64,000 nt of DNA from Spiroplasma floricola 23-6 (lineage in GTDB: Bacteria > Bacillota_I > Bacilli_A > Mycoplasmatales > Mycoplasmataceae): the NCBI RefSeq assembly GCF_002813555.1, contig NZ_CP025057.1:248001-312000 (forward strand), in the 5' to 3' direction. Numbering within the stretch: the stretch's first letter is position 1; each line of letters begins with the position of its first letter. Shown piece after piece: positions 1 through 64,000 of the stretch. Made by a program: the position numbers and the translations under genes. Below the pieces are notes generated by a model. It was not told the origin of the DNA. It did no database searches and worked only from the letters and a program-made list of their open reading frames with translations.

Positions 1-951
1 TTTGTTATATCTCAAAATGATCTTAAAAAAGGTAGTTATTCTATGTTTTATAATGGTTATACAAGTATTGATATTTCAAATAGATACTTAACTATTTTTG
101 ATATGAGTAGTTTAAAAGATGGAAGTGACAAAAGATTACTTTCAATGCAAATGTTTTTAGTAATTAAATTATTGGAAAGACAAGTAAAAGTAAATCATGG
201 AAAAGAGTCAAATGTTGCACAAAGAATAATAGTTGATGAAGCACATTTATTAATGGACAAAGATTTTCCTATAGCTTTAGATTTCATTTTTAGAATGGTA
301 AAAATGATAAGAAAAAGAAATGGGGGAATAACAATTATTACTCAAAATGCTGAAGATTTTCTTTCTAATGAAGAGATTGAGAAAAAAACTAAAGCTATTA
401 TTAATAACAGTCAATATGCTTTTATTATGAAATCAACTGCAAAAAATATTGATAAAATTGAAAGTTTATATTCAGACAATGATGGATTTACTTATCAAGA
501 AAAGAGTCATTTAATAGATGCTCCAAATGGAGAAGGTTTACTTATTACTTCAAGAACAAAAAGATTTTTATTAAAAATTGATGTTCAACCAGATGATTTT
601 AAAATCATTTCTGGAGATGAAACTGATTTAGTAAAGTGAACTTTAAATTATTTAACTACCAGGTTATTTAATATAATAAGTGGTTTAAAATTTATTGATA
701 TTGATCAAGAAAATTGTGTAGATGTTAATAGGGAAAAAGAAGAAAAAACTTTAATTATTAAGTTAAAAGATAATCACAAAATTAATGAGAGTTTATTAAA
801 AAATAATATTGAAATTAATAATGTAAGAATTATTAATAACTCTTTAGAAATTAATTTTAAAGAGTTACATAAGGAAATTGCTATTAAATTTTATGATAAA
901 GTAAGGAAAAAAATTGATTTAATAAGAGGAGAAAAAGAAAATGATATCTAG
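1..951 (+). CDS. VirB4/TraE-type conjugal transfer ATPase, C-terminal part (5' end outside window)
   Basis: This is the C-terminal 316 residues of a conjugation ATPase of the VirB4/TraE family, which powers the type IV secretion channel at the membrane. The frame is open from base 1. A Walker B segment (RIIVDEAHLLMD, from about base 220) is followed by a TQNAEDF motif, the sensor-like segment seen after Walker B in VirB4 proteins (TQ.....). The Walker A would lie before base 1. An in-frame TGA at 637 is read as Trp and the frame closes with TAG at 949. The gene overlaps the next start by 11 nt, so the two are probably translationally coupled. In mycoplasma ICEs this is the TraE-like conserved ATPase. 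The family call is firm; the exact subfamily is inferred. Confidence 0.85.
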
Positions 952-1201
952 TACTAAAAAAGTTTATAAGAGTGAAATCTGTAATACCATTTTTCAAAAA
1001 ACTAAAATAAAGAAAAAATATATAAATGTCATTTATGATGAAATTTTTAAAGAAATTAAAAATCAACTTTTAAAAGAAAAAAAACTTACAATTAAAAATT
1101 TTGCTTCTTTAAAAATAAAAAAATATAATAATTCATTTTTTAAAAATTGCTTATCTTTAAGAATTAAAAAATCTTGTAATGGGTGAAAAAATGAAAAATA
1201 A
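941..1201 (+). CDS. small HU/IHF-like DNA-binding protein of the ICE
   Basis: An 86-residue basic protein. Its layout follows the bacterial HU fold: an N-terminal helix pair (YKSEICNTIFQKTKIKKKYI), then a segment like 'EEIKEALKKGEKVTLRGFGSFEVRER' of HU, here KNQLLKEKKLTIKNFASLKI. The Gly of GFGSF is changed (NFASL) and the DNA-binding arm with its RNP..G consensus is mostly missing, so it may be a degenerate HU or an HU-derived accessory factor. It starts inside the end of the VirB4 gene behind AGAGGAGAAAAAG, a good Shine-Dalgarno sequence, and overlaps the next gene by 11 nt. The likeness was judged by eye and no structure is available here. Confidence 0.55.
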
Positions 1202-1640
1202 ATATACTCAAATTTTAATAAGATTTAAAACAGATGAAGAAGTGGAATTATTAAACAAATTTAAAGCTATTTTTAAAACTAAAAGTGAAAGTTTTAATAA
1301 ATATATTAAAGGCATTATAATAAATATTATTGAAAATAATTTAGAAAATAAAGAAATAAATAAAACAAAAAATAAATTGAAAGATAATTTTAGTGAAATT
1401 TTAGAAGAAAATATTATTCCAAGATTTTATGGAATGGTAAAAACCATAAATGAAAAAAATTTAATAAAAATTGAATTATTAAATAGAAAAGTAAATTTCT
1501 TAATTCATGAATTAGGATTTAAGAGAATGATTGATGGTAGACCAATAATTAATGATATTACTGAAAAAGTAAAAGAGAAAAATTGAATGCTTGAAGAGGA
1601 ATTAAAAATAAATGATGAAATTCAAATAAAAAAGAATTAA
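1191..1640 (+). CDS. ICE hypothetical protein, possibly ribbon-helix-helix-like
   Basis: 149 residues, highly charged, no signal or membrane segment. The N-terminal 40 residues (YTQILIRFKTDEEVELLNKF, then a basic helix with SFNKYIKGII) have the strand-helix-helix rhythm of ribbon-helix-helix proteins. The remainder is helical. Start 1191 is chosen because GGGTGA lies just upstream; an in-frame ATG at 1179 has no ribosome site. TGA at 1584 reads as Trp. Its position right after the VirB4 ATPase matches a small conserved protein in mycoplasma ICEs (the Mbov_0398 position), but I cannot confirm homology. It closes the first ICE operon in the window. Confidence 0.5.
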
Positions 1641-1708
1641 TAATATATAACTTTTCTTTCTACTTAATATAAGTTTTTTAGAATTGAAAATAAATTAATT
1701 AGAAAATA

Positions 1709-1790
1709 GTATAAAATATAAATAGTTCACAAGAGATATGTTAGGAAACTAACAAATCTCTTTTTTTATTTTCTAACATATTTTTGAGAA
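1709..1790 (+). promoter_or_regulatory. ICE leader element copy 1 (promoter plus switchable hairpin)
   Basis: TATAAA/TATA-like -10 region followed by AATAGTTCAC, then a stem AAGAGAT (1731-1737) / ATCTCTT (1756-1762) enclosing GTTAG-GAAA-CTAAC (1740-1753) and a T run. A distal CTAACATA (1773-1780) is complementary to TATGTTAG (1737-1744) and could open the terminator. It stands before the 1814 gene. Same architecture as copies at 3484, 11320 and 11915. Confidence 0.75.
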
Positions 1791-1813
1791 CAAAAATATA
1801 AAGGAGAAATAAA

Positions 1814-2254
1814 ATGTCAGTATATACAAGAAGTAACTTAACAGATAATTTATGAACAGCTGGAGAAATCTGAATACCAAATGAAAAGAAAGAGCAAAAA
1901 AACAATTTTATAGCAGTTAGCGGTTTTGGTGTATCAGTTTTTAATGTAAAAGTTATAGAAAATAAAGAAAAGAATAAATATCAAGTAGTTTTCTATACTT
2001 TAGGAAAATACAAAGCTTTAATTGGAGAATGTACTTATCAAGATGCATATAATGAAAAATTAAAATCTAATGAAGTACCTTTTATATTTGGAATTTATGA
2101 TTCAAATTATAAAATTGATGATAAAAAAACTCAAGAAGTTTTTAAAAAACTACCAGAGGAATTAAAAAAATTAACTAATAGATACAATGAAAAATATGTA
2201 AAAAATCAATTAAAAAATGTTGATAAAAATATAGAGAAAGAATATTCAAGATAG
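1814..2254 (+). CDS. ICE hypothetical cytosolic protein
   Basis: 146 residues, not recognised. It begins with an AAGGAG ribosome site 6 nt before ATG 1814 and contains two in-frame TGA (Trp) codons near the N-terminus. The middle (residues about 35-110) alternates short hydrophobic strands with charged turns, suggesting a beta-rich fold; the last 35 residues are a Lys/Glu helix. It has no signal peptide. It is the first gene behind leader copy 1 and is followed after 12 nt by the 2267 gene, so 1814-3480 is probably one transcript. Probably an ICE accessory protein. Confidence 0.6.
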
Positions 2255-2266
2255 AGGTGTTATAAT

Positions 2267-2731
2267 ATGGATAGTAAAAACATTATATTGTGTTTTTCAA
2301 AAGAAAACTATGAAATAAAGGGTTCTATGACACTTGATGAATTTAAAAAGTACATGAGTTCTCTTCCAAAAGAAGAAGCAATTAGGATAGGAAAAGCAAT
2401 GAGAAAAGATGTTAATGAATATTTAAGTTTGGTTCCTAAAAGAGAAAGAAAAATTATAGAAAAACCTGTTGGACCACTTGGACCAATAATTGATATTGAT
2501 CAAACTGATTGAAAAGAAAAATATTTAGAAGAAAAGAATAAAAGAGAAAAATTAGAAAAAGAATTTAACGAATTTAAAATTGAAGTAAAGCAATTAATAA
2601 CTGAATTAAGACAAGAAATCAAGGTTTTAAGAGAAGAAAATCAACAGTTAAGAGAGAAAGTAGAATATTACGATAAAAAATATAAAAATGAATATGATAA
2701 GAAACATGATTTTTCTAGAGGGAGTAGATAG
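2267..2731 (+). CDS. ICE hypothetical protein with C-terminal coiled coil
   Basis: 154 residues. The N-terminal 80 residues are mixed, with a Pro/Gly-rich turn (KPVGPLGPIIDIDQTDW, the W being TGA at 2510). Residues about 85-140 are a heptad-like Glu/Lys/Leu helix (LEKEFNEFKIEVKQLITELR) predicted to form a coiled coil. The ribosome site GAGGTG lies 9 nt before ATG 2267. The stop TAG at 2729 is 2 nt before the lipoprotein start, so translation is probably coupled. Function not recognised; a structural or adaptor role in the transfer apparatus is only a guess. Confidence 0.6.
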
Positions 2732-2733
2732 AT

Positions 2734-3480
2734 ATGAAAAAACTTTTAGCTTTAGTTTCTTCTATTACTTTAATAACAGCTCCAATTATTTATGTTACTA
2801 GTTGTAAAACATTTGATAATAATGGAACTGTTAATAAAGAAAGTGGAGATAAAAAAGAACAAGAAGCTATTAAAGAGTTAAAACAAACTGATACAAATTG
2901 AGATTATAAATATAAAAATAAACTGTCATATCAAAAAGCAAGAGACTATTATTTAAAAACAGCAAATGACTTTTATGGTAATTTTATTAAGAATTGAGTA
3001 GATGAAGGTAAATCAGAAAATGAAATATGATATTCATATGGTGATATTTATTTTCAATCAATAATATGATATGCAAATGAAGCACAATGAGATTTAGTTA
3101 GAATTGATGAATTTGATGGTAATTATACATATGAACAAATTGACATTAATCAATTAAAACAAAATAGTTATTCTAAAAAATGATTTCAACTTAGATTAAA
3201 AGTTTTAAATTTATATATTTCTTATTACTTGGGAGGAAATGAAGAAATTAAATCTCAAGGTAAATGAGGTATATATGCTATGGGTATGAATTCAGCTTTA
3301 GCAAGATATAAAACTGCTAAACAAGCTCAAATTGATAATCCAAGTGAAGGAGTTAATGTGACAGATTTACAAAAAGATATGAAATTTATAGATGATTTAA
3401 CTACATTTTGAAAATTAAGATTTGATAAAATTCAGAAACTACATAATAAGATTAATGATATTTTAGTAAACTGAGAATAA
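2734..3480 (+). CDS. ICE surface lipoprotein
   Basis: 248 residues. The N-terminus is a typical mollicute lipoprotein signal: MKKLL, a hydrophobic stretch, then lipobox VTSC with the lipidated Cys at residue 24. The mature part is hydrophilic with many Tyr and Trp codons (all TGA), suggesting a helical extracellular domain. It is the last gene of the leader-1 operon. Conjugative elements of mycoplasmas carry surface lipoproteins needed for mating, so a role in cell contact is plausible; the sequence itself shows only export and lipidation. No Trp is encoded by TGG. Confidence 0.75.
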
Positions 3481-3483
3481 AAA

Positions 3484-3568
3484 TAATATATAATATAAAT
3501 AGTTCACAAGAGATATGTTAGGAAACTAACTTAACTCTTGTTTTTTTGTTTTCTAGCATATTCTTTTT
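3484..3568 (+). promoter_or_regulatory. ICE leader element copy 2 (promoter plus switchable hairpin)
   Basis: TATAAT at 3489-3494, then ACAAGAG (3506-3512) pairs with CTCTTGT (3535-3541) around GTTAG-GAAA-CTAAC (3517-3530), followed by a T run. CTAGCATA (3553-3560) can pair with TATGTTAG through one G-U pair. The element precedes the relaxase and coupling-protein operon. Confidence 0.8.
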
Positions 3569-3587
3569 AAATAGAAAAGGTGAGTTT

Positions 3588-3833
3588 TTGAAAGAAAAAG
3601 TTTTAAAATACTTTGAACAAATAAAAAGTTTATGAAATCAGTTTTTAGAAAAGTACAATTTTATTAATGAAATAGATAAAAAGTTTTTATCTAATTATCA
3701 AAAAACATTAAACAAAATTGAAATTATAATAAAAAAAATTCAAATAATAGTTTTCCAAAAAGAAAACGAAAAAGTGAATCAAATAGATAAAGTTAAAGAT
3801 AATAATTTTTTTTATGAAAAGGAGAAAGAATAA
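3588..3833 (+). CDS. small charged ICE protein (TTG start)
   Basis: 81 residues starting at TTG 3588, chosen because AAAAGGTG lies 4-11 nt upstream and no ATG occurs in frame before it. The protein is entirely helical and Lys/Glu/Asn-rich (KFLSNYQKTLNKIEIIIKKI) with one hydrophobic face, as in short coiled-coil proteins. It ends with TAA at 3831, one base before the relaxase start, which argues for co-translation and perhaps an auxiliary role to the relaxase, like small relaxosome proteins. That role is inference from position only. Confidence 0.5.
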
Positions 3834-3834
3834 T

Positions 3835-5199
3835 ATGGATACACCCTTTAGCGAATATAAAAATTTTAAATCTCCTGTAATTTTTAAAATAAAACCAAAA
3901 GATAAGTTGGGAAAAGCTAGAAGTGATATTTCTAAAAGAATAGAATATTATTATTCTGGAAAAGCTCAAAAAAATAAGAAAACTAAAAATAGAACTTATT
4001 TAGATTACATAACACGAGATGATGCTATTTATAAATTAAATTTAACTAATGATGAATTAATAGATTTAGATAAATTAAGAAAAACTAATTCAAAAGAATA
4101 TTTTAAAAAATTAGAATATTTAAAAACTGTAAAAGAAGAAGTAACTGGAGTTTGAAGTAAAGAAGGATTAGCAAATAATAAAAGATTAGAAGAAATTAAA
4201 TCTAATTTATTAAAAATAAATCAAGAAAAACAATTTGTATGAGATACAGTTATTTCTTTTGAGTCTGCTTTTGTTGAAAAATACAAAATATATTCTCCTG
4301 AAATTGTTCATGAAGTTCTAAAAGATAGAATAGATATGCTCTTTAAATCTAAAGGTATTAACTCAGATAAAATGGAGTGATTTTTTGCTTTTCATAAAAA
4401 TACTGACAATCCTCATGTGCATTTGTTATTCTTCGAAAAAGAACCTACAAGATTCTCAAAAGAGTATGAACCTAAATATCATTTTGATAAAGACCTTTTA
4501 GAAGATTTTAGATTTAGATTTGCAACTGATTTAATTTTAAAAAAGCAACATATAGAATATAAAGACTTTATGAAAAGCAGAGGAAATCTTGTAAATCATT
4601 TTAAACAAAGTTTAAAAGAACCAATAATTTGACAAAACTCTTCTTGAATGGATGTAAAAGAGATCTACAATGATTTAACAAATGACTATGAAAAAATAGT
4701 ATATGAAATTAATAAATATAATTATGAAAATAATAGAGCTAAATTTAGAAAAGTAAATTCCTTAAAATACAATTTTTTAAATAAAACAGAAAAACAAAGA
4801 ATTAATAAGATTATCGATCATATTTTAAAAAATGACAAAAATATTAATCAAGAGTATAAAACTTATGTAAAAAATTTAGAAGGTTATCAAAATGCAGTCA
4901 ATGAGATAAATAATAATAAAGATACTAAATTCATGTATGAGTCACTTTATGGTAAGGATGGACTGTACTCAAGAATAGGAAATAGAATTTTATATGCAAT
5001 AAAAAGAAATATGGATATATCAAAAAAAGGTATTATTCCAGCAAAGTATTATCCCAAAATAAGAAAAATAAGAATCTCTATCATAGGTGATTTATTGATT
5101 AAAATTTCTAAGTTAATAAAAGTTATGAATAACTATGTTTCATTTGAAGCAAATAAAACAGAAGAAATATTTAAAGAAAGAGAAAGAGCTAAGAATTAG
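3835..5199 (+). CDS. HUH relaxase, MobL-like
   Basis: 454 residues. The relaxase nicks and covalently binds the transfer origin before conjugation. The diagnostic three-histidine motif is at residues 186-196 (FHKNTDNPHVHLLF: H186, H194, H196), preceded by a hydrophobic strand as in VirD2/MobA-type enzymes. Upstream, residues about 60-70 read YLDYITRDDA, the place where MobL-type relaxases carry their catalytic tyrosine (YI.R..A). The C-terminal half is basic and helical. Start 3835 follows AAGGAG; the in-frame ATG at 3814 has no ribosome site. The coupling protein gene lies two genes downstream. Family MobL is known from Firmicutes and Tenericutes; assignment here is by motif reading. Confidence 0.75.
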
Positions 5200-5201
5200 A
5201 T

Positions 5202-5477
5202 ATGCAGATTTTAGAACAAATTATTTCTATAATTGGAGCTATAGTTATTCTATTCTTAATAATTTTTATTTGAAAATATTTAAAATATCAAAAAATACTT
5301 AGAAAAATGAATAAGGCTGAAGCTGATGAAATTACTATTACTGTATTTTTTAGAGTAAAAACTTATTATCGTTTTGTTCTAAAAAAGAAAATTAGATTAT
5401 ATAAATTAATTTTATTAATATTGTTAATTATTTTTGTAATACTTTTAGCTATTAGTGGAGGAGTTAAATATGCATAA
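5202..5477 (+). CDS. small ICE membrane protein with two transmembrane segments
   Basis: 91 residues. Residues 4-24 (ILEQIISIIGAIVILFLIIF) and about 67-87 are strongly hydrophobic, separated by a basic loop of about 40 residues, so both ends probably face outward or the loop is cytoplasmic. It begins 2 nt after the relaxase stop and overlaps the coupling-protein start by 8 nt. Position next to a VirD4-type ATPase suggests a membrane partner of the transfer channel. No family recognised. Confidence 0.6.
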
Positions 5478-8274
5478 GATTTCAAAAAAGAAAAGATGAT
5501 TAGTTACAACAATTTTCTTTCTTATTGGTTTGATTATATTAATTAGTCTATTTTTACTAATTAAACATGAAATAATAAAAGTTAAACTTTTAATAAAATA
5601 TAAAAATTTTCTACTTATTCCTTTTATTGCTTTAGTTGGATGATACTTTTATATAACTTGAAAAATAATATTTGATAATAAATCAAAAAGAGCTGTAAAA
5701 AATGTTGATACAAATAAAATTAAGGATTTTGGACTTGCAAGATGAATGCACAATGAAACAGAAATAAGTAATTTAAATAAACAAGAAAAAACCTTAAAAG
5801 AATTTCACCATTATTTTGGTTGTGATACTAAAAAATGTTGCAAACCTAAAAAAGAAATAATAAAAAAAGCTGCTTGAGTTATAAATTGTCAGTATCGAAC
5901 AAAAGATAAAAATACTCTTGTTGCTCCTCCATTAGCTAAAGACTTTGAATATTATGATGGAGAGAACAATATTTTAGATACTGAGAAATATTTAAAGAGT
6001 TTAATAAAATGAGAATCAGAAATTAGCAAACATCATTTTAAATATAACATTGTATATCATACTTTAGAAAAACTTCATTTATTAGTAATGGGTTCAACAG
6101 GTAGTGGTAAAACTCAAAAACTTATTTTTCCTGGTATTATTAGAAATGCTTTTTTAAATAACAGTGAACAACCAACAATGGTAATTACTGACCCTAAGGG
6201 AGAAATTTATGAACAAACTAGTGGAATACTTGAATCTCAAGGCTATGATGTCAAAGTATTAAATTTTAGAGATACTACAACAAGTTATTCATGAAATCCT
6301 TTATACATTAGTTGAAAATATAGAAAAGAAGCTATTAATTATAGAAAAGAATATACTTTTGTTAAAACATTTACGAATTTAGTTACTGTAAAAGAATATA
6401 TAAATAAAGAAGTAATTGAGTTAAATAATTCTCAAACTCAATTATTGTGTTCAATTCATGATACTAAAAACTGTATTGACTGTGTTGAAAACTTTGAAAA
6501 AGAAATATTGAATAGTGGTTGAGAAAAGGGAGAAGAAATAAAATTATATGTTTCAAATGCTAGATTTCATATAAATGAATATGACTTTGAAATAAAAGTA
6601 GAGAATCATATTAAAAATTTAAAATCCTTATCAGAAAAAGAGATAATGAACTTAGCAAGTATTATTATTCAAACTTCTAATAATGGAGATCCTTTTTGAG
6701 TTAATGCATCAAGAACCTTTTTTATAGGAATAGCAGTTATTATGTTAGAAATTATGGATAAAAATCAAGATGCTTTACCTTTAGAAAAATTCAATATTGT
6801 AAATATAATCAAAATGATGGATGAAACAAATTTTGAAGAATGAATAGAGAAATTTAAAGATGTAAAAAATAAAGATGGAGAAGACTCTTTTGGATTAAAC
6901 CAAATTCTTACAGTAGTTAATTCAAGTGAACAAACTCAAAAATCAATTATAACAACAGCTAAAGCAGAAACAACTCTTTATACTTTTACAAGTGTTCAGG
7001 GAATGTTATGTAGTACACAAAACTTAATAAATATGGAAGAAATAGCTTATGGAGAAAAACCAACAATTTTATATTTAATTGTCCCTGACGATGATAAAAC
7101 ATTTCATCCTTTAGTAGCATGCTTTGTAGATCAATTATATAAAACTTCAGTTAAAGTAGCTACAAATAATAAAGTTAGTGGTAGATTAAAAGAAGCTACA
7201 TTATCTAGACAAATTCAGTTTTATTTAGATGAATTTGGTAACTTTCCTAAAATACCAACTTTTGCACAAATGATTACTGTAGCTAGAAGTAGAAATATTT
7301 TCTTTATGTTAATTTTGCAAGATTATGGTCAATTAAAAACTGCTTATGGAGAAACTGAATCACAAACCATTAAATTTAACTGTAATGCAAGTATTTATAT
7401 TAGAACTAATGATTCATCAACTGCAGATGAGTTATCAAAAGAATATGGAGAAAAACCAATTGTAGCTTTTAATATTAATGATAAGTTTAATAGAGTAGAA
7501 AAAAAAGATTATAAAAATAAAAAAGAAAAGGAAACTACTAATGTTACAACTGTTCCTTTAATTAGGGGAAATGAAATATTAAATTTAGATGATAATTTTA
7601 TGATAGTTAAAAAAAGTGGTAAAAACCCTGCTTTGGTTCATTCAATATATTCTTATAAAGTTAAAAAGTTTAAAGAGTATATGAGTTATAAACGTAGTTT
7701 TGTTCCTTCTAATGCAATCAATTATAAGAAAAATCACTATTTTAATTTTATAGATAATGATTATGAAGAATGAATTAATTATATTGGAGCAGATAAAGAA
7801 TTAGCAGAATGAGAATCTTTAAATAATTTAGATACTTTAGAAATAGAAAATAACTTGGATTTTAATAATAGTTCAATTGAAGATTATCACAATTATAATT
7901 ACAAGTCTTTATTAGAAGAGCAAAATAAGAATATAGTTTTGCAAAAGCAAAATATTAAATCAAAACACTTAAAAGAAATAGTTCAGCAAGTAGAAGAAAA
8001 TGAGGAACTAGATGATGAAAATGAAGAGTTAACTTCAATGTTTTATGACATTGAAGAAAAGTTTAGAAATAAAAAAAGTATGAGAGATCAAATAGAAAAA
8101 AATTATTTTAAATTAGAAAAAATTAAAGAAAGTTATTATAAATATTGCAATTTGTTACCAAATGAAATGACTACAAAACAAAAGCAAGAATATAATAGTT
8201 TATATGAACAACAGCTGAAAATAGCTGAAGAAAATAAAAAAATACTTGAGAGATGTAAAAACTCAAAATATTAG
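5470..8274 (+). CDS. traG: VirD4/TraG-type conjugal coupling protein
   Basis: 934 residues. It is the hexameric membrane ATPase that feeds the relaxase-DNA complex into the secretion channel. Two transmembrane segments lie at about residues 10-33 and 47-70. Walker A is GSTGSGKT at residues 208-215 and the DPKGE motif typical of TraG/VirD4 follows about 30 residues later. Walker B is the family signature LDEFGNF near residues 586-592, with LILQDYGQL downstream (sensor). The last 150 residues are acidic and coiled-coil-like (KQNIKSKHLKEIVQQVEENE), longer than in VirD4 itself. The start follows AGTGGAGGAG and overlaps the previous gene by 8 nt. Many TGA=Trp codons are conserved in one open frame. 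Confidence 0.93.
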
Positions 8275-8318
8275 TTTATATATATTTATTTTCTTAGTTT
8301 CGGTTTCACCGAAAAAAA

Positions 8319-8467
8319 TGATATCACTTAACATAGTTTGTGAGAAAATACTCCTTTAAAAAAGGGAGTATTTTTTATACAAATATGAAGTGATATCATT
8401 TTTTAAAGAGTGATATCACCATTTTTTCCATATTTTATATGGAAAAAATTAAGGTGTGATATCACTC
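8319..8467. repeat. cluster of four TGATATCA palindromes with a large dyad
   Basis: TGATATCA occurs at 8319, 8391, 8411 and 8457. Copies 3 and 4 sit in an almost perfect 60-bp inverted repeat (8408-8467): GAGTGATATCACC ... TTTTTTCCATAT-TTT-ATATGGAAAAAA ... GGTGTGATATCACTC. The region separates traG from the cargo cassette. It could be an operator array for the cassette, a transfer origin or a cruciform boundary. Confidence 0.75.
8347..8377 (+). terminator. intrinsic terminator after traG
   Basis: Hairpin AATACTCC/GGGAGTATT around TTTAAAAAA, followed by a run of T. It ends the relaxase-traG operon and lies between palindrome copies 1 and 2. Confidence 0.8.
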
Positions 8468-8498
8468 TCTATCCTGCTACACTTCGTGGGAGCTAGTG

Positions 8499-8504
8499 TA
8501 TAAT
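8499..8504 (+). promoter_or_regulatory. -10 promoter box of the PHP-ATPase cassette
   Basis: TATAAT 30 nt before the start codon at 8534, just downstream of palindrome copy 4 and a small TACAC/GTGTA inverted repeat. No convincing -35 hexamer; the palindrome sits where an activator or repressor would bind. Confidence 0.5.
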
Positions 8505-8533
8505 ATAAAAGTAAGAATAAAGGATTTAAAAAC

Positions 8534-11035
8534 ATGAAAAAGAATAATTATTCAGAATGAAATATTTTTGATTTACATTTACATTCTCCATTATCTAAAA
8601 ACGATTCAAAAAATAAGGATATGTCATTAGATGAATGAACTGATAAGTTAATAGATAAATTAGAAAAAAATAATATTAAGTTAGTATCTGTTACTGATCA
8701 TGATTTATTTTTAATTGATTTATACGAAATGCTTAATAAAAAAATATTGCAAAAAAAATTAGATATAAGTTTTATTCCGGGTGTAGAGTTAAACGTGTTA
8801 CCAACTGAAAATTGAAGAGATAAAATAGATAAAGATTGACAAATTCTTGTTTATTTTAATCCTGATAATATAAATGATATTGATAGTGTTATTAAAGATA
8901 TTATTAAAACGGCGAACAAAAACTTTGAAGTTATTTTGCAGAATTTGGAAAAACTTGATTGCATAATTGTTGGAGAAGGATCAAAAAGTAATGGAATTTT
9001 TTCAATTACTAAGGACGATGAAGAAACATCTGAGTTTTCAAATAATTATGTAAAGGAATATGGAACATTAGGTGTTTTATGAGGGTTTAATGATAGCCCA
9101 AATGGACATTATGCAACTAGAAATCGAATATTGAATTTAGTGGAAAAAAGTGATTCAAATTTTACTTTTGTAAATTTCAGTGCATCAGATAATCATGATA
9201 TTAATGAATATTTAGAGGAGAAAAATAAAAATAATTGAAAGTTAACATATTTTAAAGCTCTTCCAACTTTTATGGGTTTGAAATTTGCATTATCTAATCA
9301 AAATCGTATTTCAGAAGTTAAACCAACTACAATATCTAGAAGTTCAAAATTAAAATCAGTAGAATTTAAAAATAAAAGTACTATTCAATTTTCAGAAGGT
9401 TTGAATATATTAATAGGACCAAGGTCTTCGGGCAAAACTTTTTTAAATACTTTATTAAATGCGTTAATTAATAATGATAAAGAGCAATTTAAAAAAGATG
9501 ATTATAAAGATGAATTTTCTTTACTTGGTAATGAAGCTTTTATAAAAGATTTTAATGATAATAAATTTAACAAGCCTGGTTCTAGTATGTTAATAGAACA
9601 ATCATCTATGATAGAAAAAGCATATGATTTAAAAACTAAAATAATAGAAGATTTTGATTATAATAATTTAGATTATTCAAATTTTGATGAATTAAATAAG
9701 AAAAATAAAGATTATATTTCAAATTTAACTGAAATGGTAAGTAAAATCTATCATATTTGCAATACTTCTAAGTCTCCGTTTGAGTCTTTAGAAATTATAG
9801 ATGATAATATTGAAAGTGTTGAAGCTTTTAAAAATAAAATTATGATATCAATTAATGACGAAATAAATGATAATTTTTATAATGAATATGAATCATTAAA
9901 AAATAATGTAATAAATAATGATGTACACATAAATAAATTGAAAAAAAATTTAAAAGCAGATTTATTAAAAATTAAGGATATTGAAATTCAAAAAAATACT
10001 TTTAAACATTTTAATCTAAATATTGAAAATGCTAATTTTAATCCAGTAAAAGATGAAATATTAAAACAGATAGATGTATTATTGGAAATTAATCAAAAAA
10101 CTTTAATTAGTATCAACTCTAACGCTTTTTTTCCTGAATTTATAAAAATCATAAAGTCAATATATACAGATTATGACTCTAGTAAATCAAATAATTTAAT
10201 TAATAAAGACTTAAAAATTGCTGAACTTAAAGATTTAAATGCTGATTATAAAAAATTTGGAGAAATAGTTTCAAAGTTTAAAAATAGTAAACTGAATTTT
10301 CAAGATCAAATAAACGAGCAAGCAATAATTAAATCTTTTGGAGCACATAGTACTTTCATAGTTAAACAATATACAAAGCATACTTATAAAGAAAATTTAT
10401 TTAAAAATTTAATATATACTGATTTTCTTGATATAGTTAAAAAAAATGATTCAATCTCAATAGAAAAGTATAAATTATTATTAAAATATTCCATTAGATA
10501 TAAGGGAAAGTGTTTTAAACAAGAAAAGACGGATAAACAAATTAATGTATTAAAAAAAAGTTATGAAAGTATTTTCTCAACTAGTATATCTCATGATGGA
10601 ATTGAAACAGAATCAAGTTCACCAGGAATGAGAGCTCAAATAGTATTTTTAACTAAAATTGATGATTTTGATAGTAATACTAATAAAAATATATTGTTTA
10701 TAGATCAACCAGAAGATAGTATTGATAATGCATATGTAAGTAAAGAAATGGTAGAGATTTTAAAAAACAGTTCACGTCATAAGCAAGTATTCTTAATTAC
10801 ACACAATTCAAATTTAGTTGTGAATTTGGATCCTGAAAATATAATAGTTCCTACTAGAGAAAGTGATGGCTCAATAAAATATCAAAATGGAGCTATGGAA
10901 TCTGAAATATATTGAAAGAATGGAGAAAAGAAAATGATTTCGATAATTGCAGATGAAGTTGAAGGAGGACTTGAAGCTTTGAATAAAAGAATTAGTAAAT
11001 ATGAAATAGGAGGTATTAAAAAAAATGAATATTAA
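8534..11035 (+). CDS. PHP-domain protein fused to RecF/SMC-like ATPase (TrlF-like)
   Basis: 833 residues. Residues 13-17 (DLHLH) and the TDHD motif near residue 54 are metal ligands of a PHP-type phosphoesterase domain (about residues 1-240). Residues from about 265 on are an ABC/SMC-type ATPase: Walker A GPRSSGKT at 295-302, a long helical insertion with Asn/Lys-rich coiled coil, a signature-like SSSPGMRAQI near 695, Walker B ILFIDQPEDSID near 718-730 and an H-loop THNSN. The PHP plus RecF-like ATPase layout is that of TrlF-type proteins, which are linked to defence or RNA/DNA processing. It is cargo-like: it has its own promoter, no leader element, and sits between ICE modules. An 11-nt overlap couples it to the next gene. 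Confidence 0.8.
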
Positions 11036-11309
11036 TATAAGTTTTAATGAAGATAAGTTTATCATTAAAAGAGATACTTTAAAATATGAAATTGAATCAG
11101 ATGTAAAAACATTTACAAGTATTGATTTTTTAGCTTTTTTATATAATTTTGACAAAGATGATAAAATTATAAATAATTTATCAATTGATAGTCTTGATAA
11201 TGAAAAAAAATTGGATATTAATAGAAAATATAATGTATTAGAAAATATCCTTAAAAGCTATTTAGAAGGAATTTTAAAATATTATGAAAAACAAGAAAGT
11301 ACTTCATAA
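11025..11309 (+). CDS. small partner of the PHP-ATPase, unknown
   Basis: 94 residues, acidic, no membrane segment or cysteine. N-terminal 35 residues alternate in a beta pattern (INISFNEDKFIIKRDTLKYE); the rest is helical and ends in a short charged tail. Its ATG lies inside the end of the PHP-ATPase gene behind GGAGGT, so the two are made together, as in two-gene toxin/defence cassettes. No family recognised. A regulator, antidote or subunit are all possible. Confidence 0.55.
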   Translation: MNINISFNEDKFIIKRDTLKYEIESDVKTFTSIDFLAFLYNFDKDDKIINNLSIDSLDNEKKLDINRKYNVLENILKSYLEGILKYYEKQESTS

Positions 11310-11319
11310 AAATTTCAAA

Positions 11320-11398
11320 TAATATATAATATAAATAGTTCACAAGAGATATGTTAGGAAACTAACTTACTCTTGTTTTTTATTTTCTAACATATTTT
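11320..11398 (+). promoter_or_regulatory. ICE leader element copy 3 (promoter plus switchable hairpin)
   Basis: TATAAT at 11325-11330, ACAAGAG / CTCTTGT stem (11342-11348 with 11370-11376), inner GTTAG-GAAA-CTAAC (11353-11366), T run, then CTAACATA (11387-11394) complementary to TATGTTAG. It precedes the 43-residue gene and the pilin-like gene. Confidence 0.8.
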
Positions 11399-11428
11399 TT
11401 AAGGAACACGAATTTCGGAGGAAATACT

Positions 11429-11560
11429 ATGAAATTAAAAAAACTTATATTAAAGAATTTAGCAAAATTAAAATGAATAAAAAAAATAATAAAATTATAT
11501 CTAATTTATTTAATAAATGATAAAAAAGTAAATATAGAAATAGATATTAAAAATGTTTAA
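11429..11560 (+). CDS. very small basic ICE protein
   Basis: 43 residues with a strong ribosome site (CGGAGGAAA, 4-12 nt before ATG 11429). The sequence is Lys/Ile/Leu-rich (MKLKKLILKNLAKLKWIKKI) and could form one amphipathic helix. It overlaps the pilin-like gene by 8 nt (ATG 11553), so besides making a peptide it may serve to couple translation of that gene to leader copy 3. Too short for family assignment. Confidence 0.45.
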
Positions 11561-11891
11561 TCAAATTTTATTTTATTTTTCTATGGGAATAAATTTCTTA
11601 GCTGATTCAACTGAAGCAGGTATTAGTGGAGAGCCTATAAAAGAGTGAGTATTAGGTAAAGTTACTCCAATTTTAGGAATCTTTTCTTTTGCTGTAGTTA
11701 TTTGTGTTGTATTTTGAATTGCAGGATTTTGAATAAGTTATGCAGTTGCAGATGAAGATGCAAAACAAGAAAAAATGGAAAAGTGAAAAAAGTCTTTAAA
11801 AGGAATAGTAATTACATTAATTGTTTGTACATCTCTAGGAACTTTAATGACTGCAATAGGATCAGTTTTTGGAGTATCTATAAATTTATAA
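11553..11891 (+). CDS. pilin-like ICE membrane protein
   Basis: 112 residues. Two hydrophobic segments (about residues 44-66, FSFAVVICVVFWIAGFWISY, and about 88-108) are separated by a short charged loop (DEDAKQEKMEKWKK). This size and two-helix layout, with a hydrophobic N-terminus, is that of VirB2/TrbC-type pilins, and mycoplasma ICEs encode such a protein (Mbov_0395-type). It follows leader copy 3 and a tiny overlapping gene. Trp codons are TGA. The pilin role is inferred from topology and context. Confidence 0.65.
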
Positions 11892-11914
11892 AAGCTAAAA
11901 GTATTAGAAGAATT

Positions 11915-11985
11915 AGTATATAATAAAAATAGTTCAAGAGAGATATGTTAGGAGACTAACTTATTCTCTCTTTTTATTTTTTTAT
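11915..11985 (+). promoter_or_regulatory. ICE leader element copy 4 (variant)
   Basis: TATAAT at 11919-11924, then AAGAGAGA (11936-11943) pairs with TCTCTCTT (11965-11972) around GTTAG-GAGA-CTAAC (11947-11960). Both the tetraloop (GAGA for GAAA) and the outer stem differ from the other copies but remain paired. The distal strand is not adjacent; TTAACATAT at 12038-12046 could play that part. It precedes the 12089 gene. Confidence 0.75.
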
Positions 11986-12088
11986 ACCTTAATTTATGAA
12001 ATTATAATTCATTTTAAAATAATAGAATAAGTTTCACTTAACATATTTTTTTTGGACAATATAAAGAAATATAAGGAGTGAATAAAAT

Positions 12089-12712
12089 ATGTCAAATTAT
12101 ATAAATACACCAGTGTATTCAAATCAATTATCAAAAAAACATATGAATAAAAATAATAAGGGTTTTTATTTCTTAAAATTAAATGCACCTGAAACTTTAA
12201 ATAGTAAAACTATTAAAGAAAAATATGGAAATGTTAAAGCAATTTCTATTATTGTTCCAGATTTTGCTGTTAAAGGTTCAGTAATTGCAAAAGAGTCAGA
12301 TAAAGTTTATAAACTAGATAAAGATAAAGAGGGAAAAGTTGTAGATTTTAATCCTTTAATTTTAGATGAAAATAAGAAAAAAGTAGATGGTAAACATATA
12401 TTAGCTACTGTTTCTTTAAAACTACCAGAAGATGAAAAAGAATTAAATGATGAAACAAAAGTTAAAGTAGTTTTATCAGTTTTCAATGAAGAAACTAAAA
12501 CTTATGAAAATAAACAAATGACTACTTCCTATAAAAAATTAAGTGAAGACTTATTCAAACAAAATACAAAATCAGTTTCAGAGTCAATTAAAAAATATAA
12601 AGATAGTGCTAAAGATATATTTAATGAAGCTGAATTAGCAAAAGAAATAGAAAAAGAAGAAAAAGTTAATAATGTGGAATATGATTTAATTGATGATGCA
12701 ATATCTAGATAA
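12089..12712 (+). CDS. ICE hypothetical protein
   Basis: 207 residues, no Trp, no signal or membrane segment. The first 125 residues are beta-rich with short hydrophobic strands (VKAISIIVPDFAVKGSVIAK; GKHILATVSLKL), followed by a Lys/Glu helical tail ending in an acidic DLIDDA. A beta-rich core with an acidic C-terminal tip is reminiscent of single-stranded DNA-binding proteins, but no SSB signature is visible, so I leave it unnamed. The ribosome site AAGGAG lies 10 nt before ATG 12089. It is transcribed from leader copy 4 and ends at a strong terminator. Confidence 0.6.
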   Translation: MSNYINTPVYSNQLSKKHMNKNNKGFYFLKLNAPETLNSKTIKEKYGNVKAISIIVPDFAVKGSVIAKESDKVYKLDKDKEGKVVDFNPLILDENKKKVDGKHILATVSLKLPEDEKELNDETKVKVVLSVFNEETKTYENKQMTTSYKKLSEDLFKQNTKSVSESIKKYKDSAKDIFNEAELAKEIEKEEKVNNVEYDLIDDAISR

Positions 12713-12720
12713 AATATCCT

Positions 12721-12755
12721 AAAATAGCAAAATTCATATTTTGCTATTTTATTTA
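12721..12755 (+). terminator. terminator-like hairpin immediately before the surface-protein start
   Basis: Perfect 12-bp stem AAAATAGCAAAA/TTTTGCTATTTT (12721-12750) with a TTCATA loop. It ends the 12089 gene but lies 8 nt before ATG 12759, occupying the place of a ribosome site. Confidence 0.75.
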
Positions 12756-12758
12756 CAT

Positions 12759-15700
12759 ATGAAAAAAGTAATATTAAGTTTATTTTTATTTATGAATTTA
12801 AGTTATGTTCCAATAAAACAGTTTAATAATAGTATTCAACAAAAAGAATTAAAAAACAATTTAGAAGACATTTCAAATTATAGTTATGATCCTTCATATC
12901 CTAGTTTCAATTTATATTCAGATTTTTATTCAAGAACTCAAAGACTTTATATTGATAGTGGTAAAGATGATTCATTGCCAAATTGTTCAAATTGTAGTGA
13001 TCAAAGACGTAATAGAGTTAATAATGGAGAATGATATTATTTTGAATGACAAGCAAAGGAAATAAATGTACTAAACTATGCTCCAAATAAACAAGTTTTT
13101 TTAGATAATTATAAAGAGATTAAAATTAGTTTTTATTATAATTACAATACATGAGATGGAGGAACAGGATGAAGTGATAATGATGAAAAAAATATATCAC
13201 CCAGACTAAATAAAGATATAGATTATAATTTTTCATCAAATAGTGGATGAATATATGCACATTCTTATCACAATGAAATTAATAAAGCTCATTTACAAAT
13301 AGAGTTTGGACATTCATGAAGAGGTAATAATTTAATATTAAAATGAAAATTAGGAGCTTCAGTATATTGAAAAGGGGGTTCTTGATATAATCACTCTAGT
13401 TTTGTCATGTTAAGTAAAGATTCATTTCAATTTAAATCAAATTTTAATCAGAATAATTTAAAAAGTAAAATACAAAGTGCTTTGTCTAAAAATTTTACTA
13501 TAAAAAGTGATACATCTCCTGATGTTAGCAATAATGAAAAAAATGGTTTACCTGGTAAACCTTCAAAATCCAATAAAGAATTAGTTATTTCAGAAATTGA
13601 TAAAAGATTAAGAACATCTTTTGGAATAGATTATTCTGCTTGATTTAGCAAACCTATTTTAAAAAGAAATGATACTTTTAATGATGAGAAAAGTTATGTC
13701 TCGATAACTTTTAAAGATGAACAACAAATTTCAGGTTCAAAACAATTTTTAACAAATGTTATAATGCCAGTTAATATTACTTTAACTGATTTATATTATC
13801 AAAGATCCGCACAAAAAAGACTAGTAATTAATCCTGGGAAAATTGTTAATCCAAATTCTCAACTTAATGAATTAATTATTGATAAACCAGAATATGATGC
13901 TAAAAATAATACATTTGTATATCATAATTCTATTGATGTTACTTTTACTGCAATAAGTGAATCTGAAATCTTAACTGTAAATGGTCAAGAAGTTCCTGTA
14001 TTTAATAATATCTATAGAATTAAATTAGATAATAATTTGAATACTTATAAAATTGAAGTAAATGGTATTAAAAATTTAAAAGGTATTACAAAACTAAATT
14101 TAAATATTAATATTCAATCTCTTGCTAATAAATTAAATTATAGGTGAGTTGGTTGAAATCCTAAAGAAAATTTAGAACAAAGTAAATTAATAGAAAAAAC
14201 TTTAGGAGATGGAAAACCAAATCCTGATTATGATCCTTCCATTAATTCCAAAACTGGAATGAGAAATGAATATATTTATATTGAAAGAAATATGAAATTT
14301 CCTTTTTATCAAGACCCCTTAGATAAATTTGGTAACATAATAACTGATTATAAAAATATTAATAAATCTATAATAGCTGAAGCAGCTGTTGCAAATAGTG
14401 GAGTTACATTATTGGAAAAATTTGATAAAGCAAAAATTTATAGAGTTGATAGATTAAAGTTAGATGAAAATTTTAAACTTATCAGTAAACAAGAAAATGT
14501 AAATATAAAGGAAAATGAACAGTGATCAATAGAGGGGCTTTGACATTATGTAATTTATTTACAAGATTATGTTAAAGAAACTATTGACCCTTCAAATCCA
14601 GGAAGTCAAAATATAAATGCAACTAAGGGAAGTACTATTCATAAATTGCTTTATATTTCCAATAAATCAAAAGATTATACAAGATTTACAAGTCTTGATT
14701 TTGTTTCAAAAAATCAATCTATATTTAAATTTTGAGATTCCTTAGCTGGTATTCATTTAAAAAATTATCTAATTTCTTATACAACTATAAATACAAGTCA
14801 AAAAATTGAAGATTTAACTTATGAACAAATTATTATGTATTGAAAAAAATATGTGAGTGACCAAATAAGTCAAAAAATTGATGTACCACAAAATCCTGTA
14901 AGTTATAAAGATTTAAAAAATTTAAATATAAGCAGTTTAAAAATGAATGAAATTAATCCTTTAGAAGTAAAAAATAAAATTATTAATCATGTTAAAAAGT
15001 ATGTAGAGAAGTTTATTAAAAACTCTGTATATAAAACAGACTACATAATATGTGATGAAAATGAAAATCAAATTGAAGAATTAGATTTTCAAGATTTTAT
15101 AAATTTATCAGAGAATAACAAATATAAAAAAATTACTTTATTTATTAAAGCATTAGGCACTTCGTCATTATTAATAGGAAGACAAAATTTCAATATTATT
15201 AATAATAAAGAATTTGAAGAAAGTAAAAACTTTGATTTATCAACAATTAAAGATTTAAAATCAATTAGATATAACTTTACTAATGCTGATAATCAAATAA
15301 AGAGAAACTTTTTAAATAATTATATCTATGAATATGTTAAAAAAATATTGCAAATATATAAACCTAAAAAAATAGATTGAGAATATGAATATGATAAAGA
15401 TTACTATATTTCTTTAAATTCAAGTCAGGGAAAAGATATAAAAGTAGATACTGATTTAGAAAAAATATTATATAAATTTCTTAATTCAAAAACTCAAGTT
15501 GTTTTAGAAGTATTTATAATTTCAAGAGATGAATCAATTAAGTTAAGTGGTTTAACAAATTATAAAATTATTAATGATCCAAAAAATAGTAATGTTGCAC
15601 CTGAAGTTCCTGAACCTCCTTTTAAACCAGAAGTTAGTAAGAAAAATAATATTTCTAATAGAACTGTAAGGTGATGAATAATTCTAATTATTTGTTTTTC

Positions 15701-15767
15701 AATATTACTTTTAATTTTATTTGGAGTTATTTTATGAAAACGAAGAAAAGTAAAAAAAGTAAAATAG
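12759..15767 (+). CDS. large ICE surface protein with signal peptide and C-terminal anchor
   Basis: 1,002 residues. MKKVILSLFLFMNLSYVPI is a signal peptide without a lipobox Cys. The body is Asn/Lys/Tyr-rich with many Trp (TGA). One transmembrane helix lies at about residues 970-993 (IILIICFSILLLILFGVILW), ending in a short basic tail, so the protein is anchored with its bulk outside. Just before the helix is a Pro-rich linker (PEVPEPPFKP). Size, topology and place before the UPF0236 gene match the large surface protein of mycoplasma ICEs (Mbov_0399-type). No Shine-Dalgarno sequence precedes ATG 12759; a hairpin occupies that place. A role in mating contact is inference. Confidence 0.7.
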
Positions 15768-15800
15768 TTTATTTAAAATTATTTTACTTTTTTTAAAACC
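15752..15800 (+). terminator. terminator after the surface protein
   Basis: AAAAAAAGTAAAATA pairs with TTATTTTACTTTTTTT across a short AT loop; it overlaps the last codons of the surface-protein gene. Confidence 0.7.
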
Positions 15801-15852
15801 TTTTATTTTCTTTGAAGTTAAAATTTACCTATAAGAGATTGAAGGTGTATTT

Positions 15853-17262
15853 ATGAGAAAATACAATTTTACAAATTATGAAAAAACAGCCTATTTTAAT
15901 CAAAATATTTATTTTCAAAATTTCGAAGAAAAATTAGTTGATAAAGCTAAAAAAGATATTCAAGAAGAGTTTGAAAAAATAGATTTAAGAATAAGATATG
16001 ACAAAAAGAGAATTGCATGTGGATGACAAATAAAAGATTATAGATATAGAAAAATCAAAACTTTGTATGGTGATGTAAGTTTTTTAAGAACTAGATATTG
16101 AAATAAATTTACAAAGGAAGTTAAAGTTTTAGTTGATCAAGAAATTCCTATTGAAAAGTACCAAAGAATAATACCAAATTTAAAGATAGAAATTTTAAAT
16201 AGAGTTGGAAGAGGTAATAGATATTGTGATATTGTTGACTGCTTAAGGAACAGCAAAATTAGTGAGCAAACAATATCAAATGTAGTTAAAAGATTTAATA
16301 TAGCTAAAGATACAATTGAAGATTTGAGAGGAAAAAAAATAGATGTTTCGAATAAAGAATATATTTATATTGAAACTGATGATACTTTTTCAAATTTTAT
16401 TAAAGATAATAAAAAAACTAATTTTAGAATTAGAATAGCAACTATTCATACTGGTGCAAGAAGAGGTATCCATAATAGAAAATATTTGGAAAATAAGAAA
16501 ATAGACTATATGTTAATTGAAAAGGGTAAAAGAATATCCACATTAGATTATTCAAAAAGAATTAAAGTTTTTATAAATAATCATTATAAAAACTATGAAA
16601 ATAAGCAGCTAGTTATTTTAGGAGATAATGCAACATGAATAAATAATTTGGCATATGAGCTTGGAGGTTTTTATGTTTTAGATAAGTATCATTTAATAAA
16701 AAAACTATCTAGCGTATTTCCTTATAATAATCGCAATAGATTTATTTGTGAAAAATGAAAAAAACCATTTTTATACATAAAAACTTCTATATTAAAAGGT
16801 TTAAGCTATAACTATGTTCTAGATGCTTTAAATGAAGTATTTTTATGATTAGAATCGAACAATGAGAAAGAAAAATTAAGAGAGTTTATTAAATTTATAA
16901 GTTTTATTAAAAGAAACAGTTCTGCTATAAAAAATTATTATAAGAAGTTTGATTCATCATCTCATACTGAAGGACAAGTATCATCTTTTGTAAAACAAAC
17001 ACTAGGTTATGGAAAGAAAATATATGGTTTTAAAACCTTTAGTAATTTATTGAAAATTAAACAAATACATGCTAATGGTTATGATATGTGTGAACTATTA
17101 GAATATGAAATAGAAACTCTACAAATTAATAATTTGGACTATATATATAAAGAAGTAATAGAATACAAAACTATAGGCTTATTATGAAAAGACAAAAAAT
17201 CAGATATTTCAACAAAAGGTTCATGAGCTAAAATAAAACAACCAGGATTTAAAAGAGTTTAA
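15853..17262 (+). CDS. UPF0236/ISLre2-like transposase-related protein, ICE end gene
   Basis: 469 residues in one frame. The N-terminal part (CGWQIKDYRYRKIKTLYGDV, then RTRYW) is the conserved zinc-less core of the UPF0236/ISLre2 group. Acidic residues fit a DDE-type centre: ETDDTF near residue 177, LGDNATW near 256 and an E further on. Mycoplasma ICEs end with such a gene (Mbov_0401-type), believed to move the element. It follows GAAGGTG with ATG 15853. No inverted repeats or target duplication could be found in the 280 nt behind it, so whether it excises this ICE is open. Function of this family in mycoplasma ICEs is inferred from the literature name, not shown here. Confidence 0.75.
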
Positions 17263-17541
17263 GTACGATGTTTCTTGTAAACGTAGTAAAAATTAACATA
17301 GAAATATGTCCTTTTTGTATTAATTTTTTTAAATTATTAGTATTTTATATACATTTTTTTAGAAAAAAATAATATAATTACTTTAAGAAAGCACTTTTCA
17401 TATAGAATAAATCAAATTATCCATAATATATATACCCCACATTTTTTATTCAATCACATCTTATATTTATTAGCATAAAAGTTAAATATTTGGTATTATC
17501 TATAAGTTATTAAATTATTAAAGACTAAATAGGAGAACATT
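17263..17541. other. AT-rich junction between ICE and core genome
   Basis: 279 nt without an open frame. It contains scattered T and A runs and a possible typA promoter (TATAAG near 17501). The right ICE end should lie here, but I see no clear terminal inverted repeat or duplicated target. Confidence 0.4.
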
Positions 17542-19365
17542 ATGGATAAAAAAATAATAAATATAGCAGTTATTGCTCACGTAGATGCTGGAAAATCAAC
17601 TTTAGTTGATGCTTTTTTAAGTCAATCAAACGTTTTTAGAGCAAATGAAGAAGTAAAAGAACAAGTTATGGACAGCAATGATCAAGAAAGAGAACGTGGA
17701 ATTACAATTTATTCAAAGAATTGTGCTATTGAATATAATGGTTACAAAATAAATATTGTTGATACTCCAGGACATGCTGACTTTTCAAGTGAAGTTGAAA
17801 GAATAATGAAAACTGTTGATACAGTAATATTATTAGTAGATTCAGCTGAAGGGCCAATGCCTCAAACAAGATTTGTTCTTTCAAAAGCATTAGAATTGGG
17901 ATTAAGACCAATACTTTTGGTGAATAAAATTGATAAAAAAGATCAAAGAGCTTTAGAAGTAGTTGATGAAGTACTAGAATTATTTATGGAACTTGATGCA
18001 AATGATGAACAAATTGAGTTTCCTTCACTGTTTGGAACAGCACGTGAAGGTATTGTTCAATATTCAATGGAAGAAAAAAGTGATAATTTAGTTCCTTTAT
18101 TTGAAACAATTATTAAACAAGTAGGAAATTATCCAATAGAATTGGCAAAAGAACCTGTTCAATTGCAAATCTCTTCTCTTGCATATGATTCATTTATTGG
18201 AAGATTGGGAATTGGAAGATTATTTAAAGGTGTTCTAAAAGAAGGACAACAAGTTGCAATTTCCAAAAATGATGGAAGTGTTGCAAAAGGAAAAGTTTCA
18301 GGATTATTTATCTATGAAGGGTTAAAAAGAGTAGCTGTAAAAGAAGCTCAAGCTGGAGAAATTGTTGTTATTTCAGGAATTAGTGATTTAACAATTGGAG
18401 ATACAGTATGTGAACAAGACAAAATTGATGCATTACCTCCAATTGTTATTGAAGAACCAACTATGAGTATGAACTTTTTAGTAAATACTTCTCCTTTTGC
18501 TGGAAGAGTTGGTAAATATGTTACTACAAGAAATATCAAAGAAAGACTAGACAAAGAATTAGAAGTAAATGTTGGTTTAAGAGTTGAAACTCTAACTGAT
18601 TCATCTGCTGATGGATTTAAAGTACTTGGTAGAGGTGAACTTCATTTATCTGTTTTAATTGAAACTATGAGAAGAGAAGGTTTTGAATTAGGAATTTCAA
18701 GACCAGAAGTTGTTATTAAAATTGATGAAAAAGGCAATAAGCTAGAACCAATGGAAAAAGTAATAATTGATGTTCCAACAGAATATTCAGGAACAGTTAT
18801 TAATAAACTAAATTTAAGAAAAGGTATAATGACTGACATGGACTCTGATGGAGTAAGAGATAAAGTAACATATCATATTCCAACAAGAGGATTAATTGGA
18901 TTTAAATCAGAATTCACAAATGATACTCGTGGTGAAGGGGTTATGGTTAAATCAAGTATTGGTTATGAAGAATACAAAGGTAAAATTGAAGGAAGACAAA
19001 ATGGTACTTTAGTTTCTATGGCAAATGGTGTAACTCTACCTTATGCATTAAATAACTTAGAAGAAAGAGGTATCTTATTTGTTGGACCTCAAGTTGAAGT
19101 TTATGATGGAATGATTGTTGGATTGCACTCACGTGATAATGACTTAAATGTTAATCCAACAACAGGAAAAAAACTGACAAATACTAGAGCATCAGGAAGT
19201 GATGATTCAGTTAAGTTAACTCCACCAAGAAAGTTTACTCTTGAAGAAGCTTTAGAATTTATTGAATGAGATGAACTTGTGGAAGTAACTCCTGAAGATA
19301 TCAGATTAAGAAAAAAATGACTTTCAGAAAATGAAAGAAAACAACATAGAAATGATCCACACTAG
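17542..19365 (+). CDS. typA: translational GTPase TypA/BipA
   Basis: 607 residues, the usual length. TypA is a ribosome-binding GTPase used in stress and ribosome assembly. G1 is AHVDAGKST (residues 12-20, Ala for the more usual His), the switch segment is QERERGITI, G3 is DTPGHADF and G4 is NKID. Domains II-V and the C-terminal TypA-specific tail (DDSVKLTPPRKFTLEEALEF) are complete. AGGAG lies 8 nt before ATG 17542. It is a single gene with its own terminator. It is the first core gene after the ICE, so it marks the insertion neighbourhood. Confidence 0.97.
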
Positions 19366-19366
19366 T

Positions 19367-19394
19367 GAAAAATTCCATAAAGGAATTTTTTTTT
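19367..19394 (+). terminator. terminator after typA
   Basis: AAAATTCC-ATAAA-GGAATTTT hairpin with a nine-T tail starting right behind the typA stop. Confidence 0.85.
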
Positions 19395-19458
19395 GAAAAA
19401 AGTTCCACTCATATCAATAAAAAATTCTAAATAATCTATATAAATAGGGTTATTATAG

Positions 19459-20832
<1,374 letters not shown>

Positions 20833-20849
20833 TAAAAATATAATTTTTA

Positions 20850-20878
20850 CTCGAACCTTAAAAAGGTTCGTTTTTTAT
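20850..20878 (+). terminator. terminator after eno
   Basis: CGAACCTT-AAA-AAGGTTCG stem followed by TTTTTT. Confidence 0.9.
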
Positions 20879-20903
20879 TTATAATTAAATAAAGGTGATT
20901 TTT

Positions 20904-21794
20904 ATGTTTAAAAAGAAGAAAAATTGAATTTTAATAAGTTTATTGTCAGTTTTTCTAATATATTTTGTAATAATTGCAATTTATGATTATAAAATTGCAT
21001 CAATGATAGGCAATAGTTTTGCAAATAGCTGATTTTCTCTTTTTTTTGATAAAATAGGTGCTCTTGTAGTAATTTTTCCTATTTATATAATTTTTTTGGC
21101 CTATCTTTTAAAATTTATAAGTAGAGAAAAATTTAACAATATATTTAAAATATCAACTATTGTAGTATTTGATTTGATTTATATTGCTCTTTCTTTTTAC
21201 CTATTTTTTAGTATTAAAAACTCTAGCAATGATTTAGCAAATAAAATATCTACAGCAATTATGTGTTTTTTGTTAACATTATTAATTATTTTAATTAGCT
21301 ATATATGAATTAAACTTTTAATATTTAACAATATTGAACAAATAAATAAAATATTTTATTGTGCAAATATTAGTATTATATTTATGCTTTTGTGCTGAAT
21401 AAATTTAATTTTATTTAAATACATATTTGGAAGAAATAGACCAGAAGCAGTAATTGAATTAAAAAACCCATTTCAATATGTATTTCAAATAAACTTTATT
21501 AGACTTGGAAAACAAAGTACAAGTTTTCCTTCTGGACACACAATGGCAATGGGGCAACTAGTTATTTTCATATATTTTGTATCTTTTAAAAATAAAAAGT
21601 GAGAAAATATATTCAAAGTTTTATTATTTTCAATAGTAATAATTTTAACTTTATTAATGGCATGTTCAAGAATGATAATGCAAAAACATTTTATAACAGA
21701 TGTATCATTTTCAATGTTTTTACTTGTTCTATATTATCTTGTATCACCAATAATAGTAGAAAAAATATATAAGAGGATAAAAGCAAATGGCTAA
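20904..21794 (+). CDS. PAP2-family membrane phosphatase
   Basis: 296 residues with about six hydrophobic segments. The three-part PAP2 active site is complete: KYIFGRNRP (K..6..RP, around residue 174), PSGHT (around 211) and SRMIMQKHFITDV (SR..5..H..3..D, around 257). These enzymes remove phosphate from phosphatidic acid, phosphatidylglycerophosphate or undecaprenyl pyrophosphate at the membrane; in a wall-less cell a phospholipid substrate is more likely. AAAGGTGA precedes ATG 20904. It overlaps ruvX by 8 nt. Confidence 0.88.
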
Positions 21795-22209
21795 ATATAT
21801 CGGATTAGATTTGGGAAGTAAAACAATAGGAATTGCCACAAGTGAAGGTTATTTTGCAAATCCAAAAGAAACAATTAGATTTCAAGAGAATAATTTTCTT
21901 GAAGCTGTTACAAAGTTAGATATTTTTCTTAAAAAAGAGGGATTTGAAAAAATAATAGTGGGCTATCCAAAAAACATGGATGGTTCAACAGGACACAGAG
22001 TTGAAATGGTTGAAGAGTTTATCGCTAAAATGGTTGAACAGAAAGTTATTTCAAGTGAATTAATTGAAAGAGTAGATGAAAGATTAACAACAAGAATGGC
22101 AAAACAAGTTATGATTTCAGCTGATTTAAGTAGAAAAAAACAAAAAGAAAATAAAGACCAAATTGCTGCTAAATTAATTTTAGAAACATATATCAACTCA
22201 ATTAAGTAA
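21787..22209 (+). CDS. ruvX: Holliday-junction resolvase-like protein RuvX/YqgF
   Basis: 140 residues, the usual size. The RNase H-like start YIGLDLGSKTIGIATS holds the first catalytic Asp (D8) and the motifs VGYPKNMDGSTG and DERLTTRMA match the YqgF family; D at KDQIAA near the C-terminus completes the acidic triad. Members process 16S rRNA precursors or resolve junctions. AGAGGA lies in the end of the phosphatase gene, which it overlaps. It may be cotranscribed with the phosphatase. Confidence 0.93.
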   Translation: MAKYIGLDLGSKTIGIATSEGYFANPKETIRFQENNFLEAVTKLDIFLKKEGFEKIIVGYPKNMDGSTGHRVEMVEEFIAKMVEQKVISSELIERVDERLTTRMAKQVMISADLSRKKQKENKDQIAAKLILETYINSIK

Positions 22210-22251
22210 GTATATAATTAATTTGTAAATAAGTGGAGGTATAAAGTATAA

Positions 22252-22821
22252 ATGGAAAATCATCCTTTAGTTAAAGAAATTCTATTTTCAAAAGAAGAAA
22301 TAGAAGTAAGAACTAAACAGTTGGCAAGAGAAATTGAAAGTTATTATAAGAGTAGAGATGTAAAAGAAAATACAGTTATTCTTATTGGACTTTTAAAAGG
22401 TTGTATTCCTTTTATGGCAGATTTTATTAAGAATTTTGACCATGAATGTCAAACAGAATATATGGTTGTTTCTTCATATTTGGGAGGAACAAAGACAACA
22501 GGAGAACCTAAAATTAATTTAGATTTAAATATTTCTATTAAAGATAAACATATATTAATAATAGAAGATGTTATTGATTCTGGAATAACATTAGAATATA
22601 TTAAGAATTATCTTTCTTTAAAAGGAGCAAAAGAAGTTAAAGTAGTAACTCTTTTAGATAAACGTGAAGGAAGAAAAGTTAATATAGAAGCTGATTGAAG
22701 TGGATTTGTTATTAAAAATGAATTCGTTATTGGTTATGGATTAGACTATGATGAAAGATTAAGAAATCTTCCTTACGTTGCAGTTTGTGATGTGGACAAA
22801 CTTAAAGACTGAAAATGATAA
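22252..22821 (+). CDS. hpt: hypoxanthine(-guanine) phosphoribosyltransferase
   Basis: 189 residues. It salvages hypoxanthine/guanine with PRPP to make nucleotides, essential in cells without de novo purine synthesis. The PRPP-binding loop is [14 protein letters not shown]; the flexible loop [10 protein letters not shown] and the purine-binding [16 protein letters not shown] segment are in place. Two Trp (TGA) follow near the end. A TATAAT at 22213-22218 and GGAGGT 10 nt before ATG 22252 suggest its own promoter. The stop overlaps the terminator hairpin. Confidence 0.95.
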
Positions 22822-22837
22822 TCAGATATCATTTTTT
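22812..22837 (+). terminator. terminator overlapping the hpt stop
   Basis: AAAATGATA/TATCATTTT hairpin around ATCAGA with a T run; the TGA and TAA of hpt lie in its left arm. Confidence 0.8.
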
Positions 22838-22870
22838 ATTATTTAGTTAGATTTTTAAAAAAGTATATAA

Positions 22871-23860
<990 letters not shown>

Positions 23861-23880
23861 TTTTTAAGGAGGAAATAATT

Positions 23881-25335
23881 ATGAACAAAGAAATAGAATT
23901 TTATGAACCAAGTAAAATTGCAAAAAAAATTAAAAGAACTAAAATAGTTACAACAATTGGGCCAAGTACTCATTCAAAAGATGATATTAGAAAATTATTT
24001 GAATCAGGTATGAATGTTGTGAGATTAAATTTTTCTCATGGAAAACAAGAAGAACAATCAGAAAAAATAAAATCAGTAATTGAGTTAAGAGAAGAATTAG
24101 ATAAACCAATTTCAATAATGTTAGATACAAAAGGTCCAGAAATTAGAATTGGAAAAGTTCTTGATGGTGCACAAGAAATTAAAGCTGGATCAGATATTAG
24201 AGTTTATACAACTCAAGAAGAGTATTTAAAACGTGAATGTAAAGCAACTGAAATGACAGTTTCATATGATATGAGTATTGATTTAAAACCAGGAGATACT
24301 GTTTTAGTAGATGATGGTAAATTAACATTAAATGTTATTAATGTAGAATCAGGATTAGTTAATTGTAAAGCTTTTAATACACACACTATTAAAACAAATA
24401 AAAGAGTAAATTTACCAGGTGTTGATTTTTCACTACCATTTTTAGCTCAAAAAGATATTGATGATATTAAATATGGAGCAAAAATGAAAGTTGACTACAT
24501 TGCAGCATCATTTGTTAATACAGCAGATAATGTAAAAGAAATTAGAAATATTTTAAAAGAATGTAAAGCTGAACATATCCAAATTATTTCAAAAATTGAA
24601 TCAAAAATAGGTATTTTTAATATTGATTCAATTATTGAAGCATCAGATGGAATTATGGTTGCTCGTGGAGATTTAGGATTAGAAATTCCTTATTATGAAG
24701 TTCCTTATTGAGAAAAACAAATGATCAGAAAATGTAGAAAAGCTGGAAAAGTTGTTGTTGTTGCAACACAAATGTTAGAATCAATGACTGACAATCCTCA
24801 ACCAACAAGAGCTGAAGTAACTGACGTTTATTATGCAACTGAACTAGGAGCTGATGCAACTATGTTAAGTGGTGAATCAGCTGCAGGTATTTATCCATTT
24901 ATAACAACAGAAACTATGGCAACAATTAATAAACGTGCAGAATTAGGTTTCTATGGAAAAATTTACTATGACAGAGCATTAGAAATTGCAAGAAATAGTT
25001 CATCTGGTAAAAGAGCAGAAATTGCAGATGAATTGGCAAACATTACAAGAAATGGTAAATACGAATTTGCATTAGTACTTTCAAGAACTGGTGAATTATT
25101 AAGAACTATTTCAAAATTTAGACCAAATGTTACAATCTTAGGTGTTTGTGACAAAGAAGAATTATGAACTGGATTTGGAGCAATGCATTCAATCTTTATG
25201 AATAGAGTTAAAAGCATTGATAAAATTATTGACAATAATGATGAATTATCTGAAATTGCAAGATCATGAGGTGCAAAAAAAGGTGAACAAATTCTTATTG
25301 TTAGAAATGAAAATATTAAAGTTCATACTGTTTAA
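23881..25335 (+). CDS. pyk: pyruvate kinase 1
   Basis: 484 residues. Makes ATP and pyruvate from phosphoenolpyruvate. TIGPSTHS near the N-terminus, TKGPEIR at residues 83-89, active-site Lys238 in IISKIES, the metal ligand segment [10 protein letters not shown] and the nucleotide-binding TRAEVTDV are all present, and the C-terminal effector domain is complete. AAGGAGG lies 8 nt before ATG 23881. It is cotranscribed with pfkA and ends at a terminator. A second copy follows immediately; the central domain is nearly identical between the two, while the N-terminal 40 and C-terminal 90 residues differ. Confidence 0.96.
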
Positions 25336-25358
25336 AAATACCACTATGTGGTTTTTTT
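25335..25358 (+). terminator. terminator between the two pyruvate kinase genes
   Basis: AAAATACCAC-TAT-GTGGTTTTTT hairpin directly after the first pyk stop. Confidence 0.85.
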
Positions 25359-25393
25359 AATCATTCTATTTAAATAAAACAAATATATAATGT

Positions 25394-25399
25394 TATAAT
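25394..25399 (+). promoter_or_regulatory. -10 box of the second pyruvate kinase
   Basis: TATAAT 29 nt before ATG 25428, after the terminator of pyk1, so pyk2 can be expressed alone. Confidence 0.5.
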
Positions 25400-25427
25400 T
25401 TTTTTGTTATAAATAAGGAGAAATAAA

Positions 25428-26864
25428 ATGAATAAATTTAATTTAAATGAAAAAATGAAAAGAACCAAAGTTATTACAACTATTGGTCCAAGTGTTCACT
25501 CAAAAGAAGCTATCAAAGAATTATTTGATAAAGGAATGACAACAATACGTTTAAACTTTTCACACGCTGATTTTCAAGAACATGGAGAAAGATTTGAATG
25601 AGTTAAAACTTTAAGAAAAGAAATAAATAAACCAATTTCAATTTTATTAGATACAAAAGGTCCAGAAATTAGAATTGGAAAAATGAAAGATGGAAAACAA
25701 GAAGTTAAAGCAGGAACTGAAATAACTGTTTATACTGATCCAAAAGATTTTTCAACAAGAGAATGTTCAGCAACAGAAATGCAAATGTCATATGATATGT
25801 CTCAAGATGTAAAAGTTGGAGATGTAGTTTTAGTAGATGATGGAAAATTAACAATGCATGTAACAAGTGTTGATAAATATAAAGTTATATGTAAAGCATT
25901 TAATACTCATTTAGTAAAAACAAATAAAAGAGTAAATTTACCAGGTGTTGAATTTACATTGCCATTCTTAGCTGAAAAAGATTACAATGATATTCATTTT
26001 GGAATTGAAAATAATATTGACTATATTGCAGCATCATTTGTTAACTCAGCAGATAATGTAAACGAAATTAGAAATATTTTAAAAGAAAAAAAAGCAGAAC
26101 ATATCCAAATTATTTCAAAAATTGAATCACAAGTTGGATGTGATAATATTGATTCAATTATTGCAGCATCAGATGGAATTATGGTTGCTCGTGGAGATTT
26201 AGGATTAGAAATTCCTTATTATGATGTACCATATTGAGAAAAACAAATTATTAGAAAATGTAGAGAACAAGGAAAATTAGTTATTGTGGCAACACAAATG
26301 TTAGAATCAATGACTGATAATCCTCAACCAACAAGAGCTGAAGTAACTGACGTTTACTATGCAACTGAATTAGGTGCTGATGCAACTATGTTAAGTGGTG
26401 AATCAGCAAATGGAGATTTCCCATTTATTACTGTTGAAACTATGTCAACAATTAATAAACGTGCTGAAATTGAATTTTATGAAAAAAACTACTATACTAA
26501 ACAATTAGAAAATGCTAGAAAATCAAGTTCAGGAAAAAGATCTGAAATTGCAAATCAATTAGCAAATACTACTTTAGGTGGAAACTATGAATATGCTGTT
26601 GTTGTTTCAAGAACAGGAGAATTGCTAAAAACTATTTCAAAATTTAGACCAAATGTTACCATCCTAGGTGTTTGTGATAATGAAAAATTATGAACTGGAT
26701 TTGGAGCAATGCATTCAATCTTTATGAATCAAGTAGATAATTTAGATTCATTCATGGATGATCAAAAAGCAATCTCAGAAGTTGCAAAATCATGAGGTGC
26801 AAAATCAGGAGAAAGAATCTTGTTTGTTAGAAATGAAAATATTAAAGAAATTACAGTATTATAA
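25428..26864 (+). CDS. pyk: pyruvate kinase 2 (tandem duplicate)
   Basis: 478 residues with every pyruvate kinase motif intact ([32 protein letters not shown]), so both copies look catalytically able. It lacks the N-terminal [11 protein letters not shown] extension of copy 1. The central catalytic segments are identical to copy 1 at protein and almost at DNA level (for example around 24640-24700 and 26160-26220), while effector-domain residues differ, which suggests recent duplication or gene conversion. It has its own TATAAT and the ribosome site AAGGAG. Different effector responses of the two isozymes are possible. Confidence 0.95.
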
Positions 26865-26870
26865 TTTTAA

Positions 26871-26903
26871 AAAAACTAAACATTTTTATGTTTAGTTTTT
26901 TTT
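26871..26903 (+). terminator. terminator after pyk2
   Basis: AAAACTAAACAT-TTTT-ATGTTTAGTTTT hairpin with eight T. Confidence 0.85.
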
Positions 26904-26925
26904 ATCTCTATTTAATAAAATTAGG

Positions 26926-26931
26926 TATAAT
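26926..26931 (+). promoter_or_regulatory. -10 box of thrS
   Basis: TATAAT 51 nt before the thrS start. The leader is too short for a T-box riboswitch, and no specifier stem is visible. Confidence 0.5.
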
Positions 26932-26981
26932 ATAAATTGGTGCATTAACTATAGGGAAATGAAAAAAAGGTGGAAGTATAT

Positions 26982-28925
26982 ATGAAAATAAAATTACTAG
27001 ATGGAAAAATAATGAGTTTTGATATTCCAAAAACTGTTATAGAAATTGCTCAAGAAATATCTATTTCATTAGGTAAAAAATGCGTAGGAGCAATTATTAA
27101 TGGCAAAGAAGTGGTTCCAAGCAAAGCAACTATAGATAAAGATTGCAAATTGGAATTAATTACAGAAAGACATGAATTATTTAATTCAGTTGTAAATTAC
27201 ACTGCAAAAATAATTACAGGCTTTGCTTTAAAAACTTTATTTCCACAAGGAAGTCTTTATCCTGAATCAGAAGGATATGATAAATCAGAGTTCTTTGTGT
27301 ATTATGACTTACCAACCAAATTAACATTAGAAGACTTGAAAGAAGCAGAAAAATTAGCAAATGATCTTATTAGTAAAAAAATAGAACTTAAATTTGAAGA
27401 TGTAACTTTTACAGATGAAAAATATAATGAATTAATGAGCTCAATTAATGTCAAAAAAGAATATATTGATATTATGTTGGAAATGAATAAGAACAGATAT
27501 ATTAAATTTCCAGTTGCATCATTAAATGGTGTTGTATATTACTCTAGATATGCTAATTTAAATAATACAAGCGATTTATTTAAGATTGAATTAAATGAAA
27601 TAACTGCCTTTCAAATAGAAGATAATAAATATGTATATAAAATTCACGGTTTGACTGCAATTAGTGAAAAAGAATTAGAAGAAAAGAAAAGAAAAATTGA
27701 AGAATTAAAAGAAAATGATCATAAATACATTGCCAAAAATTTGGAAATATATCATTTAGATCCTTTAATTGGACAAGGTTTACCTATTTGATTGCCAAAT
27801 GGTACTGTTTTAAAACAAGAAATCAAAAAATACTTAATGGAAAAAGAATTTGAATATGATTTTATTCAAATTGAAACTCCTGTAATTGGAACAAGTGAAC
27901 TTTATAAAACTTCAGGGCATTGAGATCATTATAGAGATGATATGTTTGCTCCTATGATTCTTCCAAAAGAAGAAATGGTTTTAAAACCAATGAGTTGTCC
28001 TCATCATATTTCAGTTTATAGATATAAACAAAGAAGTTATAGAGATTTACCTTTAAGATTTGCAGAGCATGCATTACAACACAGATATGAATCATCTGGA
28101 AGTTTAACAGGGCTTGAAAGAGTTAGAGCAATGGAATTGACAGATTCACATATTTTTGTAAGAGCAGATCAAGTTAAAGATGAATTTATAAGATGTTTTA
28201 ATTTAATAACAGAGGTTTTAAAAACTTTTGATATTAAAATTGATTACTTATCTTTATCATTAAGAGATCCAGAAGATAAAGAAAAATACTTTAATGATGA
28301 CAAAATGTGAAATCAAGCTGAAGCAGAACTTGAAAAAGTTTTAAATGAATTAAAAATTGATTATAAAAAAATGATTGGTGAAGCTGCATTTTATGGACCT
28401 AAATTAGATATTCAAGCAAAAACTGCTTTAGGACATGAAATTACTGTTTCAACAATACAATTGGATTTTTTATTACCTCAGAAATTTGAGCTTAGTTATA
28501 TAAATTTTGAAGGGGAATTAGAAAGACCTATTATGATTCACAGAGGTCTTGTAGGAACTTATGAGAGATTTATTTCAGTTCTTTTAGAACAAACAAAAGG
28601 TGTTTTACCATTATGATGTAGTCCTCAACAAGTTGAAATAATTCCTGTAAATATTGCTAAAAAAGACTATGCAGAAAAAGTAAGAGAGGAATTAAAATCA
28701 AAATTAATAAGATCAAAAATAGATCTTAGAGATGAAAGATTGAGTTACAAAATTCGTGATGCACAAATTAGAAAAATTCCTTATCAATTAGTATTAGGAG
28801 ATAAGGAATCTGAAAATGATATGGTAACATATAGAAAATATGGTAGTGAAGAACAAATTACTGTAACTCTTAAAGAATTTATTAAAATGATTGAGAAAAA
28901 AGTGAAAGAAAAAATATATAATTAA
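26982..28925 (+). CDS. thrS: threonyl-tRNA synthetase
   Basis: 647 residues, full length. The N-terminal TGS domain ([20 protein letters not shown]) and the second additional domain are followed by the class II core: motif 1 region around [18 protein letters not shown], zinc/substrate segment [12 protein letters not shown] (Cys plus His ligands), motif 2 [16 protein letters not shown] and motif 3 [18 protein letters not shown]. The C-terminal anticodon-binding domain is complete. ATG 26982 follows AAAGGTGG; an in-frame GTG at 26970 lies inside that ribosome site and is rejected. In the editing domain the usual HxxxH looks changed (region 27170-27420), as in other mycoplasmas that lack editing. 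Confidence 0.96.
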
Positions 28926-28951
28926 ATTTAATTAGGAGATTAATAAAAATT

Positions 28952-30064
28952 ATGAATAAAAACAACAATATAGAAGAAGAAATTAGGTCACTTAAAGAAT
29001 TAGATTATGGAGTTTTAGATGCACAGCATTCATTTATGGTGGATGGTGTATTGGGTGGATTTAAAGCTGCAATTCATAAGTTGCACTATACTTTTATAAA
29101 GCAAATATTGCTTGGAATTATGAGTGGTGTAATTATAGGTTTTGGATATGTTGCATGTATTATTGCAATGGTATCACTTAAAGGTACTGGTTTTGAAGCA
29201 TTTGGAACAATTTTATTAGGTTTTATTTTTCCAGGGTGTATTATTATGATTACATTTCTTGGTGGGGGATTGTTTACAAGTCATGTTTTTAGTACAATTC
29301 CAGTTTTTAAAGGTTGTGGAAGTAAAAGATTATATTTAAAAGGAATTTTTGGAGTTCTTTTAGGAAATTTTATTGGAACATTTATTTTTGTAGCAATCTT
29401 TTCAGGAGCAGGAGGACTTTGAGATAATGTTCCTTTTCTAAATAAAGTTTTTGATATAGCAATGCATAAATTATATTTAGTAAATCATGATTTACAAAGT
29501 AATGGATCAATTAAAGCAGTAAGTATTCTTGCAACAATTGGAATAGGTATATGTTCAGGGATTTTGTGTAATATAATGGTTTGTTCAACATTGCCATTAG
29601 CAAGTACAACAAAAAATGCAGCAGCAGTTATTTTATTAATGGTTTTCCCAATTGCTTATTTTGCAATTGGAGGTTTTCAACATGGACCTGCAAACTCTTT
29701 CTTTATGTGAATGTTATTATTTGAGGCAATTTTTAATCATAGTCAAGTAGCAATAACAAATGGTAGTGGAGAAGTTCTATTACGTCCAGAATTTTATCAT
29801 TTTGCTTTATTTATTGCTTTAAGTACAATACCAACTTTAATTGGTAATTGAATTGGGGGAGCATTATTGCTACCAGGAGTTTTATATTTTATTAATAAAG
29901 AATATGCATCAATTTTATTCAAAAAAATTAAATTGGAATATTTAGAAGAAAAAATGGGTAGTTTCAAAGAAATTGCTGATAAACAAATTAAAAAAATTGA
30001 TAAAAAGTTGAAACAGAAAAAAGCTAATATTGAAGCTAGAGAAAGTGAAAACAAATCAGAATAA
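28952..30064 (+). CDS. formate/nitrite transporter (FNT) family channel
   Basis: 370 residues with six hydrophobic segments between about 45 and 325. Family marks: the first-helix region GIMSGVIIGFGYVA, GGGLFTSH (substrate-ring segment) and LLGNFIGT. FNT proteins are pentameric channels that move small monovalent anions (formate, nitrite, lactate) with protons. A fermenting mollicute would most plausibly use it for lactate, acetate or formate export. The C-terminal 65 residues are a charged helix (KQIKKIDKKLKQKKANIEAR), longer than usual. AGGAGA precedes ATG 28952. Substrate is inference. Confidence 0.9.
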
Positions 30065-30065
30065 A

Positions 30066-30103
30066 AATAAAACTAACTTTTTAAAAAGTTAGTTTTATTT
30101 TTA
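30066..30103 (+). terminator. terminator after the FNT gene
   Basis: AAAACTAACTTTTT/AAAAAGTTAGTTTT hairpin with a T-rich tail. Confidence 0.85.
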
Positions 30104-30196
30104 TAAACTAATAAGAGTCAAAATTTAACTAAAATTATATATTCATTTTCACCTATGTTAATATTAATTTGAAAGAGATAAAAGTAGGGTAAAAGA

Positions 30197-31220
30197 ATGA
30201 ATAAACAAAATTTTATAACTATGCCTAAATTTGAGATGCATTTACATATTGAAGGAACAATGTATCCTGAATTTTTTGTTAAAAAAGCAAAAGAAAAAAA
30301 TATCAAACTTGCTTTTGATACTCCAGAAGAATATTATGTTGATTATAGAACCAGAAATACATTACAAAAATTCCTAATGACTTATTATGGAAATATGCGT
30401 GTATTGGAAAATAAATGAGATTTTTATGATTTAGCTTGAGAACATGCCAAAAGAGCTTCTGAGCAAAATATTAGATATGCTGAAATATTTTTTGATCCTC
30501 AACCACATCTTTATAGAGGTGTTAAATTTGATGAAATTGTAAATGGATTATATGAAGCTTTTCAAGATGCTAAAAAAAAATTAAATTTTAGAGCACAATT
30601 GATTATGTGTTTTTTAAAAGATTTACCAGAGTATGAAGCTGAAGAAGTTTTAGAATTGGCAAAATCTGCAATTAAGCAAAATAAAATTATAGCTATTGGT
30701 TTTGATTCAAGTGAATCACCAAATTGAGTACAAAGGTTTCAAAAAGTTGTTTTAAAAGCAAGATTCTTAGGATTAAAAGTTGTAAGTCATTGTCAAGAAA
30801 ATGTTACAGATCAATCAGCATGAGATGTATTGCATTATTTTCAACCTAATAGAATTGATCATGGTTTTTTATACACGAGGATAAAGAAATTTTGACAAGA
30901 ATAAAAAATGATAATATTCACATAACAATGTGTCCATTTTCAAGTACAAGAGGAAATAAATTCGAAAATAAAAAAGATTATCCAATTAAAAAATATTTGA
31001 ATTTTGGAATTCAATTAAATATTAACTCTGATGATCCTGCATATCATGGAGCTACTTTAACTCAAAGTTTTAATTATGTAGATGATATGTGAAATCTTTC
31101 AAAAGAAGAGTGAAAAACAATAAGTCTAAATTCTGTTAATGGTACATTTCTAAATGACAAAGAAAAAGAAGAATATAGAAAAGAAGTAATAACTTTCTTT
31201 GAAGAAAAGTGACAGATTAA
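30197..31220 (+). pseudogene. add: adenosine deaminase, frameshifted
   Basis: Adenosine deaminase fold: MHLHIEG (metal-binding HxH) at residues 14-20, SHCQENV with the catalytic region, and NSDDPAYHG carrying the metal Asp. The first 225 codons are in one frame up to GGT-TTT-TTA at 30863-30871; the rest (HEDKEILTRI onward) is in the -1 frame. A single T missing from the T6 run at 30865-30870, or -1 slippage on U-UUU-UUA, would restore a full protein. Near the end the -1 frame has no stop until 31899; adding one base near 31205 would give a TAA at 31218, so a second lesion is likely. Either a decayed gene, a recoded one or two sequence errors. Confidence 0.75.
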
Positions 31221-31260
31221 GAGTTTAAAAAAGCACTTCTTTAAGTGCTTTTTTAAACTC
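31221..31260. terminator. bidirectional terminator between add and the DcuC-like gene
   Basis: Perfect 18-bp stem GAGTTTAAAAAAGCACTT / AAGTGCTTTTTTAAACTC with a CTTT loop. It serves both convergent genes. Confidence 0.9.
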
Positions 31261-32695
31261 TATATAAAGATAATAAGTGATAAAATAAGCATTAATATTA
31301 CCCCAGATAGTAAAGGAATGCATGTTCTTTTTATTAATTCGGTAGTTGTTACATTAGTTTTTTGTGAAACAATAATAACTACTGAAGAAACTGGGGACAT
31401 AGCTCTAAAAAGATTTCCTGCCATTTGGAATGGTACTATTGCAGCAGCTGAACTTATTCCTGATGCTTGTGCCATTGATGGAAGAATTGGAGCAAGTGCA
31501 AATAATAATGCTGTTCCTGATCCACTTAATAAAACAATAAATGCTGTAAATATAACTAAGATAATAGGTAGCAATATGGAACTGCCCCCTGTTAATTTCA
31601 TAGCAGATTCTAATTTAGCAATTAAACCAATATTTGTTAAACCTTTTATAAAAACATCTGCTGCTACTCTCAAAGCAACAATAACCATATTGGCACCCAT
31701 ACCTTTTCAAAAGGCAGCTGTTTCAGTTGATACAACTTTGAAAGATTTCTTATTAATTCACTCACAAAATATGGCAATAATAAAACTTAAAAAAGTTACT
31801 AACTCAACTGATATTTCTAAACCACCATTAAATGCAAAAGTGCTTAGAATAAAACTTATAATAACAAGTATAATTGGTAACATTGGTAAAATAGTATAAA
31901 CAATTTTGTAAGTTTTACCTGACTCAATAGTTACTATTTTATGAATTTCTTCATTAAAGTTATATTGTATACCTTTTTTTAAATCTCTTTTATCACAATA
32001 CAATTGTCAAAATAAATGTACTAAAGACATAAAAACAATTGTTGGAAGTGAAATCATTGCGTGATATTTTATTACATATTCAGTAGCAGATATTCCTAGC
32101 TATTCTGCAATAAATACATTATCACTTCCTAAAGGAGTAGGCATAATTGTTGCTGTTGTTGCTATTACACCACCAGCAGATAATGGAGATATACCTGATT
32201 TAATTAAAACTGGAAATAAAGTAGTCATTAAAATTAAAGCCAATGTTGCAGCTGAAGGAATAGTTAAAGATAAAATATGACCAAAAATAAAAACTATTGG
32301 AATTAATAAATATTTTTTCTTAATCTTTACTAAAGGTTTTGTTAAAGTTGCAACAATAACATCATTTGCTCCTATTTGTCCCATAAAAGCACTATAACCT
32401 CCAAGTAAAAGTATAATAAATCCTGCACCAGAAACACCTTTAGTAAAACTTTTTGTTAATTCTTCTAGTGGATAAAAAACATCAATTGGCTTATTTATTT
32501 GAACTTTGCCTAAACACATAGATATTATTAACAAGAATAAGCCTAAAACAAAAAGGGAAATAATTATATTAACCTTTTTTATTAAAAAAAAGATAAGTAA
32601 GCCAATAGCCAATGCTCCAAATATATACATAAAAATATCGTTTATCATTTGTTTAATATGGTCAAAATATTTTTTCAAATGTTAAAAACTTTCAT
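31260..32695 (-). pseudogene. DcuC/YfcC-like membrane transporter with premature TAG and a disrupted start
   Basis: About 475 codons of a 10-12-helix transporter of the DcuC superfamily (GGYSAFMGQIGANDVIV; NLFRAMSPVSSVVIIVS; ELIKRTCIPLLSGVIL). The frame is open on the reverse strand from TTG 32678 to the TAG at 31260 except for an in-frame TAG at 32100-32102 (codon 193, after FIAE). The best start, ATG 32695 with AGAGGG upstream, is in a neighbouring frame and needs a one-base change in the A run near 32672-32677 (MKVFNIWKKYFDHI). The gene lies behind a guanine-type riboswitch, so a purine nucleobase or nucleoside may be the substrate. With two lesions it is probably inactive. Confidence 0.7.
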
Positions 32696-32750
32696 TAAAT
32701 AACCCTCTCTCAATCTATCTTAAAAAAGATGCTTGAAAAAAGTAAAAATT

Positions 32751-32771
32751 ACAGAAACAAAAAGTTTCTGT
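32751..32771 (-). terminator. riboswitch expression-platform terminator
   Basis: On the reverse strand ACAGAAAC-TTTTT-GTTTCTGT followed by AATTTTTAC, 5 nt after the aptamer. Its left arm can also be reached by the P1 strand, so purine binding would stabilise P1 and favour termination. Confidence 0.75.
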
Positions 32772-32775
32772 CAGA

Positions 32776-32837
32776 CTCATAGTATTTTGATAGGTCAAAA
32801 TGTAGAAACACCAACCCATTATGTTGGTTTATACAAG
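32776..32837 (-). promoter_or_regulatory. purine riboswitch aptamer (guanine type)
   Basis: Reverse strand: P1 CTTGTA/TATGAG with two G-U pairs; P2 CCAAC/GTTGG with loop containing ATAATGG; J2/3 TGTTTCTACA (consensus GTTTCTACC); P3 ATTTTGA/TCAAAAT; J3/1 ACTATG. The nucleotide before TATG is C, which in this class specifies guanine (U would specify adenine). P3 loop is short (CCTA). J2/3 differs from the 2'-deoxyguanosine variants of Mesoplasma florum. It controls the DcuC-like gene. Confidence 0.8.
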
Positions 32838-33017
32838 CATTTTATTAAGTTAAAATTATTTTAACATTTTTTTAACAATGATTATTAATCAAAAAACTTA
32901 TAAGTCTTTATATTTTATTTATTAAAAAGCTAAAATATTTGTATAATATGAAATTTTAATTATAGTTTTCCTTTTTTTTATATATAATAAAAAAAGATAA
33001 ATGCATAGGAGTATTTT

Positions 33018-33139
33018 ATGAGATTAACAATCAAGCAAATCAGTAGGGGCAAACGCAAGTAGTTTTATTAACTATTGATTTTTTGATTACAATTACAATA
33101 ATACTTATTTTTAAAAATTTAAATAATAAATACAAATAA
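33018..33139 (+). pseudogene. tiny membrane protein with an apparent frameshift
   Basis: ATG 33018 follows AGGAGTATTTT. The first frame gives 14 codons (MRLTIKQISRGKRK) before TAG at 33060. If one G is added to the GGGG run at 33046-33049, the frame continues as QTQVVLLTIDFLITITIILI, a transmembrane helix, ending in KNLNNKYK and TAA at 33137. A promoter-like TATAAT lies near 32990. It could be a broken small gene or a sequence error; no family recognised. Confidence 0.35.
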
Positions 33140-33206
33140 TAAATAATATAGGAAAACTTAAACTTAATATAAAAAAAATTAACAATTAGAATGAGAGACT
33201 AAAAAA

Positions 33207-34739
33207 ATGAATAATAAAGAACCTAAATTTAAAAAGAAATTTAAATTTAAAATACCCACCTCATTTACGATACTTTTTGCAGTATTGATAATGATAATGA
33301 TAACATCTTGAATATTGTATTATTCAGGAGTAACTTATAATAAACCGGGAAAAAACGAAACAGACCCATCAGTTCCAACTGTAATTACAGGTATTGGAAT
33401 TGTAGATTTATTTGTATCTATATTTAAAGGATTTGAAGATAAAGTAGAAATTATTGTATTTGTTTTATCAATTGGAGCATTTATTTATATAGTAATGAAG
33501 TCAAAATCACTAGATGCGTTGACTCAAAAAATAGCGTGAAAATTTAAAGATAAGACAATCTGAGCAATTCCAATTATTGTTATATTTTTAAGTTTTTGTG
33601 GTTCTGCATATGGAATGGCAGAAGAAGCTTTGGGATTTCATATGATAGTTATTCCATTAATGTTAGTAGCAGGTTTTGATGTTTTCACAGCATTAATAAC
33701 AGTATTACTTGGTGGGGGAATTGGTCCCATGTTGGCAACATTTGATCCTTTCTTAATTTTTACAGCAGCAGATGCTGCAAATTCTCAAGCAATGGATGGT
33801 TTAATTTTTAGATTAATAGCTTGAGTTCTTGTAACAGGATTTACTTCAGGGTGAATAATGTTTTATGCAAGAAATGTTAAAAAAAATCCTCAGCTTTCAT
33901 ATACATTTTCAACATTAGAAGAGGATAAAAAATTCTTTTTAAAAGAACAAATTAACGAAGTTGCTTTAACTAAAAAAAGAATAACAATCAGTGTAATTTT
34001 TTTAGTAATGTTTTTAATAATGATTGCATATCTATTTCCTTGAGATGAATTGTTTAAAACAACTGCCATGAAGGATTTTGGAAATTGAGTTAACAAATAT
34101 ATTCCTTTTTTAACAGGTTTAGTTCCTGGTATGGGATATGGCGATATGTTCATAGTTGCTGGTTTCTTTTTAATAGGTTCATTAATAGTAGCTATTTTAA
34201 ATTGAGAAGGAGAAGAAACTTTCATTGAAGATCTTCTTGCTGGTGCAAAAGATATGATAGGAGTTGCATTTATTATTTCAATTGCAGGAGCTATTACTTA
34301 TCTTTTAAAAGAAACAGGTATTCAAGCACTTATGTTAGCAGGAATCAAAAATTCAAATATAGGTAATATGAATCCATTTTTATTTATTATTATAACTTTC
34401 TTATTGTTTATACCTATGTCGTTTGCTTTACCTTCAACTTCAGGTTTTTCAAGTGCAGTATTTCCTGTTTGAGGACCATTAGCAGGTTCAATAAGTATAG
34501 GTTCAACTGGAACAAATATGATTTCTGGAAGTATAACAGCATTTGCATATGCTAATGGAATGGCAAATATGGTTTCTCCAGCTTCTGGAATTGTTGTTGG
34601 AGCAGCACAAATTGGTAGAACAAGTTATGGTACAATTATAAAAGGAACTTGAAAATTTCATTTAAGTTTATTTATAATAAATATAGCACTACTTTTAATT
34701 GGAACAGGTCTTAATTATACAGGATCTCATATTTTTTAA
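33207..34739 (+). CDS. YfcC-family (DcuC superfamily) amino-acid/dicarboxylate transporter
   Basis: 510 residues, about 11-12 hydrophobic segments. It matches the YfcC type: a basic N-terminus (KFKKKFKFKIPTSFTILFA), a loop after the first helix, GMAEEALGFHMIVIPLM (conserved acidic pair), LLGGGIGPMLATF and SFALPSTSGFSSAVFPVW, and PASGIVVGAAQIGR near the end. YfcC proteins are thought to move basic amino acids or dicarboxylates, substrate unproven. ATG 33207 has only a weak GAGAG ribosome site. It is the same superfamily as the broken reverse-strand neighbour, so it may be the surviving paralogue. Followed by a terminator-like hairpin. Confidence 0.85.
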
Positions 34740-34755
34740 AAGATATTAACATTCA

Positions 34756-34780
34756 AAAACCTAACGGTTTTTTATTTTTT
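34756..34780 (+). terminator. terminator after the YfcC-like gene
   Basis: AAAACC-TAAC-GGTTTT hairpin with a long T tract, just before the next ribosome site. Confidence 0.75.
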
Positions 34781-34792
34781 TGGGGGTAATTT

Positions 34793-36601
34793 ATGAAGGA
34801 GAAAAAATTTAAAAGTGAAAAAGCTTTTTCAGCAAAGAAATTTTTCGACTCATTTAAAATGATTGGAGAGGCAATTAAAAAAAATCCTAAAACATTTACA
34901 GGTTATTTAATTTTTACAATAATTGATGCAATTTTATATTCTTCAATGACTATTGTTGTAAGTCAAATGACAAAAAATGTTACAAGCCAAGGTTTACAAG
35001 CAAATCATTTTTTATGATTTACAATGAGCTGAATTAGTTGAATTTATGTAGGCATAGTTCTGCTTCTTGCAATTATATTATTTGATTACTTAACAAATAT
35101 CTATGCAGCTATGTTTGCAAAAAGAGTAGAAATTTATTTAAGAATAAAAGCACTTAAAAAATTAGTTGATATTGATATTAGTTATTATTCAAAAAATCAA
35201 ATAGGATTAATAATGACTAGAGTAATAAACGACAGTCAAGGATCAGGTGATGCATTTAATGATTTTTTATTAAACTTACTTTTTAGTAGCATCAGTTTTA
35301 TAACAATGATATTTTTTATGATTTCAATTGATGTTACTCTTACTCTAATTGTTATAGGTATTTTTGTTCTTTTAGTAATAATAATTTGAACTATTTTTAT
35401 ATATTATAGAAGAGCAATAATTATTGCTTTTGATGTTAAACAAGCAATTGATGCAGATATTACAGATAGATTAATAAATATTAGAGCAATTAAAGCTAAT
35501 GCTTCTGAAAGTAGAGAAACTGTTAGAAATAAAAAGTTGCATGAAAAGTATGATCAAAAACTAAGTAAAGCTATTTGATTACAATCACTTTTATCATTTT
35601 TTTCTTATACTTTTGCTTGAGCTTTACCAATTGTCACAATTATTTCAGCTATTGGCTTATATAGTAATTCATTGAAACCTGAAGAACTTTCAAATTTACT
35701 TGTAGCATTTACATCAGCTACAAACAATGTCTTATATGCATTATTGACATTGCCAATATGAATGAGAGGTTTAACTAGATTATCAAATTGTGTTATGAGA
35801 CTTAACTATATTTATAACTCAAATTCATTGTTGAAATTTATTGATAATCCAGAAAAAATTGGAGATATTAAAAATATTACTTTTAATAAAGTAACTTTTA
35901 ATTATCCTGAATCACCAAAAAAACAAATATTGGCAGAAATTAGCTTAAATTTTGAGAAAAATAAAAGCTATGCTTTTGTTGGAGAAACTGGTGTTGGAAA
36001 GTCAACAATAGCAAAATTATTATTAAGATTTTATGATGTTACAACAGGTGAACTTTTAATAAATGGTAAAAATATACAAAAAATAGATCATAATGACTAT
36101 TTAGATAAAGTTGGATATGTCGAACAAGAACCACAAATACTTTATGGAACAGTTATGGACAATTTAAAATATCCATTTTTTGACAAAACAGATGAACAAG
36201 CAATTGAAGCAGCTAAGAAAGCCAAGATCCACAATTACATAAAAAAACTACCAATGGGCTATGATACAATTTTAGGAGAACGAGGATTCATGCTAAGTGG
36301 GGGACAAAAACAACGTTTAGTAATTGCACGGATTTTCTTAAAAGATCCACAATTATTAATTCTTGATGAAGCTACAAGTGCTTTAGATAATGTAGTTGAA
36401 AAAGAAATTCAATTAGAGCTGAATAAATTAATGTTGGGAAGAACCACTGTTGTAATAGCACATAAATTAAGCACAATTATAAATGTAGATGAAATCATTG
36501 TTCTAGACAAAAATGGGATTGCTCAAAAAGGTAACTTTAATGAATTAAAAGAAAAAGAGGGTCATTTTAAAAAACTATATACACTAGGTTTAATGAAATA
36601 G
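34793..36601 (+). CDS. ABC transporter, fused permease and ATPase (exporter type)
   Basis: 602 residues. The first 340 residues hold six transmembrane helices of the type I exporter fold (first helix around YLIFTIIDAILYSSMTIVV; coupling region YYSKNQIGLIMTRVINDSQG). The ATPase domain has Walker A GETGVGKST near residue 400, Q-loop EQEPQ, signature LSGGQKQRL, Walker B LLILDEATSAL and the H-loop (IAHKLST). Such half-transporters form homo- or heterodimers exporting lipids, peptides or drugs. GGGGGTAA precedes ATG 34793. Its stop is 14 nt before the PTS EIIA gene, so it may be cotranscribed with the cellobiose-type PTS. Confidence 0.93.
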
Positions 36602-36614
36602 AGGTTAAAAAAGT

Positions 36615-36932
36615 ATGAGTGAAATTAATTGAAATCAAATATCAATGGAAATGATTTCTTGCATAGGAAGTTCAAAATCAAATGCAATACTCGCTATTAG
36701 AGCAGCAAAAGAAAAAGATTTTGATAAATCAAAAGAATTAATTAAATTAGCTGAATTGGAAATGAATAAAGCACATAATTTACATTTTGACATAGTTGCA
36801 AGAGAAGCAAATGGAGAAAATCTTGATCTGAAACTAATTTTTTTACACGCAGAAGATCAAATGCTTACAACTCAAGCTATAATTGATTTAGGTAAAGAAA
36901 TGATTGAAATGTATAAAATAATATATAAATAA
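36615..36932 (+). CDS. PTS lactose/cellobiose-family EIIA
   Basis: 105 residues, a trimeric helical-bundle phosphocarrier. The active-site His lies in LIFLHAEDQMLTT (around residue 76), as in the lactose/chitobiose EIIA consensus (HAQDHLM). It takes phosphate from HPr and passes it to EIIB. Start ATG 36615 follows GAGGTT; the Met at 36645 is internal. Trp is TGA. It is the first PTS gene in the set EIIA - lipoprotein - EIIC - EIIB. Confidence 0.9.
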
Positions 36933-36937
36933 GAAAT

Positions 36938-36978
36938 AAAAGAAATAAATGATGTATATTTATTTCTTTTATTTTTTT
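36938..36978 (+). terminator. hairpin between EIIA and lipoprotein genes
   Basis: AAAAGAAATAAAT/ATTTATTTCTTTT stem with a T-rich tail, probably partial termination within the operon. Confidence 0.65.
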
Positions 36979-37017
36979 TAAGGAATTATTATAAAATAAA
37001 TGTAAAGGAGTTTTTAC

Positions 37018-38007
37018 ATGAAAAAAATATTATCTTTATTTAGCATAATGTCTTTGACAGCTTCTCCAATCTTTTTATCTAGTCAAGTAATTTCGTGTAA
37101 TGGAACTTGGTCTTTAGCTTTTAAAGATATTTTGAGAAAAGATATAGAGTCTTTAACTGATCTTAGTTATTATAATATTGCAAGAGAATGTGTTGAAGTT
37201 AAAGATAGCGAATGTAGTACAACTGAAAATGGACAAATAATGTCAACATTATCTTTATCGATTAATGAAGCTATTGTTACTAATAATGAAGGTATGTTAA
37301 AAAAAATTACAGATGCATCATTGGAACTATTTAAAGAAGCCAGTGCTTATTTTGATAAATTAGTTCCAAAATTTGATAAAAACAATGAAGATGGAAATGC
37401 CTACTATTATTATGTAATTGATGATAAAGGAGAATATGGTAGTGCATCCACTGAAATTAGTTATGATTCAGAAAAAAATTTACTAGAATATTTTGGTGAT
37501 GAAATTATAAAACCTGAATTTCAAGTAAATACTGCTAGATTTGCTGTTTTAAAAAATAATTTAGAATATACTAAGGCATTTTATAAAAATAATTTAAGTA
37601 TTTTGAATGAAACTGACGAATACATGAAAAATGTTGACTATATGAATAAATATATTGAAAATGGATGATTTGTTCCTATGTTTAAAATAGTAAATAAAGG
37701 TAAAGCAAAAAGTCATGGTCCTACTTTGACAAAAATTAAATTTGATCAAAGATTAGTTGATTATATTAGTGTTGGTCAACTTGGACAAGAAGATATTAGA
37801 CAATATGAAGGGTACTGATTTAAAGAAAATAACTTAATTAATGATCCTAATAGCGGAATAATTACTTTTGAAGATACTGATAAAATAAGTTCAACAAAAA
37901 AACTAAGAACCATTTCTGCAATAGAAGTATCTGCTAAAATGAACAACGAGCAAGTAACAAGAATTTATAATTATGGATTTAAAGATATCTCGGGAGGTAA
38001 TGTATAA
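37018..38007 (+). CDS. lipoprotein encoded inside a PTS operon
   Basis: 329 residues. Signal MKKILSLFSIMSLTASPIFL with lipobox VISC (Cys27), so it is lipidated and faces outward. The mature part is acidic and Tyr-rich with no repeat or known catalytic motif seen. One Trp is encoded by TGG (base 37108), rare in this genome, others by TGA. AAGGAG lies before ATG 37018. It stops 2 nt before the EIIC gene, so the two are translated together; it may be an external binding protein or glycosidase partner for the PTS, which is inference from context. Confidence 0.75.
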
Positions 38008-38009
38008 GT

Positions 38010-40208
38010 ATGCTTAAATATGAAAAATACCCCGATATATTTGATGCTTCAAATTCAATTAAATCAAGTAAACAAAGAATTAAAAAAGTAAAAAAAGAAA
38101 TTTTTGAATTAAAAAATGAACTTCATCTTAAAAAAATTAAGCATAAAGAAATCTCATCAACTTTCAATAAAATTAGAAAAGAAAAAGAAAAAGAGCTATC
38201 AGCAAATTTTAATATTGATTTATTAAACGCTAAATATAAGAAAGCAGACATTAATAAAATATATGATGACTACAATTCTAACATTGCAAATTTAAAAGAA
38301 GAATATGCACAAAAAAAAGAGTTAAGACTTCAAAAAAGTGAAAATAGTATTCAAGAAGTTAAAGGAAAAATTAAATCTTTAAAAATTGAATTAGATGAAA
38401 TAGTTAAACAAAATAAAGAATCTAAAATTCAAATTAAAATAAATTGAAATAATAAAAGAGAGCAAATTAAAGAAGAAGATTTAAAATTAAGATTAGAACT
38501 TCAAGAAATTAAAAAACAATTTAAAATTGAAAAACAGCAATTAAAAGCTGAATATTTTAAACAATATAACATTTTAATAGAGCAATGAAAAAATGAAAAT
38601 AAAACTACAGAGAACGTTCATTATCTTCTTTCAAAATTAGGTCATAAAAAAAAGCTTAAGCCTTTAAAAACAGAAATCGATCAAACAGTTTATGAATTAT
38701 CTTTAAAAATTAATGATTTAAAAGTAAATTATGAAAATAAAGTTTCTCAAGAAAAAAGTAAAATAAATAATCAAAAACTATTAATTAGATATAATGCAGG
38801 TAAAGCAGATTTAATAACTATTAAAACATCAATTGATAAAATTACTTGAGCATCAGGTAAATTATCAAATTGAAAATTTATGGTAGCTATAAAAAATGGT
38901 TTTTTCTCATTAATGCCTCTAGTGATTGTTGGAGCTGTATTTATTTTAATAAACAATATTATTTTAGGAGCAGGAAATGGGGGATTATTTAACCTATTTT
39001 ATCTAACAGCAGATCAACTTGCAATTTTAGAAAAATTTAAAACAATTGGTTCTTATATATGAAATGGAACTTATGCTTTTTTCGGATTTTTATTAGCTGG
39101 AGCAATTGCATATCATTTAGCTCCATATTATAAAGTTAATCAATGAGCAGCTGCAATTATGGCATTTGTATCATTTTTAATTATGAATCCATCATTTTGA
39201 ACAAATCTAGCAGTTTTTGGAAATACAGGAATGTTTACAGCAATGCTTATTGGTATTTTTTCAACTATTTTATTTGGTCAACTTTCAAAAAATCAAAAGC
39301 TAAAAATAAAAATGCCAGATTCAGTTCCAGATGGAGTTGCAAAATCATTTAATATTTTAATTCCTTATGCAATTACAGCTATAGTTTTTGGAATCACTGC
39401 TTTTTCAATTACTTGAATAGGACAAAGCGTTGGAGAAATAAATATTGGAAAAAATAAAGTAACATTTATAGACATTAATGGTTTAATCACTGTTGCAATA
39501 CAAAAACCTCTTGTAAATGCAGTATCAGGATTTGGAGGAATGATCTCTATTGTCTTTTTATGACAAGTCTTGTGATTCATGGGAATTCATGCAAGTGGAA
39601 TCTTGTCACCAATTGTGGAACCAATACAATTAGATGGTTTAATTCAAAATCAACAAGCACTTGCTGATGGAACCAATCCTCAATATGTATTTACAAACCC
39701 TTTTATGAATAACTTCTTATTTATGGGAGGAACTGGAGGAACGATTGGTTTAATTATAGCTATTTTCATTTTTTCTAAACGTGGCGATTATAGAACAATG
39801 GCTAAAGTTACATTAATACCAGCAATATTTTGTATTAATGAACCATTATTATTTGGATTACCAATTGTTCTTAATCCAATCTTTGCTGTACCATTTATAT
39901 TTGGACCACTATTAGCAGGTATTTTTGCTTATTTAGCAACTACTCTAGGAATGATGCCTCACTCTAGTGTTATTGTTCCTTGAACAACACCTCCAGTAAT
40001 TGGGGGAATATTGACGACAAAAAGCTTAATGGGTGGTCTTGTAGCATTAATTAATTTAGGAATTTTAATTACTATGTATTCACCATTTGTTATGCTTGCA
40101 AATAAAATAGAACAACGTGAACTTTTAAATAAGTTTGCTCAAAACAAAAATATATCAGATGAAAATATAGTAAAATTAAATAGTAATTTAAAAACTTCAC
40201 CAATTTAG
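38010..40208 (+). CDS. PTS cellobiose-family EIIC with large N-terminal coiled coil
   Basis: 732 residues. Residues about 15-280 are a charged coiled coil (for example KQRIKKVKKEIFELKNELHL) with no hydrophobic span. From about residue 290 the sequence is a normal lactose/cellobiose EIIC permease: MVAIKNGFFSLMPLVIVGAV, FMGIHASGILSPIVEP, FINEP-like CINEPLLFGLPIVLNPIF and PWTTPPVIGGIL. A usual EIIC is about 430 residues, so the N-terminal 280 are extra. One frame runs through both parts with no stop and TGA Trp codons, so it is a true fusion. GGGAGG precedes ATG 38010. The coil faces the cytoplasm. Confidence 0.9.
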
Positions 40209-40231
40209 TTTATTTGAGAGGAATTAAAAGA

Positions 40232-40531
40232 ATGAATAAAAAAGTACTTTTAGCATGTAATGCAGGAATGAGCACATCTATTTTAGTGAAAAATATGCAA
40301 AATTATGCTTTTGAAGAAGATATTAATGTAGAAATTAAAGCAGTATCAACAAACGAAGCTAAACTTAATGGAAATGATTGAGATATAGTCTTATTAGGTC
40401 CACAAGTTGCATATGAACTTGATGAAGTAAAAACATATTTTGAAACACCAGTTTTTGTAATTGATAAAGAAGATTATGGAAAAGCAAATGGTGAGAAAGT
40501 TTTAAAATTTGCATTAGAAAATTGTAAATAA
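40232..40531 (+). CDS. PTS lactose/cellobiose-family EIIB
   Basis: 99 residues. The phosphorylated Cys is residue 9 in LLACNAGMSTSILV, the P-loop of lactose/chitobiose EIIB. It accepts phosphate from EIIA and donates it to the sugar bound in EIIC. AGAGGAA lies 9 nt before ATG 40232. It ends the cellobiose-type operon; the next gene, an RpiR regulator, has a separate promoter region containing a T17 tract. Confidence 0.92.
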
Positions 40532-40594
40532 AACTAATAGAAATATTTTATTAAATATAAAATTAAATAATTAAAAAAAATTATCATAAAAGCA

Positions 40595-40611
40595 TTTTTT
40601 TTTTTTTTTTT
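40595..40611. repeat. T17 homopolymer upstream of rpiR
   Basis: Seventeen T in a row, 60 nt before the RpiR start. Such tracts change length by slippage and, in mycoplasma promoters, can vary expression. Confidence 0.8.
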
Positions 40612-41106
40612 AATTAATATTTTAATAATAAAAACTATAATTTAAGTGAATAAGAAAAGGGTAAAGAATAATGGAATCAGTGTTAGAAAAATTAGAGAGA
40701 ATGACTAAAAATATTGAAAATACAAGTTATAAAATAATTTCAAAAGAAATAGTATCTAAATTTTTTAAAGGTATATTTTATAATCAAGAAGATCTTGCAA
40801 ATTCTTGTTATGTTTCAGTTTCACAAATAACTAAATTTGCCAAAAAAATTGGATATTCAGGATATAGAGAGTTATTATTTAATTTAAAAAATGAATATAG
40901 TCATTATGGATGAGATAAAAAAAATTTAGAAATATCAACAATTGAAAAATTTGATCAGCTTTCTAAATGAATAATGAAAAATGAAAAATTTGTAAAAACT
41001 ATAGCAAAGGAAATTAAAAATAAAGAAATAATAAATGTTTATGTTTCTTATCAAGTTAGACATGCAGCAACGTTCCCCCCAAATTGGGAAAGTTTTTTTT
41101 TTTTTT

Positions 41107-41961
41107 TTATCATTTTTTATTCATTCTAATTCTATCATTATTATAAAAGTCCAATCATGCTCATGCTATTTCCATACATTGATTAATGTTTTCAATATGA
41201 CATGTTCTTATAGTTTCATCTTTTAAACGACCATGAAAACTTTCATGTTTACCATTATGATGAGGTGTTCCTGGTTTTGAATAGCTTCTAATAATTTGAA
41301 AATCAATTTATAAACTTATGTAATCCAGAGAGGTATATTGATTTCCATTATCTGAATGTAATAATATTGAACCTAAATATTTTTTATTTTTATATGCCAT
41401 TTCTACAGCTTCAAGAACAAAATCTGTTTTTTGATTATCAATTCTTTTAGATTTTCCTATTATTTCTCCAGTTAAATTATCTTGAACTGTGCAAATATAA
41501 CCTTTTTTTGTTTTAACTGAAAATTCAGTTATATCACTAGTTCAAATATTTTCAAAACCAATTTCTTTTGCTTCTTTTAAATAATTCTTTCTAATAGTTT
41601 CGTTATATCTTTTAATCTCATGTTTAGATTGTTTCTTAATGTAATATGCAATATGATTAAATTTTTTAAATATACGTTCTAATTTTTTATGATTAATTCT
41701 GAAAGGGTCAATATAATTTAATTTAAAATATAGGGCTCATCTTTTAGCACTATAAGCACTAAGGAAATTATTCCTTTCAATTTCTGAAATAACTAAATTC
41801 ATAATTCTTGTATCATCCAGGAAATTCATTAAAGTTTTATTTTTTTTATATGTTGATGTTCTATTAATATTTAAAATTTTACAAATCATTGTTCTATTGC
41901 TCTTGGTATTTATCAATAATTGTTGAACTATTTCTTTTTGGTTTTGGCCTTGGAGGCTCAT
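41107..41961 (-). pseudogene. IS3-family transposase OrfB, premature stop
   Basis: 284 codons. The DDE catalytic residues are all present: WTSDITEF (first Asp), LHSDNGNQYTS (second Asp) and HHNGKHESFHG (Glu). An in-frame TAA at 41308-41310 (codon 218, between YISL and IDFQII) cuts the protein before the catalytic Glu, so this copy should be inactive. The frame overlaps OrfA by 34 nt in -1 phase. A natural stop TAA is at 41107. Confidence 0.85.
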
Positions 41962-42257
41962 TGCTTTTTTAAAATATCATTCTCCTTAATTAATTCCTTA
42001 TTGTAATCAAATAGAATTCCTACAAACAGATCATTTGCCTTTTGAGATATACTGTAATCTATTTTATAAGGTAAACGAGTTTTTGAATCACCAATATCTG
42101 TATTTTTGTATTTGTTTATTATTGTTCCAATTGATCCTGTAGTTGAGTTAAATTTTAATGCTATTTCCTTTAGAGAATAACCATTCAAACTTAATTCAAT
42201 AATTTTTTCTTTTTCTTCTTGAGTTCACTTTCTAAACTTTTGTCCTTTTTTTGCCAT
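41928..42257 (-). CDS. IS3-family transposase OrfA
   Basis: 109 residues. Helix-turn-helix protein: EEKEKIIELSLNGYSLKEIA and FNSTTGSIGTIINKY are the two recognition regions usual in IS150 OrfA. It starts at ATG 42257, in frame with a TGA Trp (FRKWTQEE), and ends at TAG 41928. The heptamer A-AAA-AAG (reverse strand, about 41972-41966) lies in phase shortly before OrfB, the classic IS3 site for -1 frameshifting that yields the OrfAB transposase. Confidence 0.85.
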
Positions 42258-42682
42258 ATACTTTATCCTTTTCTATTATTGTATAAAAATTGTTGCCTAA
42301 ATGGGGGGAACATTCCAGCAAAATATATAGTTGAATTATTTTCATCTTTAGATAAAGTAGTTAAAATAATCTCTCATGAGTTGAGAAAAGATATGAAGCT
42401 AAATAAAGAAGAAGAAATAAATTTGGTCATTCTTTGTTCAAGAGATAATGATTCATTGTTAGCAGTTTATGAAATTCAAAATAATCCTAAACAAAAAAGT
42501 TTTTTAATAACAACTGAAAGACAAAGAGAAAAAATTAAAACTTTTTTTACAGATCAAATAATAATTAATTATGAATTTGACAATTCAAAAAAAATATATA
42601 GAAATATAGGTTTAGAAATGTTATTCTTGCATATCTTTGAAGTTGTTCAAGAACTTTCCATATAGTAAAATACTTTCTTAAT

Positions 42683-42706
42683 ATGGAAAATTTGTTACTT
42701 TTCTAT
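42683..42706. promoter_or_regulatory. candidate RpiR operator, copy 1
   Basis: Inverted repeat ATGGAAAA-TTTGTTAC-TTTTCTAT just upstream of the PTS EII start. The near-identical ATGGAAAATTT...TTTTCCAT occurs before the other PTS gene at 50670. A related half-site (TGGAAAATATCAC) follows at 42715. Confidence 0.55.
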
Positions 42707-42745
42707 TTATAAAGTGGAAAATATCACTGTAAGGAGGATAGAAAA

Positions 42746-45390
42746 GTGGAAATAAATTTATACGCGCCAGTTGAAGGTGAAATAAAAAATATTGAACAAT
42801 GTAAAGATTCAATGTTTGCAGATCGTATGCTTGGTGACGGATTAGTTATAATACCTTCAGAAAATAATTTTAAAGGCTTTTTTGATATAGCAACAGTTAC
42901 CATGATTTTTGATACAAAACATGCTTATGGATTTGAAGTTGAAGGATTGCAGTTTTTAATTCATTGTGGAATGGATACTGTTTCACTTAATGGAGAAGGT
43001 TTTGAAACAAATCTTAAAATTGGAAGTAAAGTTACAAAAGATGATATTTTGTTTAGTGTTGATATTGAAAAAATAAAAAACAAAAAACTTTCAATTGAAA
43101 CTCCAATAGTTTTTGAGTTTAATGAATTAAATGAGTATAAAATTAAAAACCTAAAAGTTGGAAAAGTTAAACAGGGAGATTTAATATGTACAATTGAATA
43201 TTCATTTGAAGAAAAAGAAAACAATGATTTAAGAACAATTATTGATCCTGTTGATTTTTTTAATACTTCGAATAAATATGAAAAAGGAGCAATACAAATT
43301 AATAAAAGCGTAGGAAGTCAATCTAATTATGGAGAAGTTTATAATTGTATGACTAGATTGCGTTTTACTATTAAAAATAGAGATTTAGTAAATGTAGAGG
43401 AGCTTAAAAAAATAAATCTTGTAAAAGGTGTAGTTTGAAATGGAAATGAACTACAAGTTGTTATAGGACAAGATGTATATAAAGTTAAAGATGAAGTTAT
43501 TAAAAATAATAATGAAATAAGTGCTATAAGAACATCTTTGGGAATTACAAATAAGAAAACTCCTTTAGGAAGAAGAATGTTAGCAATGTTTTCTGGTATT
43601 ATGGTAAAACTTATTCCAATTATGGTAGGGGCGGGATTAATACAAGCAATAATAGCTATTTTAATTCAAGTAGGAGTTATGCCAAATATTGTATTTAAAA
43701 TTACTGAAAGTTCAGGACCTAACGATGTTCTTTTAACTCAAGCACCTGTTGGATGAGCAGTATTATATGCAATGGGAAGATCAACAACTTTCTTTATGGG
43801 TATATTATTGGCAGTTTCAGCAGCAAATTATTTTAAATTATAAGGATTAATGGGAGTTGCTTTAGGAGTTATTTTATGTTGCCCAATGTTTTTTTATGAT
43901 GGAGGAGCAATGGGTTTAGGAAGTGATTTTGTTTTATTTGATTTAGGAACAATTGATACAGGAAATCCTATGTTAGATGGAATAACTAAGATAAAAGTAA
44001 ATGCAATGAACACGAAAATATTTGTTATTATTGCAGCTATTTATACTGCAAAATTACTAGATACTTGATTAAAAAGTGTAATACCTGTAGCTTTAGAATT
44101 AATGTTTAGACCTTTTATTGTAATATTGGTTGTTGCACCACTAGCTTTTTTTGGTTATGGAATACTTTGAAACTTTGTAGAAACTTTATTTGGTGCTTCA
44201 ATGTTTTATGTTGGTAAAATTCCATTTGGAATTGGAGTTGGTATATTTGTAGCCTTATGACAAGCTGCTGTAATATTTGGTTTACATATGATGCTTGGAA
44301 TAATCAGTATGTTAGATCTTATTGCAAATGGTGGTCAAACAGCTTATGGTATTGCAGGATCAATTTCTGTTTGAGCACAAGTTGGAGCATTAATTGGTGT
44401 TATCATAGTTACACAAAACGCAAAATTAAGAAAACAAGGTATAGGAATGTTACCTGCTGGATTTCTAGGAATTACAGAACCAATATTATATGGAATTAAC
44501 TTACCTAAAAAAAGACCATTATTTTCAGGTATTGCAGCTGCATTTATAGCTGGGGCTTTTGCAAATATTTTGAGTGTAACACAAAGAGCTTCATCAGGAA
44601 TTGGAGTTTTTGAAGCAATTGGATTCTTTTCAGAACCTACTTTAAATGGAGTTGGAAAAATATCACCTGTTTTAAATGGATCATTCTATTTATTAGCATG
44701 TGCTGTTTCAATAGGTACAGCAATTTTATTTAGTATGTTAACTTATAAAGAAAGAATTACTGAAAAAACTCTATTAACAAAAACAATTGAAAAAACAATT
44801 TTACTAACAAAATTACAATTAAATTTAAATACAGAAGAAATGAAAACTCTTAAAGAAGTAGAAAAAGAAGTCTTAAATATTTTTACAAAAGACTTTAGCA
44901 AAAATATAACTAAAAATGAAAAAAATATCCAAAAATATTTAGCTACATCTGAAAAAATAAATACTATTCTCCAAAAAGAAGAAAATATGAAAGAGAGAAT
45001 GATTGCAAAAGGTAAAAAATATATTCAAAGAAAACAATTTGAAAAATCTTCTTTATTAATGAATGAATATAATGCATTAGATTTTAGTGTAAAAATCAAA
45101 GAACTTGAAATTATAAAAGAAAAAGAGTTTAGATCTATTGATTTTAATCTTTTAAATAAAAATGCTTTACAGATTCAAAAGGATGTTGAAAAAATATTAG
45201 AAAAAGCAAAGTATTAGATCAAAAAATTATAAGAGAATTGCAACCTATTATTTTCAATAATTTAAATAGTGTTCAAATTCATTATGGACTGTTAGAATCA
45301 AAAAATCCAAATATTAATTTAATAGATTTAATTAATGAAAGAAAAAATGAATTAAAAATAGAGCAAAGGAAAAATAAAGTAAATGCTTAA
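42746..45390 (+). pseudogene. PTS beta-glucoside-type EIIA-EIIB-EIIC, broken
   Basis: Starts at GTG 42746 behind AAGGAGG. Order is unusual: EIIA first (glucose-type, active His73 in LIHCGMDTV), then EIIB (Cys201 in YNCMTRLRF), then the EIIC permease (GFLGITEPILYGI) and a C-terminal coiled-coil tail. An in-frame TAA at 43841-43843 (codon 366) interrupts the permease between YFKL and GLMG. Near 45208 one base is missing: the main frame hits TAG at 45215, but the -1 frame continues (DQKIIRELQPIIFNNLNSVQ) to TAA 45388, overlapping the next gene by 8 nt as expected. Two lesions, so probably inactive. Confidence 0.85.
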
Positions 45391-46324
45391 TATAACTTTT
45401 GATGTTGGTGGAACAGGAACAAAATGTGTAATTTTTGAGAATAACAAAGAATTTGAAAGGCGATATTTAAATTACATTAAAGAAGAAACAGAAGAGCAGA
45501 AATTAATGATTCAAACTCCTTTAGTAGTTGTTTTAGAAGAAATATCAAAAGTATTAGATAGTTTTGATAAAGAATTTAATTTAGCTATATCTTTTCCAGG
45601 CATTATAGATGCCAAAAATAAAAAGATATTGTCAGAATCAGCTATATCAAATATTGATCTAGATTTAAATAAATACTTCAAAAAGTATAAAAAATTAAAT
45701 AAATTTATTATAACAAATGATGCAAAAGCTGCTGTACTTGGTGAATACCAAGAAAGAATTAAAAAAAATAAAAGTATTTTTAATATGGTTCATCTTACAA
45801 TTGGTACAGCTCTTGGAGCAGGAATTATAATAAATAAAAAAGTCATTGATGGTAAGAATTTTCAAGCTGGAGAATTAGGAAAAATGTATTCTAGTTTAGA
45901 AAAAAATAATCCTTCAACAGTTGCTATAGACACTGGTTTAGGGTCATTATTATTAAAGTATTTTATGAAAACTGGAAAATCAATCTCAGGAGAGATGCTT
46001 TTTAAATTATTTAACAGTAATGATGAACTTGTTGTGCAAATGATGGATGAATTTACATCTCATATTGCTAAATTAATTATAAATATTGATTTTATGCTAG
46101 ATTTTGATTTAGTAACAATTGGTGGGGGAATAAGTGTAAATGAACAATTTATAAATATGATAAAAAATAAAATCTCAATACATAAAGATTTTTATTAAGG
46201 GGAAAAATTGATTTATTCAAATGAAAAAATTGAATCAAAATTTGATGTGTCAATTTTGAAAAATAAAGCTGCATGTTATGGTGCTTTATATTTATTAAAT
46301 GAGGAGAAAAATAAAAATGAGTAA
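45383..46324 (+). pseudogene. ROK-family sugar kinase, premature stop
   Basis: 313 codons. ROK/glucokinase features: ITFDVGGTGTKCVIF (ATP phosphate loop), ITNDAKAAVLGEY (catalytic Asp), LTIGTALGAGIII and GELGKM. The zinc CxCGxxGC motif of many ROK kinases is absent. A TAA at 46196 (codon 272, after HKDFY) stops it early, but the same frame continues 42 codons (KLIYSNEKIESKFDVSILKN) to TAA 46322, which overlaps the next gene by 8 nt. So the stop is a recent lesion; loss of the last helix may or may not abolish activity. It would phosphorylate glucose released by the glucosidases. Confidence 0.8.
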
Positions 46325-47720
46325 ATTTCCAAAAAATTTTCTATGAGGAGCATCAACTAGTGCTTATCAAGTAGAAGGAGCTATTAATCAAGGTGGAAAA
46401 GTTCCATCAATAATGGATAGATTCGATGAACGAGAATCTTATCCTAAAGGAATAACAGGTTTCAAAGTTGCATCTGATCATTATAATCATTGAAAAGAAG
46501 ATGTAGCAATGATGGCTGAAATGGGGTTTAAATCTTATAGATTTTCAATTTCATGGCCAAGAATAATTAAAAATACTAAAGGAGATATTAATAAAGAAGG
46601 TATTAAATTTTACAGTGATTTAATAGATGAACTATTAAAAAATAAAATTGAGCCTGTTGTAACTATGTTACATTTTGATACACCTGATTTCATAGAAGAA
46701 ATTGGAGGCTTAGACAGTCATAATTTTTCAAAATTATTTGAACATTATTCAAAAGTTTTATTTGAAAATTTTGGTTCAAGAGTTAAGTGATGATTAACAA
46801 TTAATGAACTAAATATGTTTGCTTTAGCTGGACAAATTATTGGAGTTATTTCAGAAAAATCAAAAGCTACTAAATGACAAATTATGCATAATTTAAATGT
46901 AGCTCAAGCAAGAGCAATTAGATTGTGTAGAAAAATGTTACCTGAAGTAAAAATAGGACCTGCTCCAAATATATCTTCAGTATATCCTGCATCAAGTAAA
47001 CCTGAAGATTATCAAGCAAAACTAAATTTTGATCAAATAAGAAATTGAGTTTTCTTAGATATAGTTTGCAGAGGAGAATATAGTAACTGATTTAAAAACT
47101 TCTTAAAATCTATTAATCAAGAAATTGAAATAACAAATGAAGAAAAAGAAATATTAAAAAACTCAAAACCAGATTTTATTGCTTTCAATTATTACTCAAC
47201 TATGACAGTAGCTGATGTAACTGTAGAAGAATATAAAAAATCATTAGAAAGTAAATCAGATCAACAAATGGGAATGATAATTCCTGGTGTTGGAAAAGCA
47301 GTTAAAAATCCAAATCTAGATAAAACTCAATTTGGATGAGAAATTGATCCTTTAGGATTTAAAAATACATTAAAAGATGTTTGAGATAGATATCAACTAC
47401 CTATTATGATTACTGAAAATGGAATTGGTTCAAAAGATGTTTTAACAAATGATGAAAAAATTCACGATGATTATAGAATTGAATATTATCAAAAACATAT
47501 TTCATCAATGGCAAGTGCAATTAATGATGGAGTAGAAATGATTGGATATATGCCATGAAGTGCAATTGATTTAGTTTCAACTCATGAAGGAATTTCAAAG
47601 CGTTATGGATTTGTTTATGTAAATAGAGATGAGTTTGATGAAAAAGATATGAAAAGAATTAGAAAAGATAGTTTCTTTTGATATCAAGAGTTAATTAAAA
47701 ATAATGGAGAAAATATATAA
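46317..47720 (+). CDS. 6-phospho-beta-glucosidase (GH1), intact
   Basis: 467 residues, full GH1 length. It cleaves phosphorylated beta-glucosides after PTS import. Start motif FPKNFLWGASTSAYQVEGA, acid/base Glu164 in TINELN and nucleophile Glu367 in ITENGIG are present, with the C-terminal SKRYGFVYVNRD that selects 6-phospho sugars. It overlaps the kinase frame by 8 nt and the next glucosidase by one base (TAATG). GAGGAG lies 10 nt before ATG 46317. It is the only unbroken gene of the beta-glucoside operon. Confidence 0.94.
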
Positions 47721-49174
47721 TGAGCAAAAAAATAGAATTTCCAAAAGATTTTCTTTGAGGAGGAGCTACAGCTGCAACTCAAATAGAAGGAGCATATGAT
47801 GTTGATGGAAAATCTCTTTCTATACTTGAAATGATTCCCTTCATAGAATTAGAAGATAGAAAAGATCTTTCTAAAACTCGAAACTTAACTACTCAAGATT
47901 TTCTAGATTCCATAGAAAATAAAAAGGGTTTACACTACCCAAAAAGATTTGGTAATGATTTTTATCATAGATATAAATAAGATATTAAATTATTTAAAGA
48001 AGCTGGTTTAAAAATATTTAGAATGTCAATTGCATGAACTAGAATTTTTCCAAATGGAGATGAAAAGGAAGCTAACAAAAAAGGTTTAGAGTTTTATAGA
48101 AATGTATTTGAAGAGTGCAAAAAAAATGGTTTAGAAGTTATGGTTACAATGAATCATTTTGATACACCATTTCCAATAATTCAAAAATATAATGGATGAA
48201 AAAATAGAGAAGTAATTGATATGTACTTTAAATATGCAAAAGTTATAATTGATGAATTTAATCAATATGTAAAATATTGATTACCTTTTAATGAAATTAA
48301 TTTTGGTGTGCTTTTCTCAGCATTGGGTTTAGAAGGAGAAGTTGCTCCAAAAAGTTTAAGGGAAAGAATTGCTTCCAGTTATCAAGAATTACATCATCAA
48401 TTTATCGCTCAAGCTAAAGTTGTTGAATACTCTAAAAAATTCAAAAATATCCAAATTGGATGCATGGTTGCTGATGCAACAACATATCCATTAGATTGTA
48501 ATCCCATAAATGTTTTGGAAAATCAAAGAAAAGAACAAATGAAAAAATTCTTCTACTATGATGTAATGATTAAAGGAGAATATCCAAGTTATTCAAAAAG
48601 AATTTTTAAAGAAATGGGAGTAGAAATTAAAATGCAAGAAGGAGACTTAGAACTTTTAAAAAATAATCCTGTAGAATTTATTACATTTAGTTACTATATG
48701 TCATCAACAATAGCAAAACAAGAAGGTGAAATGACAGAAGGAAACTTAATGAAAATGGGAAAAAATCCTTTTTTACGAGCAACTGAATGAGGGTGACAAA
48801 TTGATCCATTAGGATTAAGATATGTTTTAAATCAGTTATGAGATAGATATCATGTTCCATTATTTATTTCAGAAAATGGAATTGGTGTTTTAGAAAAACT
48901 AAATGAGAATAAAACTGTTGAAGATGATTATAGAATAGAGTATTTAGCTGAGCATTTTGAACAAATGAATGAAGCTATCAAAGATGGAGTTAATTTATTT
49001 GGTTATACTATGTGAACTCCAATTGATGTTGTTTCTGCAGGTTCAAATGAGATGTCAAAGCGCTATGGAATGATTTTTGTTGATTATGATGACTATCATA
49101 AAGGTAGTGGAGATAGATTTTTGAAGAAATCATATCATTGATTTAAAAAGTTCAGAGATACAAATGAAATTTAA
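47720..49174 (+). pseudogene. second 6-phospho-beta-glucosidase (GH1), premature stop
   Basis: 485 codons in one frame with TAA at 47978 (codon 87), in the place of the Glu of HRYKEDIKLFKEAG, a segment conserved in GH1 proteins; GAA to TAA by one G-to-T change explains it. The rest is intact: FNEINFG (acid/base Glu), ISENGIG (nucleophile), SKRYGMIFVDYDD. Downstream in-frame ATGs exist but would lose the first beta strand, so function is likely lost. Starts ATG 47720 within the upstream stop. Residues 50-80 (SILEMIPFIELEDRKDLSKT) are longer than in the first copy. Confidence 0.88.
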
Positions 49175-49177
49175 AAT

Positions 49178-49212
49178 AATAAAAAAATTACTTTTTTAAA
49201 GTGATTTTTTTA
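49178..49212 (+). terminator. terminator after the beta-glucoside operon
   Basis: AAATTAC / GTGATTT stem around TTTTTTAAA with a T7 tail. Confidence 0.65.
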
Positions 49213-49241
49213 TTGCTAAAATTATATTAGTGAGGAAATTT

Positions 49242-50345
49242 ATGAAAAGAAAAATTGGAATATCAATCTATCCTGAGCAATCAACTTTTGAAAAAGACAA
49301 ACAATATTTGGATTTAGCCAAAAAATTAGGATATGAAGTAGTTTTTACAAGTTTATTACATTTTGTAGGACAAAAAGATGATAAGAAAAAAGCAGAAATG
49401 GTTTTAAAAAGCGTTAAATATGCAAAAGAAATTGGTTTTTATACAATAATGGATGTTGAATATAAATCAATGGAATTAATAGCAATTAATGTCAATGATA
49501 TAGCAAAATGTAAGCAATATGGAATTGATTGTTTAAGATTAGATTCTCCTAGTTTACCCTTTGAAATAGCAAATATTACGCATAATAAATTTGATATAGA
49601 TATTCAACTAAACATGTCAAATAATGATAGTTTAATTGATAATGTTATGGACTTTAAACCAATCAGAGAAAGACTTAGTGGATGTCATAACTTTTATCCT
49701 TTAGAATATACTGCATTACCTTTTGAATATTTTAAGCAAGCAAATCAAAAATATTTAAAACATAATCTTTCAACAGCAGCTTTTGTGGGAAGTCACTTTG
49801 GACTAATGACAACAGCTGTTGATTGAAAAGAATTACCTACTTTAGAAGAACAAAGAAATCTTTCTATATCTGAACAAGCAAAAATTTTGTTTTATACTAA
49901 TGAAATAAATCTTGTTTTAATTGGAAATGCATACGCAACAAGTGAGGAATTAGAAGAACTTGCAAGTATTGACAGATACGAGATAACTTTAAATGTAAAA
50001 CCACTTTATAAATTAAGTAAAGTTGAAAAAGATATTTTAAAATTTAATCATTTTAGAAGAGGAGATATTACAGAATATTTTGTGAGATCAACTTTTTCAA
50101 GAGTTGAATTTAAAAATGAATCTATTGAAGTAAAAAATACAAAAAAAACTTATAATAGAGGAGATGTTGTCATTATAAATAATAATGATGCGAAATATAA
50201 GGGTGAATGTCATATTATTCTAAAAGATAATTTTGAAGATAAACAAGAAAAATATAATTGAATAGGTACTATTAAAGATAGTGAAAAAAGATTAATTGAC
50301 TTTATTGGTCCATGAAATCATTTCAGATTTGGAATAGAGGAATAA
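49242..50345 (+). CDS. MupG/DUF871-family TIM-barrel hydrolase
   Basis: 367 residues. DUF871 proteins include MupG, which splits 6-phospho-MurNAc-GlcNAc. Family marks: IGISIYPEQ at the N-terminus, EVVFTSLLHF, DVEYKSMELI, DCLRLDSPS and a C-terminal cyclophilin-like domain (HFRRGDITEYFVRS; GPWNHFRFGIEE). GAGG lies before ATG 49242; the GTG at 49230 falls in the ribosome site. It follows the beta-glucoside operon terminator and precedes an EIICB PTS. In a wall-less organism the substrate would be peptidoglycan fragments from other bacteria or a related phospho-disaccharide; this is inference. Confidence 0.85.
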
Positions 50346-50347
50346 AT

Positions 50348-50611
50348 ATGTTATTAGCAGGTTTAAGTACTGGAACTTTTTGAACATTATTTGGTTTTGG
50401 AATATTGGGATTATTATTAGGAATATGTTCAACTATTTTCTTTGTAGTTTTTAAAAGAAATAAGAAATTAGAAAAAGAATCATTTAAGGTAGTTTCTACA
50501 AAATTTAAGATATTTAGATTTTGACAATATTATGGAATTTTTACACTAGCATTAGTTGGTTATTTAATGGCTTTAATATTTTTAGGTATTTGTCTTGGAG
50601 AAATTATTTAA
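50348..50611 (+). CDS. small two-helix membrane protein
   Basis: 87 residues with hydrophobic spans at about 12-34 and 63-85 and a basic cytoplasmic loop between (FKRNKKLEKESFKVV). It starts 2 nt after the MupG-like stop, so it is translated with it. No family recognised. A role in membrane attachment of the hydrolase or PTS is speculative. The ribosome site is GAGGAATAA at the end of the upstream gene. Confidence 0.6.
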
Positions 50612-50667
50612 TATAAAAATATTTTTATAGTGCATAAGAATAATATTTTTTCAAATTTCATACTAAA

Positions 50668-50704
50668 AAATGGAAAATTTCTTTACTTTTCCATTTTTTT
50701 TTTG
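50668..50704. promoter_or_regulatory. inverted repeat: terminator and candidate RpiR operator, copy 2
   Basis: ATGGAAAATTTCTTTACTTTTCCAT-type repeat (50670-50693) with a T run behind, so it can end the 50348 gene. Its half sites match the repeat at 42683 in front of the other PTS gene. Confidence 0.6.
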
Positions 50705-50742
50705 TAAAATTTTCTTAGAAATTAATAGAAAGGAAATAGAAT

Positions 50743-52500
50743 ATGAAAGATAAAAGTATACATTTAACTAATGAAAAAAAGTTAAAGACGAAAAAAGTTA
50801 AAGATGAGAATAACTCTGGAAGTTGAAACAAATTTTTAACAATGCTTCAAGAATTGGGAAAAGTTTTGCAATTTCCAATTGCTGTTTTACCTTTTGCAGC
50901 TATTCTAAATAGATTTGGTGCTTTAGGTATTGGATATTCAACAGATGCTGCTGGAAATATTACTAATCAAGTAGGTTATTGAATATCATTGATTATTCAA
51001 AAACCAGGATCAATTCCATTTGATAATTTACCAATGTTATTTGCAATTGGTTGTGCATTTGGACTTGCAAAAGATCATAGAGGTGAAGTAGCATTAGTTG
51101 CAGTGATTTTTTACTTATCAGTTTCTGCTCTTACTGGAGAAGGAACTTTACCAAATATGATTTATGGAAAAACTTTAACATTTACAGATAAAGATGGAAT
51201 AGAATGATCTAAACTACTTTATGTTAAAGTGATGCAAGATAAAGATGTTATTAAAGGAGGAACTTATGTATTAAGTACAGGAGTTCTTGGAGGGATTGTA
51301 ACAGGTTGTCTCTCAGCATATTTTTATAATAGGTTAAAAGAAATTAAACTTCCAACCGCTTTATCATTCTTTGGAGGTCGTAGATTTGTTCCAATGGTTG
51401 CTTTAGCAGCATCTATTCCAACAGCATTTGCTTTTGCAATTATTTGACCTTGAATTCAATTAGGATTAATTAGTTTTGGAACAGCTGTTGCTAATCCAGA
51501 CAATCCAGCTGTTGCTATTCCAGGAACAACAGCTTATGCAGTATTAAATAGATTATTGCTTCCATTTGGTTTACATCAAATTATGAATACATTCTTCTGA
51601 TTCCAAATGCCAGTAACTGGAAATGTTGTATCACCTGGATTTGGTTCAAATCCAGTTATTGGTAGTGAAACAATAACAGTAATGGGAGATATAAATGCTT
51701 TTTCTAAAGGAATAAGTACATCAGGGTTATTCCAATCAGGATTCTTCCCAATTATGATGGGTGGATTGCCAATGGCAGCTGTTGCTATGATTATGACATC
51801 TGATAAAGCTAATAGAAAAGAAATAGCTGGATTCCTTGGAGGAGTTGCTGGAGTTTCATTCTTATCAGGAATTACAGAACCATTAGAATTCTCATTTGTA
51901 TTTATTGCACCTGTATTATTGGGAATTCATGCAGGATTAACAGGAATATTTATGGCAATAACATCAGCAATGAAAGTTCAAATAGGATTTGGATTTAGTG
52001 CAGGATTTATTGATTATGCGGCTTCTCTACCTCAATCTTGAGCATTAGCTAATGCTCGTGACTCAATTATTTCAAATCCATTATGAGTACTTGTATTAAC
52101 CGCAGGAGCAGGAGCTACTTATTACTTTGTATTCTACTTTACAATAAAAGGTATGAATCTAAGTACACCAGGTAGAAATGTTGAAGTTGCTTCAAATAAT
52201 CAAGTAAATACAGCTAGCAAATTATCAACTATAAAAGAAAATTCATCAAAAACTGATAAATATGAAGTTATGGCAGAAAAAATAGTACAAGCAATTGGAA
52301 AAGAAAACTTTGTAAGTATTGACAATTGTGCAACTAGATTAAGACTTATACTAAAAGATAACAATAAAATTGATGATGCTCTTATAAAATCAGCAGGAAC
52401 ATATGGAATTAAACGATTAGGAAATGAAAGTTTACAAATTGTTATTGGACCAGATGTTGAACATGTTGCTAATTCTGTAAGAAAAATCGTTGAAAAATAG
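50743..52500 (+). CDS. PTS EIICB, glucose/N-acetyl-hexosamine type
   Basis: 585 residues. A charged N-terminal tail of about 35 residues precedes the permease (LQELGKVLQFPIAVLPFAAI; LPMLFAIGCAFGLAKDHRGE; GFLGG...GITEPLEFSFVFIAP), then a short linker and an EIIB domain with the phosphorylated Cys529 in DNCATRLRL. It imports and phosphorylates glucose, GlcNAc or MurNAc, fed by a separate EIIA. The neighbouring MupG-like gene favours an amino sugar, but the sequence cannot decide. AAAGGAAAT lies before ATG 50743. Monocistronic, with a strong terminator behind. Confidence 0.93.
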
Positions 52501-52510
52501 TTTAAAATCT

Positions 52511-52540
52511 AAAAAGAAATGATTTCATTTCTTTTTATTT
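52511..52540 (+). terminator. terminator after the EIICB gene
   Basis: AAAAAGAAATGA-TT-TCATTTCTTTTT hairpin with T-rich tail. Confidence 0.85.
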
Positions 52541-52553
52541 TTGGAGGCATTTT

Positions 52554-52763
52554 ATGGCATTTAATTTTGATAAAGATACTGATTGAATATTCACTTTTTG
52601 TAAAAACTGTTGAGATTTTAAAAAATTTGTATTTTCTAAACCTATAAATTTTGAAACAAGAGACTCTTATAAAGGTATTTGCACTAATTGTAAAAAAGAT
52701 CAAAGAATAAATTTAAAAGAAGCAAGGGATTATTATGATCATTTAAATGATCATAATAATTAG
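52554..52763 (+). CDS. small cysteine-pair protein (zinc-ribbon-like)
   Basis: 69 residues with two CxxC knuckles: FCKNCWDF (residues 15-18) and ICTNCKKD (about 44-47), spacing suited to a zinc ribbon. No membrane segment. GGAGG precedes ATG 52554. Its last codons (YYDHLNDHNN) overlap a perfect 26-bp palindrome. The next gene begins 9 nt after the stop. Function unknown; small zinc ribbons often bind nucleic acid or ribosomes. Confidence 0.7.
52732..52757. repeat. perfect 26-bp palindrome at the end of the zinc-ribbon gene
   Basis: ATTATGATCATTT joined to AAATGATCATAAT with no loop, containing two TGATCA sites. Either a coding accident, a transcript hairpin or a protein site. Confidence 0.8.
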
Positions 52764-52771
52764 TTAATATT

Positions 52772-53449
52772 ATGAATAAATTTCCTTGATGAGTAATACT
52801 TATAGTTATTGTTGTTCTCTTGATACTTTATTTTATTATTCCTTGAAATAAAATTAAAAAGAAAAGAAAAGAAAAATCAGATTTGATAAATGAACCAAAA
52901 GAGTATATAGATTCTGAAATTGATAAAAAAATAACAGAAGCAAAGGAAAATCCAAATAATAAACCTATGTTAGGTATTTATAATTGATTTGGTAAAAAAG
53001 AAGCCTTAAGATTAAAAACTATTGTTTATGTTCAACCAGAAGAGGATAGTTGTGAATTGTGTAGACCTTTTGAAAATCAAATACTTTCACTTGAAGAGTA
53101 TGATAATCAATATATTACAATGAAAGAAGCTATCTCTAAAGGTTATCATCATATAGGATGTAAGCATATTGATCTTGATTATTTTACTGGAACTACAAAA
53201 ATTCCAGAGAAAAAGTTTAGTGAAAAAGAGCAAATTGAAAAACACAAGATAGTTTTAGGACTTTATAAATTAGAAAATGAGATAAGAAATTTAAAATATG
53301 AATATGATAATGTTAAATCTTCAGAAGAGCTAAATTCAAAAATAAGTCAAAAGTCTGATGAAATTGATGAATATTGTAAAAATAACAAAATTAATAGAAA
53401 TCTGGAAAGAGAAAATCCAAGTATCACTGATCTTGAAAAATTCAGATAA
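52772..53449 (+). CDS. membrane-anchored protein with a Cys/His cluster
   Basis: 225 residues. One transmembrane segment at residues 5-26 (PWWVILIVIVVLLILYFIIP) then a basic stretch. Around residues 90-135 lies SCELCRPFENQILSLEEY ... GYHHIGCKHIDLDYF, with CxxC and CKHxD spaced as in the metal cluster of phage MuF/minor-capsid-type domains (C..C....G...S ... HP.C.H). The remainder is a helical Lys/Glu tail. Whether it is a MuF-like toxin/processing domain is an open guess. No convincing ribosome site precedes ATG 52772, so it may be coupled to the previous gene. Confidence 0.6.
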
Positions 53450-53489
53450 AAAAACCTCATAAGAATAAGTTATTCTTATGAGGTTTTTT
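53449..53489. terminator. strong bidirectional terminator
   Basis: 19-bp stem AAAAAACCTCATAAGAATA / TATTCTTATGAGGTTTTTT with an AGT loop between convergent genes. Confidence 0.92.
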
Positions 53490-54861
53490 AAGTTAAAATT
53501 TCATCAATATCAGATTGTTTAATAGAATTTAAATTATTAGTATCTTTTACTATTTTTCCTTCTCTAAAATATATTAGTCTAGTGCAAATTTTTTTAATAA
53601 TTTCTAAATCATGATCAATTATAAATACTATTTTAAAATTTTTACTCATTTCTATTACTTTATTTAATAATTTCTTTTTTCAAGCATTATCTAAAAAATT
53701 AAATGTTTCATCTAAAATTAAAACATCTGTTTGCATAAATTCAATTAACATAAATTTAAATCTTTGTTTTTGTTCTTCAGATAATTTGGAATAACTAGTT
53801 TTTTTATAGTTTATAAGTTTATATTCTTTCAATAACTCTTCTAAACTAATATTCTTTATTGTTTTAGATAAACTTGTAAATAATTCAACTATATTTAAAA
53901 GCGAGACGTTTACAAAATCACTTTTTTGTTTTAAAATTGTATAACTGTATTCTTTATCTAAATGAATCGCTTTTTTTGATTTATAAGTATTTGAAAGTAA
54001 CTCCAAAAAAGAGGTCTTTCATGAATCATTTGCTCCCATTATCGCAATTATTTCATTTTCATTTATTTCCAAATTCTCGATTTTTAAAGTGAAATTATCA
54101 GATATATTTTTATTTACATTTATTTTCATACTATTTTTTCCTTCTTTAATTTTTCATATTGTTAAAAGCAATATTATAATAAAGTAATTCATTGCTAGTG
54201 CAACTCAAAAAAAGTTATTAATACTATTCATAATAGATATATTTAATATTGGAATTAAAGATATTATAATTAACAAAGCATTATTTTCTATTTGCATTAT
54301 AGGTCCAACAGTTAATTGTGCTATAATCGCCAAATATATCAATAAACTACTTGTTAGAAATATAACAATATCTTTATATTTATGAAAAAATCTAAAGCAT
54401 ATAAATAAAATTGTAACTAACAAAAATAAATAAGTTATAGAAACAAATAGACTATCATTTATTAGATTTAAACACCCATATCTAGAGATGCTAGTACTAT
54501 AAGCACTCATAACTCAGATAAAATTAATTAATATATTGACAAAAGAAATAATAAAACCATTTAAAAGATAAGAAAAAATAATTTTATTTGATTTAACATT
54601 CAAACTAATAAAATGATTTCAAAGACCACTCTTATAGTCCTTATACAAATATAGGATATAGAAAAGTAAAATAATAGTATTTCCTATACTTAAATAGTTA
54701 ATTCTAATTATTAAAGTTATTTCACTAACATCTAATCAACTATTACTAATTAAATTACCAATATCTATAAAGATTCATCCATAGCTAAAAAATGCAGCAA
54801 TAAGATATACATATCATAATTTTATAGATCTCTTATAATTAAATGAAACTATTTTAAACAT
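53488..54861 (-). CDS. ABC transporter: permease and degenerate ATPase in one open frame
   Basis: 457 codons on the reverse strand. Codons 1-240 (ATG 54861, ribosome site AGGAGAT) hold six hydrophobic segments of an ABC-2-like permease. The same frame runs, with no stop, into an ATPase domain whose own possible start is ATG 54129, 8 nt behind AAGGA, so either one fused protein or both a fused and a separate ATPase are made. The ATPase has Walker A GANDSWKTS, where the Gly before Lys is Trp (TGA, one base from GGA), a signature LSEEQ and Walker B DVLILDETFNFLD, and an IIDHD H-loop. It may be poorly active. Substrate unknown. Confidence 0.7.
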
Positions 54862-54966
54862 AAATATCTCCTTTTTTATATAATACTCTCATAAAACATA
54901 ATATAAGTTTTCTAAAAATTTCATAAATATTTTTTAAAAAACTTAGTATTTTTCAAAAAACTATAG

Positions 54967-54972
54967 TATAAT
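54967..54972 (+). promoter_or_regulatory. -10 box of the infC operon
   Basis: TATAAT about 150 nt before infC, preceding the structured leader. No perfect -35. Confidence 0.6.
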
Positions 54973-54979
54973 AATTAAG

Positions 54980-55105
54980 GTTTAAAGAAAGAAGCGCACA
55001 GCTCACCGTAATTTTTAAAGAAACGGTAAAACTTATTTATTATTCGTATATACAATAAATAAATTTTAAGTGTGCTCCTAATCTTTTAACGGCACACTTT
55101 TTATT
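54980..55105 (+). promoter_or_regulatory. infC-rpmI-rplT leader with attenuator (L20/IF3 leader-like)
   Basis: Several stems: ACCGT/ACGGT (55005-55027), TTATTTATT/AATAAATAA (about 55035-55063) and a terminator AAGTGTGC (55068-55075)/GCACACTT (55092-55099) with five T. GCGCAC at 54994-54999 can pair with GTGTGC of the terminator (one G-U), an antiterminator. Low-GC bacteria control this operon through L20 or by a related leader; this structure fits such autoregulation. Confidence 0.65.
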
Positions 55106-55116
55106 TTGGAGGACAA

Positions 55117-55647
55117 ATGGCAGACAATAGAAATATAAAAACAGATTTTGTTAATAGAGAAATTAGAGCAAAACAAGTTTTAATTATCAATGATGATGGT
55201 ACAAAGAACGGACCACTAAATAAGTTTGAAGCTTTAAAGTTAGCAGAAGAAGCAGGTTTAGATCTATTTCAAGTGGGTATGCAAGATAACTCAACAGCTA
55301 TAGCTAAAATACTTGATTATGGAAAATATAAATACGAACAAAAACGTAAACAAAAAGAAAATAAAAAAAATCAAGTAAAAGTTGAAAACAAAGAAATTCG
55401 TTTAACTGTTGGAATTGGTGAACACGATATGGATACAAAAGCTCGAAAAGCTAGAGAATTCTTATTAGCAGGAGATAGAGTTAAAATTTCATTAAAATTT
55501 AAAGGTAGAGAAATTACTTTTCAAGAATTTGGAAAAGAAACACTAGATAAGTTTTTTGCAAAAATAGAAGATGTTGCAAAAATTGAAAAAGAAGCCAAAC
55601 TAAATACAAGATTCTTAGATATGTATGTAGTGCCAAAAAAGGGTTAA
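55117..55647 (+). CDS. infC: translation initiation factor IF-3
   Basis: 176 residues. IF-3 binds the 30S subunit and checks start codons. N-domain [20 protein letters not shown] and C-domain signature ([35 protein letters not shown]) are typical. The start here is ATG 55117 with GGAGG 5 nt upstream; many bacteria use AUU, so this copy lacks the AUU-based self-control and depends on the leader. It heads the infC-rpmI-rplT operon. Confidence 0.97.
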
Positions 55648-55666
55648 TTATAGGAGGAGAGAATTT

Positions 55667-55861
55667 ATGCCAAAAATGAAGACAAAAAGCTCTTTAGCAA
55701 AAAGAGTTAAAAAAACTGGTGCAGGTAAATTAAAAAGAGGTAAAGCTTATAGATCTCACTTAGCACAAAATAAATCAACAAAACAAAAAAGACATCTTAA
55801 AAAAGCAACTTTCGTCTCAGCTGGAGATATGAAACGTCTAAAAGGATTATTACAAAACTAA
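55667..55861 (+). CDS. rpmI: ribosomal protein bL35
   Basis: 64 residues. Typical basic sequence [20 protein letters not shown] with the [20 protein letters not shown] core. AGGAGG lies 10 nt before ATG 55667. It is a late-assembling protein of the large subunit and sits between infC and rplT as in most bacteria. Confidence 0.97.
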
Positions 55862-55880
55862 AAGTAGGAGGTAGAACAAT

Positions 55881-56246
55881 ATGGCAAGAGTAAAATTTGG
55901 TAAAGTAACTAGAGCAAGAAGAAAACGTTGAATTAAAAGAGCAAAAGGTTACTATGGAACAAAAAAAGCAAACTATAAAAAGGCTCATGAACAAGTTGTA
56001 CGTTCTATGGCTTATGCTTTTGTTGGACGTAAACTTAAAAAACGTGATTTTAGAAAGTTATGAATTATTCGTATAAACGCAGCTGTTAGACCATTAGGAT
56101 TAAGTTATTCAAAATTCATGAATGGTTTAAAAATAGCAGGAATTGATATTAACAGAAAAATGTTATCTGAATTAGCAATTCATGAACCAAAACAATTTGA
56201 AGCAATTGTAACTTCATCTAAAAAAGCTTTAGAATCTAAAAAATAA
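55881..56246 (+). CDS. rplT: ribosomal protein bL20
   Basis: 121 residues. [20 protein letters not shown], the motif [13 protein letters not shown] and [20 protein letters not shown] are complete. It is an early assembly protein of 23S rRNA and, in low-GC bacteria, the repressor of this operon by binding the leader RNA. The ribosome site is AGGAGG. Trp codons are TGA. It ends the operon; a terminator follows. Confidence 0.97.
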
Positions 56247-56249
56247 TAC

Positions 56250-56277
56250 AAATGAGTTATAAGCTCATTTTTTTATT
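56250..56277 (+). terminator. terminator after rplT
   Basis: AAATGAG-TTATAAG-CTCATTT hairpin with T7 tail. Confidence 0.8.
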
Positions 56278-56314
56278 TGTGATAAAATGTTGTTATATTT
56301 GTAAGAGGTAAATT

Positions 56315-56632
56315 ATGGCAAAAATTTTAGAAAACAATGAAATTGAATTTACAAAAGATGATTTAAAATTAGCTTGACAGAATTCTCCAACTCTAATTAA
56401 CAAAGATGAAAAAGACTTTAGAATGTGTTTTATTTGTAAATTTTTTATGATTAGAGAAAATTTTGAACAAGGAGATCTAGCATGAATTTGTGAATTCATT
56501 GATTTAAAGCATTTTAGTTTAGAACCTGTAAATTTAATTGCAATTCACCCTGGATGTAGAGAATTAAGACATAAAGATGATTGTACAAAAATTGTTAAAA
56601 AAATAAAAGCTGCACAATGAAGTGCTGTTTAA
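56315..56632 (+). CDS. conserved small cysteine-rich protein
   Basis: 105 residues. Cysteines: MCFICKFF (CxxC), AWICEF, HPGCRELRHKDDC. The spacing C-x2-C ... C ... H-x2-C suggests a metal site. No membrane segment. Starts ATG 56315 behind AGAGGT. I do not recognise the family; a nucleic-acid or iron role are both conceivable. It is monocistronic, lying between terminators. Confidence 0.65.
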
Positions 56633-56653
56633 ATAAGATTTCTAAATAGTATT

Positions 56654-56692
56654 TAAAAAAATAAGTAAAATTTATTTTGACTTATTTTTTTA
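56654..56692 (+). terminator. terminator after the cysteine-rich gene
   Basis: AAAAAATAAGT / ACTTATTTTTT stem with poly-T tail. Confidence 0.75.
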
Positions 56693-56754
56693 TTTAAACT
56701 TAATAAATATTTATATTCTATTAGTTTAATATTAAATAAAAAGGTAATGAAATA

Positions 56755-57253
56755 ATGAAAAAACAAACTAAAAAAATTTTAAAAAAGGCTTTAAAATTAA
56801 GAACAAAAAAAGAATATATTGATTCTAATTTATATTTAAAAAATATTATAGAAAGTGACAATAGTGCATATATAAATTATCAAATGGCTTGAAGTTATGA
56901 TCTTTTAGGTGAAGAAAGTAAAGCAGTTATTTTTTATTTAAAAGCATTACAAGGAGTAGAACTTAAAAAGAAAGATCAATTAGAATGTTTTATTGGTTTA
57001 GGAAGTTCATATAGAGTTATGGGAAAATATATAGAAGCACAAAAAAATTTTGAAAAAGCACTATTAATATTTCTTTCAAATTTAGTTTTAAAATATTTCT
57101 ATGCTATTGCCACTTCAAAATTTAAAAAATTACTCTTTATCTTTTAAAATATTAACTGAAATTATTCTAAACAAAAATTCTAAAAAATTATTGTTAAAAT
57201 ATAAAAAAGCAATTAACTTTTATTCTACAAATCTTGATATGATAACTAATTAA
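56755..57253 (+). pseudogene. TPR-repeat protein, frameshifted
   Basis: Codons 1-123 give two to three tetratricopeptide repeats (AYINYQMAWSYDLLGEESKA; CFIGLGSSYRVMGKYIEAQK). The frame then reaches TAA at 57145. Removing one A from the A6 run at 57124-57129 opens a frame (NYSLSFKILTEIILNKNSKK) that completes another helix pair and stops at TAA 57251. So the 3' part is shifted by one base: a decayed gene or a homopolymer sequence error. AAGGTAA precedes ATG 56755. Confidence 0.7.
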
Positions 57254-57520
57254 TTTTATTAAAAACTTTATTGTAAACTTTTTCTATTTAAAAGATAAAG
57301 TTGTTTTAATGATTTAAAAACTAATACAAAAACCTTATACAGGCTATGATAGTGTGTTACTATTTTGATTCAAGATCAATCTTGGGTTTATAAGTGTAAA
57401 GGTTTTAACATACATAAAGAAATCTCATTTTTATTTTTAACTTTTTTTCTTGAGTTTTATTTTATCAAATAGTATAAATATACAATTCCAATTTTGTAAA
57501 ATTTAACCAAATAATGTCAT
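57254..57520. other. intergenic region, no gene, structured element inside
   Basis: 267 nt, AT-rich, between the TPR gene and trpS (convergent). Holds the structured element at 57329-57406; I see no open frame of note. Confidence 0.6.
57329..57406. ncRNA. candidate structured RNA, three-way junction
   Basis: Closing stem AAAACCTTATAC / GTGTAAAGGTTTT (57329-57340 with 57394-57406, one mismatch), enclosing hairpins ATAGT-GTGTT-ACTAT (57349-57363) and CAAGAT-CA-ATCTTG (57371-57384). Strand unknown. It does not fit tRNA or the purine aptamer consensus. Confidence 0.4.
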
Positions 57521-57553
57521 AAAAATACAGGTTTTAAAGCCTGTATTTTTATT
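57521..57553. terminator. bidirectional terminator behind trpS
   Basis: AAAAATACAGG-TTTTAAAG-CCTGTATTTTT hairpin; most likely ends reverse-strand trpS, 60 nt after its stop. Confidence 0.85.
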
Positions 57554-57609
57554 TATGTAATATACTTAATTAATAAATAGTATTTGTTGTTGCTATATTT
57601 TTTCTTTGA

Positions 57610-58623
<1,014 letters not shown>

Positions 58624-58720
58624 ATTTTTTGCTCCTTGATTTACAATTAATATTATACAATCTTTATATATTTTTCTTTTAAAAATAAGTAAAATTAATT
58701 GTAGTTTAGAGGTGAAATTA

Positions 58721-59521
58721 GTGTTTTCTTTTAGCATAATTAAAAATGATTATAAAGCCACAGAAGAGGTAGTTTCTAGTTTAAGAGAAAAACTTGAAAA
58801 AAAGGGCTGAAAATATAGTGAATTAAATCCTAATTATGTTTTTATATTCGGAGGAGATGGAACTTTTTTAAAAGCTGTTTCAATTTATAAAGATAAAATA
58901 AATGATATTGAATTTGTTCCTTTTAAATCAGGGGGAATTGGTTTTTATACAAATAAAAACAGAGTAGAAAATATTGACAATACAGTTAAATTAATTGAAA
59001 GTAAAAAATATAAATTAAATTATTTTGAATTATTAGAAATCAAAACTAAATCAAAAAAATTAATAGCTACTAATGAAATTAAAATATTAAATGAGAAAAA
59101 TCCTTTATATATAGAAATTTATATAAACGATGAGTTTTTAGAAAGATTTCATGGAACAGGAATAGTTGTTTCAACTTCAAATGGAAGTAGTGGATATATG
59201 AAATCAACAGGGGGAGCTGTTATTCTTTCAAAAGATAGTCAAATTTATCAAATGCAAGAATTAGTTCCAGTAAGTACAAATAAATTTAGAACTCTAAATG
59301 CACCTTTAATTTTGAATAATAAACACGTATTGAAATTTAAATTTGAAAAACAATCAAATGAAATAATGATAATTGATACTGTTGAGTATCCAATTGATGA
59401 GGAAGAAATTGAAATAAAACCTTCAAAAATTAATATAAAAGTAGTAGCAGATGATAACTCTGTAAGCAAAATAAAAATATTAAGAGATATCTTTATAAAA
59501 GATAAAGAAAGTATAGAATAA
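58721..59521 (+). CDS. nadK: NAD kinase
   Basis: 266 residues. Makes NADP from NAD with ATP or polyphosphate. Family marks: FIFGGDGTFLKAV (nucleotide loop, around residue 45-57), PFKSGGIGFYTN, the TNEIKI motif and VVSTSNGSSGYMKSTGG. The start is GTG 58721 with AGAGGTGA 9 nt upstream; no ATG lies in frame before the GGDG motif. The next gene starts 1 nt after its stop. Confidence 0.94.
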
Positions 59522-59522
59522 A

Positions 59523-59882
59523 ATGAATCTAATTATATATATTTTATTAGCTATAGCTTTTACAATTTGTTTTATATCTTTATTTGCTTATTTTTCAATA
59601 ACAAAATTTGTTAAAAATAAAAAGACAAAGTTTGGAATTGATGCTGTTGAAAAAGCTTCAACCATTTATAATAAAATTCTAAAAGAAATTGGTACTATAG
59701 AAAATATTGATGAAATTAAAGAAGAAAAAATAATTGTTTTATCTAATCAATTAGTAAATATTGATAATTTAAGAAAATTAAAAATAAAAGCCCAATTAAT
59801 AGAAAAGGAATTAACTTTAACATCAAAAGAATTTTCTATTAAACTTTTTATTAAAAGATTAAGAGAGGAAATAAAAAAATAA
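59523..59882 (+). CDS. small membrane-anchored helical protein
   Basis: 119 residues. One transmembrane helix at residues 2-27 (NLIIYILLAIAFTICFISLF) then about 90 residues of charged helix. No family recognised. It starts 1 nt after the nadK stop, so it is translated with it, and ends at a bidirectional terminator. A helical cytosolic domain with one N-terminal anchor is common among mollicute division or scaffold proteins, but nothing more can be said. Confidence 0.65.
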   Translation: MNLIIYILLAIAFTICFISLFAYFSITKFVKNKKTKFGIDAVEKASTIYNKILKEIGTIENIDEIKEEKIIVLSNQLVNIDNLRKLKIKAQLIEKELTLTSKEFSIKLFIKRLREEIKK

Positions 59883-59904
59883 GATATTTTTATCTTATTT
59901 TTTT
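59873..59904. terminator. bidirectional terminator between 59523 gene and rhodanese gene
   Basis: AAAAAATAAGATA / TATCTTATTTTTT hairpin shared by the convergent genes; it overlaps both stop codons. Confidence 0.8.
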
Positions 59905-60192
59905 ATTGTAATTATATATACCACCTTGAAGCGTTTTTGCATTGTAACCTAATTGACTTAAAAAATTGGCAACCTGACCACTTCTATTTCCAGCATTGCA
60001 GACAGTTACAATAGGCTTATTAGTTGGATTATACTCATCAAGATATTTTTTAAAATTATCTAAAAATTGATCTATATGAATATTTATTGCTCAACTAAAA
60101 TGAGGAAGTGTTTTAAACTCTGTGCGAGTTCTTACATCTAGTGTAAAGTATTTATCCTTATTTAGTGCGTAATCTTCTACTGAAATAAACAT
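59890..60192 (-). CDS. single-domain rhodanese
   Basis: 100 residues. Catalytic Cys lies in VTVCNAGNRSGQVA, the six-residue active loop of rhodaneses, and the N-terminal FTLDVRTRTEFKTLPHFSWA matches the D-x-R-x-x-x-E-(6)-H-I element of the fold. It transfers sulfur (thiosulfate or persulfide) and may support tRNA or Fe-S chemistry. Start ATG 60192 follows AAAGGATG. The length is that of the GlpE type. Confidence 0.93.
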
Positions 60193-60265
60193 ACTATGAC
60201 ATCCTTTCTCGTAAATATTTTATTCTTTTATTTAAAAATAAAACAATATTTTTTTATTCAAAAAC

Positions 60266-60293
60266 TTTACTTTAACTTTAAATAACTTATAAT
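60266..60293 (+). promoter_or_regulatory. promoter of the RNase J-like gene
   Basis: TTTACT (60266-60271) and TATAAT (60288-60293) with a 16-bp spacer, about 80 nt before the start codon. Confidence 0.5.
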
Positions 60294-60376
60294 TAGAGAG
60301 TATTTAATTCTGATTGACGTTTATTTAAAAAGAACTAAACAAACAAATAATAAGAAATAAAGAAATGGAGAATAAT

Positions 60377-62092
60377 ATGGCAGATATAAAATTTATGGCC
60401 TTAGGTGGTCAAGATGAGAGAGGAAAAAATATTTTTGTTATCAGCGTTAATGATAACTTATATATATTTGATGCAGGAATTAAATTTCCAGAGAGAAGTG
60501 TTTTAGGAATAGATGTAATTATTCCAAATTTTGAGTATTTAAAAGCAAATTCAAAGAAAATTAAAGGGATTTTTCTTTCAAATCCAAGTTCAAATAACTC
60601 AGGAGCAATTAGTTATATTTTAAGAGAAATAGATGTTCCAGTTTATTGTAATGAACTTACAACAACAATTTTGAAGTATAGAAATATGAAATATAGAATT
60701 AAAAATAGAGAAAATAATTTTAAAATTATTAATGACAAAGATATAGTTTCATTTGGGGATGTAAAAATTGAAGCGTTTAGAACAACTGCAGCATTTCCAG
60801 AATCTTTTGGATTTGCAATTCATACAGAAGATGGAGTTATAGTTTATGCAGGAGATTACATTATTGATGGAAATGAGCAATCATATTTTTCAACAGATAT
60901 GAATCATTTAAATCAAATATCTCAAAAAGGAGTTTTAGCTTTTATAAGTGATGCAGAGTATGCTTCAAGAATTGGCTATACTGTTCCAAATCACAGAATT
61001 GATAAATTTATTTCAGCACCAATGAAAGATAAAAAAAGACGTCTAATTTTAGGTATGTTTGAAGAAGACGTATTTAAACTATTTGAAATAATAAAACAAG
61101 CAAAAGCAAATGAAAGAAAAATTGCTGTTTATGGAAAAACAATTACAAAAGTAGTTGAATCAAAAGTAATTCAAGAGAGTTTACAAATTTCTTCAAAAGA
61201 TATTATAAGTATTGAAGAGTTTATGAAATCAGAAGATGGAATTTTGCTTTTAACAGGAGCAGGAGATCTTTTATATACAAGACTTGCTAAAATTGCAGCT
61301 GGAAATGATGATAAAGTTGAGTTTACAGAAAATGATACAATTATTTTAGCAACTCCTCCAGCAGCTGGAGTTGAAAAAAGACATGCAGAAATTTTAGATG
61401 AATTGGCAAGAACAAATGCTAAGTTAGTATCATTGAGTGATAAAAATATTTGATCGATGAGAGCAAGTTATGAAGATATTAAATTAATGACAAGAATAAT
61501 GAAACCAAAATCATTTATTCCTATTAAAGGTTTATATAAAGATTTTTTAAATGCAGAAAGAGCAGCTATTGAAGCAGGAGTAGACAAAAGAAATATTCAA
61601 TTAATTAATAATGGGCAAATTTTAAAAATATCTAAAGAAGGTAAATTAGTAATCGCATCTGATTCAATCAAAACAGCAGATGTTTATGTAGATGGAATTG
61701 GAGTTGGCGATATTGGTGCGGTTGTTTTAAATGAAAGAAAACAATTGGCAACAGATGGAGCTGTTATAATTGGTGCTAATGTTAATAATAAAACCAAAGA
61801 ATTAATATCATTAATTGATATTCAAATGCGTGGAGTTATTTATATAACAGAAGAAAATGCAATCTTTAAATTAATGCAAAAACAAATTATTGATATCTTA
61901 GAGAAATACAAAAATGAAGCAACTTCAAATCCAAATGCATATGATTTAAATGTTATTAAAAAAGAAATTGTTTCTAGAATTAGAACTACTTTAAAACAAG
62001 AAACAGGAAAACAACCTATTGTTTTAGTTATAATTAATGAACTTGATGGATCATTTTTTGAACCAAAATCTAATAAAATAAAAAACTCATAG
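60377..62092 (+). CDS. RNase J-family protein lacking the metal-binding motif (J2-like, probably non-catalytic)
   Basis: 571 residues with the RNase J layout: FMALGGQDERGKNIFVI, FPERSVLGIDVIIPNF, beta-CASP region and C-terminal domain. The HxHxDH loop of the metallo-beta-lactamase fold is replaced: where active enzymes read THGHEDHIG, this one reads SNPSSNNSG, and later ligands are also gone (TTAAFPES for HSIPDS, MRASYED for the HxSGH motif, PIKGLY for PIHGEY). AGDY keeps one Asp. It resembles RNase J2, the inactive partner of J1, more degenerate than Bacillus J2. Start 60377 follows GGAG; the Met at 60365 has no ribosome site. An active J1 would be elsewhere. Confidence 0.85.
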
Positions 62093-62185
62093 TCTTTAAT
62101 AACTATGAATTTTATTATTGATTTAAAAAGTCATTAAAATATATTAAAATTATAAGGTAAGGGCAAACAAATATAAGGTGAAATC

Positions 62186-64000
62186 ATGAATAATTTCAAT
62201 GGGCAAAATAATCAAAATGATAATGACCGCACAATAGCTTTTACTATTCAAAAAAAGCAAAGAAAAGTAGACTCAGTAGCTTGAATAGTTGGAGCTTTAT
62301 TATTATTTTTTATAAACCTAATATCATTGGGCAGAATTACCATAATTGGTCAATTTATAGATGATGTAATTTTTAATTTGCCTTTTGGATGATTTAAGTA
62401 TTTCTTATATGCTCTATTCTTTCTAATTGATTTTGCAATCTATTTTGGAATTAAATTTAAACCAAAAAAGAGATTTATTGCAATGATTTTTCTAACGTGA
62501 ATTGTTTTGTGTTGAATAATTTCATCAATTTTATTTATAGTTGCATATCATGTGCAAACAGAACAATTTAAAGTTGAAAATATTTGATCAAAGACAATAT
62601 TAAAAGATTCTATAGGTTCATATGTTTCAAATTGAAAGAATAACTCTTTGTGAGGAGAAGACAATGGAACTATTTGATTGGCTAAACCAAATACATACTT
62701 TACTTTTTGAGCTGGTGGGGGATTAATTGGAACAATTCTTTCAGGTATTGGAGCATATACTTCAATTTATTTTGGACTAATTATTTCACTATTTTTCTTC
62801 ACTTTAGATATGATTTGAATTTTTACAGGAGATGCATTTTTCTTCTTTAAACCAAAATCAAAAAGAGTTGGAAAAAGATTGAGAATTTTATCTTTAAAGA
62901 ATAATAAAATTAACATTAGAGACCATAATTATTCAAAACCTAAAAGAGAAAAAACAGCTAGAGGTATTTTCAATATTATAAATGTTGAAGATGATGTTAC
63001 TTTTGATGAAAGACAAATTCTAGCATCTGTAAAAGAATCAGATATAACTATAGAATTGCCGAGCTTTAATAGATATAAAGAAAAAAATATTTATCAAGAA
63101 GTAGACAATGATTTTTACAATGATGACTTTGCAAATATTGATTTGGAAAGATATAATTTAAATAGAAATTATCCAGAAGAATTTGTTCAACAACCAAATC
63201 AAGGTATGAATAGGGTTGTAGATTTTGATTTGGATAAGCGAAGAGAAGAAGCTAAAAATCGAGCACAATCATTGGTAAAAGAAGAACCAACTTATATGCC
63301 AAGAAGAGAAAAAGACTATGAATACAATATTCCTATGCCAATGGAGTCAAAATATGGTCAAGTTTCAACAGAACAAGCACGAGAAGAATTGGCAAAAGAA
63401 ACTAATATAACACCATTTGGAGCAAATGGTAAAACTCAAGAGCTTTTAAGAACAAGAAATAAAAAAGAAAAGATAAATGATAATTTAAATGGTCAAATTA
63501 CTTTAGATCATTTTATTAATGAAACTCAAAAAGAAAAAGAAGAAGCAAAAAGACAAGTTGAGGACTATGGAACTTATACTTCACCAATGCAAGAAAATCT
63601 TGCAAGAAATATTTTATATTCTTCAAATGGATATCAATCAAGAAATAATTATAATCAAACAATTGAAGTCAATAAAAATAAAGCAGTTGAGAAAAAACAA
63701 TATGTAAATAATTCTTATCAATTACCTTCAATTGATATTCTTAAAGAAAGTATTACAAATTCTAAGGATCAAGAAGAAACAAGAATGATTGCAAAAGAAA
63801 AGGCTGAAAGAATTAATGAGACATTTAAACAATTTGGTGTAAAAGCTGCTGTAAAACATATGAATATCGGTCCAAGTGTTATCAAATTTGAAATTCAACC
63901 AGAGCCAGGAACAAAAGTTAACAGTATTACGTCTCTTGAAAATGACTTAAAATTAGCACTTGCAAGTCAAAATGTTAGAATTGAAGCTCCAATTCAAGGT
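62186..64000 (+). CDS. ftsK: DNA translocase FtsK/SpoIIIE, N-terminal part (3' end outside window)
   Basis: 605 codons seen. Four to five transmembrane segments at about residues 30-210 (VDSVAWIVGALLLFFINLIS; TWIVLCWIISSILFIVAYHV; IYFGLIISLFFFTLDMIWIF) anchor it, followed by a basic linker of about 300 residues rich in Asn/Gln and Glu, and the start of the alpha domain (PSIDILKES...; FGVKAAVKHMNIGPSVIKFE; IQPEPGTKVN). The RecA-type motor lies beyond the window. FtsK pumps DNA at the septum and clears chromosome termini. AAGGTGAA precedes ATG 62186. Confidence 0.93.

Follow-up and report, generated by a model that had tools for sequence, protein, structure and literature searches.

In the purine riboswitch family, position 51 sets the choice between nucleoside and base, being C in both 2'-deoxyguanosine (2'-dG) classes and U in the guanine and adenine classes (PMC8872408). 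The 2'-dG-I switch follows a P/A/T/H strand-exchange logic (PMC5838219), while 2'-dG-III riboswitches, found upstream of purine nucleoside hydrolases, work as ON switches (PMC9295807). A related set of genes is described in B. longum (2026; PMC13011590), where a rbsK / dcuC-like / rihC cluster is induced by ribose, the authors suggest nucleosides, and strains with the cluster showed no growth on cytidine, inosine or uridine. Here we analysed a riboswitch locus within a 64 kb window (the whole stretch of DNA examined) of a 1.28 Mb genome assembled in a single contig, probably that of a Spiroplasma-type mollicute, whose genes are open throughout under genetic code 4. We consider it likely that a guanine-I OFF riboswitch once controlled an operon for ribonucleoside uptake and hydrolysis, consisting of a nucleoside hydrolase and then a DcuC-superfamily transporter, and that this operon is now decaying.

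Aptamer identity and binding pocket

An Rfam scan covering the whole window returned a single match, RF01510 (2'-dG-I) at 32838-32775 on the minus strand (51.7 bits, E 5.4e-8, gathering score 51). The RF00167 (Purine) model, which the initial annotation had named as a check, scored 49.6 bits at the same position (cut-off 37), and our own model R1, whose training set included the window, gave 77.7 bits for the aptamer at 32775-32838. Its main features are as follows.

32775-32838, minus strand: guanine-type purine riboswitch aptamer (P1, P2, J2/3 GUUUCUAC, P3, J3/1 ACU), identified with RF01510, RF00167, R1 and covariation
32804, minus strand: equivalent of U51, read from the sequence; U in 40 of 40 aligned relatives
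32782, minus strand: equivalent of C74, the guanine specificity base, read from the sequence; C in 38 of 40 relatives

We confirmed that the aptamer is complete, with a three-helix junction, GG and CC in the P2 and P3 loops, the UUUCUAC of J2/3 (bases 32808-32802) and A-C-U as J3/1; the guanine/adenine-type J2/3 noted initially was borne out by GUUUCUAC together with U51. In an alignment of 40 aptamers (the window and its relatives), standard pairs filled 94.7% of the pair cells, and the named helices are supported because the 170 double-sided changes observed exceed both the 44 found in shuffles and the 34 or fewer found with partners slid. Folded together, aptamer and downstream hairpin reached -21.6 kcal/mol (z -2.6). 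The adenine-type U74 is absent from the window aptamer, which carries C at 32782 as annotated; it was found in two of the 40 aligned aptamers, both from relative G001 (L079 935-998 and L080 1103-1166), where these adenine-type elements precede an NCS2-type permease and adenylosuccinate synthetase (identities read from the sequence). By U51 and C74 the pocket is of the guanine type and guanine binding is predicted, and the riboswitch is an ordinary new member of the known guanine-I class.

Taken literally, the best Rfam match would make the window aptamer a 2'-dG-I riboswitch, and its L2 loop and overall build are indeed similar to those of the M. florum aptamers. RF01510 was the highest-scoring family but barely above its gathering score, and C58/C51, critical for nucleoside selectivity (PMC8872408), is replaced by U in the window and in all 40 aligned aptamers. 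In addition, the aptamers before the deaminase and hydrolase genes of relative G045 scored higher against RF01510 than the window (64.7 and 55.2 bits) and yet carry U51, which suggests that this model rewards lineage rather than pocket. Deoxyguanosine sensing, as deduced from the Rfam match and the L2 loop, was therefore rejected on U51, and we regard it as extremely unlikely. The likeness of the loop to that of the M. florum 2'-dG riboswitches, pointed out in the initial annotation, is true but not diagnostic, AUAAUGG being one of a few L2 variants common to related mollicutes and their guanine aptamers. Guanine-type aptamers above the RF01510 gathering score were found at window 32775-32838 (minus strand), L043 5645-5708 and L043 9040-9103. 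Automatic 2'-dG labels in this lineage may thus mislead, a match to RF01510 not being equivalent to deoxyguanosine sensing. Regarding 2'-dG-III, defined by altered joining regions and C at position 73 of J3-1 (PMC9295807), the window aptamer has A at 32783 and a canonical J2/3. Another candidate at 57333-57395 (plus strand; three-helix shape, RF01510 27.8 bits, z -1.95) was treated as a chance match because it has neither UUUCUAC nor a gene behind it on the same strand.

Genes behind the riboswitch and their lesions

31260-32648, minus strand: DcuC-superfamily transporter gene, a pseudogene of the nucleoside-linked clade (PF03606, NF037994, homologue alignment, tree)
32100-32102, minus strand: in-frame TAG inside the transporter gene, between its two PF03606 parts (frame read from the sequence)
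30197-31224 (end approximate), plus strand: convergent adenosine deaminase gene (PF00962; frames compared with G045)
32642-32695, minus strand: 17-codon ORF MKVFNIWKNILTILNKW overlapping the transporter start, with only an F..W motif, weak, in common with the hydrolase

As proposed from the sequence, the gene behind the riboswitch on the reverse strand encodes a PF03606 (DcuC) protein in code 4. Two parts of its frame matched the family (60.2 and 128.7 bits, cut-off 23.1), and alignment with intact homologues indicated the ATG at 32648 as its start codon. The convergent neighbour matched PF00962 and is the adenosine deaminase gene expected there, though frameshifted around 30860-30895 in comparison with G045. 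The nucleoside hydrolase (IUNH) gene of homologous loci is absent from the riboswitch locus of the window. The 17-codon ORF may be a remnant of the hydrolase end, as its F..W motif matches hydrolase C-termini; the transporter's own frame looks similar too. A separate IUNH 3' fragment lies far from the riboswitch (genome 929885-930166; L196 1519-1767). The initial picture of a riboswitch controlling a transporter consequently fits the ancestor better than the present genome, in which the transporter is a pseudogene (TAG at 32102-32100) and the hydrolase is gone. We favour biological lesions over assembly errors because several of them fall in one pathway and the same cluster has decayed in G045.

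Elsewhere in the window, a second DcuC-superfamily gene (YfcC-like; 33207-34739, plus strand) is intact and divergent from the riboswitch, two pyruvate kinase-like genes are adjacent at 23881-25335 and 25428-26864 (plus strand), and transposase-like frames at 41308-42257 (minus strand) seemingly split an RpiR-like regulator gene.

Among the 60 family genomes, the transporter was present in two, the window genome and G045, and these were also the only two with a purine riboswitch at a hydrolase/DcuC-like operon. The order in G045 is riboswitch, IUNH gene and DcuC-like gene, with a convergent deaminase gene that has its own purine riboswitch; the frames of hydrolase, transporter and deaminase are all broken. 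The riboswitch before the frameshifted deaminase gene lies at L043 5645-5708 (plus strand). The window genome holds four elements above the RF00167 cut-off, and of the other three, two precede substrate-binding lipoproteins and one an NCS2-type purine permease (identities read from the protein sequence). In L047, near-identical purine aptamers about 1 kb apart (1496-1561 and 2560-2625) are each followed by a lipoprotein gene.

Transporter clade and operon context

In a tree of 48 rows, the window transporter fell into a 39-row clade of hydrolase-linked proteins (support 100/99; window with G045 100/100) rather than with characterised DcuC. Neither E. coli DcuC and DcuD nor the four homologues of 38-40% identity without IUNH grouped with this clade, and the G125 homologue was placed outside it on a long branch. 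NF037994 and TIGR00771 scored above cut-off for whole homologues, and NCBIfam models named C4-dicarboxylate transporter DcuC matched 23 of the 23 clade members scanned. The Erysipelothrix inopinata homologue, modelled with AlphaFold2 (pLDDT 79), came closest to members of the ion transporter superfamily such as VcINDY, TRAP carriers and AbgT. Many solved members of this superfamily carry dicarboxylates; judged from the model, the fold suits many substrates and does not decide the substrate.

The gene neighbourhood was compared in two samples. In the phylum sample, IUNH lay directly upstream of the transporter in all nine other homologues of 46-49% identity, with a ribokinase-like gene before the hydrolase (identity read from the sequence); it was missing beside the four homologues of 38-40% identity, and in G125 (37% identity) the hydrolase follows the transporter. 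A scan of named-species genomes covered the best 80 of 161 relatives, picked by transporter similarity alone (45-50% identity) and mostly from Bacillota, with a few from other phyla. IUNH was directly upstream in 80/80 of these (79 by script rule, L178 by overlapping frames), although they contain many Paenibacillus and do not amount to 80 independent events. Within the fetched stretches of the same best 80 of 161, a ribokinase-like gene occurred at 67, a LacI-like regulator at 55 and an adenosine deaminase gene at none; some loci, mostly of Lactobacillaceae, had hydrolase and transporter and no nearby ribokinase match. No purine riboswitch was found at the operons of these 80 with R1, nor with Rfam in the 11 that were scanned. 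One locus of the phylum sample (L106 6045-6147, plus strand) carries a 72.8-bit purine riboswitch, which precedes a permease on the other strand, convergent with the hydrolase/DcuC-like operon, and not that operon itself. The initial annotation had stated that a purine substrate would be contradicted by homologues that lack the riboswitch and carry dicarboxylate genes; homologues elsewhere do lack it, but nucleoside genes were found in place of dicarboxylate genes.

By its database names the protein would be a true C4-dicarboxylate carrier, linked to the riboswitch by an accident of rearrangement, a reading with which the whole-homologue matches to NF037994 and TIGR00771 and the fold nearest VcINDY and TRAP carriers agree. 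We judge it very unlikely, as the riboswitch and the convergent deaminase were kept in a second species (G045), every one of the closest homologues (best 80 of 161) is linked to a hydrolase, and the clade is separate from E. coli DcuC/DcuD. The clade labelled as dicarboxylate carriers more likely imports nucleosides, because its intact relatives always adjoin a nucleoside-splitting enzyme. Regarding the purine substrate implied at the outset, the purine-linked role stood (IUNH context, riboswitch in G045), while the context points to nucleosides or ribose rather than to a free base.

Another possibility is that the substrate of the clade is not a purine nucleoside but free ribose, or else a riboside such as nicotinamide riboside, as part of a ribose-centred IUNH/ribokinase/LacI operon, with the riboswitch merely sensing the status of salvage. 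The ribokinase-like gene beside 67/80 homologues (best 80 of 161) is consistent with this reading, as is the B. longum cluster, whose ribose induction, with no growth of the strains on three nucleosides (PMC13011590), leaves room for ribose or some other riboside as the substrate. However, the nucleoside hydrolase was the only gene found at every locus (best 80 of 161), it occurs with the transporter at some loci that have no nearby ribokinase match, mostly in Lactobacillaceae, and a guanine sensor would be unexpected before an importer of ribose alone; we therefore consider this reading rather unlikely. On balance, we lean slightly towards a widespread clade of the DcuC superfamily that forms its own family of importers, for nucleosides or ribosides, locked to IUNH, in which the operon of Spiroplasma-type mollicutes would have swapped a LacI-type regulator for a guanine riboswitch, suggesting a change in the type of regulator from protein to RNA. 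None of the papers searched describes this group of transporters as carrying nucleosides. The riboswitch thus pointed to a probable misnaming, given that NCBIfam calls the whole clade C4-dicarboxylate transporter DcuC, and a simple, directly testable substrate prediction follows for the clade.

Switching direction and comparison with known systems

32751-32771, minus strand: terminator-like hairpin of 8 pairs with a U-rich tail (terminator search, folding)
32834-32840, minus strand: segment P, AUGCUUG, overlapping the P1 5' strand and complementary to 32735-32729 (shuffle p = 0.20, weak alone)
32729-32735, minus strand: CAAGCAU (segment T), which could pair with P instead, following the P/T logic described for 2'-dG-I (PMC5838219)
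32703-32711, minus strand: Shine-Dalgarno-like GAGAGAGGG, in the 3' arm of a hairpin made with the T region (fold to 32690)

The terminator noted initially behind the aptamer was recovered as the hairpin at 32771-32751 (ACAGAAAC-UUUUU-GUUUCUGU, tail AAUUUUUACU), the sole terminator-like site in 32600-33000, where 0.0 were expected. It lies outside P1 and does not overlap it. Its 5' arm AGAAAC is complementary to GUUUCU of J2/3 and, from energies alone, could form an antiterminator; before the 3' arm is made, this structure reached -12.1 kcal/mol, about equal to the unliganded aptamer. In folding, the T region, when unpaired with P, contributed to the hairpin covering the Shine-Dalgarno. The P/T layer may be a second switching layer resembling the P/A/T/H logic of 2'-dG-I, the 7-base match taken alone being within chance. 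A general survey of complementarity between P1 strand and downstream sequence in 36 riboswitches gave some low p values and many that were not, and no claim is made from it.

In every scheme that we considered, guanine would be an OFF signal. With ample free guanine, the base would be bound in the pocket and P1 held closed, leading to a downstream OFF structure (the terminator and/or a hairpin masking the ribosome site), and nucleoside import and splitting would cease. At low guanine, either J2/3 or the P1 strand would be freed for alternative pairing and the operon expressed. An ON response to guanine, like that of the 2'-dG-III elements to their ligand, which set a precedent before purine nucleoside hydrolases (PMC9295807), appears improbable: that class senses nucleosides via altered joining regions whereas those of the window are guanine-I, and a hairpin beyond P1 that does not overlap it suits an OFF switch. 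Assuming the OFF switch, the genome today would hold an intact switch before dead genes (hydrolase lost, stop in the transporter, frameshift in the deaminase).

Compared with known systems, the RNA itself is ordinary, and the value of the locus lies in a functional lead on a nucleoside- or ribose-linked DcuC clade. It shares with guanine-I riboswitches (RF00167) the three-way junction, the GG/CC loop-loop bases, U51, C74 and a terminator-like hairpin behind; it differs from them in the mollicute loop variants (AUAAUGG, AUAUUGG, AUAAAGG) and in its target operon of nucleoside hydrolase and DcuC-like transporter, for which we found no prior description. With the 2'-dG-I riboswitch of Mesoplasma florum (RF01510) it has in common the L2 loop, the general lineage and possibly the P/A/T/H strand-exchange layout, but C58/C51 is replaced by U and the link to ribonucleotide reductase is absent in the window. 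With 2'-dG-III it shares, in G045, a purine-family aptamer before a nucleoside hydrolase, whereas the window has the pocket and joining regions of guanine-I and is predicted to be OFF where 2'-dG-III is ON. The B. longum rbsK / dcuC-like / rihC cluster (PMC13011590) combines the same three gene types and is ribose-induced; the accessible part of that report describes no riboswitch. Finally, E. coli DcuC and DcuD (PF03606) belong to the same superfamily, with 29-34% of residues identical in the local alignment, whereas the window transporter belongs to a separate clade that always adjoins a nucleoside hydrolase.
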